Part shown: piece after piece, positions 1 to 64,000 of the stretch
How positions within the stretch are numbered: the first letter of the stretch is position 1
How the letters are laid out: each line of letters starts with the position of its first letter
Source: Porphyromonas macacae DSM 20710 = JCM 13914
GTDB taxonomy: Bacteria > Bacteroidota > Bacteroidia > Bacteroidales > Porphyromonadaceae
Reading direction: 5' to 3'
NCBI RefSeq assembly: GCF_000379945.1
Contig: NZ_KB904124.1
Span: forward strand, 62,001-126,000
DNA: 64,000 nt
Translations under genes and position numbers: made by a program
The notes under the pieces: model-generated
Seen by the model: only the letters and a program-made list of their open reading frames with translations
Told to the model about the DNA's origin: nothing
Databases searched by the model: none

Positions 1-985
1 TTCTCTCTTCATTGTCGAGGAAAACAGCTGCCGTTTCTTCTACCAATAGATTGATCGCTTTGGAGCGCAGGTAAGCCACTTTTTCGTTGGTATCTTCGAT
101 CTCTTGCATGACCTTCAAGAGTTTATCCCGCTTTTTTTCTTCAAAGAAATTCAGCGTCAGTTCCTGAATTGTTTCGAAAGAAATGATATGCAGCTTATAG
201 GCATCCTCCAAGTCCATAATCTGATAGCAGATATCATCGGCTGCCTCTACCAGATAAACCAGCGGATAGCGTGCAAAGTGCAGAGGAGTATCCGGTCTGT
301 TCTTCTGAACCAACCCCACTTCCCGGGCTATTTCCTGCATGGTCTTTTCTTCAGTGGCGAAGAAACCGAATTTGCCTCCATAGTCTGCTGCTCGCAGACT
401 GCTGTGCGGATACTTGACGATACTTGCCAGTGTGCTGTATGTCAGCCCGTATCCGCCGGGGCTGCGCCCCAAAAATCGGTGCGTAAGTAGCCGCAGCGCA
501 TTTGCATTGCCTTCGAAATGGATGAAATCTTCCCAACGGCCTCCTTCACTTATGACCGCCTCTTTCCATTGCTTGCCGTTGCCTTCTCGAAAGTAAGCCC
601 CGATGGCACGTTCTCCGCTGTGTCCGAAAGGCGGGTTACCCATATCATGCGCCAGACAGGCAGCGCTGACGATGCTGCTGATGGCAGAGGATGAGGGGAA
701 CACTTTGTGCGGGTGCCTTTCCATAAGCGTACGGCTTACGATATTGCCCAACGAACGTCCCAGGCAGCTTACTTCCAAGCTGTGCGTGAGTCTGTTATGC
801 ACAAAGATATTGCCCGGCAGAGGAAAAACCTGTGTTTTGTTTTGCAGGCGCCGGAATGGTGCCGAAAAGACCATTCTGTCATAGTCTCGCTCGAAATCCG
901 AACGTGCTTTATTTTGTTTTTTATCCGTGCTGTCGTCGTTTTTCCCCAGCCGTTTTTCGGATAAGAGTTGCTCCCAGTTCATCAT
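1..985 (-). CDS. dgt: Deoxyguanosinetriphosphate triphosphohydrolase, C-terminus cut by window edge
   Basis: Reading the minus strand from an ATG ATG pair at 985/982 gives an open frame running off the left edge, about 328 residues, starting MMNWEQLLSEKRLGKNDD. It shows the HD-hydrolase core of dGTPases: RLTHSLEV near residue 87 and AHDMGNPPFGHSGE near 140, supplying the metal-binding His and His-Asp residues. The family hydrolyses dGTP to deoxyguanosine and tripolyphosphate in the cytosol and adjusts dNTP pools. The family is usually about 450-500 residues, so roughly the last third is missing. A TATCTTTA box reads on the minus strand at 1043-1050, a possible promoter. The start is chosen because it gives the usual N-terminus; 982 is equally possible. 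Confidence 0.9.
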   Translation of the reverse strand, partial: MMNWEQLLSEKRLGKNDDSTDKKQNKARSDFERDYDRMVFSAPFRRLQNKTQVFPLPGNIFVHNRLTHSLEVSCLGRSLGNIVSRTLMERHPHKVFPSSSAISSIVSAACLAHDMGNPPFGHSGERAIGAYFREGNGKQWKEAVISEGGRWEDFIHFEGNANALRLLTHRFLGRSPGGYGLTYSTLASIVKYPHSSLRAADYGGKFGFFATEEKTMQEIAREVGLVQKNRPDTPLHFARYPLVYLVEAADDICYQIMDLEDAYKLHIISFETIQELTLNFFEEKKRDKLLKVMQEIEDTNEKVAYLRSKAINLLVEETAAVFLDNEER

Positions 986-1086
986 AACAATGAATATGCT
1001 CGTACAGGACGGTCAACAGCAGTCCTATATTTTTATAAATCATAAAGATACAACATCACTTCCAAACACCGGATTTCTCTTGCCGG

Positions 1087-1758
1087 TTACCAGCGGATGG
1101 GAGGAAGCCCGTTTTTGATCAGATAATCATTGGCTTGACTGAAATGGCGACAACCGAAGAAACCGCGATGTGCACTGAGGGGCGAAGGGTGGGGGGCTTC
1201 CAGAACACAGTGGCGTGCATGATCTATCATGGCGCCTTTACGGCGTGCATAACTTCCCCAAAGCATAAAGACCACATGCCGGCATTCCCGGTTTATGATT
1301 TCGATAATACGGTCGGTGAAGGTTTCCCAACCTATCCCCTGATGCGAACCGGCCATGCCTCCTCTGACCGTAAGTGTGGCGTTTAGCAGCAGTACACCCT
1401 GTTCTACCCATGGGAGCAGGCTGCCGGAACGTATTTGTGAGGGATGCCCTAAGTCGCTGTTTACCTCTTGGAGGATATTGCGCAAACTCGGAGGTGCAGG
1501 AATGCCATCGGGTACAGAGAAAGCCAGTCCTTCTGCCTGCCCCGGTTCGTGGTAAGGATCCTGCCCCAGAATGACAGCACGTACGCTGCCGGGCGGACAA
1601 AGATCCAAAGCCCTGAATATCTGCCCTCCCGGAGGGTAGATGGGCGGATGTGTCGCATATTCCAGTCGAACTTTATCTGTCAGATTAATGAAATAAGGAC
1701 GGGTAAACTCTGTTTCCAAAAGGGCTTTCCACCCGGGTTCCAAACGTACGTTCATCAA
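1087..1758 (-). CDS. ung: Uracil-DNA glycosylase, family 1
   Basis: A 223-residue protein that excises uracil from DNA, opening base-excision repair. The family-1 water-activating motif GQDPYH is at residues 65-70 (catalytic Asp67), and the DNA-intercalation loop motif HPSPLSA is at 190-196. Length is normal for the family. The start at 1758 is one of two adjacent ATG codons. It is divergent from the penicillin-binding protein gene, with 72 bases between their starts, so that gap must hold promoters for both. It follows the dGTPase gene in map order on the same strand (about 100 bases upstream of it), so both nucleotide-quality-control genes may be co-expressed, which is inference. Confidence 0.95.
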   Translation of the reverse strand: MMNVRLEPGWKALLETEFTRPYFINLTDKVRLEYATHPPIYPPGGQIFRALDLCPPGSVRAVILGQDPYHEPGQAEGLAFSVPDGIPAPPSLRNILQEVNSDLGHPSQIRSGSLLPWVEQGVLLLNATLTVRGGMAGSHQGIGWETFTDRIIEIINRECRHVVFMLWGSYARRKGAMIDHARHCVLEAPHPSPLSAHRGFFGCRHFSQANDYLIKNGLPPIRW

Positions 1759-1830
1759 CTTGTGAAGATTATGAAGTATTTATATTTTGTATCTTGTTTG
1801 TGCATAAAAGTACCAATAACCAGTCAAACA

Positions 1831-3300
1831 ATGAAACAAAGAGACTTAAAGCCCCGTAATGCCGTATATAATATAATGCTTATGCTTTTTTTCCTTTATG
1901 CCTTCCCGGGCATATCGCAGAAGCTCTTTGCACAGCAGATGCCGGCAATGGACATTCTGAAGATGTTCGAGGCCGAACATGGCGCATCTGTGGCAATTGT
2001 TGTCAGCACGACAGACGGCAAGGTCTTGTTGCGTTATAATGAGGAAAAACGACTTTGTCCGGCATCGGTGACCAAACTCTTTACAACGGCGGCAGCTTTG
2101 AATGTTTTGGGTGAAGATTTTCGTTTTACAACCAGAGTGTATGCGGATGGTGCTATTCGCCGGCATACTCTTGAGGGGTCTCTTATTATTCGCGGAGGAG
2201 GAGATCCGACCATAGATTCTCATTACATTCCCGAAGATAGCGGAAGGCTCCGGAGAGACCTCGTTATGGCTCTTCAGCAGAAAGGAGTGGAGCGTATAGC
2301 GGGCAGGGTGTCGGTGGATGCCTCGCGTTACGGTTTTGAGGGAGTGAATGCCAATTGGCTGATGGAGGATGTGGGAAATTATTACGGCACGGGCGTTTAC
2401 GGTTTTAACTTGAACGATAACAGCATCACGCTGTATCTTAATTCTTACGGGGCAAGACCTGTAATAGACTCCATCGACCCTGCACATCCGGCTCTTAACT
2501 GGCACTTGATTCTCAAAACGGGTAAACGCGACAGTGTGTACTGCATCGTGCCGCCATTCAGCACTCAGGCTCTCATCACAGGTTCCATTCCACCCAAAAT
2601 ACGTCGTTACAAACTGCGTGCCGCGATGCCTGACCCTGCTCTGTTTGCTGCATCTATGATCCGGGACAAGCTGGCCGCTTACGGTATCGTAGTGGAGCAG
2701 GAGGCCGAAGGGCTTTACGTTCGTCCCGATTACAGGCAGGCCGATTTGCTTATGAATTACGTTTCTCTGCCTTTGGATACCATTGTACGCATTACCAATT
2801 ATCGGAGTGTCAACAGCTATGCCGAGGCTTTGAAAAACGAGGTGGAGCTTACACTGAGTCAAGGCAGGGGATCTCAGCTTATTTCTGCAAATCGTCCCTA
2901 TGGAATGATCGATTATTGGACGAAAAGATTGAAATATTCCGCACGTGAACTCGACCTGTATGACGGTAGCGGTCTTTCGCCCAAAGGACGTGTTACGGCG
3001 CGTGCCATCAATGGTATGTTGACCGGAATGAAGGTCGGAAAGAATACCCGGCCCTCGGAGAATGCTTTCCTGCAATCGCTGCCCGTGGCGGGTGAAGAGG
3101 GATCCGTAAAGAGCCTTTTGAAAAACAGCAGGCTCCATGCCCGTCTTAAAAGCGGTAGCATGAGCGGTGTACAGGCTTATGCCGGTTATGTTCAGTGGCG
3201 TGGGCAGTGGTATGCCGTTTCGTTTATGGCCAATAACCAACGAGAGAATTCGTATGCAAGAAAGGCTTTTGAACAGTTTTTAACAAAGTTATTTCAATAA
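1831..3300 (+). CDS. dacB: D-alanyl-D-alanine carboxypeptidase/endopeptidase (PBP4 family)
   Basis: About 489 residues from the ATG at 1831. The frame stays open to 1468, but that upstream part overlaps ung antisense and lacks protein-like character, so the later start is preferred; residues 13-35 are then a hydrophobic signal peptide ending LFAQQ. All three class-C penicillin-binding motifs are present: SVTK with Ser79 and Lys82, SVN near residue 327 and KSGS near 438. The family trims peptidoglycan stem peptides and cleaves cross-links in the periplasm. Length fits PBP4. No obvious operon partner: the next gene has its own promoter. Confidence 0.93.
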   Translation: MKQRDLKPRNAVYNIMLMLFFLYAFPGISQKLFAQQMPAMDILKMFEAEHGASVAIVVSTTDGKVLLRYNEEKRLCPASVTKLFTTAAALNVLGEDFRFTTRVYADGAIRRHTLEGSLIIRGGGDPTIDSHYIPEDSGRLRRDLVMALQQKGVERIAGRVSVDASRYGFEGVNANWLMEDVGNYYGTGVYGFNLNDNSITLYLNSYGARPVIDSIDPAHPALNWHLILKTGKRDSVYCIVPPFSTQALITGSIPPKIRRYKLRAAMPDPALFAASMIRDKLAAYGIVVEQEAEGLYVRPDYRQADLLMNYVSLPLDTIVRITNYRSVNSYAEALKNEVELTLSQGRGSQLISANRPYGMIDYWTKRLKYSARELDLYDGSGLSPKGRVTARAINGMLTGMKVGKNTRPSENAFLQSLPVAGEEGSVKSLLKNSRLHARLKSGSMSGVQAYAGYVQWRGQWYAVSFMANNQRENSYARKAFEQFLTKLFQ

Positions 3301-3334
3301 AATACTGTTTTATTCGTTTTGGATAAAGCTCCTC

Positions 3335-3367
3335 TTTGTTAATAAGTTTTAAAATTCTATATATTTG
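3335..3367 (+). promoter_or_regulatory. Bacteroidota-type promoter before the barrel triplet
   Basis: TTTG at 3335-3338, a 21-base spacer and TATATTTG at 3360-3367 match the -33/-7 consensus (TTTG, about 20 bases, TAnnTTTG) well. It lies about 60 bases before the ATG at 3429. Confidence 0.7.
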
Positions 3368-3428
3368 TAAAGTTTAGGATTTCTTTTTTACGGGAAAGAA
3401 TAAAAGATTTTACAGAGAGAATTTTATT

Positions 3429-4052
3429 ATGAAAAAAATCATTACTGGCGTTGCCTTACTGCTGGCAACTTTTGGATTTGCAAAAGCACAGATGGTCAAC
3501 TATCGGGTGGAAGCCGGTGTGAACTTTGCAAATGTAGATCTGAAGTTAAAGGGGATAAAACTTGATGATCCCGCCATGAAAACGGGCTATCGTGTGGGTG
3601 CAGGTGTAGAATTTTGCCTTACCAGCAGTCTTTACTTTGTTCCCGGAATCACATTCAAAATGAATGGTACTGAAATAAATGTACCTTCTGTAAAGGCTGA
3701 AATAAAAGAACAGTTACACTATCTGTCCGTGCCTTTGAATGTGGGATTTCGCATGCCTTTGACAAAAACTTTGGGGGTTTCTTTAGAGGCCGGACCTTAT
3801 ATGTCCTTTTTGATTTCTCAGGATCTCAAAACAAATGATGCCTTGCTGAACAAAATAAAAAAACTGCGTGGAAATACCGATTTGGCAAAACGTATCGATT
3901 GGGGTTTGGGGCTTTCTGCCACGGTTGACTATAGTCGACTCTATTTGCGCGTAGGCTCCGAGTTCGGTTTGTATAATACGCTCAAAAACGGAGACTCTAA
4001 CAATTCGGCTAAAAACAATAACTTCTATACTGCAGTCGGTATCCGCTTCTGA
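3429..4052 (+). CDS. PorT-like outer-membrane beta-barrel protein, copy 1 of 3
   Basis: A 207-residue protein with a clear signal peptide (MKKIITGVALLLATFGFAKA, cleavage before Q) followed by alternating hydrophobic strands, ending in the typical C-terminal aromatic residue (GIRF). The pattern VEAGVNFANV, TGYRVGAGVEF, FYTAVGIRF is typical of the PorT/OMP_b-brl_2 group of small Bacteroidota barrels. The function of this member is unknown. It is the first of three tandem paralogs, each sharing the order signal peptide, aG-x-sFn, tGyRvGa, ly-fvPGitf, hi-vPlnvGfr, leaGPY. A strong promoter lies upstream. Confidence 0.85.
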   Translation: MKKIITGVALLLATFGFAKAQMVNYRVEAGVNFANVDLKLKGIKLDDPAMKTGYRVGAGVEFCLTSSLYFVPGITFKMNGTEINVPSVKAEIKEQLHYLSVPLNVGFRMPLTKTLGVSLEAGPYMSFLISQDLKTNDALLNKIKKLRGNTDLAKRIDWGLGLSATVDYSRLYLRVGSEFGLYNTLKNGDSNNSAKNNNFYTAVGIRF

Positions 4053-4138
4053 ATTTTCCGTGCTTTCGGTGCGCCGGATTTATGCCGTCCGGTTTTGACT
4101 TCCGGAACATACTTTCTGCCTCCTTGATAAATAAAATG

Positions 4139-4146
4139 TATCTTTA
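4139..4146 (+). promoter_or_regulatory. Candidate promoter box before barrel copy 2
   Basis: TATCTTTA differs in one base from TAnnTTTG and sits 48 bases before the ATG at 4194. No good TTTG element is seen at the -33 distance, so this is a weak call. Confidence 0.35.
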
Positions 4147-4193
4147 TATGTTGAAATGTGATTTTTAGAATTTATATTTTTATGGAAATTACG

Positions 4194-4910
4194 ATGAAAC
4201 GTATACTGTCGATTGCCGCTTTTGCCCTTTGCACCATGGGGCCGGTTAAGGCTCAAAAGATTGCTTTTCGTGCAGAAGGCGGAGCGTCTTTTAACGATGT
4301 TAAAGTGACTGTTGCTGGCAGACATGTCGGCGATACGAAGATGCATACCGGTTTTCGGGCCGGGGTGTCCGCTGAGTTTTATTTTGGAGATGGTTTCTAT
4401 TTTGCTCCCGGCTTGAATATTAAACGAAACGGTACTACCGTTGAAGATAAATCCATGCAGAATCTGGCGAAGGAACTGCAGAAGATCATGCAGAAACTCC
4501 CCATTCCTCTTCCTCCCGAGGTCGGTAAGTATTTGGATGGATTATTGAAGCAGAAAGCACAGCCCGACCTGAATATGAAGATGCTTTATTTGCATATTCC
4601 GCTGCATGTCGGCTTTCATACGGCTTTGGGCAGCCATTGGCACTATTCTCTGGAGGGAGGTCCTTATGTGGCTTATGGAATAGGCGGAAAGATCAGGCAG
4701 GCAGAAAAAGAGCTTGATACATTCGATAAGGATAACGGTTTCAACCGATTCGAGTGGGGTGTCGGCGCTTCCATGGCTGTAGGTTATGGCCCCGTATATG
4801 TACGATTGGGAGGCGAACTGGGGCTTAAAAAGCTCAAGACAACCTTGTTGAATAACGATATTTACGGATATAATCGTGACTTTTATACTACTTTAGGCGT
4901 GCGCTTCTAA
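4194..4910 (+). CDS. PorT-like outer-membrane beta-barrel protein, copy 2 of 3
   Basis: From ATG 4194 the protein has 238 residues and begins with a signal peptide MKRILSIAAFALCTMGPVKA. In-frame ATGs at 4158 and 4182 would place extra residues before the signal peptide and are rejected. The barrel pattern matches its neighbours (TGFRAGVSAEFYFGD, LHIPLHVGFH, YSLEGGPYVAYG, terminal GVRF). It has an insert of about 40 residues, rich in K, Q, L and P, in the middle third compared with copy 1, probably an extended surface loop. Function unknown. Confidence 0.85.
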   Translation: MKRILSIAAFALCTMGPVKAQKIAFRAEGGASFNDVKVTVAGRHVGDTKMHTGFRAGVSAEFYFGDGFYFAPGLNIKRNGTTVEDKSMQNLAKELQKIMQKLPIPLPPEVGKYLDGLLKQKAQPDLNMKMLYLHIPLHVGFHTALGSHWHYSLEGGPYVAYGIGGKIRQAEKELDTFDKDNGFNRFEWGVGASMAVGYGPVYVRLGGELGLKKLKTTLLNNDIYGYNRDFYTTLGVRF

Positions 4911-5014
4911 AAACTCTTTAACATTGCAGGACGAAAAAAACATTTATAACGGCTTTCTGCACTTAAAGTTTTTTGAAAATGCGCCGATATGATTTTTATA
5001 ACAATATGATTAGA

Positions 5015-5668
5015 ATGAACATGAAAAAGAGAACATTACTGACCACGCTTTTTCTATTGATATTAAGCGTAGGTGTAGCCAATGCTCAATTGAGCGATTG
5101 GCGTTTTCGCGTAGATGCATCAGTGAATTTTAGCAAAGGAGATTATAAAATTGAAAAGGTTAACGATTTGACAACAAAAGCTATTGTGGGTTACCGCATC
5201 GGCGGTGCTGTCAATATTCCTTTTTCATCCATGTTTTATTTCGCCCCCGGAATTACATTCCTCTCCAAGGGTAGTAACACAACGATTAAAGATCGGGATT
5301 TCGGCGACGTAAAAACACGTACTCATCATATCGAGATACCTCTGCACCTAGGTTTGCGTGTGCCCATTGGCGAAACGCTGGCCTTTAATGTGCAATTCGG
5401 TCCTTATTTGTCTTATGCTATCGCCGGTACGGCAAAAACGGACAATAATAAGGATATCGATATCTTCAAAGACGGTATTAAAGACATGTGGAAGGAGAAG
5501 CGTTTCGACGTAGGCCTTGGTGCGGCAGCCATGGTGGACATCAATAAAATTTATGTTTTGCTGGGTGCAGACTTCGGTATGCTGGATCAGGCTAAGAGTT
5601 TGGCAAAAGACAAAGAGACAACGCTTAAAAACACCTCATTCCATTTGGGTCTGGGCTATCGCTTCTAA
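5015..5668 (+). CDS. PorT-like outer-membrane beta-barrel protein, copy 3 of 3
   Basis: About 217 residues from ATG 5015 (MNMKKRTLL); 5021 is an equal alternative, and the longer frame from 4973 adds a non-signal N-terminus. A signal peptide ends VANA before Q. Repeated barrel features match copies 1 and 2: VGYRIGGAVNIPF, FYFAPGITFLSKG, IPLHLGLRVPIG, VQFGPYLSYA, terminal GLGYRF. A hairpin terminator follows 29 bases after the stop and closes the triplet. No enzymatic motif; the family is known as small outer-membrane barrels, and the individual role cannot be read from sequence. Confidence 0.85.
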   Translation: MNMKKRTLLTTLFLLILSVGVANAQLSDWRFRVDASVNFSKGDYKIEKVNDLTTKAIVGYRIGGAVNIPFSSMFYFAPGITFLSKGSNTTIKDRDFGDVKTRTHHIEIPLHLGLRVPIGETLAFNVQFGPYLSYAIAGTAKTDNNKDIDIFKDGIKDMWKEKRFDVGLGAAAMVDINKIYVLLGADFGMLDQAKSLAKDKETTLKNTSFHLGLGYRF

Positions 5669-5695
5669 AATTCTCTTAAAAATCGAAAAATAACG

Positions 5696-5861
5696 GGGGC
5701 TGTGTCAAAATTCATTTGGCACAGCCCTTTTTTAGATGTGTCAGAATAGGTAAAGTACAAGGTGCCAAGACTGAGGCTGAAGGGAAGAGCATACTGAAGT
5801 GCGTGACCGAAGCCGAATGTCGCAGGGAGCGCAGTAGTTTGCGCATGATGACACGCCGTCT
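5696..5861 (-). repeat. Dispersed repeat R1, copy A
   Basis: Read on the minus strand, this stretch matches 46534-46690 on the plus strand block by block: CATCATGCGCAAA, ACATTCGGCTTCGGTCACG, CAGTATGCTC, CAGTCTT, TGTACTTTAC, ATTCTGA, CTAAA, GGGCTGTG, separated by diverged bases. Small frames inside it are not shared between the copies, so it is treated as non-coding. Its outer end is a hairpin made of the same inverted ends seen in the element at 46663-46839. Confidence 0.75.
5697..5733 (+). terminator. Hairpin terminator after the barrel triplet
   Basis: GGGCTGTGTCAAA at 5697-5709 pairs with TTTGGCACAGCCC at 5715-5727 (one G-T pair, five-base loop), followed by six T. It is shaped like an intrinsic terminator and also forms one end of repeat R1. 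Confidence 0.75.
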
Positions 5862-5888
5862 TATTTTTACCCGAGCCGGGGAAAATTA

Positions 5889-6404
5889 TCAATCTCGTTT
5901 CAGGGCGAAGGCTTTGCGTGGAGAATGATCTTTCACGTAGATGATGCCGCAATAGTCGAAACCGAAATCTTCGATAGCCCGTAACATCGGCTTGTTATCG
6001 GCATGCGTATCTAAGCGAAGCCGGTTGCATTGCTTCAGGCAGTAGTCGAAGCAGAACCGCGCCAGCCCATGCATTCCCGCAGAGCCGGCCATACGGTGGA
6101 TAACCCCGTAAGGTTCATTGTCCGGCCAGCCCGGCCCGTTTTCTATATAGTCGTAAGTTGGTTCGATCTCCACGGCATAATAAAAAACTCCTACGATTTT
6201 TTCCCTGTCTTCAAGTGTAACTGCAAAAAGATTTCCTCGTGCGATGTCTTCCTCGATTTGCTCCGGAGCCGGATAGGAGTTGCCCCATTGTGAAGTATTA
6301 CCCTTAAGAGCCATAAAAGTCCGGGCTCCTGCATACAGCTCCAACAGACGTGGAAGGTCTTTTTCTGCAGCCTTGCGGATGTGATAGTTTTGCAGTGAAT
6401 TCAT
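5889..6404 (-). CDS. GNAT-family N-acetyltransferase
   Basis: A 171-residue single-domain GNAT protein. The start (MNSLQNYHIRKAAEKDLPRLLELY) is the usual first strand and helix, GVFYYAVE is the central strand, and the C-terminal part RLDTHADNKPMLRAIEDFGF followed by CGIIYV is characteristic of GNAT proteins common in Firmicutes and Bacteroidota. It would transfer an acetyl group from acetyl-CoA to an unknown amine. It lies 60 bases downstream of xseA on the same strand, so probably in one transcript with xseA and the Lrp regulator. The substrate is not predictable. Confidence 0.85.
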   Translation of the reverse strand: MNSLQNYHIRKAAEKDLPRLLELYAGARTFMALKGNTSQWGNSYPAPEQIEEDIARGNLFAVTLEDREKIVGVFYYAVEIEPTYDYIENGPGWPDNEPYGVIHRMAGSAGMHGLARFCFDYCLKQCNRLRLDTHADNKPMLRAIEDFGFDYCGIIYVKDHSPRKAFALKRD

Positions 6405-6464
6405 TCAAAATAGATGTTTTGATAGCGTGGATGTGGAAATCGAATGCGACAGACGGGAAGCTGG

Positions 6465-7850
6465 CTACTTTTTTCCCGGATATACTTCGATAACCGAACT
6501 TGAAGCCGTACCGGAAGCAAAAGAGATGGTCAGTTGCATGCCCGGATGCAAGTTCTCGGCTTGGGTAACGGCATGCCCGTCTGCTCTGACCACACTGAAC
6601 CCTCGTTGCATGATTCGTTTGGGGTTCAGCAGTTTCACAGCCTGCTCCTGCATGGCCAGTTTCTCTTGTTTTCCTTTCATTATCCGCTCTGTCAGCAAGG
6701 GAAGTCTTTCGATCGAACTGCGCAGTCTTTCATGTCGTTTATCTAAGGAGCGATGTACTGCTTGGGGCAGTTGTATGGCAACAACATTCAGCAAGTGTTT
6801 TTTTCTGTTAAGAGCTTCCTGTGTGCTCATGTTCAATCGATGTATGTTGTTTTGCTGCTGTCGCTTTTCCTTTTCGATCAGTCTGCGTGCTGCCAGAGGT
6901 ATTCGGTACTGCATCCGTTGAAGTCGCTCTTCGCGAGCTGTCAAAAGAAGATGTGTAGCATTGAGCAGTCTGTTCCATTGCGTTTCCATTTCTCCCAGCA
7001 GTCCGGCCAGAGACTCTACGATATAATCGGCCACGGCGGTCGGTGTTTTGAACGACTTGAAAGCCACCATGTCTGTTACCGACACATCGCGGTCGTGTCC
7101 GATACCTGTAAAGACAGGCAGTCGGGTGCGAGCCACGGCTGCCGCCAGTGTGTAGTCGTCGAATGCCTGTAACTCCGCCACAGCCCCTCCGCCCCTTATG
7201 ATCACTATGGCGTCGAAGCCGGCTTCATGCTTTGCTATGCGATCCAGAGCCGATACTACGGACGGTGTTGTCTCCTTGCCCTGCATCGTTGCCATATAAA
7301 GAGCCGTATAAACTTTTACGCCATAGGGATTGAAGCAGAGATGTTGCATAAAATCCTGATAACCCGCCGCCGTTGGCGAGGATATGATGGCGATGCGCCG
7401 AAGGGGAACCGGTAGAGCCTGATGCTTGTTCAAATCCATCAGCCCCTCGCGTTTGAGCCTGTCTATGCAGGCTTGTCTGAGCCTTGCCATTTCTCCCAGA
7501 CTGTAGGATGGGTCGATGTCCTTGATATTGAGACTCATGCCGAAAAGCTCATGAAAAGTTACTTTCACCAGCACCATCACGCTCATGCCGCTGTCGAACC
7601 GAAGCCCCGTGGTTTTGAAAAACTCGGCATTCATACCGTGGTATTCATAAGCCCAGATTGTGGCTTTGATGCGTGCCACGAGGTTATTGTCCGGTCCTTT
7701 TTCGATAAGTTCCAAATAGCAATGCCCTGAAGGGTTGATGCGTACTTCGCTGGTTTCGGCACGCACCCAATACTGTCCGGGGAGTCCATGCTCCAGACAA
7801 CTGCGTATATTTCTGTTTAGCTCCGAAAGGCTGTAATTGGGTTCGGGCAT
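6465..7850 (-). CDS. xseA: Exodeoxyribonuclease VII large subunit
   Basis: A 461-residue protein with the expected order: an N-terminal OB fold (residues about 1-105, YSLSELNRNIRSCLEHGLPGQYWVRAE), then the catalytic domain with IAIISSPTAAGYQDF, DAIVIIRGGGAVAELQAFDDY and TGIGHDRDVSVTDMVA, and a coiled-coil region with many K, R, E and Q. ExoVII degrades single-stranded DNA to oligonucleotides together with small subunits encoded by xseB. No xseB-like small gene is seen beside it; the 60-base gap to the acetyltransferase cannot hold one. It begins 31 bases after the Lrp-type gene on the same strand, so the two are probably co-transcribed. Confidence 0.95.
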   Translation of the reverse strand: MPEPNYSLSELNRNIRSCLEHGLPGQYWVRAETSEVRINPSGHCYLELIEKGPDNNLVARIKATIWAYEYHGMNAEFFKTTGLRFDSGMSVMVLVKVTFHELFGMSLNIKDIDPSYSLGEMARLRQACIDRLKREGLMDLNKHQALPVPLRRIAIISSPTAAGYQDFMQHLCFNPYGVKVYTALYMATMQGKETTPSVVSALDRIAKHEAGFDAIVIIRGGGAVAELQAFDDYTLAAAVARTRLPVFTGIGHDRDVSVTDMVAFKSFKTPTAVADYIVESLAGLLGEMETQWNRLLNATHLLLTAREERLQRMQYRIPLAARRLIEKEKRQQQNNIHRLNMSTQEALNRKKHLLNVVAIQLPQAVHRSLDKRHERLRSSIERLPLLTERIMKGKQEKLAMQEQAVKLLNPKRIMQRGFSVVRADGHAVTQAENLHPGMQLTISFASGTASSSVIEVYPGKK

Positions 7851-7881
7851 AACTTGTGTATGGGAAGATGAAAAAAGGTCG

Positions 7882-8364
7882 TTAATCTTCGTCGGGAATA
7901 GGGATGTAAAGACTGCGCATAAAGCTCTCGTCCAGAGAGATAAGCGTTTCCGTGCCGGTCACGCCCGGTATTTCCTGAATAATACCGTTAAGGATGCGCA
8001 TCAAGTCGTTATTGTCCTCGGCATAAAGTTTTACGAAAATCGAGTACGGCCCTGTGGTGTAGTGGCATTCTACAATTTCCGGAATTTGTCTCAGCAGCGG
8101 AGCCACCTCTTTATATAAGGAGCCGCGCTCCAGACGGACGCCGATGTATGTGCAGGTATTAAACCCCAATGCTTTCGGATTTACCGAAAACCCGGATCCG
8201 GTGATAACGCCCAATTCTATCATTCGCTGCACGTGCTGATGAATGGCCGCACGCGATACACCGCACAAATCGGCTACTTCTTTGAATGGAATACGTGCAT
8301 TCGTGGAGATAATCTTCAGTATCTTTAAATCTAATTTGTCCAATTTATCCATTTTCATAATCAA
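7882..8364 (-). CDS. Lrp/AsnC-family transcriptional regulator
   Basis: 160 residues. Residues about 5-60 are the winged helix-turn-helix (LDLKILKIISTNARIPFKEVADLCGVSRAAIHQHVQRM), followed by the RAM/AsnC ligand-binding domain that mediates oligomerisation and amino-acid sensing (about 70-150, ending GVTGTETLISLDES). Such regulators typically control amino-acid metabolism genes. A TACCTTTG promoter box reads on the minus strand at 8426-8433. It leads a group with xseA and an acetyltransferase; neither obviously belongs to amino-acid metabolism, so the target cannot be inferred from the neighbours. Confidence 0.92.
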   Translation of the reverse strand: MIMKMDKLDKLDLKILKIISTNARIPFKEVADLCGVSRAAIHQHVQRMIELGVITGSGFSVNPKALGFNTCTYIGVRLERGSLYKEVAPLLRQIPEIVECHYTTGPYSIFVKLYAEDNNDLMRILNGIIQEIPGVTGTETLISLDESFMRSLYIPIPDED

Positions 8365-8425
8365 CTTCTTTTTGAGTTATCCGAATATAAGGTTTGGCAA
8401 TGTCAATTTGGCATTAAAATCATGA

Positions 8426-8433
8426 CAAAGGTA
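8426..8433 (-). promoter_or_regulatory. Candidate -7 box for the Lrp-type gene
   Basis: CAAAGGTA on the plus strand reads TACCTTTG on the minus strand, matching TAnnTTTG, 62 bases before the start codon. No matching -33 element. Confidence 0.5.
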
Positions 8434-8590
8434 TGAATTTTTTAATATTTTAGGACTTTTTATTACTAAAACACGACAATATACCTATATACCTACTAAT
8501 ATGTATGACATTTTGAAAGTTCGGAGGGCAAAATCCGTTTGCTCTCCATATTGAATTATTCAGAGGGTTGCCCCCTTGTCATTTCACAAT

Positions 8591-8690
8591 AAAAAAGTTC
8601 TGCCTGACGGTTGAAAATTCTTCAGGCAAAGAATAAAAATCCAAGTTAACTTGGATAAAAATTCTTCAGGCAGACAATTTTCCATTGTCC
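8591..8690 (+). repeat. Dispersed palindromic repeat R2, copy 1
   Basis: TCTGCCTGA at 8599-8607 and its inverse TCAGGCAGA at 8666-8674 enclose ATCCAAGTTAACTTGGAT, a perfect 18-base palindrome at 8639-8656. The phrase GGTTGAAAATTCTTCAGG and the following GCAAAGAA are shared with the copies near 18.9 and 63.1 kb. The whole stretch could fold into one long hairpin. No coding content. Confidence 0.8.
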
Positions 8691-8868
8691 GTGAGCCTTT
8701 TGCTTCTCGAGAGGTAAGTCGACTTGTGAATTTTCACGGCGAAGTCGGATGAAAGCAGATAATCTCCCATTGAAACGAGAACTCAGACAGTCATAACCTT
8801 ACGACCATCATTGCTCGTATCGAGTTGACGCTGAATCCTGCACTACGCTGCTATTGAAGCTGTATGGT

Positions 8869-8876
8869 TATCTTTG
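8869..8876 (+). promoter_or_regulatory. Candidate -7 box for the ABC-F gene
   Basis: TATCTTTG matches TAnnTTTG and lies 24 bases before the ATG at 8901. No good -33 TTTG is seen. Confidence 0.55.
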
Positions 8877-8900
8877 CGGGCAGAATAAAACGATAATGCA

Positions 8901-10535
8901 ATGATTTCAGTAGACGGTGTAACTGTAGAGTTCGGCGGATCGGCTCTTTTTTCAGATATTTCTTTTGTTATTAATCCGAAAGACCGTATCGCCTTGATGG
9001 GTAAAAACGGAGCGGGGAAAAGCACCCTGCTTAAGATTTTGGCGGGTATCCGCGAACCGACACGAGGTAAGGTAAACGCACCGAAAGATTCGCTTATTGC
9101 TTATCTGCCACAACATCTGATGACGGAGGACGGGCGCACTGTGTTTGAGGAGACGGCACAGGCTTTTGCACATATCCATGCGATGGAAGCACGGATGAAC
9201 GATTTGAACAGGCAATTGGAAATACGCACGGACTATGACAGCCCGGAATATATGGCTATCATCGAGGAGGTAACCACGCTTGGGGAGAAATTCTACGGTA
9301 TCGAAGAGATCAACTATGATGCTGCCGTGGAAAAATCTCTCCTCGGTCTTGGCTTTAAGCGCACGGATTTTACCCGTCCCACTTCGGAGTTTAGCGGAGG
9401 ATGGCGTATGCGTATCGAGCTGGCCAAACTGCTCTTGCAGAAGCCGGACGTGCTGCTGCTTGATGAGCCGACAAATCACCTGGACATCGAATCCATTCAG
9501 TGGCTGGAAGATTTCCTGATCGAAACAGGGCAGACGGTAGTGGTTATCAGCCACGACCGCGCATTTGTGGATCATCTGACCACCCGCACCATAGAGGTAA
9601 CCATGGGGCGTATCTACGACTACAAAGTCAATTACACCGAATACCAGCGTCTCAGAGCCGAGCGGCGCGAACAGCAACGGAAGGCTTATGACGAGCAGCA
9701 GAAATTCATAGCCGAAACACGCGAATTTATCGAACGTTTCAAGGGAACTTACTCCAAAACTCTGCAAGTACAGAGCCGGGTGAAAATGCTGGAAAAGCTC
9801 GAACTCGTAGAGGTGGACGAAGAGGATACTTCTTCACTGAGGCTGCGCTTTGCTCCGGCTCCCCGCTCGGGCAACTACCCTGTGATTATGAATGGGGTAG
9901 AAAAATCTTTTGGCGACAAACAGGTTTTTAACAATGTCAACCTCACTATCGAGCGAGGAGACAAGATTGCATTTGTCGGCAAGAACGGGGAAGGAAAGAG
10001 TACGCTGGTACGCTGCATTATGGAGGAATTGGAGCATGGAGGAGAATTGCAGTTGGGGCACAATGTGCAGATCGGCTATTTTGCCCAGAACCAGGCTTCT
10101 TTGCTGGACGAGAACCTGACTGTGTTCCAAACCATCGACGATATAGCGAAAGGAGAAATACGCAATAAGATCAAAGACCTTTTGGGGGCTTTTATGTTCG
10201 GAGGCGAAGAGTCGACAAAGAAAGTGAAGGTGTTGAGCGGTGGCGAGCGTACCCGTCTGGCTTTGCTAAAGCTGCTTCTGGAACCTGTCAATCTGCTTAT
10301 TCTGGACGAGCCGACGAACCATTTGGATATGCGCACAAAGGATGTGCTGAAACAAGCTTTGCAGAAATTCGACGGCACACTCATCCTGGTTTCTCATGAT
10401 CGCGATTTCCTTGACGGTCTGGTATCCAAGGTCTACGAATTCGGAGGAGGTCGCGTGGTGGAGCATCTGGAGGGTATCTACGAATTTATGCAGCGCAAAA
10501 AACTGGAGAACCTGCGCGAACTGGAACGTAAATGA
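8901..10535 (+). CDS. ABC-F family ATPase (ribosome-associated type)
   Basis: 544 residues with two ATP-binding cassettes and no membrane segment. Cassette 1: Walker A GKNGAGKST (34-42), signature FSGGW and Walker B VLLLDEPTNHLD. Cassette 2: GKNGEGKST, LSGGERT and LLILDEPTNHLD. Between them lies a charged linker rich in R, E and Q, the P-site tRNA interaction motif region of ABC-F proteins. Members act on the ribosome as translation factors or antibiotic-protection proteins; overall layout resembles the housekeeping EttA/YbiT-like group, but the exact class cannot be fixed by eye. Single gene with its own promoter box and a terminator at 10561-10600. Confidence 0.93.
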   Translation: MISVDGVTVEFGGSALFSDISFVINPKDRIALMGKNGAGKSTLLKILAGIREPTRGKVNAPKDSLIAYLPQHLMTEDGRTVFEETAQAFAHIHAMEARMNDLNRQLEIRTDYDSPEYMAIIEEVTTLGEKFYGIEEINYDAAVEKSLLGLGFKRTDFTRPTSEFSGGWRMRIELAKLLLQKPDVLLLDEPTNHLDIESIQWLEDFLIETGQTVVVISHDRAFVDHLTTRTIEVTMGRIYDYKVNYTEYQRLRAERREQQRKAYDEQQKFIAETREFIERFKGTYSKTLQVQSRVKMLEKLELVEVDEEDTSSLRLRFAPAPRSGNYPVIMNGVEKSFGDKQVFNNVNLTIERGDKIAFVGKNGEGKSTLVRCIMEELEHGGELQLGHNVQIGYFAQNQASLLDENLTVFQTIDDIAKGEIRNKIKDLLGAFMFGGEESTKKVKVLSGGERTRLALLKLLLEPVNLLILDEPTNHLDMRTKDVLKQALQKFDGTLILVSHDRDFLDGLVSKVYEFGGGRVVEHLEGIYEFMQRKKLENLRELERK

Positions 10536-10560
10536 CCGGAAGATTTCAGCTCTCATCATA

Positions 10561-10600
10561 AAACCCCGAAAAGTTATGTTGAAACTTTCGGGGTTTATCT
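10561..10600. terminator. Bidirectional terminator between ABC-F and barrel genes
   Basis: AAACCCCGAAA from 10561 pairs with TTTCGGGGTTT ending at 10596, with a short AT loop. Located between convergent genes, with A-rich and T-rich flanks, so it can serve both strands. Confidence 0.75.
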
Positions 10601-10645
10601 TAAAGAAGCATTAAGTAGATCCTTCTTTTAGAGAGAAAGGATTTG

Positions 10646-11371
10646 TTACAGCCTGAGGCCCACACCGGCCAAAAGATTGATATCCGAGTAATCGCTGATC
10701 TTCGAATAGCCGAGTGTCGCAAAAAGATCTATTACGCGGGATATATGATACCGGTACTGTATATCTAATCCGAAAGCCATTTTGGTCTCGGAATTTATAC
10801 TGACATTGTCTATTTTAAGACTGGCAGATCCGAAACCGACCATGGGTTTTATTTCGAAGCGTCCTTTATTTCCGGATTGGAAAGATAACAGCGGGCCTGC
10901 TGTCAGAGTACTGATACTCAGAGTTCCCGAGTTATTCCACCCATGAGTAGAATGAACATTTACGGAATATGCTTTTCCCTGAAGTTTAGCAGCAATACCG
11001 ATATTTTCATTAAAAAGGTAGCCGAAATCGATTAAATTGAGCTGGAAACCAAACTCTTCGTCATCAAAAGTATAGGTAGCCCCCAAACCGATGCCGATAT
11101 AGCTTCTTTTCTCTGCTTTTCTAAATGGTTGAGAATCATTATTCGACTCTTTTACGATTTTTTCTATTTCTTGCTGATTATAGACAAACAAGCTACCGTC
11201 TGCAGTACGGACTTTGATGGATTGGCCTATCGTCTGCTCGACGACCGTACCACGAATGACCGATCCGTTTTTGAGGTAGATAACTTCTTGATGAGAATGA
11301 TTTTGAGCTGTTGCGAAGGTTATTCCCAAACAGCAGCAAAGTAAAAAGAGTAGAAATCTGATTCCTTTCAT
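10646..11371 (-). CDS. Outer-membrane beta-barrel protein with N-terminal KNGSVIRGTV-type domain
   Basis: 241 residues. A signal peptide (about 22 residues, ending FATA before Q) is followed by a small domain VIYLKNGSVIRGTVVEQ...IKVRTADGSLFVYNQQEIEKI, widespread in Bacteroidota surface proteins, then an eight- to ten-strand barrel pattern (GLGATYTFDDEEFGFQLNLIDFGYLF, FEIKPMVGFGSASL, AFGLDIQYRYHI, LLAGVGLRL). The C-terminus ends in Leu rather than an aromatic residue. Function unknown. Stands alone, convergent with the ABC-F gene. Confidence 0.8.
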   Translation of the reverse strand: MKGIRFLLFLLCCCLGITFATAQNHSHQEVIYLKNGSVIRGTVVEQTIGQSIKVRTADGSLFVYNQQEIEKIVKESNNDSQPFRKAEKRSYIGIGLGATYTFDDEEFGFQLNLIDFGYLFNENIGIAAKLQGKAYSVNVHSTHGWNNSGTLSISTLTAGPLLSFQSGNKGRFEIKPMVGFGSASLKIDNVSINSETKMAFGLDIQYRYHISRVIDLFATLGYSKISDYSDINLLAGVGLRL

Positions 11372-11586
11372 AATTACAAATTTGTGTCTTTGGCCTTTTC
11401 AGACTTTAATTGTTTTTTTCAGAAAATGTAAGGCTTTATAAGCATTTGCCTTTTGAGGAAGGATAAATGCTGTATAACATTTCCTTTTCAGGATTTTAAG
11501 ATTATCTCGACAAAGATATGCGATTTTTCTCTTCTTTAGAAGCCTGTGATCTTTATGGCAGAAGCTGTTTTGTTTCAAGGCTTTCC

Positions 11587-11594
11587 TATCTTTG
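11587..11594 (+). promoter_or_regulatory. Candidate -7 box for the TrmH-type gene
   Basis: TATCTTTG at 11587-11594, 40 bases before the ATG at 11635. This supports the shorter start, since the box would lie inside a frame opened at 11518. Confidence 0.55.
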
Positions 11595-11634
11595 TACTGC
11601 AAGTTTTAATAAAGGGCAGACAGTCCGTATATCG

Positions 11635-12192
11635 ATGAAAAAACTGAAGATCACGGAAATGAAGCGGTTGGACACCGATACTTTCCGTAAAAGTGAAAAA
11701 CTGCCGCTGGCTGTAGTTTTGGACGACGTACGCAGCATGAACAATATAGGATCTGTGCTCCGCACGGCCGATGCTTTCAGGCTGAGCGAGGTATGCCTCT
11801 GCGGCATTACCGCCACTCCTCCTCATCCGGATATACACAAAACAGCTTTGGGAGCAGAAGACAGTGTGACGTGGCACTACTTCGAGACTGCCATGGAAGC
11901 GGTGCATTACCTGCAAAACAAAGGTTACCGGCTCTTTGCACTGGAGCAGGCACACGGCAGTATTCCTCTTAACCGGTTTGAGCCTGAGCACGGTGAGGCT
12001 TATGCCTTGGTGTTGGGCAATGAAGTAAAAGGTGTCAGCCAGACGGTGGTGGATGCCTGTGCCGGTTGTCTGGAGATACCGCAATACGGTACGAAACATT
12101 CCTTAAATGTGAGTGTGGCGGCAGGTATTGCTATCTGGCAAGTGGCTGCACCGTTGTTGGAGCGATTGGTAAAACTTGAAGAGCAGCGGTAA
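11635..12192 (+). CDS. SPOUT (TrmH-family) RNA 2'-O-methyltransferase
   Basis: 185 residues from ATG 11635 (MKKLKITEMKRLD). The three SPOUT motifs are present: NNIGSVLRTADAF, LVLGNEVKGVSQ and the knot motif IPQYGTKHSLNVSVAAGIAIW. Enzymes of this type methylate ribose 2'-OH in tRNA or rRNA using S-adenosylmethionine; the target nucleotide is not identifiable here. It lacks an N-terminal substrate-binding L30e-like domain, so it is a minimal TrmH/TrmL-like form. The downstream mnmD gene begins 13 bases after the stop, suggesting co-expression of two RNA-modification genes. Confidence 0.9.
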   Translation: MKKLKITEMKRLDTDTFRKSEKLPLAVVLDDVRSMNNIGSVLRTADAFRLSEVCLCGITATPPHPDIHKTALGAEDSVTWHYFETAMEAVHYLQNKGYRLFALEQAHGSIPLNRFEPEHGEAYALVLGNEVKGVSQTVVDACAGCLEIPQYGTKHSLNVSVAAGIAIWQVAAPLLERLVKLEEQR

Positions 12193-12205
12193 CGGAAAGG
12201 AGCAA

Positions 12206-12907
12206 ATGAGCAGCAGGAATTTGACTTTGAGTACCACAGCCGATGGCAGTCTGACTGTTTACAGCCGGCTTTCAGGCGAACACTATCACTCGATGTTCGG
12301 AGCAATAACCGAAAGCAGGCGTGTTTTTATGGAATTGGGACTGTGCAACCGCCTTGAGGAAGCAGACGGTGTAATAACCGTGCTGGAAGCCGGCTTCGGT
12401 ACCGGCCTGAACGCTCTTCTTTCTCTGTCGGAAGCTATTCGTGCGAAGAAAGCGGTTCATTATTATACTTACGAGTTGTACCCCTTGGAGCCGGCAATTT
12501 ACGAACGTATACATTTCCCTGTTACCGAGTTGGACGGAGCAGACGAATGGTTGCTGCAAATGCACGAGGCCGCATGGGGCTGTGATATAAAATTGCATCC
12601 GCTGTTTACCCTGACCAAACGGCAGGAAGATCTGACACAAACCGAACTGCCTCAAGCGGTGGATACGGTTTATTGGGATGCTTTTTCTCCCGAAGCTCAA
12701 CCTGAACTGTGGAGCGAGGAACTTTTCCGAAAGGTATTCGAGTGTTGTAACGAGGGAGCCTTACTGACGACTTACTGTGCCAAAGGCGAAATCCGCCGGA
12801 GACTGCAACGAGCGGGCTTCGACGTGCTGCGCATGCCCGGCCCCAAAGGCGGCAAAAGGGAAGTTTTGCAGGCCATCAGGCGGGAGCCGCATACGGGACA
12901 TTTTTAA
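12206..12907 (+). CDS. mnmD: tRNA 5-methylaminomethyl-2-thiouridine methyltransferase (MnmD/MnmC N-terminal type)
   Basis: 233 residues from ATG 12206, preceded by AAAGGAG. The frame can start at 12176 inside the previous gene, but the ribosome site favours 12206. Features of DUF752/MnmC methyltransferase: YHSMFGAITESRRVFME near the start, SAM motif VLEAGFGTGLNALL, YYTYELYPLEP, then VDTVYWDAFSPEAQPELWSEELF and YCAKGEIRRRLQRAGF. MnmD methylates the wobble-uridine side chain nm5s2U to mnm5s2U in certain tRNAs. The FAD-dependent oxidase half of MnmC is absent, as in many bacteria. It follows a TrmH-type gene and precedes a glycosyltransferase with a 22-base gap. Confidence 0.9.
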   Translation: MSSRNLTLSTTADGSLTVYSRLSGEHYHSMFGAITESRRVFMELGLCNRLEEADGVITVLEAGFGTGLNALLSLSEAIRAKKAVHYYTYELYPLEPAIYERIHFPVTELDGADEWLLQMHEAAWGCDIKLHPLFTLTKRQEDLTQTELPQAVDTVYWDAFSPEAQPELWSEELFRKVFECCNEGALLTTYCAKGEIRRRLQRAGFDVLRMPGPKGGKREVLQAIRREPHTGHF

Positions 12908-12929
12908 GAAACCAATCCTGACAAAGAGA

Positions 12930-13667
12930 ATGCATTCAAAGAAAATACTATCGATCATCACTGTTTGCTATCGGGCAGAGAATCTTATCGAAGCTACGCT
13001 GAAGAGTGTAGAAAGCGTCAAGACGACTGATGTGGAATATATTATTGTGGACGGCGGTTCTACGGACGGAACAATGAGACTCGTAAAGCAGTATGCTCAT
13101 ATCGTGGACACTCTTCGATCGGAACCGGACAATGGTATCTACGATGCCATGAACAAGGCAAGGACTTTAGCTACGGGCGAGTGGATAATCTTTATGAATG
13201 CAGGAGATATCTTTGCTTCTGCGCATGTTTTGGATGTTTTCAAACCCCTGCTGGAGAAGGAGAGCGATGTGGACGTTATCTACGGGGATATTCTGAAAGA
13301 AGGGAAAAACGGAGAACTGTATTGCAAGAAAGCTTATCCACCCGGCAATTATCATAAAATGTTTTTCTGTCATCAGGCAGCTTTCACTCGGCGTATTTTA
13401 CTCGAAAAATATCCGTTCGACACATCTTGCAAGCTATCGGCAGATTTCAAATTTTATAAACAGGTTACCCTGGCAGGTTATCGTTTCCTGTATCACTCTC
13501 ATCCGGTAGCTGTTTTCGACACACATGGAGCAAGCAATATCCACCGGACAAAGGGGTTGGCAGAAAACATAAAAATCATATCGGATTTGGATTGTTTTTC
13601 TGAAAAGATGCGGTTGCTTCCACGTATTTACGTTTCGTACTTCTTTGCCAGGCTGCGAGGAAAATGA
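12930..13667 (+). CDS. Family 2 glycosyltransferase
   Basis: 245 residues from ATG 12930; a start at 12777 would be inside mnmD. Classical GT-A fold features: SIITVCYRAENLIEATLKSVE at the N-terminus, YIIVDGGSTDGT, the sequence SEPDNGIYDAMNKA (GT2 subgroup with PDxGIYDAMNKG), and the region FMNAGD as the DxD equivalent. It adds a sugar to a surface glycan or lipid; donor and acceptor are unknown. It is far from the polysaccharide locus at 31.5 kb and ends a three-gene run with the two RNA methyltransferases. A terminator follows. Confidence 0.9.
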   Translation: MHSKKILSIITVCYRAENLIEATLKSVESVKTTDVEYIIVDGGSTDGTMRLVKQYAHIVDTLRSEPDNGIYDAMNKARTLATGEWIIFMNAGDIFASAHVLDVFKPLLEKESDVDVIYGDILKEGKNGELYCKKAYPPGNYHKMFFCHQAAFTRRILLEKYPFDTSCKLSADFKFYKQVTLAGYRFLYHSHPVAVFDTHGASNIHRTKGLAENIKIISDLDCFSEKMRLLPRIYVSYFFARLRGK

Positions 13668-13690
13668 GTGTTCTCTTATCTTCAAAAACA

Positions 13691-13735
13691 AAAAAGGCCG
13701 CCCGATCAGCCAAAAGCTGAGGTGCGGCCTTCTTG
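13691..13735. terminator. Bidirectional terminator
   Basis: AAGGCCGC (13694-13701) pairs with GCGGCCTT (13724-13731); an inner TCAGC/GCTGA stem extends it. A-run on the left and T-rich right flank. Lies between convergent genes. Confidence 0.8.
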
Positions 13736-13752
13736 TTAGAATGTTTTGCGAC

Positions 13753-14943
13753 TTATTTCAATACGCCTAATTCTTTACCGATCTTGATAAAGGCCTCAAT
13801 GGCTTTATCGAGGTGTTTACGTTCGTGGCGGGCAGAAAGCTGTACGCGGATACGAGCCTGACCTTTCGGCACTACGGGGTAGTAGAAGCCGGTAACGTAG
13901 ATACCTTCGTTCAAGAGGCGTTTGGCGTACTCCTGCGACAGTGGGGCATCGTACAGCATCACGGCGCAGATAGCGCTCTGTGTCGGTTTGATATCGAACC
14001 CGGCAGCAATCATTTTGTCGCGGAAGTAGTTGACATTCTCCATCAGCTTGTCATGCAGCGCATTGCTTTCGTTCAACATCTTGAACACTTCGAGGCCGGC
14101 GCCCACCACTGCGGGAGGAATGGAATTGGAGAAAAGATAGGGACGGGAACGCTGACGCAAGATATCGATGACTTCTTTCGGACCGGTGGTAAAACCGCCT
14201 ACGGCACCACCAAAGGCTTTTCCCAGCGTACCGGTATGGATATCGATTTTCCCATAGCAGTCGAATTGCTCGGCTACACCGCGGCCTGTTTTGCCCACAA
14301 CGCCGGCACTGTGGCATTCGTCTACCATTACGAGAGCATCGTATTTTTCTGCCAGTTCGCAAATCTTGTCCATGGGAGCCACATTACCGTCCATGGAGAA
14401 GACTCCGTCGGTGGCGATGATACGGAAACGCTGAGCCTGAGCTTCTTGCAGGCAACGCTCCAGGTCTGCCATATCGGCATTGGCATAGCGATAGCGTTTG
14501 GCCTTGCAAAGTCTTACGCCGTCGATAATGGAAGCATGGTTCAACGCATCGCTGATGATAGCGTCTTCCTCACCGAAAAGGGGTTCGAAAAGCCCTCCGT
14601 TGGCATCGAAGCAGGCAGCATACAGGATGGTATCTTCTGTGTGGAAATAGTCTGCAATGGCTTTTTCGAGAGCTTTGTGAATATCCTGCGTACCGCAGAT
14701 AAAGCGCACGGAGCTCATGCCGAAGCCGTGGCTGTCCATGGCTTTCTTGGCAGCTTCGATGAGACGGGGGTTATCGGAGAGGCCGAGGTAGTTGTTTGCA
14801 CAGAAGTTGATCACCTCTTTCCCCTCATTCACTTTGATGTCGGCAGCCTGTGGGGTGATGATGATGCGCTCTTCTTTGTAAAGGCCTGCATCTTTGATTC
14901 CCTGAATCTCTGCTTGCAGGTGTTTTTTCATTTCTTGGAACAT
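13753..14943 (-). CDS. kbl: Glycine C-acetyltransferase (2-amino-3-ketobutyrate CoA ligase)
   Basis: 396 residues, a fold-type I PLP enzyme of the alpha-oxoamine synthase family. Key residues visible: NNYLGL (50-55), His136 in DALNHAS, Asp208 and His211 in VDECHSAG, and the Schiff-base Lys242 in GTLGKAFGG. The N-terminus and high similarity in pattern to KBL (rather than BioF or serine palmitoyltransferase) support conversion of 2-amino-3-ketobutyrate plus CoA to glycine and acetyl-CoA, the second step of threonine degradation. The partner threonine dehydrogenase is not in the window. The gene ends at a shared terminator and starts 83 bases after the DUF5606 gene, with a terminator between, so it is probably separate. 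Confidence 0.92.
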   Translation of the reverse strand: MFQEMKKHLQAEIQGIKDAGLYKEERIIITPQAADIKVNEGKEVINFCANNYLGLSDNPRLIEAAKKAMDSHGFGMSSVRFICGTQDIHKALEKAIADYFHTEDTILYAACFDANGGLFEPLFGEEDAIISDALNHASIIDGVRLCKAKRYRYANADMADLERCLQEAQAQRFRIIATDGVFSMDGNVAPMDKICELAEKYDALVMVDECHSAGVVGKTGRGVAEQFDCYGKIDIHTGTLGKAFGGAVGGFTTGPKEVIDILRQRSRPYLFSNSIPPAVVGAGLEVFKMLNESNALHDKLMENVNYFRDKMIAAGFDIKPTQSAICAVMLYDAPLSQEYAKRLLNEGIYVTGFYYPVVPKGQARIRVQLSARHERKHLDKAIEAFIKIGKELGVLK

Positions 14944-14980
14944 AGTTTAAAGGTATTATTTGTTTTAGTTGATAAAATCC

Positions 14981-15022
14981 AAAAAGAAACCCTGCAGCCC
15001 GCTCAGAGGCATTACAGGGTTT
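14981..15022 (-). terminator. Terminator after the DUF5606 gene
   Basis: AAACCCTG (14987-14994) pairs with CAGGGTTT (15015-15022); read on the minus strand the hairpin is followed by CTTTTT. Confidence 0.75.
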
Positions 15023-15026
15023 GATG

Positions 15027-15473
15027 TCAAGCGGTTGCTTCGGTTTGCGTTGTCTCTTCTGCCGGCTCTTCTTCTGTTTTTTCTTCTTCAAACTTGTTGA
15101 AGCCGTAATCGATCAGAATATTATACCACTGAAACAACTTTTTAATATCGCTGGGATAAATGCGTTCACGGTCGAAGTCCGGCATAAAAGAAGCCATAAA
15201 ATCACGGAGAGCTTCGTTGTCCTTAAACAGAGTCAAGTCTATTTTCTTGCCTCCTTCCTGATGTATGCGTAGCAGTTCCAGCACCTCTACCAGCGGTTTG
15301 TCTTCCGACGTGGTGTACATGGAAATATCGGCCAGTGAAACGATGCGGTCTGTAACACGGGCGGGAATACGGCGCCCGTTCAGAAGAGACTCTACAATAA
15401 TATTGTTCTTGCCCTGAGAGATGAGTTTGTACAAACCGGGCCTACCTGAGATAGAAAGAATTTTCTTTAACAT
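15027..15473 (-). CDS. DUF5606 domain protein
   Basis: 148 residues. The start MLKKILSISGRPGLYKLISQGKN with IIVESLLNGRR is typical of DUF5606, a family confined to Bacteroidota and annotated beside housekeeping genes; its function is not known. Residues 1-125 are the conserved domain (including the WYNILIDYGF end), and the last 20 residues are an acidic E/T-rich tail. A TATCTTTG box on the minus strand at 15494-15501 gives its own promoter, inside the short gap to coaE. Confidence 0.8.
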   Translation of the reverse strand: MLKKILSISGRPGLYKLISQGKNNIIVESLLNGRRIPARVTDRIVSLADISMYTTSEDKPLVEVLELLRIHQEGGKKIDLTLFKDNEALRDFMASFMPDFDRERIYPSDIKKLFQWYNILIDYGFNKFEEEKTEEEPAEETTQTEATA

Positions 15474-15493
15474 ACTTCTTTATTTAATATGCA

Positions 15494-15501
15494 CAAAGAT
15501 A
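15494..15501 (-). promoter_or_regulatory. Candidate -7 box for the DUF5606 gene
   Basis: CAAAGATA on the plus strand reads TATCTTTG on the minus strand, 21 bases before the start at 15473. Confidence 0.55.
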
Positions 15502-15507
15502 ACTTTT

Positions 15508-16098
15508 TTACCGGAACTGCTTCAGAAGCCCTGCAATACGGGGGATGAGCAGTTCGGAGCCATCGTTGGAGATAACGGCATCGGCACGCCGGATCATTTC
15601 CTCCTGAGCCATTTGTCGGCCGATCCGCTCTGCCACGGCACCGGAGCTGACACCATCGCGTTTGGCGGCGCGTTCGAGTCTTTGCTCTTCAGCAGCTGTT
15701 ACCACCCATACGCTATCCACCAGCGGATAGAGGGGAGATTCAAAAAGGATGGCACTCTCCACAGCAACCAAAGAATATCCCTGCAGGGCTTGCTCGTGCC
15801 GCCATTCTTCGAAATGGCGCGTTACGGCCGGATGCACCAGAGCATTGGTGTCGGCAAGAGCATGCGGATCTTTGAAAATAATTTCGGCCAGACGCGTACG
15901 GTTCAACTTATTCTTGCCGTTGTAGTAGATGTCTTCACCAAAACGCATCTTCATCTTTCCGGCCAGCTCTGCATCCGTTTCATACAGTCTTTTGGCTTCA
16001 AAATCGCTGTCGTAGACAGGTGTATTCATCAATCTGAGCAGATGGGAAATCACGGATTTTCCGCTTCCGATTCCGCCGGTTATACCAATAGTTTGCAT
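15508..16098 (-). CDS. coaE: Dephospho-CoA kinase
   Basis: 196 residues. P-loop GGIGSGKS at 8-15, followed by PVYDSDFEAKRLY (the Asp-containing substrate motif), and AVESAILFE, VVTAAEEQRLERAAKRDGVS (LID-like region). CoaE phosphorylates the 3'-OH of dephospho-CoA, the last step of CoA synthesis, in the cytosol. Normal family length. It lies 36 bases downstream of the YbbR-protein gene on the same strand, probably one transcript with it. Confidence 0.95.
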   Translation of the reverse strand: MQTIGITGGIGSGKSVISHLLRLMNTPVYDSDFEAKRLYETDAELAGKMKMRFGEDIYYNGKNKLNRTRLAEIIFKDPHALADTNALVHPAVTRHFEEWRHEQALQGYSLVAVESAILFESPLYPLVDSVWVVTAAEEQRLERAAKRDGVSSGAVAERIGRQMAQEEMIRRADAVISNDGSELLIPRIAGLLKQFR

Positions 16099-16136
16099 AA
16101 ACAGTGCTTATGTGCGAATATTATAAAACAGGAGAA

Positions 16137-17135
16137 TTACCGTCTTTCGATTACATACTGTATACGCTCCGGCTTGATGGTATAGTTCACAACCCATTCG
16201 GGTTGATTTTTCAATACCAGCGGCAGCGTGTCGTCCGATTGGATGGTTCGGTCATCGGGGTATTGGAGCGTTACCCGGAAATCGGCAGGGTTCACATCGT
16301 TGTACTTGCTGCGAGGGATGGTTACATTCACGGTAACCCGTGCAGGCAACGGCAGGAGATTGCGGTTTTTGGGTTCGCCCTCCACCTCTATATTCTGCTC
16401 GAAAGAATACTCGGTAAGCTCTTCTACAGGCACTTTGATGGAAACTTTCTCGAAACTGAGGATAACACCTTCGGCGGGCGGTTGCAGTCTCAGCTCTCCT
16501 TCGAAGGAGGCCGTCAGCCCTTCATGCGGCAAATCTTCTGCAACTACCTCTTTGATATTTTTCAGCATCTCCATACTGCCATAAATGGTTACGCTGTCGG
16601 GTGTGATTTGAGGCCGGTAAGCAATGAAACCCTGCCCTGTGGCTGCCTCGAAATTCAGATGTACGGGCACTTTCTTAGACTCGCGCCTGAATAACGGAAT
16701 GGAAATTTCCGAGGGGGTTATCGAGGAGATCTGCACCGTAGAGCTGAGCTGTTTCATGACGGTGGCATTAAGTTGCTTGCGCGATATGCCCAGATACTGG
16801 CCGTTATTACCTTTTTGAATTTCCAGATGGACAGGCTTAAATTCTTTAAGCTTATAATCCAAAAGGTTTAGCCCCTTATCTGTGAGTACCACTTCTATGC
16901 TCTTCGGAGGGGATATGCTATAACCCGTTTTACCGGGTAGAGAATCGTATGTTACGGGGATATTGAGACGAATTTGATAAGTACCTTCGAGACTCTGTAT
17001 GTACCAGAAAACAGCCGAAATCATCAAAAAGGTAATGAAGACACCCAAATTGGACATCTGCCGGCTCTTTTGCTTACGTTTATCATTGCCGGAGGGTTCC
17101 CGGCTTTTCCTGCGAGGGCTCAACTTCAGTTTCAT
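16137..17135 (-). CDS. YbbR-domain (CdaR-like) membrane-anchored protein
   Basis: 332 residues from ATG 17135; the frame is open to 17309, but residues before this are unlike a protein N-terminus and cover a hairpin region. A basic cytosolic N-terminus (about 25 residues) precedes one transmembrane segment (NLGVFITFLMISAVFWYI), followed by repeated YbbR-like beta domains (IRLNIPVTYDSLPGK, IEVVLTDKGLNLLDY, VPVHLNFEAATGQGFI, ITPDSVTIYGSMEMLKNI, LRLQPPAEGVILS). In Firmicutes YbbR proteins regulate the diadenylate cyclase CdaA; here no cyclase is adjacent. In Bacteroidota the protein is conserved beside yajC and coaE, as in this window. Confidence 0.85.
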   Translation of the reverse strand: MKLKLSPRRKSREPSGNDKRKQKSRQMSNLGVFITFLMISAVFWYIQSLEGTYQIRLNIPVTYDSLPGKTGYSISPPKSIEVVLTDKGLNLLDYKLKEFKPVHLEIQKGNNGQYLGISRKQLNATVMKQLSSTVQISSITPSEISIPLFRRESKKVPVHLNFEAATGQGFIAYRPQITPDSVTIYGSMEMLKNIKEVVAEDLPHEGLTASFEGELRLQPPAEGVILSFEKVSIKVPVEELTEYSFEQNIEVEGEPKNRNLLPLPARVTVNVTIPRSKYNDVNPADFRVTLQYPDDRTIQSDDTLPLVLKNQPEWVVNYTIKPERIQYVIERR

Positions 17136-17157
17136 GGCCTTCGTTTTTATTTGGATA

Positions 17158-17261
17158 ATATCCTTTCCGGAGCGGAAAGGATGCTCTTTTTGTAATAAAG
17201 AAAGTCTCGCCCCCCCTGCGCTTGCTGCCATGGCAGAGAGACGCAATGCGGCGAGACTTTG
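17158..17261. other. Two nested inverted repeats between yajC and the YbbR gene
   Basis: ATCCTTTCCG (17158-17167) and CGGAAAGGAT form a tight ten-base-pair hairpin near 17158-17180. Further on, AAAGTCTCGCC near 17199 pairs with GGCGAGACTTT ending near 17261, around an inner CTGCCATGGCAG palindrome. They lie within 190 bases separating two same-strand genes, so they may be an RNA structure or attenuator in a shared transcript. No known riboswitch pattern recognised. Confidence 0.4.
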
Positions 17262-17323
17262 TGCAAAGAAAGGGTCGGGTATCGGAGTAATTGACCGGAG
17301 AGCCCGCACCTTTCACGGATTAT

Positions 17324-17653
17324 TTATTTGCGAACGTTTTCTGCACTCTCTTCTGCTGTCATAAATACAGAACCTTTGTCTATGCGCACACGCACGCCGT
17401 CTGCTATTTCAATGACAAATTCCGAAGCTTTGATATCTTTGATCACGCCGTATATACCTCCGCTGGTAATTACGCGGTCACCCACTTTCATGGCTTCACG
17501 TTTTTTCTGTAAGTCTTTCTGACGCTTTTGCTGAGGGCGGATGAAGAACAGCCAGAAAACCAGAAAGAGTGCGACCATCATCAAAATGGACATCCACATA
17601 TTTCCTCCGGCCTGTCCTGCGGGAGCGGCCTGAAGCAAGAATAAATTCATCAT
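17324..17653 (-). CDS. yajC: Preprotein translocase subunit YajC
   Basis: 109 residues. One N-terminal transmembrane helix (WMSILMMVALFLVFWLFFI) followed by the diagnostic RPQQKRQKDLQ motif and the small domain MKVGDRVITSGGIYGVIKDI. YajC associates with SecDF at the Sec translocon in the inner membrane. It has its own TATCTTTG box at 17709-17716 on the minus strand and lies between nusB and the YbbR-protein gene, the common Bacteroidota order. Confidence 0.95.
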   Translation of the reverse strand: MMNLFLLQAAPAGQAGGNMWMSILMMVALFLVFWLFFIRPQQKRQKDLQKKREAMKVGDRVITSGGIYGVIKDIKASEFVIEIADGVRVRIDKGSVFMTAEESAENVRK

Positions 17654-17708
17654 TTTATTTCTGTTTAATTATGTAATAAATATGTATCACACTGTCTATC
17701 AGACTGAA

Positions 17709-17716
17709 CAAAGATA
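17709..17716 (-). promoter_or_regulatory. Candidate -7 box for yajC
   Basis: CAAAGATA on the plus strand reads TATCTTTG on the minus strand, 56 bases before the yajC start. Confidence 0.5.
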
Positions 17717-17731
17717 AGTATTCCTCTGCAC

Positions 17732-18778
17732 TTATACCTTCAATATGGTGCCTGTTTGCTTTAATTCCTGTGCCACGGCATCCAGCACGCCATTGATAAA
17801 CGGATGGCTTTTGGGGGTTGAATAACTTTTTGCCAGTTCGATGTATTCATTGATTGTCACACCTGTAGCAATATCGGGGCAATGTACCATTTCGCATACG
17901 GCCATTTCCATAATAAGCATATCCACATCGGCCACACGCTCGGCTTCCCAGCTGTCGCTCAAATGAGCGCGAATGAGTTTCTGCCACCGGTCGTGTTCCA
18001 ACAGCGTCATATGTACCAGTGTACGGGCGAAAGTACGGTCTTCTTCGTCTCTGAACATCGGCATAAGAGCCTTATCGGCCGTTTTGGAGGTTATGCGCTT
18101 AATGGTTTTTTCCACAAAATCTTTCACGATTTGCACTGCGCCGCCGGCGTTGGGCACACCCTGATAATTTCCTTCGTTTTTAGCCTGATCGATCTGTGTC
18201 TCGATGGCCTCCCATTCGGGCATCTCTTCGCACTCGATTTTCTCCAGACAATTCAGTTCGCTGTACCAGTAGATGGACTTGGATTCGAGGTATTCGGCCA
18301 GATCGTCATCATTGGCGATGAGTGTCTTGAAGGCTTCGGCCCAAAATGTACGGTCTGCCATAAAACCTGTTGCTTCGGCATTCCGGTAATTCAGGTACAG
18401 TTCGCTGGTCATTATTTTATCCAGCAGTAAACGCATCAATTCCCTGTTTTCCCACCAGCTGAGCCCGCTGTTTTCCGCCCATTCGGCCAGTAAAACACTG
18501 TTGTCGATAACTTTGGCCAGACGATTTTCTGCCAGTCTCATATTCGGTTTCAAGTCTTCCTCTGTGGGCAACAAACGTTTTTTTCGTTGCTCCAGCAGCT
18601 CGCAATGCAAATGAGTAAGTTCGGGAATCAAATTGAGAAAATGGAGATAGAGGTCATAAGTTTTGCTCAGGCTGATGGTCAGCTCCTCTTCCCCGCGCTT
18701 CAGATCCAAATCGTCACGATGATGATAGGCATAAAGAACCTGCAATGCTCGGGTGCGTATTAATGCTCGATTTATCAT
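17732..18778 (-). CDS. nusB: Transcription antitermination protein NusB, long Bacteroidota form
   Basis: 348 residues from ATG 18778; the ATG at 18844 adds a poorly supported stretch upstream of the typical start MINRALIRTRALQVLYAY. The NusB fold is split: the N-terminal helix lies at the start, and the conserved C-terminal NusB segment (RTLVHMTLLEHDRWQKLI through IATGVTINEYIELAKSYSTPKSHPFINGVLDAVAQEL) is at the end, separated by about 150 residues of helical sequence that is specific to this phylum. NusB with NusE (S10) binds boxA in rRNA leaders and supports processive transcription. A TAACTTTG box at 18832-18839 is the likely promoter. Confidence 0.9.
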   Translation of the reverse strand: MINRALIRTRALQVLYAYHHRDDLDLKRGEEELTISLSKTYDLYLHFLNLIPELTHLHCELLEQRKKRLLPTEEDLKPNMRLAENRLAKVIDNSVLLAEWAENSGLSWWENRELMRLLLDKIMTSELYLNYRNAEATGFMADRTFWAEAFKTLIANDDDLAEYLESKSIYWYSELNCLEKIECEEMPEWEAIETQIDQAKNEGNYQGVPNAGGAVQIVKDFVEKTIKRITSKTADKALMPMFRDEEDRTFARTLVHMTLLEHDRWQKLIRAHLSDSWEAERVADVDMLIMEMAVCEMVHCPDIATGVTINEYIELAKSYSTPKSHPFINGVLDAVAQELKQTGTILKV

Positions 18779-18831
18779 AATTAAAAGAGAACGCGCCGGA
18801 CAAAAAGTGTGCTCCGGCATGAAAGTAAATG

Positions 18832-18839
18832 CAAAGTTA
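18832..18839 (-). promoter_or_regulatory. Candidate -7 box for nusB
   Basis: CAAAGTTA on the plus strand reads TAACTTTG on the minus strand, 54 bases before the nusB ATG at 18778. A weak TTG lies 22 bases upstream of it. Confidence 0.5.
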
Positions 18840-18917
18840 ATCAACCGCAGGCGATTATTTGCAATATTTCCGTTTTTTCTCCGGAAGAGAGGCCGGAAAA
18901 TGCTTGCCTGTGCGTTG

Positions 18918-19040
18918 AAAATTCTCTGCCTGACGGATAAAAATCCGTAGCGCTACGGATTTTCAACGAAGTTAACTTGGATTTTTTTTCTTTGCCTGAA
19001 GAATTTTCAACCATCAGGCAGAGAATTTTTCAGTACACGT
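18918..19040 (-). repeat. Dispersed palindromic repeat R2, copy 2 (fullest copy)
   Basis: Perfect 16-base inverted ends: AAAATTCTCTGCCTGA at 18918-18933 and its inverse at 19014-19029. Inside lies a perfect 24-base palindrome at 18940-18963 centred on AGCGCT, followed by the GTTAACTTGGAT segment. Read on the minus strand it is identical over about 83 bases to the copy at 63133. It contains no gene. Confidence 0.85.
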
Positions 19041-19229
19041 CACACGTCACACCTCACAGTTTTCGAGTATCGATTTTGTGAATGATAATCAAATCATATT
19101 CCGGTTTCTGCTATAAGAAAACAAGCCTGTTATACGTAGGTGAAATTCTCCTTTTCAAGTTTTATGCTGAATAAACAGACGTTATTTTCGATGCCGGAGT
19201 CTGCAAGGCGATAAGACGTCGAAGCGGTG

Positions 19230-19259
19230 TTGTGTAACCTCTTCAATTTATTATCTTTG
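19230..19259 (+). promoter_or_regulatory. purL promoter
   Basis: TTG at 19230-19232, a 19-base spacer and TATCTTTG at 19252-19259, 50 bases before the ATG at 19310. Confidence 0.6.
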
Positions 19260-19309
19260 TTCATATATGTAAATATCTTATTAAACGAATACCGTCAATC
19301 AACTAAAAA

Positions 19310-22300
19310 ATGAACATCTTCTTTTTCCGAAATCCGTCCGGCTCCATATATGCCCTGTCTGCAAAAACACCATTGAATCAGGAGGCGATCAGCCGGTTAA
19401 GATGGTTGTTTTCCGGAGCTGAGCTTATCGATGCCGATAGCGTAAAAGGCTACTTCGTCGGCCCTCGCCGCGAGATGATTACCCCCTGGAGCACCAATGC
19501 CGTGGAGATTACACAGAATATGAATATCGATGGCATAGAACGGATAGAGGAGTTTTTCCCCGTTGAAAGTGCCGAGGCCGTATACGACCCGATGCTTCAG
19601 GTTCTCTACAAAGATTTGGACAGCCATGTTTTCGAGATTGATCGTGAACCGGAGCCTGTTCGTTTTATTGAAGACATCGAGGCTTACAACCTTGAAGAGG
19701 GGTTGGCCTTGAATGAAGATGAAATCGACTACTTGAAGAACTTGGCGAAACGTTTGGGACGTTCGCTTACCGATAGCGAACTTTTCGGCTTTTCACAGGT
19801 AAACAGCGAACACTGCCGCCACAAAATTTTTGGCGGAACATTCGTTATCGATGGCAAAGAACGCGAAAGCTCTCTTTTTAATCTCATCAAATTGACTTCC
19901 AAGGTTAATCCCAACCGGCTCGTTTCGGCTTATAAAGACAATGTTGCTTTTGTGGAAGGGCCGCGTGTGGAGCAGTTTGCCCCGAAGAGTGCCGACAAGC
20001 CGGACTATTTCAGGATAACCGATATAGACAGTGTGTTGAGCCTGAAGGCCGAGACGCACAACTTCCCCACAACCGTAGAGCCTTTTAACGGTGCCGCTAC
20101 GGGTACGGGCGGCGAGATTCGCGACCGTATGGGTGGAGGCAAGGCCAGCCTGCCATTGGCGGGAACAGCTGTTTACATGACCTCTTATCCCCGCAACGAC
20201 GGGTACAACCCGGCTGAAAAGCTTTTGCCCGAGCGCAAATGGCTCTATCAGACACCGTGCCGGATTTTAACGAAAGCGTCTAATGGCGCCAGCGATTTCG
20301 GCAATAAGTTCGGTCAGCCCTTGATTTGCGGTTCTGTTTTGACTTTTGAGCATAAAGAGCCCGGGGACAGCAAAGCCTATGGCTACGATAAGGTAATCAT
20401 GCTGGCCGGCGGTGTCGGTTATGCCCGCAAGCAGGATGCCATTAAAGGCGAACCGAAATCGGGGGAAAAAGTGGTTATTTTAGGAGGCGACAATTACCGT
20501 ATCGGCATGGGCGGCGGAGCGGTGAGCTCGGTGAATACCGGATTGTATGCCGACAGCATCGAGTTGAATGCCGTTCAGCGTGCCAACCCGGAGATGCAAA
20601 AACGTGTGCACAATGTGATCCGTGCATTGGCAGAGGGTGAAAATCCCATTGTTTCCATTCATGATCATGGTGCGGGCGGACACCTGAACTGCCTGAGCGA
20701 ATTGGTGGAAAAGACGGGCGGGCATATCGAAATGGACCGTCTGCCGGTAGGCGACCCCACTTTGTCGGCACGTGAAATCATCGGAAACGAGAGTCAGGAA
20801 CGCATGGGGCTGGTTGTAGAAGAAAAAGATATCGAACAGATACGTCGTATTGCCGAGCGTGAGCGTGCTCCTATGTATGAAGTGGGGCATACGACGGATG
20901 ATATGCGGTTTGTTTTTGAAAGAGATAATGGCGAGCGCCCGATCGATCTCCGTCTGGAAGATATGTTCGGCAATCCGCCTCGCACGGTGATGACCGATAA
21001 AACGGTTAAACATTCTTACCGTGCTCCCAAATACGGTACCGCCAAACTGGATGAATATATCGAAGGCGTGTTGCGCCTTGAGGCCGTAGCCTGCAAGGAT
21101 TGGCTGACCAATAAGGCCGACCGCTCCGTTACGGGGCGTGTGGCACGCCAGCAGTGCCAGGGTGAAATACAATTGCCGTTGAGCGATTTGGGTGCCATGG
21201 CCTTGGATTACCGGGGGCGTGCCGGCATCGCCACTTCCATCGGCCATGCTCCGCAGGCTGCTTTGGCAGACCCGGCTGCCGGTTCGGTGCTGGCCATTGC
21301 CGAGGCGTTGACAAACATCGTTTTTGCTCCTCTGAAACAGGGCATTAAGAGCATTTCGCTCAGTGCGAACTGGATGTGGCCCTGCCGCAATGAAGGTGAA
21401 GACGCGCGTCTTTATGAGGCCGTACAGGCTGCTTCGGATTTTGCCATCGACTTGGGTATCAATATTCCCACCGGCAAAGACTCCCTCTCTATGACGCAGA
21501 AATATGGCAAGGACGGGGAGGTACTCAGCCCCGGCACGGTGATTATCAGTGCTGCCGGAGAGGTATCGGATGTGCGTCGCATCGTTTCTCCCGTGCTCAG
21601 CCATCCGGCAGGAACCACACTCTATTATATCGATTTCAGTTTTTGCCCGTATCGTTTGGGCGGTTCGGCTTTTGCCCAAAGTTTGGGAGCTGTCGGCGAT
21701 GAAGTGCCGACCGTAGTGGACCCCGAATATTTTACAGATGCTTTCGGAGCCGTTCAGCAACTGATCGAACATGGTTTGGTGCTTGCCGGTCACGATATTT
21801 CTGCCGGCGGTATGATTACGACCATGTTGGAGATGTGCTTCGGCAATGTGGAAGGCGGTCTGGAAATCAACCTCGACTTGCTGCCCGAAGAGGATTTGGT
21901 GAAATTGCTCTTTGCAGAAAACCCCGGAGTGCTGCTGCAAATCAAAGATAAAAAAGCGGCCGATAAGATTCTCAAAGATGCCGGCGTAGGATTTGTTCAC
22001 TTAGGTAAACCCGTAGCGGAGCGTTGTATCCTGTTGCACAAGGAAGGTAACGAATATCTCTTTGGCATAGATCACAAGCGGGATGTCTGGTATCAGGCTT
22101 CTTACCTGATGGATATGCACCAGAGTACGCCGCAATTGGCAGGAGATCGTTTTGAAAACTATAAAGTGCAACCGCTGGTATATCATATGCCTAAAGGCTT
22201 TACCGGAAAACTCTCCGATCTGGGCCTGAATGCCGACCGGCGTAAGGAGAGCGGTGTGCGTGCGGCTATCCTGCGTGATAAGGGAACGAATGGCGAACGC

Positions 22301-23017
22301 GAGATGGCTTATGCTCTGCACCTTGCCGGTTTCGATGTGAAAGATGTACACCTGACCGACCTCACTTCCGGTCGTGAGACGCTGGAGGACGTGCAGTTCG
22401 TTGTTTTCTGCGGAGGCTTCTCCAACAGCGATGTGTTCGGTTCGGCAAAAGGTTGGGCCGGCGGTATTCTCTTTAACGAGCGTGCCAAGACAGCATTGGA
22501 TAACTTTTATGCCCGCCCCGATACGCTCAGTCTGGGTATCTGCAACGGCTGTCAGCTTCTTGCCGAGTTGGGGCTGTTGTATCCGGAACACGAAAAGAAG
22601 CACAAACTCGTGCACAACGATTCTCATAAGTTCGAAAGCGGTTTCGTAACGTTGCAAATACCGCAAAACAACAGTGTGATGCTGGGCAATCTCAGCGGAA
22701 GCAAATTGGGCGTTTGGGTGGCGCATGGCGAGGGCAAGTTCGAATTGCCTTACGAAGAAAAAGAGTACAACGTCATCGCCCGTTACGAGTACGATGGCTA
22801 CCCGGCCAATCCTAACGGATCGCCTCATGCCATTGCCGGTTTGTGTAGCAAAGACGGACGGCATCTGACCATGATGCCTCACCCCGAGCGTGCTATTTTC
22901 CCCTGGCAGTGTGCTTATTATCCCGAAGATGTTCGTGACGGACACGAGGTAACGCCATGGATGCAGGCTTTCCGCAATGCCTATGACTGGGTTGTCGGGC
23001 ATAAGGCCGGCAAGTAG
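19310..23017 (+). CDS. purL: Phosphoribosylformylglycinamidine synthase, large single-chain type
   Basis: 1235 residues, the long form that fuses synthetase and glutaminase. The AIRS-like ATP domains carry [29 protein letters not shown] and [13 protein letters not shown]; the second half has [11 protein letters not shown] and [10 protein letters not shown]. The C-terminal glutamine amidotransferase has the nucleophile region [10 protein letters not shown] and the closing MPHPERA. It converts FGAR, glutamine and ATP to FGAM, the fourth step of purine synthesis. The single-chain length is the form seen in Proteobacteria and Bacteroidota. Transcribed alone from the promoter at 19230-19259; a terminator lies at 23051-23092. 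purD, from the same pathway, is at 55.6 kb. Confidence 0.97.
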
Positions 23018-23050
23018 CGATAATTTTTTGTCGGGGAGAAATGAGACATC

Positions 23051-23092
23051 AGGGCTTTTGCATGCCGGTGCCGGCGGTAAAAGCCCTTTTTA
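23051..23092 (+). terminator. purL terminator
   Basis: AGGGCTTTT (23051-23059) pairs with AAAAGCCCT (23079-23087), followed by TTTT; an inner CCGG-rich segment extends the stem. Confidence 0.85.
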
Positions 23093-23104
23093 ATCGATAA
23101 GTCT

Positions 23105-24217
23105 ATGATGGAATATCCTGTCGAAGTTTATTATATGGCTCTGGGCAGAGTCAAGGGAGTGGGACCTGTGGTTGCCCGTCAAATCGTGGAGGCTATGGGT
23201 GACGTGCATGCTGTTTTTACGGACAGGGCAGCCCTTAAGACCCGTTTGAGCAGACTCAGTTCGCACATCATCGAAGCGCTTTATGACCCCACGCTTTTGT
23301 CTCAGACAGAGGCTGATTACCATAAACATATTGCATCCGGCATTGCTGTCGTTTCTTTGGAAGATTCGGCTTATCCCGAGGCATTGAAGCAGTGTATCGA
23401 TGCACCTGTCGTTCTTTTTGTTCGCGGAGAGCTTTCATCCCTTAACCGGAAGCGTATGCTCAGCATCGTGGGTACGCGCAATATTACCTTGTACGGCAAA
23501 CAGATAACCGAGAAACTGGTTTGCGATCTGGCTGCATCGGTGCCCGATGCCGTGATTGTCAGCGGATTGGCTTATGGTGTTGATGTGGCGGCGCATGAAG
23601 CTGCCCTCAAAGCCGGTCTCTCTACCGTCGGTGTATTGGGGCACGGGTTGGATATGATTTATCCTTACAAACATTCGGCGGTGGCGAGCCGGATGCAGTC
23701 GAGCGGTGCATTGGTTTCGGAGTATCCCCTCGGCACCGGCCCCGAACGGTATAATTTCGTGGGGCGCAATCGTATTATAGCCGGTATGTCGCAAGCCACA
23801 CTGGTTGTGGAGTCTGCAGAAAAAGGCGGTTCGCTGATTACTGCCGGTTTGGCTGTCGGTTATGATCGCGATGTGCTGGCCGTACCCGGCCGGGTGGGCG
23901 ATGTTTACAGCAGCGGATGCAATCATCTGATACGTACGAACCGTGCTGTCATGGTTACATCGGCACAGGAGATTGTCGAAACGTTGGGGTGGGATGGCCG
24001 GACAGCGGAAAAACCGATGTTGCAGTTTGAAGAGCCTGATTTACCCGATGATCCCCTGTTGCGTATCATTGCTTCCGAAGGTTCTGTCCAAATCAATGAC
24101 CTCGCAAGGAAAGCCGGTTTGGAGGTAAGCGAGGTGGCTGCCGCTCTTTTCGACTATGAACTCGATGGTTATATCGTCGCCTTGCCGGGCGGTATTTATA
24201 CACTTGGTTTGCGATAA
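23105..24217 (+). CDS. dprA: DNA-processing protein DprA
   Basis: 370 residues. An N-terminal helix-hairpin-helix region (about 1-70, MALGRVKGVGPVVARQIVEAMG) is followed by the Rossmann-fold DprA core: LSIVGTRNITLYGKQITEKLV, VSGLAYGVDVAAHEAALKAG, LGHGLDMIYPYKH, FVGRNRIIAGMSQATLVVESAEKGGSLITAGLA, and a C-terminal winged helix (about 310-370). DprA loads RecA onto single-stranded DNA during natural transformation. Two adjacent ATGs; 23105 is used. The hydrolase gene that follows begins 11 bases after its stop. Confidence 0.93.
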   Translation: MMEYPVEVYYMALGRVKGVGPVVARQIVEAMGDVHAVFTDRAALKTRLSRLSSHIIEALYDPTLLSQTEADYHKHIASGIAVVSLEDSAYPEALKQCIDAPVVLFVRGELSSLNRKRMLSIVGTRNITLYGKQITEKLVCDLAASVPDAVIVSGLAYGVDVAAHEAALKAGLSTVGVLGHGLDMIYPYKHSAVASRMQSSGALVSEYPLGTGPERYNFVGRNRIIAGMSQATLVVESAEKGGSLITAGLAVGYDRDVLAVPGRVGDVYSSGCNHLIRTNRAVMVTSAQEIVETLGWDGRTAEKPMLQFEEPDLPDDPLLRIIASEGSVQINDLARKAGLEVSEVAAALFDYELDGYIVALPGGIYTLGLR

Positions 24218-24228
24218 AAAGAATTCCG

Positions 24229-25602
24229 ATGAAACGCTTTTTTCTTTTTCTGCTGTTGTTGTTACCGGCTTTTGCTTTTTCTCAGCAGCTTAACGGATTG
24301 TGGTACGGTGTGGTAGATCTGCCCTCTGCCCGAATGGGTATACATATTTACCTTACTCCTGCAAAGTCGGGGTATGCTTCCCGTGTGTACGGACTTTGGC
24401 TCGGATCGAACCGCATCGAAGTAAAAAACGTCTTGGTAGAAGGCGATTCGGTGGAGATCAAAGCCAAAGGGCGCGGGATGACTTTTAAGGGGCGTTTGAT
24501 AACACCGGACAGTATTTGCGGGGAGGCTTCGCACAATCAAAATGTGATGCCGGTGTCGTTCAAACGGGTGCCTCGTCCGCAAACACCGCAGCAGCCATTC
24601 CGTTATCAGGAGCAGGAGGTCTTTTTCCCGGGAGGTTCAGACAGTGTACGATTGGCTGGAACTTTTACCCTGCCACATTACGGAGGTAAGCATCCGGCCG
24701 TTTTGCTGCTGTCATCCGGTGGACCGCAGAACAGGAATAACGAGATGAGCGGCCATGAGCCGAATCGACTGCTGGCAGACCGTCTTACCCGTAAAGGATA
24801 TGCCGTATTGCGCTACGACGACAGGGGGGTATCTCACAGTACCGGCAATTATGCAACTGCTACCGTACCCGATTTATATGCCGATGCACGGAGTGCCTGC
24901 GTTTGGTTGTCGGAGCAGGGACAGGTCGATGCCAACCGTATTTATATCATAGGCCATAGCGAAGGAGGATTGCTGGCTTCTATGCTGGCATCGGATATGC
25001 CGGAGGTTGCCGGGGTTGTTTTACTGTCTGTTCCTACTATTCCCATAAAAGAACTGCTGCTTCACCAACGTCGTACGCTGATGAGTCTGCAGGGAGTACC
25101 CGAGGAGTTGATTACCGTGAATGAAGAATTGAACAGGCAGCTGTATACATGGGCGGCGGACACGATCGACAATGATACCCTTAAAGCGATGATTACCGAA
25201 CACATGACGCAGTTTTATCAAGAACGTTATGACGATATGACCGAATCGGATATCGAAGCCGGTTGCCGTAGAACCGTTTCTTTGGTGGTGAATAATTGGT
25301 TCCGTTCTTTCGTTCGCCTTGTTCCCGAAGAATATATATCCGAAATCAAATGTCCTGTTTTAGCCGTGTACGGGAATAAAGACCTGATGGTCGATGCCGC
25401 TCGGAATGCCGATGCTCTGATGAAACGGCTGCCCTCAGCCGAAGTGCAACGGCTGCCCGGACTTAACCATCTGCTTCAGCCTGCAAGGGGCGAAGGGGGT
25501 ACCGCAGATTATATTCACATCCCCATTACGATGGACGAACAGGTTCTGGAGCTGATACTCCGGCATCTGGAAGACTGGAGCAAAAGAGAGCGTACACCAT
25601 AA
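24229..25602 (+). CDS. Exported alpha/beta hydrolase (A) of a paralogous pair
   Basis: 457 residues with a signal peptide (MKRFFLFLLLLLPAFAFSQQ). Residues about 20-120 form a beta-rich domain (GLWYGVVDLPSARMGIHIYL), and the rest an alpha/beta hydrolase: LLLSSGGPQNRNNEMSGH oxyanion region, RYDDRGVSHSTGNYA, nucleophile elbow GHSEGG (Ser near 246), acid region YGNKDLMVD and PGLNHLLQP with the catalytic His. Activity is likely esterase or peptidase in the periplasm; the substrate is unknown. It shares its whole architecture with the gene at 29300. It starts 11 bases after dprA. Confidence 0.88.
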   Translation: MKRFFLFLLLLLPAFAFSQQLNGLWYGVVDLPSARMGIHIYLTPAKSGYASRVYGLWLGSNRIEVKNVLVEGDSVEIKAKGRGMTFKGRLITPDSICGEASHNQNVMPVSFKRVPRPQTPQQPFRYQEQEVFFPGGSDSVRLAGTFTLPHYGGKHPAVLLLSSGGPQNRNNEMSGHEPNRLLADRLTRKGYAVLRYDDRGVSHSTGNYATATVPDLYADARSACVWLSEQGQVDANRIYIIGHSEGGLLASMLASDMPEVAGVVLLSVPTIPIKELLLHQRRTLMSLQGVPEELITVNEELNRQLYTWAADTIDNDTLKAMITEHMTQFYQERYDDMTESDIEAGCRRTVSLVVNNWFRSFVRLVPEEYISEIKCPVLAVYGNKDLMVDAARNADALMKRLPSAEVQRLPGLNHLLQPARGEGGTADYIHIPITMDEQVLELILRHLEDWSKRERTP

Positions 25603-25658
25603 TAATATATACCGCTTGTAACAAAATAGAAAACCTTTCAAAAATACCTGAATATATT

Positions 25659-26492
25659 ATGATCAAGCATTATTGTACAGGCTTTGCTGCGAGCCTGTTA
25701 GCCTTGTTTTTTCCGATAAAACAGCATGCACAGATAACACAGACGCTGGACAGTGCATACCTGAAAGTTGCTTATACATACGAACATACCAAAAAGCCTC
25801 CTCGACCAAGACCTTCCACTGACCAGCTTATTCTTGTTGTCGGCAAAAATATATCGGAGTTTTACAGCCCTTTGACTTTTGAGTTGGATACTTTGCAATC
25901 CTCTTCTCAGGGAAAAGAACTTTTCTTCAAACGTTTCAGCGAATCATTCGACAAGGGTATTATTCTTTCTCGAAAATACAGCAGATATATATTCAAAAAC
26001 TATCCTCAAGGGGCTGCGACGGTGACGGATAAGATCAATCTGGATTCTTATATTTATGAGGATACTTTCAATGATCAGGCGTGGAGCATTGAAGACAGTA
26101 TCAAAACGGTTATGGACTATGAGTGTCAAAAGGCGGTTTGCGAGTATAGAGGTAGAAAATGGACAGCCTGGTTTACGACGGATATTCCTGTTGACAATGG
26201 ACCCTGGCTTTTGGGGGGATTACCGGGTTTGATTTTAGAAGCCTATGACAGTGAAAAACTTTATTTCTTTACTGCCACAGGGCTTGAAAAGGTTACCGGA
26301 AGTCCTATCGATATTATTGTCAATCCGGATATGAGGGGCTATATCAAGACTACACGCAAAGAATTCTTAAAAGGACGCGAGCAATATATAAAGCATCCTA
26401 TGGCTCATGTTGAAGCTCAGTTTGGCATAAAGATCGGAGATGATACACCGAATCAGGAACAATATGAACCGATTGAGTTTTTGGAAAAATAA
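25659..26492 (+). CDS. GLPGLI family protein
   Basis: 277 residues. A signal peptide of about 24 residues (ending KQHAQ) is followed by the Bacteroidota-specific GLPGLI domain: the hallmark motif reads GGLPGLILEAYD near residue 188, preceded by WTAWFTTDIPVDNGPW. These proteins are exported and of unknown function, and usually sit directly before a TonB-receptor-like barrel, as here (start of the next gene is 5 bases after its stop). Tight coupling to the barrel implies one machine. Confidence 0.9.
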   Translation: MIKHYCTGFAASLLALFFPIKQHAQITQTLDSAYLKVAYTYEHTKKPPRPRPSTDQLILVVGKNISEFYSPLTFELDTLQSSSQGKELFFKRFSESFDKGIILSRKYSRYIFKNYPQGAATVTDKINLDSYIYEDTFNDQAWSIEDSIKTVMDYECQKAVCEYRGRKWTAWFTTDIPVDNGPWLLGGLPGLILEAYDSEKLYFFTATGLEKVTGSPIDIIVNPDMRGYIKTTRKEFLKGREQYIKHPMAHVEAQFGIKIGDDTPNQEQYEPIEFLEK

Positions 26493-26497
26493 TTATC

Positions 26498-29122
26498 ATG
26501 CGGAGCCGGAGTATTAGACTTGTTCTCTTCTTTTTTCTTCTTTTAACCTGCTTTTACCTTGTCCATGCCCAACAAGTGTCAGTAGAGGGCTTTGTGATGG
26601 AAGCCGGGAAACAAAAGCCTTTGGAGGGTGTCATGGTTGTGGTTTATTCGGTGCACCCCAGAAAAATGGTGGCTTATACACAGAGTGATGACCAAGGAAG
26701 ATTCCGTTTGTCTTTCTCTTCTGTACAAGATGTCCGTTACGAACTTAAATGTTCGATGATGAGTTTTGAATCTTCTGTACAGCCTGTAATCGACGGACGA
26801 AAAATTTATAATGTGGTATTGAAGGAGAAAGCTATTGACCTGAAAGAAGTGACTATTAAGTCCAGAAGTATTTTTGACAAGGGCGATACGGTAGTATATG
26901 TGGTTTCTCAATTTGCCGGGCGAGAAGATAAATCGTTATCGGATGTCTTAAAAAGAGTGCCGGGTATCGAAGTCGATAAATCCGGTCTGATCAAATACAA
27001 TGGTACGCCTATCAATAAATTTTATGTGGAGGGAAAGGATATGCTGGGCGACAGGTACGGACTGGCAACTAATAATATCCAACAACAGGATGTGGCACGA
27101 ATCGAAGTCATGGAGAATCACCAGCCGATCAAAGCTTTGGAGGATATCTCTTTTTCGCGAAATCCGGCAATCAATATCCGTCTCAAAGAACAGGCAAAAT
27201 CCCGTTACATCGGCGTAGCACTTGCCGGAGCCGGCTTCACCCCTTTACTCTATCAGGGTGAAACTTCTCTGATGCGTTTCAAGAAGAGCTCGCAGATGCT
27301 CTATACCTTTAAGACAAACAATATCGGCAACGATGTTACTCAAGAGACAAGTGTACAGGAGATAGCCGGTCGGATCTCCGGCTTCGGACGTAACTACCGA
27401 TTGAAAGATTATGTTCATGTTGCTCCTGCCTTGCTGGCCGATCTTGAGGAGAACCGTACGCTTTTTAACCATTCATATGCCGCATCGGCCAATAACCTTT
27501 GGGGAATTACGGAAAACAGTAATCTTTCCATGCAATTTACTTATATCAAGAATCGCTTCGACTCCGAAAGAGAGATGATAATGACCGATTACATGATGGA
27601 CTCTACTGTTGTTACGAATACTGCGACACAGGGATTTCGCAGAATGCGACGACTTACGGGCGATTTTATTTGGGAAACCAACCGGAAAGATTATTTTGTC
27701 AGAAATAAACTCTCTGCCCGTTTCATCACAGATCGCACGGAAATAGAAAACAGGGGTACTTATGACAATCGCCAACAAGCCTCGCTCCCGGCACGTTATT
27801 ATGCTAACGATCTTCATCTGATTAAACGCATAGATAACAAATTCTATACACTGAAATCTTTCAACAGCTACGAAACGAAAGAACAGGAACTTCAGGTAAT
27901 TCGTAAAAAGGCGAGCGGTATTCAGAACATTCATTCGCATGCTTTCTACACCAATACACATACTCATTTGACTTTTTTGCTTAAACCTGTTATGCTATCC
28001 GTGAAACTCGGGTTAATCGGGGCTTTCCGGTCAATGGAGAGTCATCTTACAGGGCCTGAAAATATTTCCGGAGTATTGGATAATCGTTTGAATATGCGTT
28101 ATTTTTATCCTTATGCAGAAACCGGAGTATCTTACAAAAAGCCACATTGGGAATTGAAAGGTACCTTGCCTGTATCTTTCGTTTCATATAGTTTTTATGA
28201 CCGTTTAGGTAAAGAAAAACAACACCACCAACAGTTGTATGTATCTCCGGCACTTAATATTCGTTATCTCCCTTCTTCTCGTCTGAGTACTGCATTTTCC
28301 GCTAGTATCGATAAAAGGAGTGTGGACGAACAGATCTTTTATCGGGGTATTCTATTGAATGATTACCGTAACGTGTCCTTAGGGATTACCGATTTCGATA
28401 CCGGTAGCGATAAGCGGTTTAGTTGGAATGTGTCTTACAGAGATGCACTTAAAAGACTTTTTTTCAGTGCGAATATCAGCCGTGTTTTGTCGAACTATCC
28501 GCGTATAGCCAACCGGGTTTATTCAAAAGAGTATATTGTTCATGGGTATATCGGCAGGCAGACACAGATGAAGACTTGGATGGCAAATGGGAATATAAGC
28601 AAGGGGGTAGAGAGCATAAATGGTTTTATTTCTTTATCGGCAGAAGGAACAAGGTTTAATGGTGCACTTTATCAGAACGATGCTTCTTATGGTTATACTT
28701 CGCAGCGTTGGCGTTTGACGCCTAAGATAACAAGTCGTCTAAGCCGCTGGTGCAATATAAGTTATCGGTTTTCCTATTTCCGGAGCAAGATGGATATGGA
28801 AGCCTTGCGGCAGAGTTATTCTTACCGTCAATTATTCGGACAGTTTTCCTGTGGTATTTCGACAGGCAAGAATTGGCTTTTACATTTTAAAGCCGAGCAT
28901 TATCATAATGAACATATCTCCGGTCGATTAAAACATTTCTTTTTGACTGATATCGATTTTACATTCAATTTCCGGGATGGTATGGAAATGAATCTGGCGG
29001 CAAAAAATCTCTTTGACCGTCGTATTTATGATTACGTGCAATTTGGTGAGCTTTCAAAAATGCAAACAGTCTATCATGTTCGCCCGCGAAATATCCTTTT
29101 TAGCCTTTATTTCCGGATCTGA
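26498..29122 (+). CDS. TonB-dependent-receptor-like outer membrane protein, GLPGLI partner
   Basis: 874 residues. A signal peptide (to about 24, HAQQ) is followed by a carboxypeptidase-like regulatory domain (about 26-120, VEGFVMEAGKQKPLEGVMVVVYS), a plug domain (about 140-230, LSDVLKRVPGIEVDKSGLIKYNG, VARIEVMENHQPIKAL) and a long beta-barrel (about 240-874, ending FSLYFRI). Proteins of this layout lack well-defined substrates and appear in GLPGLI loci. No TonB box was identified by eye. It is translationally coupled to the GLPGLI gene and followed by the second hydrolase. Confidence 0.85.
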   Translation: MRSRSIRLVLFFFLLLTCFYLVHAQQVSVEGFVMEAGKQKPLEGVMVVVYSVHPRKMVAYTQSDDQGRFRLSFSSVQDVRYELKCSMMSFESSVQPVIDGRKIYNVVLKEKAIDLKEVTIKSRSIFDKGDTVVYVVSQFAGREDKSLSDVLKRVPGIEVDKSGLIKYNGTPINKFYVEGKDMLGDRYGLATNNIQQQDVARIEVMENHQPIKALEDISFSRNPAINIRLKEQAKSRYIGVALAGAGFTPLLYQGETSLMRFKKSSQMLYTFKTNNIGNDVTQETSVQEIAGRISGFGRNYRLKDYVHVAPALLADLEENRTLFNHSYAASANNLWGITENSNLSMQFTYIKNRFDSEREMIMTDYMMDSTVVTNTATQGFRRMRRLTGDFIWETNRKDYFVRNKLSARFITDRTEIENRGTYDNRQQASLPARYYANDLHLIKRIDNKFYTLKSFNSYETKEQELQVIRKKASGIQNIHSHAFYTNTHTHLTFLLKPVMLSVKLGLIGAFRSMESHLTGPENISGVLDNRLNMRYFYPYAETGVSYKKPHWELKGTLPVSFVSYSFYDRLGKEKQHHQQLYVSPALNIRYLPSSRLSTAFSASIDKRSVDEQIFYRGILLNDYRNVSLGITDFDTGSDKRFSWNVSYRDALKRLFFSANISRVLSNYPRIANRVYSKEYIVHGYIGRQTQMKTWMANGNISKGVESINGFISLSAEGTRFNGALYQNDASYGYTSQRWRLTPKITSRLSRWCNISYRFSYFRSKMDMEALRQSYSYRQLFGQFSCGISTGKNWLLHFKAEHYHNEHISGRLKHFFLTDIDFTFNFRDGMEMNLAAKNLFDRRIYDYVQFGELSKMQTVYHVRPRNILFSLYFRI

Positions 29123-29251
29123 CGGGGAGTCTGCAGAATGATTGTGAAAATATCGATATCCGGTTCTTTTATCTTGATTTGTTTGTTTTGCCGGAGGTCT
29201 TTATGATTATTTTATGACTATTTTAGAACATTGTAAAAAGGAGGCAAAAGG

Positions 29252-29299
29252 ATGATTGCTCGGATTTTGTTTTATGTTTTTATACTTTGCTAGGGAGGG
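29252..29299 (+). other. Apparent signal-peptide start of hydrolase B, broken by an in-frame TAG
   Basis: A strong GGAGG site ends about 8 bases before an ATG at 29252. In the same frame as the hydrolase, translation reads MIARILFYVFILC, then TAG at 29291-29293, then GGVNMLFAQQ. The two parts together look like one signal peptide with the stop in its middle. Confidence 0.65.
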
Positions 29300-30640
29300 G
29301 TGAATATGCTTTTTGCCCAGCAATGGCAGGGGAGATGGCAGGGGCTGTTGAAAATCGGTGAGGCATCGCTCACGGTGGTTTTTCATATAGACAGCACGGC
29401 GAACGGCTTCCGGGTCCGTATGGACAGCCCCGACCAGCAGGCGTACGATATGCAAACGGACTCGGTCAGAATAGCGGGAGACTCTATTTTCCTGAACAGT
29501 AAATCCATGTTCATGAGTTATCGGGGGCGGCAAATCGACAGGGATAGTTTGTCCGGTGTGTTTGTGCAAGGAGGTATTTTCCCGCTCGGTTTGCTTCGGA
29601 AACCTCGTTTGCAGGAAGAACAGGTTGCCCGATTTCGACATCTGTATCGAGCCGAAGATGTTTCTTTTCCCGGAGGAGCAGAGCGCGTGCAGCTGGCAGG
29701 AACTATAACCCGACCACATGAAGAACGCCGGTATCCTGTTGTTATTCTTATTTCCGGCAGTGGACCGCAAAACCGGGATGAGCAGGTGGCCGGGCATCGT
29801 CCTTTCCTCGTTTTGGCCGACTCGCTGACACGCGCCGGTTTCCTTGTTCTGCGTTATGATGACCGTGGTGTCGCTCAGAGTACGGGCAACTTCGCTTCTG
29901 CCACCACTTTCGATTTCGTAAACGATGCTGAAGCTGCAATTCGCTGGCTTTCGCAAAGAACCGATGTGGACAGGGCGCATATATACTTGCTCGGACATAG
30001 CGAGGGAGGATTGATAGCACAAATTTGTGCCTCGAAAAATCCGAAGTCGGTAGCCGGTATCGTTTTATTAGCTGCTCCGCAGGTCGATCCGATGGATTTA
30101 TTGACCGATCAAACGGCTAACGTCATGCGTCTTGAGAAAAAGAATGAAGAGTATATCACGGGTATGTCTGCTCTTAATCGTAGCCTCTATGAGATGGCGG
30201 CAGATACGCTTCTTTCAAGAGATTCTCTTAAAGTGCGGGCATCGGCGATGCTCCGGGAAAAGTTTGCCGTTCTTTACCCCGAATACACTCCTGCACAGCT
30301 TTCTCCGGCCATCGAAAATATGTGCGTGCAAATAGCTGCTCCGTGGTTTCGCACATTCCTCCGTATCCGTCCCTCCGCATATCTCCGAGAGGTTCGCTGT
30401 CCCATACTGGCACTTTACGGAGGTACCGACATACAAGTTTCCGCCGAATCCAATGCTGCCGTCCTTCGCAGGTTTGCTCCGAAGAGTGAAGTGCACATTT
30501 TGCCGGGGCTCAATCACCTGATGCAGTACTCCGGCGGTTCTACAGACCGTTATGTCTGGGAAGATGAAGTATGGTCTCCGCCCGTACTTCAGAAAATTGT
30601 TCATACATTAGATAAATGGACAAAACGGAAAAAACGATGA
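29300..30640 (+). CDS. Alpha/beta hydrolase (B), paralog of the gene at 24229; signal peptide interrupted
   Basis: 446 residues if started at GTG 29300, or 444 at ATG 29306 after GGGAGGGG. The mature protein matches hydrolase A: GRWQGLLKIGEASLTVVFHID lipocalin-like domain, ISGSGPQNRDEQVAGH, RYDDRGVAQSTGNFA, nucleophile elbow GHSEGG, LYGGTDIQVS and PGLNHLMQ. Either start leaves only MLFAQQ of the export signal, so the product would stay in the cytosol or not be made. The likely original start is at 29252, with an in-frame TAG at 29291. Function as for hydrolase A. The next gene starts with an ATGA overlap. Confidence 0.8.
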   Translation: MNMLFAQQWQGRWQGLLKIGEASLTVVFHIDSTANGFRVRMDSPDQQAYDMQTDSVRIAGDSIFLNSKSMFMSYRGRQIDRDSLSGVFVQGGIFPLGLLRKPRLQEEQVARFRHLYRAEDVSFPGGAERVQLAGTITRPHEERRYPVVILISGSGPQNRDEQVAGHRPFLVLADSLTRAGFLVLRYDDRGVAQSTGNFASATTFDFVNDAEAAIRWLSQRTDVDRAHIYLLGHSEGGLIAQICASKNPKSVAGIVLLAAPQVDPMDLLTDQTANVMRLEKKNEEYITGMSALNRSLYEMAADTLLSRDSLKVRASAMLREKFAVLYPEYTPAQLSPAIENMCVQIAAPWFRTFLRIRPSAYLREVRCPILALYGGTDIQVSAESNAAVLRRFAPKSEVHILPGLNHLMQYSGGSTDRYVWEDEVWSPPVLQKIVHTLDKWTKRKKR

Positions 30641-31056
30641 ATACGAAATATGAAGACCCGGACAGGCCTATACTGCTGGCTTCTTTTTTGACACCCGATC
30701 AGGCCGAAAGGATGGCTATATTGCTGCGTTCGGAAGAGGTGGAATGCTATGTGCAGAATCTGTATAGCAATAATATCATGGGTGGTTATGTGGATAACGG
30801 AGGCGTACGCATCGAGGTGCCTCTGCGCGAGTATGAGCACGCCGTGAAAGTTTTGGAAGCGAACGGAATCAGTCTGCCCGGCGATGAAGAAACGCCTGCC
30901 GGCTCTTTTTCCCGTTGGTTCGAACGTTTTCCTTTTATGAAGAATGCTCCTCTGGAAAAACGGCTCTGGGTTTTATTCTTTCTTACTCTTGTGGCTATTC
31001 TGCTGCTGGCCTGCATCATTCATTTTTCGGGTATTATCATTCCTTTACTCAAATAG
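30637..31056 (+). CDS. DUF2007-domain membrane protein
   Basis: 139 residues from the ATG at 30637, which overlaps the stop of the previous gene (ATGA); 30616 is an alternative. Residues about 10-75 are a DUF2007 (PII-like fold) domain: LLASFLTPDQAERMAILLRS, ECYVQNLYSNN, GGVRIEVPLREYEHAVKVLE. A linker then leads to a single C-terminal transmembrane helix (LWVLFFLTLVAILLLACII). The family is thought to sense or signal; its ligand is unknown. It is coupled to hydrolase B and followed by a tiny membrane protein. Confidence 0.85.
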   Translation: MNTKYEDPDRPILLASFLTPDQAERMAILLRSEEVECYVQNLYSNNIMGGYVDNGGVRIEVPLREYEHAVKVLEANGISLPGDEETPAGSFSRWFERFPFMKNAPLEKRLWVLFFLTLVAILLLACIIHFSGIIIPLLK

Positions 31057-31064
31057 ATTCTTTT

Positions 31065-31247
31065 ATGGCATACCGTCGACCGCTTTCGAACATGCAGATT
31101 TTTTGTATCATCTGTCTCTGGTTGATTTTGATCATATACATTCTTATGAATGCCGTACTCGACGGCCCCACTGTCGTTATGCTTATTCTTGCTTCAGTTC
31201 TGCTGGCCTATCCTGTTGTCAAGAGTATTCGTCAAAGGCGTCGATAG
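31065..31247 (+). CDS. Small membrane protein of unknown function
   Basis: 60 residues. Two hydrophobic segments (IFCIICLWLILIIYILM at about 12-28 and VVMLILASVLLAYPVV at about 36-51), with basic ends (KSIRQRRR at the C-terminus). It starts 8 bases after the DUF2007 gene, so it is probably co-translated with it. No family recognised. Confidence 0.7.
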   Translation: MAYRRPLSNMQIFCIICLWLILIIYILMNAVLDGPTVVMLILASVLLAYPVVKSIRQRRR

Positions 31248-31564
31248 CCGGTATCAGGTAGCTCTTCCCCGCTTTTGTGCAAAAAGCCTTTTCGGAGAGG
31301 TAAGCCCCATCGAAAGGAAAGATGAAATGGATGTAAGGTTGAGATAACCTAAATCCTTATTTTCTTCGTCTTGCTTCGCTTAACGACTTTGCAAGAACTC
31401 CTTTCCTCGAAAGGAGAAACCGGCTTACACCCAAGCCGGTCATAATCGTTTCAGTACCCGTTTACATGATTTTAAGTATACGACAAAATGTCGTATTTTT
31501 ATTTTTCAGGAAAGTGTTTTGTTCTTAATTTCTTGCTTTTACAGGCAATCTCAACGTTTAAAAT
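31248..31564 (+). other. Leader region before the polysaccharide locus
   Basis: 317 bases without a gene, containing a row of hairpins: 31336-31350, 31398-31416 (CTCCTTTC/GAAAGGAG), 31419-31440 (ACCGGCTT/AAGCCGGT) and the terminator-shaped 31478-31496. GTAAGCC at 31300-31306 can also pair with GGCTTAC at 31422-31428, competing with the 31419 hairpin. It may hold an attenuator or structured RNA; none is recognised by name. Confidence 0.5.
31478..31506 (+). terminator. Terminator-like hairpin upstream of rmlA
   Basis: ATACGACA (31478-31485) pairs with TGTCGTAT (31489-31496) over an AAA loop, followed by TTTTATTTTT. Perfect eight-base-pair stem. It could end the upstream transcript or act as attenuator for rmlA, 59 bases downstream. 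Confidence 0.7.
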
Positions 31565-32449
31565 ATGAAAGGAATTGTATTGGCAGGCGGATCCGGCACG
31601 CGGTTGTATCCGATTACGAAAGGCATATCCAAACAACTGATGCCGGTATATAACAAACCGATGGTGTATTACCCGATTTCTGCGCTTATGATGGCGGGCA
31701 TTCGGGATATTCTCATTATTTCCACTCCGCAAGACTTACCGGCTTTCGAACGTCTTTTAGGTGACGGCAGCGACTATGGGGTGCGCTTCGAATATGCTGT
31801 GCAACCCAGTCCCGATGGTCTGGCACAGGCTTTTATCATCGGAAAAGATTTTATCGGCGATGACTGTGCTTGTCTGGTGTTGGGAGACAATATTTTTTTC
31901 GGACAGGGTTTTTCCATTCTGCTAAGAGAAGCCGTAAAAAATGCTGAAGGAAACGATATGGCCACCGTATTCGGTTATTACGTTAATGACCCCGAACGGT
32001 ATGGCGTGGCAGAATTTGATGAAAACGGCAATGTGCTGAGTATAGAAGAAAAACCGTTACGGCCGAAGTCGAACTATGCCGTTGTGGGGCTGTATTTTTA
32101 TCCGAATAAAGTGGTGGATATCGCTTCGACCATTGAGCCGTCACTGCGGGGAGAGCTGGAAATTACTTCGGTCAATCAGGCCTTCCTGAATGACCGTAAA
32201 CTGAAAGTCCGGCTTTTCGGACGGGGATATGCGTGGCTCGATACAGGTACGTTCGAGTCCCTCTCCGAAGCCTCTACTTTTGTGGAGGTACTGGAAAAAA
32301 GACAGGGGCTCAAAATAGCCTGTCTCGAAGAAATTGCCTGGCGAAACGGTTGGATAGACAGCAAACGCCTGATAGAGCTGGCGGAACCGATGAAGAAAAA
32401 TGAATACGGCCAATACCTTCTGCGTTTGGCTTCGCTACCGAATAAATAG
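31565..32449 (+). CDS. rmlA: Glucose-1-phosphate thymidylyltransferase
   Basis: 294 residues, the usual length. The nucleotide-binding signature [20 protein letters not shown] at 8-27, followed by [39 protein letters not shown] and [14 protein letters not shown], is diagnostic of RmlA. It joins dTTP and glucose-1-phosphate to dTDP-glucose. rmlB follows 18 bases later. The genes rmlC and rmlD are not in the window, so the dTDP-4-keto-6-deoxyglucose made here need not end as rhamnose. Codon use and GC resemble the housekeeping DNA to the left, not the AT-rich cassette to the right. Confidence 0.96.
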
Positions 32450-32467
32450 AATAAAGGTGTTTACCAA

Positions 32468-33532
32468 ATGAAATACGACAGAAATATCCTCATCACCGGA
32501 GGTGCCGGTTTTATCGGCTCGCATCTGGTCAGACTGCTGGTCAATCAATATCCGTTTTACCGTATTGTCAATTTAGACAAACTGACCTATGCGGGCAATT
32601 TGGAAAATTTGAAGGATATCGAAAACAAGCCCAATTACTTTTTTGTGAAAGGCGATATCTGTGATGCCGAAGCGGTGACAACGGTTTTTGAAAAATATGC
32701 TATCGACGGTGTAATTCATCTTGCGGCAGAAAGCCATGTGGACCGCTCGATCAAAGATCCATTGTCTTTCGCACGCACCAACGTCATGGGTACGCTCACT
32801 CTTTTGCAGGCTGCTAAAGAGATATGGAAGGGATGTTATAGCGGGAAACGCTTCTACCATATATCCACCGACGAAGTGTACGGAGCTTTAGACTTCGACG
32901 GCACACTGTTTACCGAAAGTACCAGGTACGACCCTCACTCCCCTTACTCGGCCAGCAAGGCGGGTAGCGATCATTTCGTGCGCGCTTATCACGATACATT
33001 CGGGTTACCGGTAGTGATTTCCAACTGCTCCAATAACTACGGAGCCTATCAGTTTCCGGAGAAACTGATACCTCTTTTTATTAACAATATTCGACACAAT
33101 AAGCCGCTGCCGGTATACGGCAAGGGTGAAAATGTGCGCGACTGGCTCTATGTGGAAGACCATGTTCGCGCCATTGATTTGATTTTTCATAAAGGAAAAG
33201 ATGGCGACACTTATAATATCGGAGGATTTAACGAATGGAAAAATATAGATCTCGTCAAGGTTTTGATCAAGGTTACAGACCGTCTGCTCGGCCGATCCGA
33301 GGGAGAATCGGAAAGACTGATTACTTATGTTACCGACCGTGCCGGTCATGACCTCCGTTATGCCATAGACTCCACCAAGCTAAAGAAAGAAATTGGCTGG
33401 GAGCCTTCGCTGCAATTTGAAGAAGGCATAGAGAAAACCGTCCGCTGGTATCTGGACAATCAGACATGGCTCGACAACGTCACAACGGGCGACTATCTCA
33501 AATACTACGAGAGCATGTACCGGAACCGTTAA
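32468..33532 (+). CDS. rmlB: dTDP-glucose 4,6-dehydratase
   Basis: 354 residues. NAD-binding GGAGFIGSHLV (about 10-20), HLAAESHVDRSI, the active-site HISTDEVYGAL and YSASKAGSDH (YxxxK), and NNYGAYQFPEKLIP are all present. It converts dTDP-glucose to dTDP-4-keto-6-deoxyglucose. It sits at the left edge of the polysaccharide locus. Base composition drops sharply just after its stop at 33532. Confidence 0.96.
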   Translation: MKYDRNILITGGAGFIGSHLVRLLVNQYPFYRIVNLDKLTYAGNLENLKDIENKPNYFFVKGDICDAEAVTTVFEKYAIDGVIHLAAESHVDRSIKDPLSFARTNVMGTLTLLQAAKEIWKGCYSGKRFYHISTDEVYGALDFDGTLFTESTRYDPHSPYSASKAGSDHFVRAYHDTFGLPVVISNCSNNYGAYQFPEKLIPLFINNIRHNKPLPVYGKGENVRDWLYVEDHVRAIDLIFHKGKDGDTYNIGGFNEWKNIDLVKVLIKVTDRLLGRSEGESERLITYVTDRAGHDLRYAIDSTKLKKEIGWEPSLQFEEGIEKTVRWYLDNQTWLDNVTTGDYLKYYESMYRNR

Positions 33533-33590
33533 TCTTTTTCAACTTAACCCGTTAATCTACAGCTTCTATGGCTGTTCTTTGAAAAAGAGG

Positions 33591-33598
33591 TACTTTTG
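33591..33598 (+). promoter_or_regulatory. Candidate promoter box before the phosphonate genes
   Basis: TACTTTTG matches TAnnTTTG and lies 103 bases before the pepM ATG, in the 168-base gap that starts the AT-rich cassette. No convincing -33 TTTG at the right distance. Confidence 0.4.
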
Positions 33599-33700
33599 TA
33601 TTCTAAGATATTACAATAATATTACGACATTAACCAAAAGGTTGTAAAAAGTGAGGTTTTTTCAGTATAAAGAATAGTTTAAACTCAAATACTTATAAAA

Positions 33701-35008
33701 ATGAATAGAAAAATTGTTTATTTAGGAATGAGTGCTGACCTCATTCATCCAGGACATTTAAATATCATTCATGAAGCTTCAAAATTAGGGCGTGTCATTG
33801 TGGGGGTTTTAACGGATAAAGCAATAGCTAGTTACAAGAGGCTTCCATTCATGAATTATGAACAACGTGCCCTCATCGTATCCAACTTGAAGGGAGTTGA
33901 CGAGGTAATTCCTCAAACGACATTAGACTATATTCCCAACATAGAAAAAATAAAGCCGGATTTTGTTGTTCATGGAGATGATTGGAAAGAAGGTATACAA
34001 AAAGAAGTTCGTCAAAGAGTTGTAGAAAAACTAACAGAATGGGGCGGTAAAGTCATTGATGTACCCTATACAAAAGGGGTATCCTCCACAATGTTCAATA
34101 AATATTTAAAAGAAATTGGAACAACTCCAGATATACGAAGAGCCAGACTCAGACGATTGATTGGTGCAAAAAAAATCGTTCGTATCTGCGAATCACATAG
34201 TGGACTCACCGGATTAATAATTGAAAATGTAAGTGTTGATGTCAATGGAGTAAAAAAAGAGTTTGACGGAATGTGGAGTAGCAGTTTGACAGACTCAACT
34301 TCTAAAGGAAAACCTGATATTGAAGCTGTGGACTTGACTACACGACTCCACTCTCTTAACGATGCATTAGAATGCACTACAAAGCCCATTATATATGACG
34401 GAGATACAGGGGGCAAAGTTGAACATTTTGTTTTCACTGTAAGAACGTTAGAACGCTTAGGTGTTTCTGCTGTAATAATAGAAGATAAAATTGGTCTTAA
34501 AAAAAACTCACTATACGGAACATCTGTCCCTCAAACACAAGATAGTATAGAGGGATTTTGTGAGAAAATAAAAGCAGGGAAAAAAGCTCAAATTACTGCC
34601 GATTTTATGCTTATAGCACGTATTGAGAGCTTTATCGCAGGGAAAGGCCTTGATGATGCTCTTAAGAGAGGTTATGCATATGTGGAAGCAGGTGCAGATG
34701 GAATTATGATTCATAGTAAGGATAAATCTGGAGATGATATTAAATCTTTTTGTAACGAATTTCGAAAAAAATACCCCAGTACACCTATAGTTGTAGTTCC
34801 TACAACTTACAATCATATCACAGAAGAAGAATTGTCTTCATGGGGCGTAAACATTGTCATTTATGCCAACCATATGCTTCGCAGTGCATATCCGGCTATG
34901 CTTAACACAGCAAAATCTTTACTTACATATTCTCGTGCATACGAAGCAAGTAAAGAATATTGTATGCCAATCAATGAAATTTTAGACTTAATACCTGTAA
35001 ATGACTGA
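33701..35008 (+). CDS. pepM: Bifunctional cytidylyltransferase / phosphoenolpyruvate mutase
   Basis: 435 residues. Residues about 1-135 are a TagD-type nucleotidyltransferase domain (HPGH at 16-19, SST at 128-130). Residues about 150-435 are PEP mutase: DGDTGG at 233-238 and the diagnostic [10 protein letters not shown] at 261-270 (EDKxxxxxNS separates PEP mutases from isocitrate-lyase relatives). PepM rearranges PEP to phosphonopyruvate, creating the C-P bond. The same two-domain layout is known from Fom1 of fosfomycin synthesis, whose N-terminal domain adds CMP to 2-hydroxyethylphosphonate; the same role is inferred here. First gene of the AT-rich cassette. Confidence 0.93.
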
Positions 35009-35013
35009 TAAAA

Positions 35014-36141
35014 ATGATTAATCCTATAGATTTCACCAAAGAGTTGCAAAAATATGGTACAAATTTTTTCACAGGGGTACCAGATTCTTTACTCAAAAAC
35101 TTTTGTTCATGTATAATGTATTCGAATCTTGGAGTAGAAAATATTATTACGGCTAATGAAGGAGGAGCGATGGGGCTTGCTGCTGGTAAATATATGGCTT
35201 CAGGTAATATTCCTGTTGTTTATTTACAAAACTCAGGATTGGGCAATATCATTAACCCTCTATTGTCTCTTCATGATCCCGAAGTATATTCAATCCCTAC
35301 ACTTATCATGATTGGTTGGAGAGGAGAGCCTAATGTTAAAGATGAACCTCAACATATAAAACAGGGGAAAGTCACATTAGACATGTTAGATGCAATGAAT
35401 ATTAAATATTGTATCTTATCAGAGGTTTGGGGAGAAGCTGTAAAACAAATAGATGAAGCATACGAGTCTATGAAAAAAGATAGTAGCCCATATGCAATAG
35501 TTATACGTAAAAATACATTTACTGAATTTCCCAAAATAGAAGAAAAGGAAACGACTACAATTGCACGAGAAGAGGCAATAATAAAGATCGCAGAAGCTCT
35601 TTCTTCATCAGATATTGTGCTTTCTACTACAGGAATGATTTCTCGTGAATTATATGAAACAAGGGAAAAAATGCCCAATTTTGAAGGGGCGGATTTCCTA
35701 AATGTTGGCTCAATGGGACATGTTTCTCAAATTGCTTTAGGGATTGCTTTGGAAAAACCTAAGCGTCGTATAATATGTCTTGATGGTGATGGTGCAACTT
35801 TAATGCATTTAGGAGGATTAGCGATTATAGGAGACTTGCATCCGCATAATTATTTTCATATAATACTTAATAACTCAGCACATGACTCTGTTGGAGGACA
35901 ACCTACTGTTGCAGGAAATATAGACTTTAAAAGTTTAGCAATTTCTTTAGGTTATGAATACGTGCAAAGTATAAAAACATTAGATGAGTTGTTTCAAACC
36001 TTAAAAAAACTGTCTCAAATAAAAGGACCTGCACTTATCGAAATTAAAGTAAAAAAAGGATCACGAAAAGATTTAGGTCGCCCAAAAACATCTCCGATCA
36101 ATAACAAAGGACAATTTATAAATTTCTTAAATAAAGAATAA
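35014..36141 (+). CDS. aepY: Phosphonopyruvate decarboxylase
   Basis: 375 residues, ThDP-dependent. N-terminal pyrimidine-binding half includes GVPDSLLKNF and NEGGAMGLAAG (ThDP-contacting Glu); the C-terminal half has the ThDP/Mg motif DGDGATLMHLGG ... LNNSAHDSVGGQPT. Length and these segments match phosphonopyruvate decarboxylases (AepY, Fom2) rather than acetolactate synthase-type enzymes. It drives the unfavourable mutase equilibrium forward by making phosphonoacetaldehyde and CO2. Starts 6 bases after pepM; its stop overlaps the next start by one base. Confidence 0.95.
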   Translation: MINPIDFTKELQKYGTNFFTGVPDSLLKNFCSCIMYSNLGVENIITANEGGAMGLAAGKYMASGNIPVVYLQNSGLGNIINPLLSLHDPEVYSIPTLIMIGWRGEPNVKDEPQHIKQGKVTLDMLDAMNIKYCILSEVWGEAVKQIDEAYESMKKDSSPYAIVIRKNTFTEFPKIEEKETTTIAREEAIIKIAEALSSSDIVLSTTGMISRELYETREKMPNFEGADFLNVGSMGHVSQIALGIALEKPKRRIICLDGDGATLMHLGGLAIIGDLHPHNYFHIILNNSAHDSVGGQPTVAGNIDFKSLAISLGYEYVQSIKTLDELFQTLKKLSQIKGPALIEIKVKKGSRKDLGRPKTSPINNKGQFINFLNKE

Positions 36142-37256
36142 TGTTTTTTTTGAATGGAGCTCACAAATCCTTTTTAACAGAGCTTTTTAAACAGGAATCC
36201 ATAACAAAAGTTTTTATTGTGAGAGGAGGAAACTCATATATTTTAAGCGGAGCAAAAGATGACTTGGAAACAATTTTAAATTCATTAAAGATTGAATTTA
36301 CATATTTTCAGGAGTTTGATGTTAATCCCAAAATCAATGATTTAGAAAAAGGATTAAAACGATTTGAACAATATGCTCCGAATTGTATAATCGGAATTGG
36401 AGGAGGAAGTGTTTTAGATATGGCAAAACTAATCCGTTTTTTTAGTATATATAAAGGAGATTTTAAGACTAATATCTTTGAACGAAAGAATCTATCCAAA
36501 ACGCAATTAATTTGTATGCCAACAACATCAGGAACAGGTGCTGAAATGACTCACTTTTCTGTTCTTTACGAAAATGAAATGAAATACTCCGTCGAACATA
36601 GAGATATGAAACCAGACTTAGGGATAATCATTCCACAATTCACTTATAATAATAATGCCTATCTCACAGCATGCACTGGATTTGACGCTCTGGCACAAGC
36701 AATAGAAGCTTATTGGAATATTAACTCAACGACAGAATCCGATCAATTTGCTTTTGAAGCAATAAAACTTCTTTACACAAATCTTCCTTTAGCAGTAAAT
36801 TGTCCAACGAGCGATATACGAAATCAGATGGCAAAAGGGGCTCATCTTGCAGGTAAGGCTATTGATATAACAAAAACAACAGCACCACATGCTTATTCTT
36901 ATTACTTCACTTCTAAACATCGTATTCCTCATGGACATGCTGTGGCAATAACATTTCCATATTTTGCTGCTCTTAATATGGAACATTTTGAGCTTTTCAA
37001 AAATCAAACAAAACTAAGAGATTATCAAAATAAAATTGAAAAATTATGTTTATTTCTAAATATATCCTCCATAGATAAGAAATCTTTCTTTTCAAGATAT
37101 ATTAGTTCTATTGGATTGCAACCCATTTTTTCAAAAGAGATTGATGTCTTTGAGGCTTTATGTGCAGTCAACAAGGAGAGGTTGGGGAATAATCCGATGT
37201 TCATTCATGAACGTTCGTTAAAAAGTTATATAGAGGGCTTAAATCATTTACAATAA
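36141..37256 (+). CDS. Iron-type alcohol dehydrogenase, predicted phosphonoacetaldehyde reductase
   Basis: 371 residues, group III metal-dependent alcohol dehydrogenase. Features: GGGSVLDMAKLI nucleotide region, TTSGTGAEMTHFSVL, TGFDALAQAIEAYWN, and two downstream histidine sites PHAYSYYF and IPHGHAVAI. By position after aepY and before licD it probably reduces phosphonoacetaldehyde to 2-hydroxyethylphosphonate, as related reductases do in fosfomycin and phosphinothricin pathways. No 2-AEP transaminase is present, which supports the alcohol branch. The usual first metal His (DALTHAIE) is Gln here (DALAQAIE). Start overlaps the aepY stop (TAATG). Confidence 0.88.
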   Translation: MFFLNGAHKSFLTELFKQESITKVFIVRGGNSYILSGAKDDLETILNSLKIEFTYFQEFDVNPKINDLEKGLKRFEQYAPNCIIGIGGGSVLDMAKLIRFFSIYKGDFKTNIFERKNLSKTQLICMPTTSGTGAEMTHFSVLYENEMKYSVEHRDMKPDLGIIIPQFTYNNNAYLTACTGFDALAQAIEAYWNINSTTESDQFAFEAIKLLYTNLPLAVNCPTSDIRNQMAKGAHLAGKAIDITKTTAPHAYSYYFTSKHRIPHGHAVAITFPYFAALNMEHFELFKNQTKLRDYQNKIEKLCLFLNISSIDKKSFFSRYISSIGLQPIFSKEIDVFEALCAVNKERLGNNPMFIHERSLKSYIEGLNHLQ

Positions 37257-37276
37257 ATTAATATTGAGGTCAAAAG

Positions 37277-38068
37277 ATGAAAGAACTATCTTTAGATGAA
37301 ATCAAGACTATAGCATTGAATATAACAGAAACTATTCATAACTTTTGCATTGAAAAAGGAGTAATATATTCTGTAGCGTATGGGACGATGTTAGGAGCAA
37401 TCAGGCATAAGGGGTATATTCCTTGGGATGATGATATTGATTTAGTTATGCCTCGTAGAGATTATGATATTTTCATTCGAACATTTAATGAATACAATAC
37501 ACGGTATAAGGTCCTTTCCTTTGAAGAAGACAAAAAATATCCTTATGTTTTTGCTAAAGTTATTGATACAGAAACATTATTAGAAGAAGATGTTCAAGAT
37601 TGTTACACATTAGGTGTTTTTGTCGATATTTTCCCTTTGGATAAATATCCTAATAAAGCTCATCGAATCTGGTTCCAATCATTAATTCTTCTTCAGAGAG
37701 TAATTAGCGGAAAGGTTGCAAAATTTACCCCTACAAAACAATCTTTCTTAAGAAATCTTATTCATTTAGGAGTTAAAACAATTCCTGTAAAGAGAATTGT
37801 TTTACAAAATTTATTTATAAAATTAATTAAACGCTTTAATAAGAGAGAAGAACTTCCTTATAGAGACTTAAGTCAACCCAGATTTAAGTGCGTATATCCC
37901 AAGGATAGTTTTAATAATGTCGAATTGGTCCCTTTCGAAAACTTCCATTTCCTTATACTATCTAATTCTGATGAGATACTGACAAAAATATACGGAGATT
38001 ACAATAAACTCCCTCCTAAAGAGAAACGTATTTCACACCACTCTTTTAGAGCTTATTCTAGAACATGA
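37277..38068 (+). CDS. LicD-family phosphotransferase
   Basis: 263 residues. The LicD signature is complete: YGTMLGAIRHKGYIPWDDDI (about 35-54) followed by DLVMPRRDYD and GVFVDIFPLDKYP. In other bacteria LicD proteins transfer phosphocholine or similar phospho-groups from CDP-activated donors to glycans. Next to a HEP-forming, CMP-activating pathway, the simplest reading is transfer of 2-hydroxyethylphosphonate from CMP-HEP to a sugar of the repeat unit; this is inference. The cassette's flippase gene overlaps it by four bases (ATGA). Confidence 0.93.
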   Translation: MKELSLDEIKTIALNITETIHNFCIEKGVIYSVAYGTMLGAIRHKGYIPWDDDIDLVMPRRDYDIFIRTFNEYNTRYKVLSFEEDKKYPYVFAKVIDTETLLEEDVQDCYTLGVFVDIFPLDKYPNKAHRIWFQSLILLQRVISGKVAKFTPTKQSFLRNLIHLGVKTIPVKRIVLQNLFIKLIKRFNKREELPYRDLSQPRFKCVYPKDSFNNVELVPFENFHFLILSNSDEILTKIYGDYNKLPPKEKRISHHSFRAYSRT

Positions 38069-39339
38069 TAACATCAACAGTTGAAAAGTTGGTAAGCACA
38101 ACTAAACACATATTAAAGCAGAATAAAATTCTACTTTCTAATATGTCGTATTTAGCTGTTTTTCAGATTTTAATTTTAATATTACCACTAATATCCTACC
38201 CATATTTGGTTCGTATGGTGGGTTCGTACAACTATGGAATGGTGGTATACGCACAAGCTTTCTCTGCATTCTTTATTATCATTATTAATTTCGGACTAAA
38301 CATATATGCAGCAAAGGATATCTCAATTAATAGAAATTTTCCTCAAAAATTAGATGAGATAGTTACAAAAGTTTACATAATAAAAGGTGGATTATTTATT
38401 CTCATAGGCACTATATATATAACTTGTATTTTTCTTTTTAAACTTTGGGAAGAAAATCGATTGTTATATATCATATCTTATGGTTATTGTCTTTCAGAGT
38501 GGTTTTTGCCAATATGGTATTTTCAAGGAATTGAAAAGATGAAATACATGACAATAATAGATTCGATTTCTAAAATACTTTTCACTTTATTGATTTTCAT
38601 ATTTATACATAAGCCAACTCAATATCTCTTTATACCTCTGTTGCAAATCGCAGGCTCTATGGTTGGTGCTATTATTGCATTCTATCTTCTTTTCAAAATT
38701 GAAAAAAGATCGATAAAAAGGCTTAGATATTCTCATATACTTGAATATATGAGAATATCATTCCCCTTTTTTTTATCACGAATATCAGTCGTTGCAATTG
38801 CTCAATTAACTACAATTTTTATCGGTAAATTTTTGGGATATATAGAAGTCGCGTGGTATGATCTCGCAAAAAAGATTTGGAGTTTATTCATGCTTCCGGC
38901 CAATATCATAAACACTGCCATCTATCCTAGGATAGCCTATACAAAAAGTATTAAACTGGTTCGTAATATTTTTTATTTACAGCTGTCTTTATCAATAATA
39001 CTTTATATCATATTATTATTATCCTCTAATTTACTTGTCACGATTTTAGGAGGAGTAGATATGATCCCTGCCATTTCTACTGTTAGATTTTATGGTGTAA
39101 TGATAATCATTTGCTATATGACCTATTTTTTAGGAACACCTGTAATGGTTCCTTTCGGATTGGAAAAACAATTTAATAAAAGCGTTATCCTATCATTGGG
39201 ATTATATATACTACTACTTTCTATTATTTGGATAGCAAACACAATTTCATTAAGTATTTTTATCACGATAGTAATATTTTCTGAGATTTGTATTTTTATT
39301 TATCGGTTTTCTTTTTGTAGAAAGAAAAAGTTGGTTTAG
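38065..39339 (+). CDS. wzx: Wzx-type oligosaccharide flippase
   Basis: 424 residues with about twelve to fourteen transmembrane segments of the MOP/polysaccharide_synt fold. Features include NMSYLAVFQILILILPLISYP, YLVRMVGSYNYGMVVYAQAF (typical Wzx start) and SYGYCLSEWFLPIWYFQGIEKM (Wzx-conserved WFxPIWYFQGxE). It would move lipid-linked repeat units across the inner membrane. Translationally coupled to licD. Very AT-rich coding sequence. Exact substrate unknown. Confidence 0.92.
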   Translation: MITSTVEKLVSTTKHILKQNKILLSNMSYLAVFQILILILPLISYPYLVRMVGSYNYGMVVYAQAFSAFFIIIINFGLNIYAAKDISINRNFPQKLDEIVTKVYIIKGGLFILIGTIYITCIFLFKLWEENRLLYIISYGYCLSEWFLPIWYFQGIEKMKYMTIIDSISKILFTLLIFIFIHKPTQYLFIPLLQIAGSMVGAIIAFYLLFKIEKRSIKRLRYSHILEYMRISFPFFLSRISVVAIAQLTTIFIGKFLGYIEVAWYDLAKKIWSLFMLPANIINTAIYPRIAYTKSIKLVRNIFYLQLSLSIILYIILLLSSNLLVTILGGVDMIPAISTVRFYGVMIIICYMTYFLGTPVMVPFGLEKQFNKSVILSLGLYILLLSIIWIANTISLSIFITIVIFSEICIFIYRFSFCRKKKLV

Positions 39340-39375
39340 TTTTAGAAAGAAAAAACATCAAAATTTCAACATAAA

Positions 39376-40377
39376 ATGGATTTAAAGATATCTCTTGTTT
39401 TGCCGATATATAATGTCGAAAAATATTTATCTCGATGCATTGAATCAACTCTTAATCAAGATCTATCCAAAGAATTATATGAAATTATTTTGGTAAATGA
39501 TGGCTCAAAAGATCATTCTTTAAACATTTGCAAACACTACGAACAAATTGCCCCTAATGTAATTCTCATTGATAAAGAAAATGGAGGATTAAGTTCTGCA
39601 AGAAACGCCGGATTAGAAAAGGCAAAAGGAACTTATATCTGGTTTATTGACTCAGATGATGAAATAGAGAAGAACTGCCTGAGCGCTCTTATGCAAGAAA
39701 TAGAGAAAAAAGACTTAGACTATCTGGAATTCCCATATAAAAATATCTATTCAAATCATACCTATACCAAGTCTTCTTTAAAGGCAAAACCTAACGATGT
39801 TTGCTCTGGAATTGAATTAATATCCAAATATCTAATTGGTATTCCTGCATGGAGTGGTATTTCAAAGAGGTCTATTTGGATAGATAACAACATTCGTTTT
39901 CTTGAAGGAATTTATGCGGAAGATCTCCAATGTACAATACGACTAATGAAGCATATAAAAAAATATGCTTTTTTCAATCAAAATATTTATCCTTACCTCT
40001 ATGGAATTAGAGATGGTAGCATCTCACGAAATAATAATAATGATCATATCCGTAAATACCTGCTTTCTTATTTCAAAATATTAGAATCTTGGCAAGAATC
40101 TTTTAATTTGGATAGCAAGAATAAAAGTGATTATGACTATTGGGTTAATCGAAAGTATTTGAACTATCTCAAATGTTGTATGCTAAGTTGTCTTTTTCGC
40201 TCTTCATTACCTGCTGAAGAAAGAAAACATTATTTTGAAAGATTTAAAAAAGAGAATATTTTTTTAGATAATTTAAGAGGCAGAATAATTGGTGAAAATT
40301 TCTCATCAAAGATCTTCTATAGGACAATCGCACTTTCTCCTACATTATATAAATATGCATTGCTTCACTCTTTATGA
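39376..40377 (+). CDS. Family 2 glycosyltransferase of the polysaccharide locus (first)
   Basis: 333 residues. GT-A features: SLVLPIYNVEKYLSRCIESTL, IILVNDGSKDHSLNIC, DKENGGLSSARNAGLEKAKG, IWFIDSDDEI (DxD). The C-terminal 130 residues are a helical region with many aromatic residues. It adds a sugar to the growing repeat unit; donor and linkage unknown. Its stop overlaps the next start (ATGA). Confidence 0.93.
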   Translation: MDLKISLVLPIYNVEKYLSRCIESTLNQDLSKELYEIILVNDGSKDHSLNICKHYEQIAPNVILIDKENGGLSSARNAGLEKAKGTYIWFIDSDDEIEKNCLSALMQEIEKKDLDYLEFPYKNIYSNHTYTKSSLKAKPNDVCSGIELISKYLIGIPAWSGISKRSIWIDNNIRFLEGIYAEDLQCTIRLMKHIKKYAFFNQNIYPYLYGIRDGSISRNNNNDHIRKYLLSYFKILESWQESFNLDSKNKSDYDYWVNRKYLNYLKCCMLSCLFRSSLPAEERKHYFERFKKENIFLDNLRGRIIGENFSSKIFYRTIALSPTLYKYALLHSL

Positions 40378-41624
40378 AACATATTTCTTTTTATCTCTCA
40401 TTTCTTTTCTTTTTTATACTGTTTTTTAGTATAAAACTTTCTTTTATTTCTTTCCATCCATTTATCCTTTTTGCGGCCTTAAGTTTTATCTATATACTCA
40501 AAAAGAATACGCAACAACACTTTTTTTTCTTTAAACATTTGTTGGTTTATATTCTTTCAATTTATACTTTAACAATACCTTCAATGTTATTAAATGGAGG
40601 TGATATATATTATATATACGAAGCTTTGGCTGTTCCTGTTATTTGTTTTTTTGCAACTTTTTTTGTCTTTTGTTTTTCCTATCCTTCTTTTTTTAAAGTA
40701 GAAAATCTTCTTCCCAAATTAATTACATGGAGTCTTACCTTGCAATCATGTATAACATTATTAATGTACCAAAACAAAAAAATATCTGATTTTTTTTACA
40801 CATTAATCTCACATTCAGAATTACAAGAAAAGAAATTAGAAGGAGTGATTGAATCGTCTAGTAGATTTATAGGGTTTGGGATAGAGTTTTTTGGAGCTGC
40901 TATTGTTTACAGCTTTGGATTAATGTTTATTGCTTGGTTGTATTGTCACTACAAGCGATCTTTATATCTATTATTTTTCTTTTTTAATTCTTTTATAGGT
41001 TTATTCCTTGCCAGAACCTCTATTGTTGGTGTAATTTTGGGATGTATATATATATATATATCAAAACTAAGAAAAAGTAAAAGTTCTTTGACAATAAAAT
41101 ACTCTCTATTATTTCTAATTATCATTATCTCATCCATATATATTTTTAAAAACGATATTTCCTATTTTATTTTAAAACAGGACCCTAATAGTCCAACGGC
41201 TTGGGTTTTAGAGCCTATTAAAAATTTTATTGAAACAGGAGAAACGTCATCAAAATCTACAGATGTTTTACTTGAGATGTGGAAAAAAACACCTGATAAT
41301 ATTCAAACATGGCTTTGGGGAGATGGATACTTTCGTAAACACTCTATAAAAGGAGGGTTTTCTGGATATTATAAAGATATTGATGTTGGTTATTTGAGAA
41401 TAATATATTCAACAGGTATATTTGGTTTGTTAGCTTTTCTAATTATTCAATACCGTATGCTTAATTATGCAATAAAAGATACTTCTATAGCAAATATGAA
41501 ATTGTATTTTTATATTATGTTTCTCCTACTATTGACAAAAGGTTTTTTTTCTTTTACTTCACAAATATTCCTCATTTATTTCTTTCAAAAAAACACAAAA
41601 ATATGTCTGAAAAAATTATATTAG
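40374..41624 (+). CDS. wzy: Wzy-like polysaccharide polymerase
   Basis: 416 residues with about ten to twelve hydrophobic segments (one at the N-terminus KHISFYLSFLFFFILFFSIK) and a longer extramembrane loop around residues 255-330 (TAWVLEPIKNFIETGE ... LWGDGYFRKHSIKGG). Wzy proteins diverge strongly, so the call rests on topology, a long periplasmic loop, and position between glycosyltransferases and a Wzx. It would polymerise repeat units in the periplasm. One 60-base line (40381-40440) has 10 G/C by count, the low extreme of the window. Overlaps the next gene by 22 bases. Confidence 0.75.
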   Translation: MKHISFYLSFLFFFILFFSIKLSFISFHPFILFAALSFIYILKKNTQQHFFFFKHLLVYILSIYTLTIPSMLLNGGDIYYIYEALAVPVICFFATFFVFCFSYPSFFKVENLLPKLITWSLTLQSCITLLMYQNKKISDFFYTLISHSELQEKKLEGVIESSSRFIGFGIEFFGAAIVYSFGLMFIAWLYCHYKRSLYLLFFFFNSFIGLFLARTSIVGVILGCIYIYISKLRKSKSSLTIKYSLLFLIIIISSIYIFKNDISYFILKQDPNSPTAWVLEPIKNFIETGETSSKSTDVLLEMWKKTPDNIQTWLWGDGYFRKHSIKGGFSGYYKDIDVGYLRIIYSTGIFGLLAFLIIQYRMLNYAIKDTSIANMKLYFYIMFLLLLTKGFFSFTSQIFLIYFFQKNTKICLKKLY

Positions 41625-42706
41625 CTTTTGTTCGTCAACCAGCGGGAGGAACAGCCTCTTATATCAATAACTATATCTTGAATGCAAGAGAGCAAAAAAA
41701 TATACATTACAAGGTTATATACTTTCAAACAGAATCAAACACGTATTTTCAAGAGAGTTCCCCCCTTGGAATTGATATTGAAATTTTGCCGAAAATTTCA
41801 AAATACAATCTCATAAAAAAAATTCTTTGCATCTATAAATTTTTTAAAAAAAACAAAGATATCTTTGTTATAGAAGTTCATAATGCTAATGTTGGCTTTA
41901 TTTTTCTTCTACCCGCTTGGTTAAAAGGGATAAAAAGAAGGATTGTAATGCTACATAGTTCACGTTATTCTGAATATCGGCATAGGGTTCTAATAAATAA
42001 AGTCTTAACAAAAATCACTCTTTTATTTTCAACATCACTTATTGCATGCAGTAAACTTGCGGGAGATAAAATATATGGAAAAAAGAAATTTGAAATTTTT
42101 AAGGGAGGAGCTTCTTCAGAAAACTATAGATTCAATATAAGTGATAGAATAAATATCCGTGAAAAATTTAATATTCCATCGGATTCAACAGTTATTTGTC
42201 ATATAGGTAGATTATCTCCCGTGAAAAATCATTTCTTTATTCTTGAGGTTTTCGAACTGTTCATAAAAAAACAGCCTCAAGCCAGATTAATTTTAATTGG
42301 AGATGGCCCTCTTAAGGAAGAAATAAAATCTTATATAGCAAAAAAAGCTCTTTCTGAATTTATAATAATGATTGAACATACATCCAAGCCTTATCTTTAC
42401 TTGTCTGCTTCCGATATTTTCATTCTTCCTTCTCTTTTTGAAGGTTTACCAATATCAGCCATAGAAGCCCAACTATCGGGGCTACAATGTATCATTTCCG
42501 ATAAAGTATCTGAAGAAATAAAATTCAATGAAAATATATCATTTTTGAAAATAGAGGATAATAAGCTTGAATGGGTCGAAAAAATTACTGAATATTCAAA
42601 AATAGAAAATGATAGAACTTTTGATTTGAAAAACTTTAATGACAAAGGCTTAAACATAAAGGAAGAAGCACTCAAACGAATAAGTTATTATTTATCCTTA
42701 AAATAA
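41603..42706 (+). CDS. Family 4 glycosyltransferase (GT-B fold)
   Basis: 367 residues. The C-terminal half has HIGRLSPVKNHFFILEVFE, ARLILIGDGPLKEE and the catalytic EX7E-type motif FEGLPISAIEAQLSG with IISDKVSEEI. It transfers an activated hexose or similar sugar to the repeat unit. It overlaps the polymerase gene by 22 bases and precedes the second GT2. Acceptor unknown. Confidence 0.94.
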   Translation: MSEKIILAFVRQPAGGTASYINNYILNAREQKNIHYKVIYFQTESNTYFQESSPLGIDIEILPKISKYNLIKKILCIYKFFKKNKDIFVIEVHNANVGFIFLLPAWLKGIKRRIVMLHSSRYSEYRHRVLINKVLTKITLLFSTSLIACSKLAGDKIYGKKKFEIFKGGASSENYRFNISDRINIREKFNIPSDSTVICHIGRLSPVKNHFFILEVFELFIKKQPQARLILIGDGPLKEEIKSYIAKKALSEFIIMIEHTSKPYLYLSASDIFILPSLFEGLPISAIEAQLSGLQCIISDKVSEEIKFNENISFLKIEDNKLEWVEKITEYSKIENDRTFDLKNFNDKGLNIKEEALKRISYYLSLK

Positions 42707-42710
42707 AACT

Positions 42711-43529
42711 ATGACAAATATGAGTAAACTTGCTGTGATAATGTCAATTTATAAAAGCGATACCTTGTACGCCACTAAACAATCAATACAGAGTATCCTA
42801 GAACAGACATTCTCTGACTTTGATTTTTTTATAATGTATGATGGACCAATAGCCGATGATATAGACTCTTTTTTATCTAAACTCAATGATCATAGATTAA
42901 AGATTTATAAACGTAATCAAAATAAAGGTTTAGCATTCTCTCTCAACGAACTTTTATCAATTATTTTGAATAACGGTTATGAATTCATCGCTCGTATGGA
43001 TGCAGATGATTATAGTTTACCGACAAGATTTGAAGAACAGATTCTTTTTTTACAAAACAACATAGAAATTGATGTTTGTGGTTCATACATCAAAGAAATG
43101 AAAGATCTTAACCAACTTTTAAATATAGTAAAATACCCCATGAATCACATTAAGTGCTTAAAATATATAGGATATAGAAATCCTCTGGCGCATCCAGTTG
43201 TTATGTTTAGATCTTCTTTTTTCAATAAAGCCGGGATGTATCCTACGGATACATTACGAGATGAAGATACGGGATTGTGGCTTAATGGTTTTTTGGCTGG
43301 TTGTAAATTTGCGAACCTGCCTAAAGTGCTATTGTATATGAGAATATCTGAAGATTTTTTTGAAAGACGAATCGGAAAAGAGAAAAGTCTTGCTGACTAT
43401 GAAAAGAGAAAAGAAGTTATCAAAAAACTACATTTACCTAGAAAGTTCTTTTTGATTAATTATTTTAGATACCTTTTGTTTAGGTATTCCTCGTCGCGTA
43501 TCCTTCACTTTACATATAAATTACGATGA
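42711..43529 (+). CDS. Family 2 glycosyltransferase of the polysaccharide locus (second)
   Basis: 272 residues from ATG 42711 (42720 also possible). Starts LAVIMSIYKSDTLYATKQSIQSILEQTFSDFDFF, with YKRNQNKGLAFSLNELL, ARMDADDYSLPTRFEEQI (DxD) and NPLAHPVVMFRSSFF, the AmsE-like GT2 subgroup common in capsule loci. Adds one sugar of the repeat unit. Its stop overlaps the start of the phosphoglycosyl transferase (ATGA). Confidence 0.93.
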   Translation: MTNMSKLAVIMSIYKSDTLYATKQSIQSILEQTFSDFDFFIMYDGPIADDIDSFLSKLNDHRLKIYKRNQNKGLAFSLNELLSIILNNGYEFIARMDADDYSLPTRFEEQILFLQNNIEIDVCGSYIKEMKDLNQLLNIVKYPMNHIKCLKYIGYRNPLAHPVVMFRSSFFNKAGMYPTDTLRDEDTGLWLNGFLAGCKFANLPKVLLYMRISEDFFERRIGKEKSLADYEKRKEVIKKLHLPRKFFLINYFRYLLFRYSSSRILHFTYKLR

Positions 43530-44110
43530 TTTTTAAATGGTTGTTTGACAGAATTATGGCTTTCATCGGTTTATTATTGATTTGGCCGTTATTGCTAATT
43601 ATTGCAATAATGATTAAAATAAAAATGCCCGAAGGGCCGGTTCTTTTTAAACAAAAACGCGTAGGGCAATACGGAAAATTATTTACAATGGTTAAGTTTC
43701 GTTCTATGAAAATTTCACATTGGGGCTCATCGATCTCTGTGGCGGGAGAGAGAAGAATCACACCGTTAGGAGCTAAATTGCGGAAGTATAAATTAGATGA
43801 ACTCCCCGAGCTTTGGAATGTACTAAAAGGAGAAATGAGTTTTGTAGGGCCAAGACCCGATGTACCTGGATATGCTGATCGACTGCAAGGTCAAGACCGG
43901 GATATATTGAAATTAAAACCCGGTATTACCGGCCCCGCAAGTATAAAGTATAAAAATGAAGAAGAGCTTTTATCAAAACAAGAGGATCCTGTCAAATACA
44001 ATGATGAGGTTATTTTTCCAGATAAGGTTCGGATTAACTTAGATTATTTGTATAATTGGTCTTTTAGAAAAGATATAGTATATATATATCAAACGATTTT
44101 TGATAAATAA
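43526..44110 (+). CDS. Small initiating sugar-1-phosphate transferase (PglC-like)
   Basis: 194 residues, the monotopic phosphoglycosyl transferase type: one reentrant membrane helix at 8-30 (MAFIGLLLIWPLLLIIAIMIK), then GPVLFKQKRVGQYGKLFTMVKFRSMK, and the catalytic Asp-Glu pair in KLDELPELWNVLKGEMSFVGPRPDVP. It starts repeat-unit assembly by linking a sugar-1-phosphate to undecaprenyl phosphate. Being the small PglC-like form, with a DegT aminotransferase gene next, the first sugar may be an amino-deoxysugar; this is inference. Last gene of the AT-rich cassette. Confidence 0.94.
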   Translation: MIFKWLFDRIMAFIGLLLIWPLLLIIAIMIKIKMPEGPVLFKQKRVGQYGKLFTMVKFRSMKISHWGSSISVAGERRITPLGAKLRKYKLDELPELWNVLKGEMSFVGPRPDVPGYADRLQGQDRDILKLKPGITGPASIKYKNEEELLSKQEDPVKYNDEVIFPDKVRINLDYLYNWSFRKDIVYIYQTIFDK

Positions 44111-44118
44111 TAAAAGAT

Positions 44119-45258
44119 ATGAAAGAGAGAATATGGCTGTCGCTGGCCGAGATGGGCGGTGAAGAGCAAAAATTCATACAGGAGGCTTTCGACACGAATT
44201 GGGTGGTTCCGCTGGGACCGAACGTAAATGGTTTCGAAGCCGATCTCGAGAAATATATTGACGGTAAAGGGCGTAAAGTTGTGGCCCTCAGTGCGGGAAC
44301 GGCAGCTATTCATCTGGCTCTGGTTATGCTGGGCGTACAACGCGATGATGAAGTAATCTGTCAAAGTTTTACTTTTTCGGCATCGGCCAACCCGATTATG
44401 TATCAGGGAGCCAAGCCGGTATTTGTGGACAGCGAGCCGGATACGTGGAATATGTGTCCGAAAGCGTTGCGTGAAGCCATCGAAGACCGTATCGGGCAAA
44501 CAGGAAAAAAGCCGAAGGCGATCATTCCGGTACATTTATACGGCATGCCTGCCAAAATGGAAGAGATCAAAGCTATTGCCGATGAATACGATATCCCGGT
44601 TGTAGAGGATGCAGCAGAAGCTATCGGCTCTGAATACAAAGGGAAAAAATGCGGCACTTTCGGAAGCTATGGTGCTCTCTCTTTTAACGGAAACAAGATG
44701 ATTACTACCTCGGGTGGAGGTGCTTTGGTATGTCCGGGAGAAGAAGAGGCGAAACGGGTGATGTTTTTTGCCACGCAGGCAAGAGACAACGCACCGCACT
44801 ATCAGCACAGCCATATAGGCTACAACTATAGATTGAGCAATATTTGTGCCGGTATCGGGCGTGGACAAATGCTGGTACTCGAAGATCATATTGCCAAACG
44901 CCGGAGAAATCATCGAATCTATATGGAGCTGCTCTCTTCGGTAAAAGGTGTCACCGTTATGGACAATCCGTCAAAGGATTTCAACTCTAACTTCTGGCTT
45001 ACCTGTATCATCGTTGCCCCGGAAGAGGCCGGATTTACGAGAGAAGATATAAGGCTGGCGTTAGAGGCTGATAATATCGAAAGCAGACCGCTTTGGAAGC
45101 CGATGCATCTGCAACCGGTGTTTGCCGGCTGCCCTTTCTATGGAAACGGTGTCAGTGAAAAACTTTTTGACAACGGCCTTTGCTTACCGAGCGGATCGTC
45201 ACTGAAAAAAGAGGACTTGGAAAGAGTTTGCCATGTTATCGAATCTTTGGCAAAATAG
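44119..45258 (+). CDS. DegT/DnrJ/EryC1-family sugar aminotransferase
   Basis: 379 residues, PLP-dependent. The N-terminal WLSLAEMGGEEQKFIQEAFDTNW, SAGTAAIHLALVMLGVQ, FVDSEPDTWNMCPKALREAI, VEDAAEAIGSEYKGKKCGTFG and SFNGNKMITTSGGGAL (Schiff-base Lys in the N-K motif) are typical of PglE/ArnB-like enzymes that aminate nucleotide-linked 4-keto sugars. Substrate could be a UDP-4-keto-6-deoxy-HexNAc or the dTDP-4-keto sugar made by RmlAB. GC content returns to that of flanking housekeeping DNA, so it belongs to the conserved right end of the locus. Confidence 0.93.
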   Translation: MKERIWLSLAEMGGEEQKFIQEAFDTNWVVPLGPNVNGFEADLEKYIDGKGRKVVALSAGTAAIHLALVMLGVQRDDEVICQSFTFSASANPIMYQGAKPVFVDSEPDTWNMCPKALREAIEDRIGQTGKKPKAIIPVHLYGMPAKMEEIKAIADEYDIPVVEDAAEAIGSEYKGKKCGTFGSYGALSFNGNKMITTSGGGALVCPGEEEAKRVMFFATQARDNAPHYQHSHIGYNYRLSNICAGIGRGQMLVLEDHIAKRRRNHRIYMELLSSVKGVTVMDNPSKDFNSNFWLTCIIVAPEEAGFTREDIRLALEADNIESRPLWKPMHLQPVFAGCPFYGNGVSEKLFDNGLCLPSGSSLKKEDLERVCHVIESLAK

Positions 45259-45566
45259 AAGTCCACGGACTTAATAATAAGATATAACCGCCACCTGTTT
45301 GAAAGGGACAACCGCTAAAATTAAAACAGGGTATTGCGGATGGTTGCTCCCGGAGGGGAAACTCTCGAACGAACTGCATGTTTGGCAGTTCCATATATAC
45401 ACAATGATGTTGTCGAAAAGGAACGGTGCAGCAATGCACAGCTTAAGTCAAGTTTGCAGGCCGGAGGATACCGCCGAGCAAAACAGCGAAAGCTCAACCC
45501 GGCTTCCCTTGACTTAAGTGTTCTTTTTCTTTCGGAACCATTCTTTCATCAAAATAAGACTTCGCC
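45259..45566. other. Gap after the polysaccharide locus
   Basis: About 308 bases. Overlapping small frames exist, but none has a protein-like sequence or good start. It contains the wide inverted repeat at 45442-45518, followed by a T-rich stretch. Nothing else recognised. Confidence 0.55.
45442..45518 (+). repeat. Inverted repeat, possible locus terminator
   Basis: CTTAAGTCAAG at 45442-45452 and CTTGACTTAAG at 45508-45518 are exact inverses, 55 bases apart, and are followed by TGTTCTTTTTCTTT. It may terminate the polysaccharide transcript before the slipin gene. Confidence 0.45.
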
Positions 45567-46292
45567 ATGATATTCAAGAAAAGTTATCAGATTAAACCCA
45601 ACACGACCGGCTATCTCTTCAGAGATCACCGGTTCGACAAAGAACTGCCGGCCGGCAATTATACGTTTTGGGGACCGAAAAAGAGGATAGAAGTGTTCAT
45701 TCTTCCGGAAACGTCGAAGCTGCTTACCATCACCAATCAGGAGGTCCTGTCGAAGGACAACATCGCTCTGCGTTTCTCGTTCAACGTGCTTTACAGGATA
45801 GAGGATGGCAAGCGGTTCCTTAGCAAATTTTCATTGGATAACCCGGTGGAATCTATTATTTACGAAGCTGAGCAGAGATTGCTGAATGTGATACAGGTGC
45901 ATATACGCAACAAAATCGCCGGCATGGACAGTGAGGAACTGAATGAGAAAAGAGGCGAAATAGCAGATTTCAATATGCAAGCCATAGAACAGACTGTTGC
46001 CGAATTCGGCATCACGATTGAAGAGGTTACTCTCAGGGATATGACCTTTCCTAAAGCCATTCAGGAACTCTTTGCCAAACACCTCGAAGCCAAAATTCGT
46101 GCTAAGGCGGATCTTGAAAATGCCCGCACGGCTGTGGCTACAGCCAGAGCCTTGAAGAATGCTGCGGCACTGCTCAAAGAGGACGGAAACATCAAGTTTT
46201 TCCAATTGCTGGAAACGATTAACAAAATCGCCGAAAAAGGTAAACATACATTCATGATCGGCGATATCGACAAGCTGACTTCCAAAGAGTAA
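45567..46292 (+). CDS. SPFH-domain (slipin-like) protein without a membrane anchor
   Basis: 241 residues. The SPFH/Band 7 core begins near the N-terminus (FKKSYQIKPNTTGYLFRDHRFDKELPAGNYTF) and includes EVLSKDNIALRFSFNVLYRI, VEFG-like AEFGITIEEVTLRDMTFPKAIQELFAKHLEAKI, then a coiled-coil rich in A, K and E (KADLENARTAVATARALKNAAALL). Typical slipins have a hydrophobic hairpin before the domain; it is absent here, so this form may be soluble or peripheral. The family organises membrane assemblies. Preceded by a probable terminator; followed by repeats. Confidence 0.88.
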   Translation: MIFKKSYQIKPNTTGYLFRDHRFDKELPAGNYTFWGPKKRIEVFILPETSKLLTITNQEVLSKDNIALRFSFNVLYRIEDGKRFLSKFSLDNPVESIIYEAEQRLLNVIQVHIRNKIAGMDSEELNEKRGEIADFNMQAIEQTVAEFGITIEEVTLRDMTFPKAIQELFAKHLEAKIRAKADLENARTAVATARALKNAAALLKEDGNIKFFQLLETINKIAEKGKHTFMIGDIDKLTSKE

Positions 46293-46533
46293 GCTGTTTT
46301 TAGGATTTCTCCACCCGCCATGGCGTTAACGGGAGTTTTGATTAGGAGGGAAACTCTCTCGATTTTATTCCGGATATCTCACTCCGGCATCAAAGTAAAT
46401 CTCTTCAAAGCTGCGCGACATTTTTCTTAAATGTGTGTAAATTCCGGACTTTATCTTAGAGGACTGCAAAGTAAACTCAGGATTAAACAATGGATTTACA
46501 TTAATGCTTAAAACTTTTGTGCAAAAACTCGAT

Positions 46534-46690
46534 GACGTTGTCTCATCATGCGCAAATGACTGAGTTGCTCGCCACCACATTCGGCTTCGGTCACGTACTT
46601 TTCAGTATGCTCTCTTGAGCCCCAGTCTTACCGCTGTGTACTTTACGCATTCTGAAGCACCTAAAGGGGGCTGTGTCAAAACATGGAATT
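46534..46690 (+). repeat. Dispersed repeat R1, copy B
   Basis: Shares ordered blocks with the minus strand of 5696-5861: CATCATGCGCAAA, ACATTCGGCTTCGGTCACG, CAGTATGCTC, CAGTCTT, TGTACTTTAC, ATTCTGA, CTAAA, GGGCTGTG. In both copies the right end runs into the same IS-like inverted end. Divergence between blocks suggests an old repeat. Confidence 0.75.
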
Positions 46691-46839
46691 GGGAGAACTT
46701 TCCTTTCATATCGATAGTTACCACCCTTTCTAATCAAATAAAACAATCGCTATCATTGAGTTTTAGCTCTTTGATAGCGATTGTTCTTTACAAATGACAG
46801 TTAATTTAGGGAGAATGGAGTTTTGACACATCCCCCTTT
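46663..46839 (+). mobile_element. 177-base element with terminal inverted repeats (MITE-like)
   Basis: Left end AAAGGGGGCTGTGTCAAAAC (46663-46682) and right end GTTTTGACACATCCCCCTTT (46820-46839) are inverted repeats matching at 19 of 20 positions. Inside, a perfect 14-base-pair stem (AACAATCGCTATCA at 46742-46755 and its inverse at 46772-46785) forms a hairpin. No transposase coding capacity. The ends resemble those of IS elements from this phylum. No clear target duplication is visible. Confidence 0.75.
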
Positions 46840-46871
46840 TATTTGTTGCTCGCAGATTTCTCTAAAAAATC

Positions 46872-48110
46872 TTATCTAACCGTGATCTTCAATACCTTTT
46901 TTACTGCAGGCACGGGGAATTTATTCCCAACCTTTGCAACAGGTATACTTTCTACTTGTGGCGTTCCTCCAAAAAGAGCCTGAGCATTGCCCGCTCCGGG
47001 GAATTGATCCACTCCCGTTCCCGAATCGAACAGTGCGGCACTTTCTGTAATATCACCGGTCAAAGAGGCAGCAACTTCTTTTTCATTTGCATAGAACCAG
47101 TCATTCGAGAATCCGAACATTGTGGCATAAGCAATTTTGTCGCCCTTTTCCACCTTATACTGTGTCATAACCTTTTGACCGGGACCAACAGGAGCACTAC
47201 CGGCCAGATATACACCTTTTACTCCTTTCATTTCCTTAAGGCTCTTCATCAGTTTGCTTGCATCCCCTTTCTGTGAAAGTTCTTTCAAGCCCATTCCGGG
47301 ATCTTTTTTACCCAGTTCGTATATCGGATTCTTATCCCCCTGATAAGTAACCACCAATACGGGAGAAAGTCCGGTGATAATACCGGTATTGGCCTCTACC
47401 TGAGCTTTCAGTTTGTTTATATCACCCATTTGAGCAATATCGGTAATTTCAGGATTGGACTTCTCTCCCGGAGTAAAAAAGGGGTTTTCGGCAAGCAGTT
47501 TGTTTCCGTCGAATGTGGAAACAGCCCAAACACCCGGAGAAAATGGAGTTTCATGTCCGGTACCGTCTGAGGTATTCGTAATCGTGAGGGTAAACTCAGA
47601 AGAAGATTCCATGTATGCCAGCATCACCTTCATCAGCTTAGAAGCGTCAACTCCTTTAACTTCGGCAATCGGCTTGGATTCGGCAGCTCCTGTTTTGTCA
47701 TCTTTCGTACCATTATCCCACAATTTCATCTGGGCCGAAACATCTCCTGTCATAGCTTTTCCTTTGTCATCGAAAAGTCTAATGCCCGGCTGTTCGGAGG
47801 CAAAGAACCAGTCTTTAGATTTGCCGTACATCGTAGCAAACATCAACCGTTGTCCCTTACCTGCACTGAACTTAAAGTCAACACTCTGTCCCGGCAGGAT
47901 AACCGGAAGATTCACCTCTTTACTGCCTTTTCCAAGGAAAGAACCACTCTCCACAAATAGTTTCGGAGCAACGATATTCTCAATTGTAATCGTGTGCATC
48001 CCTTCTTTACTCTTGGGCATATTCTTTTCATCTTTGGAACAAGAGGAGAACAGTGTCGCTGCGGCCAATAAAACAGTAGACATTACAGCTTTTGATCGAT
48101 AAATTTTCAT
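46872..48110 (-). CDS. Spondin-domain lipoprotein
   Basis: 412 residues. A lipoprotein signal peptide ends in LFSSC (Cys24), followed by SKDEK, an acidic stretch like the surface-export signal of Bacteroidota lipoproteins. The rest matches Spondin_N: FLGKGSKEVNLPVILPGQ, ATMYGKSKDWFFASEQPGI with LFDDKGKAMTGDVSAQMKLWDNG, and FSPGVWAVSTF. A second set (ATMFGFSNDWFYA, SLTGDITESAALFDSGT) shows a duplicated domain. Spondin-like bacterial proteins are of unknown function and probably bind ligands or metal at the surface. It is the last gene of the sigma-factor operon, 20 bases after msrAB. Confidence 0.85.
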   Translation of the reverse strand: MKIYRSKAVMSTVLLAAATLFSSCSKDEKNMPKSKEGMHTITIENIVAPKLFVESGSFLGKGSKEVNLPVILPGQSVDFKFSAGKGQRLMFATMYGKSKDWFFASEQPGIRLFDDKGKAMTGDVSAQMKLWDNGTKDDKTGAAESKPIAEVKGVDASKLMKVMLAYMESSSEFTLTITNTSDGTGHETPFSPGVWAVSTFDGNKLLAENPFFTPGEKSNPEITDIAQMGDINKLKAQVEANTGIITGLSPVLVVTYQGDKNPIYELGKKDPGMGLKELSQKGDASKLMKSLKEMKGVKGVYLAGSAPVGPGQKVMTQYKVEKGDKIAYATMFGFSNDWFYANEKEVAASLTGDITESAALFDSGTGVDQFPGAGNAQALFGGTPQVESIPVAKVGNKFPVPAVKKVLKITVR

Positions 48111-48130
48111 AGTTAATAAATGTTAAATGT

Positions 48131-49201
48131 TTATTTTTTTATCAAAGGAAGGTATTCACCATATCCTTCTTCTTTCATTTTTTCTTTGGGAATAAAACGC
48201 AGGGCTGCACTATTGATGCAATACCTCAGACCGCCTTTCTCTTTCGGACCGTCATTGAATACGTGTCCCAAATGTGCATCTCCGGTTTTGCTACGCACTT
48301 CGGTGCGGATCATGCCATGCGATTTATCTGTTTTCTCAGAAACGAGATGATTGTCGATAGGTTTGGAAAAACTCGGCCAGCCACAGCCCGACTCAAATTT
48401 GTCAGAGGAAACAAACAAGGGTTCACCGGTGGTAATATCTACATATATCCCTTCTCTAAACTCGTTCCAGTATTCATTCTGAAAGGCTCTCTCCGTGGCA
48501 TTGTTACGCGTTACCTCGTACTGCATCTTTGTCAGTTTCTTTCTCAAAGCAGAATCATCCTGTTTGACATACTTCTTCTCTGCAGGAGCTGCATTTGCCT
48601 CTTTAGCCATTTCAAACAATTTTTGAGGAATATGGCAGTAGCCACCGGGATTTTTATCCAAATAGTTCTGATGGTATGCTTCTGCTGTATAATAATTCTT
48701 CAGCATTTCACACTCCACCACAACGGGAGCGGAATACATCGAAGCCAAACGTGCAATGGCACCTCTTACACGAGCTTCATCGGCCTTATCGGTATAATAG
48801 ATACCGGTGCGGTATTGAGTGCCCGTGTCGTTTCCCTGCCGGTTGAGACTGGTCGGATCTATAGTCTTGAAAAACAAATCCAACAACTTTTCCAGACTAA
48901 TCTGCTGCGGGTCGTACTCCACCTTAACCGTCTCGGCAAAACCGGTATCCTCGGTAGATACCTGCTTATAAGTCGGCCTGACTGTTTTACCGTTGGCATA
49001 GCCGACCTCTGTTTTTATCACACCTCGTATTTGCTTCAAAAAATGTTCTGTTCCCCAGAAACATCCTCCGGCGAGATAAATTTCTTTTTTTTGATTTTCC
49101 ATTTTCATTGTCTGTCCTTTCTTTTGAGCACGTAAAACATCGTTTACACAAACCAATACCAGGGCAAAACCCAGTGCAACTAAAATATGTTTTCTTTTCA
49201 T
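48131..49201 (-). CDS. msrAB: Exported bifunctional methionine sulfoxide reductase A/B
   Basis: 356 residues. A signal peptide (about 1-26, ending VLRAQ) is followed by MsrA (GGCFWGTEH with catalytic Cys47; [10 protein letters not shown]) and, from about 200, MsrB ([35 protein letters not shown], and catalytic Cys in RYCINSAAL). It reduces both S- and R-methionine sulfoxide in exported proteins, probably in the periplasm. The MsrB metal-site Cys (one in SGCGWPSF) is present. It starts 9 bases after the DUF417 gene, in the ECF-sigma operon. Confidence 0.95.
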
Positions 49202-49210
49202 CTTCGTATA

Positions 49211-49666
49211 TTATTTATGATTATCCGAATACCCGATCAACATAAGCCCGAAGCCGAGGTATGCCAAATCTTTGAGTATGAAAAAATCCGTTACGGGTAC
49301 TCCTTCTATTTTCCGCCACGTTCCGGGGGTGGAAAACAGATAACTGATCGTTGTAAGAAAGATGACGAGTACCCCGAATCCCGCATATCGCCTTAGTGAA
49401 TAAAATCTGAGAGAAAGAAGCAATAAGACAGCTACCAGAATCTCCACCGAACCCACTACATTTGAAACCGTTTGTACATCAAATACATCGTACACCCAGA
49501 ATGTAAGCGGATGATGCTCCACTAACGGCTTAATAGCCATAGCCTCCGCAGAGGTAAATTTGAATATGCCGATCCAGAGAAGGATGATGGCGGCACCGAA
49601 GAGGGTTATATGAAACCCGGCTCTAAATAAATTCCTGCTTGTGAGCAGCTCTTTTCTTGTCTTCAT
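49211..49666 (-). CDS. DUF417/RclC-like inner-membrane protein
   Basis: 151 residues from ATG 49666; a longer frame to 49738 adds a non-hydrophobic extension. Four transmembrane segments (ITLFGAAIILLWIGIFKF, NVVGSVEILVAVLLLLSL, YAGFGVLVIFLTTISYLFS, FILKDLAYLGFGLMLIGYS) with the family residues FKFTSAEAMAIKPLVEHHPLTFW. The E. coli member YkgB is RclC, part of the reactive-chlorine resistance operon. Its position between anti-sigma factor and msrAB fits an oxidant-defence role. Confidence 0.88.
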   Translation of the reverse strand: MKTRKELLTSRNLFRAGFHITLFGAAIILLWIGIFKFTSAEAMAIKPLVEHHPLTFWVYDVFDVQTVSNVVGSVEILVAVLLLLSLRFYSLRRYAGFGVLVIFLTTISYLFSTPGTWRKIEGVPVTDFFILKDLAYLGFGLMLIGYSDNHK

Positions 49667-49767
49667 CTCGTCAATCAATAAAAATTGCTCAGTATCAAAA
49701 AGCCTCTCAATCGGGGCTTCTGTTTCTATAGTCGGCAACTTATCGAAATCCTGACAAGAAAAATATG

Positions 49768-50052
49768 CTATGAGTTGATTTTTTCTTTTATTCTTTCTTT
49801 AAACCACTGGATTTCAGCGTCTTTGAATTCTTCTTTTTCTTTCAAACGGGATGTGTTTTTCAGAAGTAAGCGATCTATCTGTTCTACTTTACGGGCATAT
49901 GCAGCACAAAATTTGCACACCGACAAGTGCATGTGGAGCCGCACTCTTTTTACGAAAGAAAGCTTTCCCGCATTTCTTTGTTCGATCAGAGCAGGTACAT
50001 GACTGCATGGCATGATGAGTATATGAATCAGCTTACTGAGCAATGCTTTCAT
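49768..50052 (-). CDS. Soluble zinc anti-sigma factor (ZAS-type)
   Basis: 94 residues. The HxxxCxxC zinc motif is at 42-49 (HLSVCKFC), the mark of RsrA/ChrR-type anti-sigma factors; a further upstream Cys16 and His18 could complete the metal site. No transmembrane segment follows, so it would act in the cytosol, holding the adjacent ECF sigma factor until oxidation of the zinc thiolates. The start overlaps the sigma stop (ATGA), which is the usual coupling. A gap of 101 bases separates it from the DUF417 gene. Confidence 0.88.
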   Translation of the reverse strand: MKALLSKLIHILIMPCSHVPALIEQRNAGKLSFVKRVRLHMHLSVCKFCAAYARKVEQIDRLLLKNTSRLKEKEEFKDAEIQWFKERIKEKINS

Positions 50053-50600
50053 AATTTATCGAACCAGTTTAATTCCAAACATTTTCGCAGCTGCATACGG
50101 CTTCGCTGTAAAATCTTCCATAGATTAGTCGTAGTTATGCCGGATTCCTGACAGACTTCTTCTGTTTTCTTATCTTCCAAGTAGTATAGTTTTACCGTCA
50201 CTCTCCATTTCGGTGGAAGCAGCTCAAGACACTTATCTAAAGTATCGGTCAGGGCTTCCTGTTCTTTTGGCTCATTAAAATCCTCAGACCAGTCGCTGAG
50301 TACGGAGTGATCCGTCCAGAAACCGCTCTCATCAAAAAAAGAAGACATGCTGACTGTCTGAGGCTTCCGGTATCTTTCCCGATAAAAGTCGGCAACTTTA
50401 TTTCTCAAAATATTGTACAACCAGGTTAGCGGTGTGCTTTTTCTTTCAAAAGCCTGAAAAGCCGATGAAGCAGAGATGAAAACTTCCTGCACAATATCCA
50501 TGGCGTCCTCCCTATCCGCAATCAACGACTTGGCTCTATTAAGAAGGGGTTCGGTATAAAGCTCTATCCATCTGTTAAGTTCTTTATGCTCCGATTTCAT
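50049..50600 (-). CDS. ECF-type RNA polymerase sigma factor
   Basis: 183 residues. Region 2 (about 20-85: LLNRAKSLIADREDAMDIVQEVFISASSAFQAF, PLTWLYNILRNKVADFYRERYR) and region 4 (about 115-175: ALTDTLDKCLELLPPKWRVTVKLYYLED, EEVCQESGITTTNLWKILQRSRMQLRKC) are complete, joined by an acidic linker. It directs transcription of the operon and probably other genes in response to the signal sensed by the anti-sigma factor downstream. Transcript likely begins just upstream of 50600; no unique promoter motif was identified. Confidence 0.93.
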   Translation of the reverse strand: MKSEHKELNRWIELYTEPLLNRAKSLIADREDAMDIVQEVFISASSAFQAFERKSTPLTWLYNILRNKVADFYRERYRKPQTVSMSSFFDESGFWTDHSVLSDWSEDFNEPKEQEALTDTLDKCLELLPPKWRVTVKLYYLEDKKTEEVCQESGITTTNLWKILQRSRMQLRKCLELNWFDKL

Positions 50601-50704
50601 ATATGCAAAACCTTTATTAAATACCCTTTGGAAGTAAAGGGAAGAGGTGTTCTCAAGTAAATAAAAACGGGTTCACCTCTTGAAGACCGTATGTTTTTGA
50701 ATAT

Positions 50705-51277
50705 TCAAGGTTCGATACGTTTTAGATCGACAACACGCGGAATGGTATCGCCTTCGATATACTCCAGCACGCGTACTTCAGTGCAACGCAACTTGTCGGA
50801 GGCATATTCTTCACGCTTTGTCCAATGCCCCAGATGATTTTTGGCTATAATCTTATAGGTATAGACCAGCCCCTTGTACTTTCCGTCCAAAACAACTCTT
50901 TTAATTAGATTGCCATCCTTATCGTACGACAGTTCTTCCTGGTTAACGATGTAACCCTGACCGTTTTTTTCGGTTGTTTTGATAACCAACCCTTCGTCAT
51001 TGAACTCATCGAGAACGACCTTTACCGGATAGCCCGAAGTGTTACGGAAAATCTCTTTCCGGGTCTTTTTCTCCGTATCCAGCGTGATACTGCTTTCCAG
51101 GCGTTCCTCCAACCCGGCCAATTCCGGTGCCTCCTCATGTTCGGGCGGAACGGGGTTTTCAGATTGCTGTTCGGTAATACGGACAATCTGTTTGGACTTT
51201 TCTTTATTCTCTTTACATCCTGCCGACAAGTAAAGACACACAGCAAGTATGAACAGGGGTAGACATATTTTCTTCAT
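50705..51277 (-). CDS. Lipoprotein of unknown function
   Basis: 190 residues. Signal peptide with lipobox SAGC (Cys near 21), then a charged linker rich in E, K and Q (EENPVPPEHEEAPELAGLEERLE), followed by a YD-repeat-like part (VKVVLDEFNDEGLVIKTTEKNG, ELSYDKDGNLIKRVVLDG) reminiscent of proteins with repeated beta strands. No family recognised. It lies upstream of the ECF sigma gene with about 100 bases between, and probably is a separate unit. Confidence 0.65.
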   Translation of the reverse strand: MKKICLPLFILAVCLYLSAGCKENKEKSKQIVRITEQQSENPVPPEHEEAPELAGLEERLESSITLDTEKKTRKEIFRNTSGYPVKVVLDEFNDEGLVIKTTEKNGQGYIVNQEELSYDKDGNLIKRVVLDGKYKGLVYTYKIIAKNHLGHWTKREEYASDKLRCTEVRVLEYIEGDTIPRVVDLKRIEP

Positions 51278-51316
51278 CAGGTTCTCTTCCTTTTAGTTTA
51301 TAACCGTCACATTCTA

Positions 51317-51547
51317 ATCGGCAATGGTGAAATCATTTTCCTGTCGATAATATTGCCGGGAGCGATTTCCCAACTCGGCATCCGGATTCAAATCTACATC
51401 ATCAGGACTATAATAATTCTTGCGTTCATATTCCCTGCGTTTGGCTGCCCTGTGTGCAGGCAGAAGAACAGCGAGTAACGATCCGGCTACCAAAAGTAAG
51501 CCGACCAAAACGGAGCCTTTACCCTTAGAAGATGATAATTTTGACAT
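51317..51547 (-). CDS. Small single-pass membrane protein
   Basis: 76 residues from ATG 51547 (MSKLSSSKGKG); the frame extends upstream to 51616 without a good start. One transmembrane segment (SVLVGLLLVAGSLLAVLLP) is followed by a basic and then acidic tail (RRAAKRREYERKNYYSPDDVDLNPDAEL). Unknown function. It directly precedes the lipoprotein gene on the same strand. The stop is at 51314-51316; the listed range leaves out the stop codon. Confidence 0.55.
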
Positions 51548-51735
51548 AATCTTACTTTTGTTTTTATTAACGGCATCCAATGGCCTTACACTATTTATCA
51601 AACCCACAAAATGCAATAACGATCAGGCAATGTATAATGAAAACTCAAGCGTTTCGTTCTATTTTCACCCATTATTGCAGAGGAATAGTAGAATTATAGA
51701 CTGCTCTTTTTCTCTCTTTACAAAGACTAATATAG

Positions 51736-51743
51736 TAAATTTG
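51736..51743 (+). promoter_or_regulatory. Candidate -7 box for the phosphatase gene
   Basis: TAAATTTG matches TAnnTTTG, 16 bases before the ATG at 51760. The -33 element is weak. Confidence 0.45.
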
Positions 51744-51759
51744 CCATAAATATTTTGAT

Positions 51760-52233
51760 ATGAAAATAAAGATACTGTTTGTCTGTCTCGGTAATATCTG
51801 CCGCTCTCCGGCTGCAGAGGGTGTTTTCAAAAGCTACATCAAAGGAAAAGGTGTGGAGCATCTGTTTGAAATAGCTTCTGCGGGGCTTAGCGGATACCAC
51901 GAGGGCGAACTGCCGGACCGACGGATGCGTGCGCACGCATCTAGGAGAGGCTACGATCTGACATCATGTTCCAGACCTGTCAGATACGATGACTTTGAAT
52001 ACTTCGACCTCATCGTGGGGATGGATGAAAGTAATCGCTCCGGATTGAAAGACCTTGCTCCTACACAGCAGGCCACAGAACGTATTTACCTGATGACCGA
52101 TTTCTGTCCGGATTGCATTATGGATCACATACCCGACCCTTATTATGGGGGAGCAGACGGTTTTGAGCTGGTACTCGACCTCATCGAGCAATGCTGCGAA
52201 CCGCTCTTAGACTTTGCTTTACAAAAGCACTGA
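51760..52233 (+). CDS. Low-molecular-weight protein tyrosine phosphatase
   Basis: 157 residues. The P-loop CLGNICRSP has nucleophile Cys9 and Arg15 (CX5R), and the general-acid Asp region DHIPDPYYGG is near residue 125. Such enzymes dephosphorylate tyrosine residues and, in polysaccharide systems, counterbalance tyrosine kinases; no kinase or Wzc gene is present in the window. It stands alone between a small membrane gene and a DUF4294 gene. Confidence 0.93.
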   Translation: MKIKILFVCLGNICRSPAAEGVFKSYIKGKGVEHLFEIASAGLSGYHEGELPDRRMRAHASRRGYDLTSCSRPVRYDDFEYFDLIVGMDESNRSGLKDLAPTQQATERIYLMTDFCPDCIMDHIPDPYYGGADGFELVLDLIEQCCEPLLDFALQKH

Positions 52234-52461
52234 CTCATAAAGGGGAACGTCTACCTCCTGGTTATTTTTAACAATATGCGGGGATAAAAAGTATTATCAG
52301 GTCAAAAACTTTCTCGATGCCGATCCGAAGACTGCTCCAAAGTCTTCTATCCATGCCATAAGAATGGAGTAGAGGTATATAAAGCGAGCCACCGGCTATT
52401 CTCTCATATAATGATTTAATAACTATCTTTAACCCGCTATCAGTAAAGACCTGAAGAGTTT
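52234..52461. other. Gap between phosphatase and DUF4294 genes
   Basis: 228 bases. TATCTTTA at 52424-52431 is a possible promoter box (one mismatch from TAnnTTTG) for the DUF4294 gene. Nothing else recognised. Confidence 0.5.
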
Positions 52462-53118
52462 ATGAAAATTCTGAAAACAGCATATATCAGTTGTTTTTAT
52501 TTGTTGCTGTTCTTTCTGACGGGATATGCCTTCGCTGCCAAAGCCCAAGAAGTGTATCCGCCCGAAGGAAGTATTCTCATGCTCCCTCAAAACACACATT
52601 ACCAGATCGTAAACGGCGATACAATCTACATGATAGAGCTGCCGAACATACAAGTAACACGCAAACGGAAGCGCTACCCCGAACGTCCTCTGACCTCACA
52701 AGAGCGACGCGAAATGTGGCGATTGATACGCGACGTCAAGAAAACGCTGCCGATAGCCAAAGAACTTTCCCGAACCCTTATCGAAACTTATGAGTATCTG
52801 GATAAACTGCCCACGGACAAAGCACGCAACAAACATCTGAAACTTCTGGAGGGGGTGCTCAAAGAACAATACGAACCGCAAATGCGCAACCTTACGCTGC
52901 GACAGGGTAAACTGCTCATTAAACTGGTGGCACGCCAAACAAATCAGTCGAGCTACAAAATCGTAGATGCTTTTTTCGGTGGCTGGAAAGCTTTCTGGTG
53001 GAACAGCTTTGCCAATATGTTCGGTGCAAGTCTGAAAACAGAGTACAACCCGAAATACAATAAAGAAGATGCTCTAACGGAGCGCATCATCCGTCTCGTG
53101 GAAGCACACCGCCTATAA
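52462..53118 (+). CDS. DUF4294 domain protein
   Basis: 218 residues with a signal peptide (about 1-28, ending AAKAQ). The DUF4294 signature is seen: QIVNGDTIYMIELPNIQVTRKRKR, then a helical segment (RREMWRLIRDVKKTLPIAKELSRTLIETYEYLDKLP) and RQTNQSSYKIVDAFFGGWKAFWWNSFANMFGASLKTEYNP. The family is Bacteroidota-specific and of unknown function. Its end overlaps the convergent metallopeptidase gene by 6 bases. Confidence 0.8.
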   Translation: MKILKTAYISCFYLLLFFLTGYAFAAKAQEVYPPEGSILMLPQNTHYQIVNGDTIYMIELPNIQVTRKRKRYPERPLTSQERREMWRLIRDVKKTLPIAKELSRTLIETYEYLDKLPTDKARNKHLKLLEGVLKEQYEPQMRNLTLRQGKLLIKLVARQTNQSSYKIVDAFFGGWKAFWWNSFANMFGASLKTEYNPKYNKEDALTERIIRLVEAHRL

Positions 53119-53868
53119 CACATCTTCCGGTTCCCCGGCAAACCTTTTCGACAAACGGTTCAACTTGATCTTCACCGAATGCCAATCGGGCATATCTTCG
53201 TCCATCAAACGATAAAAAGCTTTGGAATGATTGAAATGGATAAGGTGGCAAAGTTCGTGCAGGAGAACATATCTTAAACACTCCGGCGGTGTCATAATCA
53301 GTTTGAGATTAAGATTGATACGCCCCCGAGACGAACAACTGCCCCAGCGGGTTTTCATCCACTGCCAGTGTAATGAGGAGGGAGAGACTCCGTGTTTTTG
53401 CTCAAACTTTTCTATCAACGGCCGAGCTTCACGCATAAAAAACACACCGGCCTGTTGCCTGTACCACCTCCATAACAGTTTAGAAATATCCTCTGCAGAC
53501 AGGCAGCTAACCCGGAGCTCCTCCCCTTCCATACAAACACGTTCGATACGGCATGACTGCCACCGAAGTCTGTATGTTTTGCCCTGAAAATAGTGCAGAC
53601 GATGAAAGACATCGCCCTTCTCCGTACTTTCGGATTCCATGGCAAAACGCTCTCGATGCCTGTGGATCCAACCGCTTCGTTCGCGGATAAAATGCTCGAC
53701 GTCTTCGCGTTTTATACCGAAAGGGGCACGGGCAACGACCCTGCCGTCGGGGTATATCTGCAAACCGAGACTTCGCCGTCCTGAAAAAATCAGGGTATAA
53801 TCCAATTCGCCCTGCGGCAAGGATAACCGGCGGACTTCTTCCGTCGCCGTCTTCCGCGAGTTAAACAT
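53113..53868 (-). CDS. YgjP/WLM-type zinc metallopeptidase
   Basis: 251 residues. The HEXXH-like site appears as LHELCHLIHFNHSKAFYRLM with MPDW downstream (about 195-225), typical of YgjP-family (DUF45) proteins. The N-terminal half has LDYTLIFSGRRSLGLQIYPDGRVVARAPFGIKREDVEHFI, the family's beta-domain. Related proteins are called UTP pyrophosphatases or SprT-like; the activity of this one is not known. It lies downstream of the nitroreductase gene, separated by a terminator, and convergent with the DUF4294 gene. Confidence 0.9.
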   Translation of the reverse strand: MFNSRKTATEEVRRLSLPQGELDYTLIFSGRRSLGLQIYPDGRVVARAPFGIKREDVEHFIRERSGWIHRHRERFAMESESTEKGDVFHRLHYFQGKTYRLRWQSCRIERVCMEGEELRVSCLSAEDISKLLWRWYRQQAGVFFMREARPLIEKFEQKHGVSPSSLHWQWMKTRWGSCSSRGRINLNLKLIMTPPECLRYVLLHELCHLIHFNHSKAFYRLMDEDMPDWHSVKIKLNRLSKRFAGEPEDVL

Positions 53869-53889
53869 ATTTTCCGTTCACATAAAAGG

Positions 53890-53936
53890 GAGCAAGCCGT
53901 ATGCAATGTTTTCGACATACACCATACGGCTTGCTC
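53890..53936 (-). terminator. Terminator after the nitroreductase gene
   Basis: GAGCAAGCCGTATG (53890-53903) pairs with CATACGGCTTGCTC (53923-53936), a perfect 14-base-pair stem; on the minus strand it is followed by CCTTTTATG. Confidence 0.8.
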
Positions 53937-53959
53937 ATATTATAAAAATTCGGTCAAAA

Positions 53960-54550
53960 TCAGAAAATCGAGGATTGATTCGGTTCTATAATGAGGGAAT
54001 CCAGCGGTCTTTTCGGCACATGGTGTACCCCTTTCTCATCGTGCCAGTATTTAATGTCGTCCTCGTTAGCTGCATCTTCGATAACAACTTCCTCCACCGG
54101 CCTGCCCAAAGCAACGAGGCAGGAGGGGTGCAGATTTTCGGGTAAACCGTAACGGCGAACGAACTCGGCAGAACTGAAAGAGCGCAGGATACAGGTGCCG
54201 TAACCTTCTTCGACAGCCATCAGGGTGATAGCCTCCAATTGAAGCCCTTCATCAAATCTTCCGCTGGCTGCAATATTCGTATCCAGCACCTGCACCAGAT
54301 AGGCGGCAGGGCGTTCTCCCTCTTCAGGACCGTCCCAGTCGGTCAAATAACCTGCCCAGGTAACCTGAGCGGTAATCCAGTTACACTCCTCCGGATCGGT
54401 TATGATAATATATTTAAGCGGCTGCACATTGCGCATGGAAGCCGTATAGCGGACAACCTCCAGCCAACGCTCTATCTGTAGACGGTCGATACGTTCGTTT
54501 TCATCAAAACGACGATAAGTGCGGTTCTTCTTTAATAGCGTTTTAAGCAT
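53960..54550 (-). CDS. Nitroreductase-family protein
   Basis: 196 residues from ATG 54550 (MLKTLLKKNRTYRRFDENERI); the ATG at 54580 is less likely. N-terminal RTYRRFDE motif, FMN-binding segments (GRFDEGLQLEAITLMAVEEGYGTCIL and LGRPVEEVVIEDAANEDDIKYWHDEKGVHHVPKR) are typical of the short nitroreductase family of Bacteroidota. It would use FMN and NAD(P)H to reduce an unknown substrate. Transcribed as a single gene from the minus strand, with a terminator at 53890. Confidence 0.88.
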   Translation of the reverse strand: MLKTLLKKNRTYRRFDENERIDRLQIERWLEVVRYTASMRNVQPLKYIIITDPEECNWITAQVTWAGYLTDWDGPEEGERPAAYLVQVLDTNIAASGRFDEGLQLEAITLMAVEEGYGTCILRSFSSAEFVRRYGLPENLHPSCLVALGRPVEEVVIEDAANEDDIKYWHDEKGVHHVPKRPLDSLIIEPNQSSIF

Positions 54551-54645
54551 AATATAGCATGTTGTTTTTGTGTGTTTCATCAGGAAAAAGCACCTGACGA
54601 TGCGGTAAACTTAACATTTTTAAGTTAATATACCATACCGTCGCT

Positions 54646-55635
54646 TCAAAAGAAAGAAGCAACGACAGGAGCCAAACCCAATACGACACAGGCAAGGGTA
54701 AGAAAAGCCAGCAGAATTTTGCGCGTGAGCGCACGGGTATGCATCAGCATCATGGCTGTAAGAACGGTAACCGGAAAAACGGTAAGCAGAAAGAAGCCTT
54801 CATACGTTTTTCCATTAAAAACAGTGAGTAGCAGCACAATGAAAACGAATGTGCTCAAAGAGGAAAGGCGCACACGGGTGCGAAGCTGACCGTCAAGATA
54901 GGTAACACGCAGGGTGAAGAGTCCGGGCAAATAAAGCAGAATAAGCAAAACGGGAGCGTAACCCCACCACTCTCCCGTAAAATAGAAACTGCACCAAAAC
55001 CAGGAGGGAGAAAACGCTTTTTCAAACAGAGCGGCAAAATACGGCCAAAGCCCTTCGGGAGACAAACTGAAAACAATGGGCAAAACAATAAATGGCAGAG
55101 CCACCAGCCCCAGACCGAAAGCGACAAGTGTACGCCAGGAAAGGCAGCGCATCAGATACATCAGAAAAGGCAAAGCCACAAGGCAATATAGCATGGGAGG
55201 CCAAAGGAGCACAATAGCCCCGAACAGGGCTCCCATATTAAAGGCCAAAACCGTATTCGGATGCTGATACAAATCGAAAAGGTTTCTCAACATCCATACC
55301 TCGATAAACATAATCGCGAGATGTATCAAGGAGGGCGACATGGCTACCGCGAGCAAAGGGAACAAGTAACCGAAGAGCCTGCGGGCAGCAGGAGAGAGCA
55401 ACAAAGAGTGCAGAATAAGCCGGTACCCACTGATACCCGTTAGAAACAGAAGAAGCCCTTTTGCCGACAACAACCAGATGCGATCTATGGGCAAAAGAGT
55501 GTCTTCCGGATGAAGAGGACACAAATCATACAGGAAATAGCGGGCAATCAAAACCGAAAAAGCCAATATCCACCCCCATACCTGTAATCCCCGATAAAGA
55601 TGAGGAGAGCTGTTGGAGTAATAATGCCCGTACAT
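54646..55635 (-). CDS. Polytopic membrane protein of unknown function
   Basis: 329 residues with about nine hydrophobic segments (WGWILAFSVLIARYFLYDL, LLLFLTGISGYRLILHSLLL, LFPLLAVAMSPSLIHLAIMF, FIVLLLTVFNGKTYEGFFLL and others) and no recognised catalytic motif. It begins 5 bases after purD on the same strand, so is probably co-transcribed with dpp4 and purD. It may belong to a DUF6427-like group, but this is not certain. No function can be assigned. Confidence 0.7.
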   Translation of the reverse strand: MYGHYYSNSSPHLYRGLQVWGWILAFSVLIARYFLYDLCPLHPEDTLLPIDRIWLLSAKGLLLFLTGISGYRLILHSLLLSPAARRLFGYLFPLLAVAMSPSLIHLAIMFIEVWMLRNLFDLYQHPNTVLAFNMGALFGAIVLLWPPMLYCLVALPFLMYLMRCLSWRTLVAFGLGLVALPFIVLPIVFSLSPEGLWPYFAALFEKAFSPSWFWCSFYFTGEWWGYAPVLLILLYLPGLFTLRVTYLDGQLRTRVRLSSLSTFVFIVLLLTVFNGKTYEGFFLLTVFPVTVLTAMMLMHTRALTRKILLAFLTLACVVLGLAPVVASFF

Positions 55636-55640
55636 AACAA

Positions 55641-59107
<3,467 letters not shown>

Positions 59108-59117
59108 TTAAGGATAT

Positions 59118-60725
59118 CTATTTGGTATTATTATTTTCATCATCAGCCCTGAAAACCTGATAACGGGGTTTACTCTGTTCTCTTTGGGTCGTCCGGCTCC
59201 GCTCAAAACGATCACGCGGCATATTTCGGTGTTCGTCCCGTTCAAAACGCCCCGTACGTTTTTGGAAAGGTTTCTCCTCACGTTCATCGCTCCGGTTCCC
59301 GGCCTTCTTAAAGCGATCTCTCGGCCACCGTTTATCTTCTACGGTATCACGGGCTTGGGGTGTATCAGAGTCTTTAGAATGAAGATCCGGTGAACAGCGT
59401 TTGTCAAAACGCTCTTCCCGCCTGCTGCTCCGGTCTTTCCATTCGTCGCGGTTCGCGGTTTTTCTCCCTCGCCGCTCTCCTCTTTCCGACCGGTTCGCTT
59501 CCTTACGAAATGGCGGTTTTTGCTCCTGTGTCTTAAAATCTTTACGGCTCCCGGTAAAAAGCTCATAGCTCCGCAAATCGCATTCCAAAGCACCGTTCAT
59601 CACCTTTTCCCGGAAAGAATGTTTCAGCCCGATGGCCTCGAAATGCTCAGGCTTATAGCCGATAATCCAGGCATTGCAGCCGGAGAAGTTGTGTTTGAGT
59701 TTAGAACCTATCATACCGTACAGTTCCTGTGCATCATTCATCCGCAAACGCTCGCCATACGGCGGGTTCATAACCACCAAGGCGGGAGCAGCCACCGGCT
59801 CGCGCTCCTGCAGGGGCATTACACTGAGCCGGATGTGGCGCCACATGCCGGCTTGGCGGATATTGGCCTCGGCTGCTCTGATGGCTTCCTGAAGAATATC
59901 GGAACCGTAAATAACATGGTCGAAAGCCCGTTCGCCGCTATCGTCGTTATAGACACGGTTAAAGAGGTCGGCATCGAAATCAGGCCATTGCTCGAAAGCG
60001 AAGCTTTTTCTGAAAATACCCGGGGCTGTACCGGTAGCAATCAAAGCCGCTTCGATAAGGAATGTGCCCGATCCGCACATCGGATCTATCAGATCGGTTT
60101 CGCCTTTCCAGCCGGCCTTGAGCAAAATGCCGGCAGCCAGCACTTCATTCAGCGGCGCAGGAGTTTGTACCACGCGATAACCGCGCTTATGGAGGCTCTC
60201 GCCGGAACTGTCCAAAGACAAAGTAACCTGATTATGGGATATATGCAAATTGATCAACAGATCGGGATTATTCAACCTTACCGAAGGTCTGGTGTCTTCA
60301 CGCTCTCTAAAGTAGTCGACAATAGCATCCTTGGCACGGTAACCCACAAAAGCGCTGTGTGAAAAGAAGTCGGAATAGATGACGGTATCGATGGCAAAAG
60401 TGGTGGACGAGGTCATGACCGAAGACCAGTCGAAACGTTTCATCTGCTCATACACACGGTCGGCATCCGTTGCCTGAAAAGTATAAATAGGTTTAAGCAC
60501 ACGCAGTGCCGTGCGCAGCTGCACATTAGCTCTGTAAAGCAGCTCTTTGTTTCCCCGGAAACTAACCATGCGACGGCCGGTTTCAACATCCGATGCATGA
60601 AGGGCACGCAACTCTTCGGCCAGCACATCCTCTAATCCATAGAGGGTTTTGGCCACCATTTTGAAATCGGCTCCGCTTAAGTCTGTTTGTTGATTTTGCA
60701 TAAAAGATAAAAAGGTGTCCTGCAA
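59118..60725 (-). CDS. THUMP-domain class I RNA methyltransferase with basic C-terminal tail
   Basis: 535 residues. Residues about 15-180 include a THUMP domain (KTLYGLEDVLAEELRALHA, TAFAIDTVIYSDFFSHSA), then a Rossmann methyltransferase (about 190-385: LIDPMCGSGTFLIEAALIATG, GSDILQEAIRAAEANIRQAG, VMNPPYGERLRM). The layout matches RlmL-type 23S rRNA guanine methyltransferases. The last 140 residues are a disordered K/R/E-rich tail full of RFERDEHR-like and DRFERSRT-like runs, beyond the usual catalytic core; it may bind RNA. Transcribed 17 bases after dpp4's start region on the minus strand but with a 16-base gap to it, so possibly co-expressed. Confidence 0.88.
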   Translation of the reverse strand: MQDTFLSFMQNQQTDLSGADFKMVAKTLYGLEDVLAEELRALHASDVETGRRMVSFRGNKELLYRANVQLRTALRVLKPIYTFQATDADRVYEQMKRFDWSSVMTSSTTFAIDTVIYSDFFSHSAFVGYRAKDAIVDYFREREDTRPSVRLNNPDLLINLHISHNQVTLSLDSSGESLHKRGYRVVQTPAPLNEVLAAGILLKAGWKGETDLIDPMCGSGTFLIEAALIATGTAPGIFRKSFAFEQWPDFDADLFNRVYNDDSGERAFDHVIYGSDILQEAIRAAEANIRQAGMWRHIRLSVMPLQEREPVAAPALVVMNPPYGERLRMNDAQELYGMIGSKLKHNFSGCNAWIIGYKPEHFEAIGLKHSFREKVMNGALECDLRSYELFTGSRKDFKTQEQKPPFRKEANRSERGERRGRKTANRDEWKDRSSRREERFDKRCSPDLHSKDSDTPQARDTVEDKRWPRDRFKKAGNRSDEREEKPFQKRTGRFERDEHRNMPRDRFERSRTTQREQSKPRYQVFRADDENNNTK

Positions 60726-60761
60726 TTCGATTTATATACAGGACACCTCGTGTTATTCGGG

Positions 60762-62513
60762 TTAAATATTCAATTCCTGACGTATACGGGCGATTTTCCC
60801 GGCACAGATTTTTTCGGCTTCGGGCAGATCTTCCCTGCAGGACACCGGCTGCCGGACACCGATATAATACTTGATTTTAGGCTCCGTGCCGGAGGGGCGG
60901 ATACTCAGTTTGGTGCCGTCTTCGGTCATAAACTGCAAAACGTTGCTCGTCGTAGGCATATCGAGTGTAAACACGTCCCCGGTATCGCTCACATAACCTT
61001 CGAGTCTGGCATAATCCAGCCGTTCCTTGACCTTGCTGCCGGCTATTTCCGTCATCGGTTCATTGCGATAACCTTTCATCATGGCTTCGATTTCGTCGGC
61101 ACCGGACTTACCCGTACGTACTACACTGATACCTTTTTCGGCAAAAAAACCATACTCCAGATAGATGTTTTGCAGCATTTGATACAGGCTTATACCCTTG
61201 TCCAAAGCCCAGGCATTCATCTCGGCAAACATACAGCAGGCAGACACCGAGCTTTTGTCCCGAATAAAATCCTCCCACAGGAAACCATAACTCTCTTCAC
61301 CACCACCGATATAGCGTTTTTTACCCTCGTTCTGGCGGATGACATCGGCAATCCACTTAAAGCCGGTGTAACAATCGTAAAGCGTCACTTCATTGCGGTT
61401 GGCAATCTCACGGATCAGTTCGGTCGTTACGATGGTCTTCACCACATAATCGTTTTCTCTCAAATCGCCCAGCTCTTTACGGCGCATGATCGAGTAGTAG
61501 GTCATCAGCGTACAGATTTCGTTTCCGTTGATCAGGGTAATTTCTCCCTCGTTATTTCTGAGACCTACTCCTAAACGGTCGCCATCGGGGTCGGAAGCCA
61601 GCACAAGCTCTGCTCCGGTCTCTTTTGCTTTCTCCACAGCTAATGCCATTGCTTCGGGATTTTCCGGATTGGGCGAATCCACGGTGGGGAAATTGCCGCT
61701 AACCACATCCTGCTCGGGTACATTGATAATGTTTTCAAAACCGAATGCCCTGAGCGCGCGCGGTACCATCTCCACCCCTGTGCCATGAATGGGCGTGTAC
61801 ACGATTTTCATATCACGCTGGTTCTTAACAGCCTCGGGAGACAGAGAAAGAGATTTAACGGCTTCGATAAACTGCTTGTCCATCTCTTCGCCGATTACTT
61901 CTATGAGTTCGTCGTTACCTTCGAATTTGATGTCCTGAACATTACGTATCTTATTGACCTCGATAATGGTATTGCGGTCATGCGGAGCAATCATTTGGGC
62001 GCCATCGGACCAATAGGCTTTATAGCCGTTGTAGATTTTGGGGTTGTGCGAAGCTGTAATCATCACACCACTCTGACAGCCTAAAGCACGAATGGCAAAA
62101 GAGATCTCCGGTGTGGGGCGCAACTTGTCGAAAATATAAACCTTGATGCCGTTAGCTGCAAAGATGTGAGCCACGATGTCGGCAAAATGGGGGCTGTTGT
62201 TCCGGCAGTCATAGCCGATAACCACTTTAATCTGATCCAAGTCAGCAAACTCCCGCTTCAAATAGTTGGAAAGGCCTTGTGTGGCAGCACCCACGGTATA
62301 GCGATTCATGCGGTTCGAGCCTGCACCCATAATGCCGCGCAGACCACCCGTGCCGAACTCCAAATCCTTATAGAAAGAATCTATTAACTCCATGGGATCC
62401 GCACTGTCCAGCATCGCCTGTACTGCGTTGCGGGTTTCTTCATCATACTGGGGGCTTAGCCATTCCATGGCCTTGGCGCGTACCTGCGTCATCAATTCTT
62501 CTTTTTCGTTCAT
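60762..62513 (-). CDS. Phosphoglucomutase/phosphomannomutase-type phospho-sugar mutase
   Basis: 583 residues, the long alpha-D-phosphohexomutase type. The phosphoserine loop TASHNPKIYNGYKAYW is near residue 155, the metal loop DPDGDRLGVGL near 315, sugar-binding GGEESYGF near 400 and the phosphate-binding RPSGTEPKIKYYIG near 545. It interconverts glucose-1-phosphate and glucose-6-phosphate (or the mannose pair), supplying sugars for the rmlA reaction. A TATCTTTG box is at 62606-62613 on the minus strand. Confidence 0.93.
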   Translation of the reverse strand: MNEKEELMTQVRAKAMEWLSPQYDEETRNAVQAMLDSADPMELIDSFYKDLEFGTGGLRGIMGAGSNRMNRYTVGAATQGLSNYLKREFADLDQIKVVIGYDCRNNSPHFADIVAHIFAANGIKVYIFDKLRPTPEISFAIRALGCQSGVMITASHNPKIYNGYKAYWSDGAQMIAPHDRNTIIEVNKIRNVQDIKFEGNDELIEVIGEEMDKQFIEAVKSLSLSPEAVKNQRDMKIVYTPIHGTGVEMVPRALRAFGFENIINVPEQDVVSGNFPTVDSPNPENPEAMALAVEKAKETGAELVLASDPDGDRLGVGLRNNEGEITLINGNEICTLMTYYSIMRRKELGDLRENDYVVKTIVTTELIREIANRNEVTLYDCYTGFKWIADVIRQNEGKKRYIGGGEESYGFLWEDFIRDKSSVSACCMFAEMNAWALDKGISLYQMLQNIYLEYGFFAEKGISVVRTGKSGADEIEAMMKGYRNEPMTEIAGSKVKERLDYARLEGYVSDTGDVFTLDMPTTSNVLQFMTEDGTKLSIRPSGTEPKIKYYIGVRQPVSCREDLPEAEKICAGKIARIRQELNI

Positions 62514-62605
62514 TATTGCAATAAATTAAGTGTTGTTTCCAAAAAAGACAGTTCAATTGTTCGTGTTACATGCGGATAACTTCCAAACGGCAAACAATAT
62601 CCACA

Positions 62606-62613
62606 CAAAGATA
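62606..62613 (-). promoter_or_regulatory. Candidate -7 box for the sugar mutase gene
   Basis: CAAAGATA reads TATCTTTG on the minus strand, 93 bases before the start at 62513. A CTTTA at the -33 distance is a partial match. Confidence 0.5.
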
Positions 62614-62647
62614 GCCTGTTTGATGCATTCATAAAGCCGGGATAAGG

Positions 62648-63001
62648 CTAAAGGGGGTAAACCTTCTGTATATCCAAAGAAACGAGACGGTCTCCTTCAA
62701 AGTCAAGGAAATACTCATCCGCTATTTTCTCCTGATTTTCATGGAGCACGTAGACCCATTTTTCCATTTTACGCCCATCATTCAATTCGATAAAACTGCG
62801 CCGTTTGGGGATGCCCAGGCAGTTTTTGACCTCCTGCCGGCTCATTCCGATTTCCAGAGAACCCAAAGCTGATTTGATCTTCCTGCCGGAAACAACCCGA
62901 TAACCATTGCCGTTTTCAAAAATAACTTGATCACACGAAGGCAGCAGACCTGCGGCTATCAACAAAAAGAGAGCTGATAATATTTTACCCATTCTTTTCA
63001 T
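62648..63001 (-). CDS. BamE-like small lipoprotein
   Basis: 117 residues. Signal peptide with lipobox LLPSC (Cys about 24), followed by a small fold with IGMSRQEVKNCLGIPKRRSFIELNDGRKMEKWVY, the pattern of BamE/SmpA-like domains (GMsrqEV...LG.P), and FEGDRLVSLDIQKVYPL. In other phyla BamE assists outer membrane barrel assembly; here the assignment is by fold pattern only. Alone on the minus strand upstream of the sugar mutase gene. Confidence 0.65.
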   Translation of the reverse strand: MKRMGKILSALFLLIAAGLLPSCDQVIFENGNGYRVVSGRKIKSALGSLEIGMSRQEVKNCLGIPKRRSFIELNDGRKMEKWVYVLHENQEKIADEYFLDFEGDRLVSLDIQKVYPL

Positions 63002-63132
63002 ACGATATAAGTTTTATTGTATAAATGTAAACATATTAACCCTCTTGTCCAAAAGCAAAAAAGTCCGATACCGATGCCGGGTCCGGTATCGAGTGCAACA
63101 CCGTTGTAAATTTAGAGCAAAACGCAAAAATT

Positions 63133-63230
63133 GTGACGTGTACTGAAAAATTCTCTGCCTGATGGTTGAAAATTCTTCAGGCAAAGAAAAAAAATCCAAG
63201 TTAACTTCGTTGAAAATCCATTGCGCTAAG
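63133..63230 (+). repeat. Dispersed palindromic repeat R2, copy 3 (one arm missing)
   Basis: Identical over about 83 bases to the reverse strand of the copy at 18918-19040, from GTGACGTGTACTG through GTTAACTTCGTTGAAA. After that it lacks the palindromic right arm and goes directly to the final AATTTTCAAC, so it is an internal-deletion form. Confidence 0.85.
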
Positions 63231-63374
63231 AATTTTCAACCCACAGATAGCGGTTTTATCCACACCTCGACAAAATTTCCCAACGACCTCAAGAATGGGA
63301 CGAAGCCATCGATTATCAATCAATAAAAAGATTCAAAGGAATGGGGCTTTTTCGTTTCTTTACAATTCACAAAA

Positions 63375-63409
63375 CAAGCAAGGCATCCCTCTGCGGGAAG
63401 CCTTGCTTG
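63375..63409 (-). terminator. Terminator for the gene at 63460
   Basis: CAAGCAAGGC (63375-63384) pairs with GCCTTGCTTG (63400-63409); on the minus strand it is followed by TTTTGTG. Confidence 0.75.
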
Positions 63410-63459
63410 CTTCAAAATCAACAGGACGAATGCCTGTGAAAAGGATTCTCTAAGGAATA

Positions 63460-63910
63460 CTACTCATGAGACGGCACAAAGCGGCCAATCACTTCCAAAT
63501 CTTCTTCCAGCAAAAAGGTAAAGAACGGATTGTGAGAGAAAACAGCACCCTGATAATACCATGCATCAAACACATATCGACTGCTGGACGGCTGTGCCTC
63601 GAGCGTTACCAAAGCCCCTACGGGATATTCGCCGCCGCCATACAGCAAACCCGCTCCTTCGGGTTCGCAAATCGTTTTCAGATGAAAACTGTTTCGCGTG
63701 CTCTCCAAATGAAAACTCATCGGGTTGGCTACATCGTGATAAATGTCCGGCTTTTTCTTATCTATCATATAAACGTTGTATTTGAAATGTTTGTCGGTTT
63801 TGCAAACCTCATACACAAGAGGGGTTGCAGTTTTATAAACATCTCTCCGCAACAATTGTTTAAGCCGTGGTGAAGACCTTTACGGAATAAAACGCAGTGA
63901 CCGCCTTCAT
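63460..63910 (-). pseudogene. Small protein with InlB/Flg_new-like repeat, probably frameshifted near its start
   Basis: A frame from 63855 (TTG only) to 63460 encodes 131 residues, with a C-terminal beta-repeat (GGGEYPVGALVTLEAQPSSSRYVFDAWYYQG ... NPFFTFLLEEDLEVIGRF) like the bacterial InlB-B/Flg_new repeat. No ATG opens this frame before 63768. Just upstream, an ATG at 63910 after GGAGAAG begins MKAVTAFYSVKVFTTA and stops at 63860-63862 in a frame one base off. Twenty bases separate this ATG from the previous gene's stop, so a single-base frameshift near 63860 is likely. Function unknown. Confidence 0.45.
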
Positions 63911-63929
63911 CTTCTCCACTGCAAAGCGT

Positions 63930-64000
63930 CTAACGGTCGAGTTCGATAAGTTTGAAATTCTTATCGAACGTCAATTCTATTTGATTGGACAGCTCGACCT
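63930..64000 (-). CDS. C-terminal fragment of a protein cut by the window edge
   Basis: Minus-strand frame ending in TAG at 63930-63932. The last residues read VELSNQIELTFDKNFKLIEL then DR. The pattern resembles the end of a PepSY-like domain repeat, but only about 23 residues are visible, so identity is uncertain. Its stop is 20 bases before the ATG at 63910. Confidence 0.45.
   Translation of the reverse strand, partial: VELSNQIELTFDKNFKLIELDR

Follow-up and report, generated by a model that had tools for sequence, protein, structure and literature searches.

Probable replacement of a terminator-like repeat hairpin by a non-autonomous IS1182-type element in Porphyromonas macacae

IS1272 is a member of the IS1182 family and moves by stem-loop replacing transposition, the evidence for which, in the portions of the sources drawn on here, comes from staphylococci (PMC5678879, PMC4923244). 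According to the same portions, the insertion targets of IS1272 and TnSha1 are hairpins, in many cases terminators, which are deleted partly or wholly; no target duplication arises, and one plasmid terminator was entered in both orientations (PMC4923244, PMC5678879). Repeated palindromes also serve as landing sites for IS elements that target REP sequences, as far as the part of PMC1525189 considered describes them. In Porphyromonas gingivalis, MITE239, MITE464/PgRS, MITE700, and BrickBuilt are short, intergenic, noncoding repeats without a transposase (PMC4596501), a description that also fits the repeat examined here, R1.

The DNA analyzed (hereafter, the window) is a 64,000-nucleotide stretch of P. 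macacae DSM 20710 = JCM 13914 (contig NZ_KB904124.1, positions 62,001 to 126,000) with two copies of R1, designated A and B. Set beside IS1272 and TnSha1, within the limits of the partial accounts cited, this genome offers an IS1182-type transposase, hairpin targets that appear to have been lost, no target duplication (for a short element, M), and occupancy in both orientations. In contrast to those systems, a non-autonomous element (M) also occupies hairpin sites and each end of the IS is a 35-bp hairpin in its own right. While the targets of IS1272 are described as having no common sequence, the target here is the end of a repeat, homologous to the IS end. Moreover, replacement by IS1272 and TnSha1 was established by comparing strains that carry the element with strains that lack it, whereas here replacement is inferred. 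Unlike the REP palindromes, as portrayed in the part of PMC1525189 considered, the palindrome in this case would be gone after arrival of the element and is homologous to the element's own ends. R1 and M differ from the P. gingivalis MITEs in having IS1182-type rather than IS5-type ends, and carry none of the ends given in Table 2 of PMC4596501; GAGACTGTTGCA ends like those of MITE464 occur on R1 relatives in P. uenonis and P. levii. A literature search by titles and abstracts, covering few subscription papers, returned nothing on IS1182-type MITEs or on R1 in Porphyromonas; one paper, PMC10470040, contains both "IS1182" and "Porphyromonas".

The R1 repeat family and its terminal hairpin

The R1 head of copy A (locus L047), an imperfect palindrome delineated by repeat search and alignment, lies unoccupied on the minus strand at 5734 to 5860. 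It adjoins a 35-bp terminal hairpin of the sequence found at the IS ends (5695 to 5733, plus strand), which begins past CTAAA, has a 5-base loop and a predicted energy of −23.7 kcal/mol (z = −4.38; equaled by 0 of 200 shuffles), and is followed on the plus strand by a run of six T. About 27 bases separate the hairpin from the stop codon of an open reading frame on the plus strand (4973 to 5668), the 3′ end of which points towards it and which encodes an outer-membrane beta-barrel-like protein (NF049866, 60 bits, under the cut-off of 135). The hairpin thus looks able to terminate transcription of that gene, as predicted from its structure. In copy B (locus L048), the head occupies 46534 to 46665 on the plus strand, the usual hairpin is missing, and the same kind of ends past CTAAA enclose 137 bases (46683 to 46819). 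These belong to M (46666 to 46836, plus strand), which was recognized by repeat search and by its IS1182-type ends, GGGGG(C)TGTGTCAAAAC ... GTTTTGACACATCCCCC; its far end is some 35 bases from the 3′ end of a gene with a Spondin domain match (46872 to 48110, minus strand). An assembly artefact at copy B was rejected, because the locus is internal to a contig of 668 kb and M turns up on many contigs. Identity between the aligned R1 blocks of A and B is 76.8%, and a genome-wide search with copy B recovered copy A (E = 1.9e-23). The shared blocks, the inverted ends past CTAAA, and the terminator hairpin (as a prediction) of a preliminary description all held up. Rfam had no match anywhere in the window.

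Copies A and B are members of a dispersed repeat with a head of approximately 130 bp, which in this genome begins with GACGGTGTGTCA and ends with the IS1182-type hairpin. Among the 40 distinct heads read in this genome, 29 are followed by a hairpin (24 by script label and 5 assigned by eye), six by M, three by an IS end, and two are broken; the junction with an IS1182-type end falls at an identical position in all 38 intact heads. A head profile search, in which 90 candidates per genome were scored across 38 genomes of the family, gave 41 matches in this genome and detected the head in 31 of the 38, while the exact core pattern was found in at least 108 DNA stretches from named genomes, nearly all of them Porphyromonas. 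Two loci of genus mates, compared in 300-base blocks, matched records of P. circumdentaria and Porphyromonas sp. COT-290 with full identity (7 of 7 and 10 of 10 blocks, respectively), in keeping with placement of the window in Porphyromonas. Searching this genome for an exact hairpin pattern gave 17 occurrences, compared to none for a reversed-pattern control, and whole or partial R1 heads accompany 11 of the 14 exact hairpins outside the IS. The hairpin is also next after the head at most related-species loci with a readable R1 end, where its arm sequences often differ yet still pair. Based on the codon-bias gene calls made in this study, which were used for the neighbors of R1, M, and the IS alike, the hairpin end of R1 is towards the 3′ end of a gene at 19 of the 25 places with both neighbors called (27 rows examined).

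The outer stem of the head comprises 20 pairs, which are paired in 84.9% of cells as compared to 26 to 48% when slid, with changes on both sides in nine pairs; this stem was picked by eye from the same alignment that then supported it, and RNAalifold returned no consensus fold for the head alignment. Most R1 hairpins reproduce both the difference between outer and inner arm (TGTGTC versus GGCACA) and the polarity of a single IS end; the hairpin resembles one whole IS end with its two arms and not two ends fused. Counting G-U pairs by strand in the hairpins gave an asymmetry that was left unused, as it rests on one inherited position. The left end of R1 also bears a likeness to the IS end: in the form found in relatives, 15 of 20 positions match (1 of 100,000 shuffles was as good), and in the form of this genome 12 of 20 (118 of 100,000 shuffles), the register having been set by eye in both comparisons. 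Outside R1, copy-specific inverted repeats received no support (p = 0.35; 14 of the 20 solo R1 rows, with L028 and L039 excluded beforehand and four more failing the anchors of the script).

Assignment of R1 to the MITE464/BrickBuilt group was considered and rejected, since IS5-type ends (GAGACTGTTGCA and the like) are not present on R1 in this genome. In other named Porphyromonas genomes (L092 to L171), the R1 core ATTCGGCTTCGGTCACRTAC also lies within elements with IS5-type ends, GAGACTGTTGCA ... TGCAACAGTCTC, at 53 of 82 places; a recognizable right end was found in 49 of these 53, and a 5-bp direct repeat borders 25 of the 47 tested. Two kinds of mobile-element ends are thus attached to one R1 core. 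The IS5-type form occurs outside Porphyromonas on a contig of Hallella bergensis (L108, 676 to 695), by transfer or contamination. The window also contains three copies of another repeat (8591 to 8682, 18917 to 19008, and 63132 to 63257), whose interior includes short repeated motifs, for example TTCAGGCA, and which we take to be reminiscent of BrickBuilt.

An IS1182-family insertion sequence and element M

Transposase sequence was detected at contig ends, adjoining some of the hairpins, with nine PF13751 matches in this genome, each near a contig end. A C-terminal fragment scores 44.7 bits against PF13751 (cut-off 25.1), and its best match is NF033551 (44.7 bits over 42 amino acids, under the whole-protein cut-off of 270); a 49-amino-acid N-terminal fragment had no match. 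Twenty occurrences of the IS left end were found in this genome. At 20 left and 10 right junctions, the element starts with GGGGCTGTGTCAAAA and continues into an inverted half, so that each IS end forms a 35-bp hairpin; the G run of one truncated copy carries two changes. The terminal inverted repeat GGGGCTGTGTCAAAA is common to this IS and to six full copies in a genus mate (G025), which encode a 561-amino-acid transposase (NF033551, 468.7 bits, cut-off 270) and whose ends, GGGGCTGTGTCAAAAGTC, are not hairpins. Judged by these sequence matches to the IS1182-type DDE transposase, the IS is assigned to the IS1182 family. The expectations of the preliminary description that the R1-associated ends were IS-like, and that a transposase element with the same ends could be found, were thereby borne out by the 30 junctions and the transposase fragments. 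The pattern GTGTCAAAAC alone retrieved mostly M ends and no IS-sized pair in this genome, because the IS ends read CAAAAT. No complete copy is readable on one contig in this genome, the sole copy inside a contig (L326) being truncated; with copies collapsed at contig ends, none is seen with both flanks. An R1 head adjoins three of the 30 junctions (two left and one right), and the nearest outside gene has its 3′ end towards the IS in 16 of 27 cases (30 ends examined, three without a called gene). A different and very abundant IS is present in another genus mate, G006, where PF13751 matched 42 times on contig 1, for the most part within 368-amino-acid open frames.

M is approximately 170 bp long and dispersed separately from R1 in about 20 copies, mostly 91 to 96% identical to the one in the window, with 146 to 149 bases between anchors in the 18 measured. 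Its outer end sequence is shared with the IS, its interior is too short for a transposase, and its many near-identical copies mark it, by sequence, as an IS1182-type MITE. No R1 is found alongside 12 of the 18 measured copies; among the six located at R1, both orientations are represented (four and two). Convergent genes flank M at 13 of the 18 places with both neighbors called (20 rows examined), against a background of 5 of the 31 intergenic regions of the window. Target duplication was not detected at M (p = 0.40 versus shuffled pairs, 18 copies). The heads beside the six M copies do not exceed random sets of six from 26 heads in mutual similarity (0.772 versus 0.800, p = 0.945), and the six joins therefore look independent. 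M copies are approximately 93% alike and R1 heads approximately 80%, suggesting that M spread more recently.

An internal hairpin of M, AACAATCGCTATCA ... TGATAGCGATTGTT (46742 to 46785), identified by folding and copy comparison, is strong in the fold. Its pairing is kept across species despite changes in both arms (L064, L065, L076, L079, and L082), one arm varying from CAATCGCTATCA to CAACCGCCATCA with matching partners, so that it seems to be maintained as a structure. In addition, a shared sequence (TATTGCTGTCCGGTAAAAAATCGAAG...) splits one M copy and one R1 head (L026 and L340) and probably represents another mobile element.

Proposed hairpin replacement and its alternatives

M and the IS stand exactly at the position of the R1 hairpin, between hairpin foot and flank, with no second hairpin left over. 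This anatomy fits the prediction from IS1272-type elements, and M probably replaced the hairpin of copy B by stem-loop replacing transposition, the IS1182-family IS being the likely mover. R1 would then be a dispersed non-autonomous element with an imperfect-palindromic head and a 35-bp IS1182-type hairpin at one end, often just past a gene and terminator-like there, copy A being an unfilled landing site and copy B a filled one. In copy B, stem and loop would have been exchanged for M, likewise non-autonomous and sharing the outer ends, and at three other R1 copies the full IS, whose transposase likely moves M, would have taken the place of the hairpin. On arrival, the target hairpin would be removed and the element joined to the hairpin feet without target duplication; since the element brings its own hairpins along, a terminator-like structure would stay in place.

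The comparison underlying this proposal is between paralogous R1 copies, 29 with the hairpin and nine with M or the IS instead; an orthologous empty site was not found, the two loci tried lacking synteny in relatives, and replacement is read from paralogs for want of a before-and-after pair at one site. With only partial deletion of the target stem, complementarity would be expected to persist between the flanks of solo M copies, and the tests for this were negative or weak: complementarity was not detected in the outer flanks of 12 solo copies (p = 0.47), and a wider flank window gave p = 0.01 for these 12 and p = 0.22 for all 18, with three partial stretches skipped. By eye, no obvious hairpin target accompanies the six full IS copies in G025. 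Two solo M copies (L018 and L021) have a common repeated left flank that resembles an inverted repeat (CTCCTTTCTTTGT...ACGAAAGAAAGGAG, by eye), and the persistence of this sequence beside M speaks against replacement.

The preliminary description had envisaged that an element like copy B lost its interior and that its ends, brought together, formed the copy A hairpin. The hairpin halves do resemble M ends, and a deletion between the two ATGGA repeats of M, as read by eye from the copies, would give a similar hairpin. This explanation is nevertheless very improbable: most R1 hairpins have the arm difference and polarity of a single IS end, the M-specific CATGGA loop is absent from all 29 hairpins read, the hairpin is the majority state and extends to related species and to genomes without matched M, and the relative similarities of M copies and R1 heads place the spread of M later. 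Neither loss of an interior between the two copies nor identity of the copy B interior with the element of copy A is supported, given the six independent-looking joins and the dispersal of M by itself. What stands of the proposed gain or loss is that hairpins were apparently replaced by M independently; M's interior at no time belonged to R1. Likewise, ends without R1, which had been named as evidence against any link, do account for most M and IS ends, but every intact head has such an end. Mere chance likeness between unrelated terminators and repeats has practically no probability; short G+C-rich hairpins past genes are common across bacteria, but this explanation is refuted by the reversed-pattern control, by the adjacency of all intact heads to such an end together with the 30 IS junctions of the same sequence, and by the z-score of the copy A fold.

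Two further explanations concern how the parts were joined. The 15-bp arms held in common could have allowed homologous recombination or gene conversion, with the R1 hairpin loop giving way to the interior of either M or the IS, given that the hairpin arms and the M and IS ends are nearly the same sequence and that conversion on both arms would yield an exact loop replacement. This exchange is considered unlikely, as the arms are very short for such events, one would have to assume nine independent joins that involve two kinds of element and both of their ends, and the 12 solo M copies require transposition anyway. Alternatively, the R1 head might be the mobile part, inserting at the foot of IS1182-type ends, whether of a hairpin, M, or the IS, which would explain the missing hairpin at M and IS copies and the two orientations of M with no deletion at all. 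Such insertion is quite improbable, however, because nearly all hairpins bear R1 (11 of 14 exact ones outside the IS) as compared to 6 of 38 M ends and 3 of 30 IS junctions, suggesting that head and hairpin act as one unit, and because the two recur jointly in related species.

Implications for mobile elements and terminators in Porphyromonas

The class of mechanism proposed here, replacement of a hairpin by an arriving element, is already known; new are the non-autonomous occupant, the palindromic IS ends, and a repeat family as landing pad. As a tentative extension, hairpin-replacing IS1182 elements and R1 may constitute a self-renewing system, in which R1 disseminates terminator hairpins that duplicate the IS end, the IS and M, its small derivative, land by taking the place of these hairpins, and hairpins persist after every landing; terminators would in this way be traded for mobile elements at little cost to neighboring genes. 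With 29 unfilled and nine filled hairpins of one repeat family in one Porphyromonas genome, the model is directly testable, and the set includes autonomous and non-autonomous occupants and both orientations. The findings suggest a route by which mobile elements may spread at terminators with little harm, and they call for caution in this genus, where hairpins taken for terminators may be IS ends.
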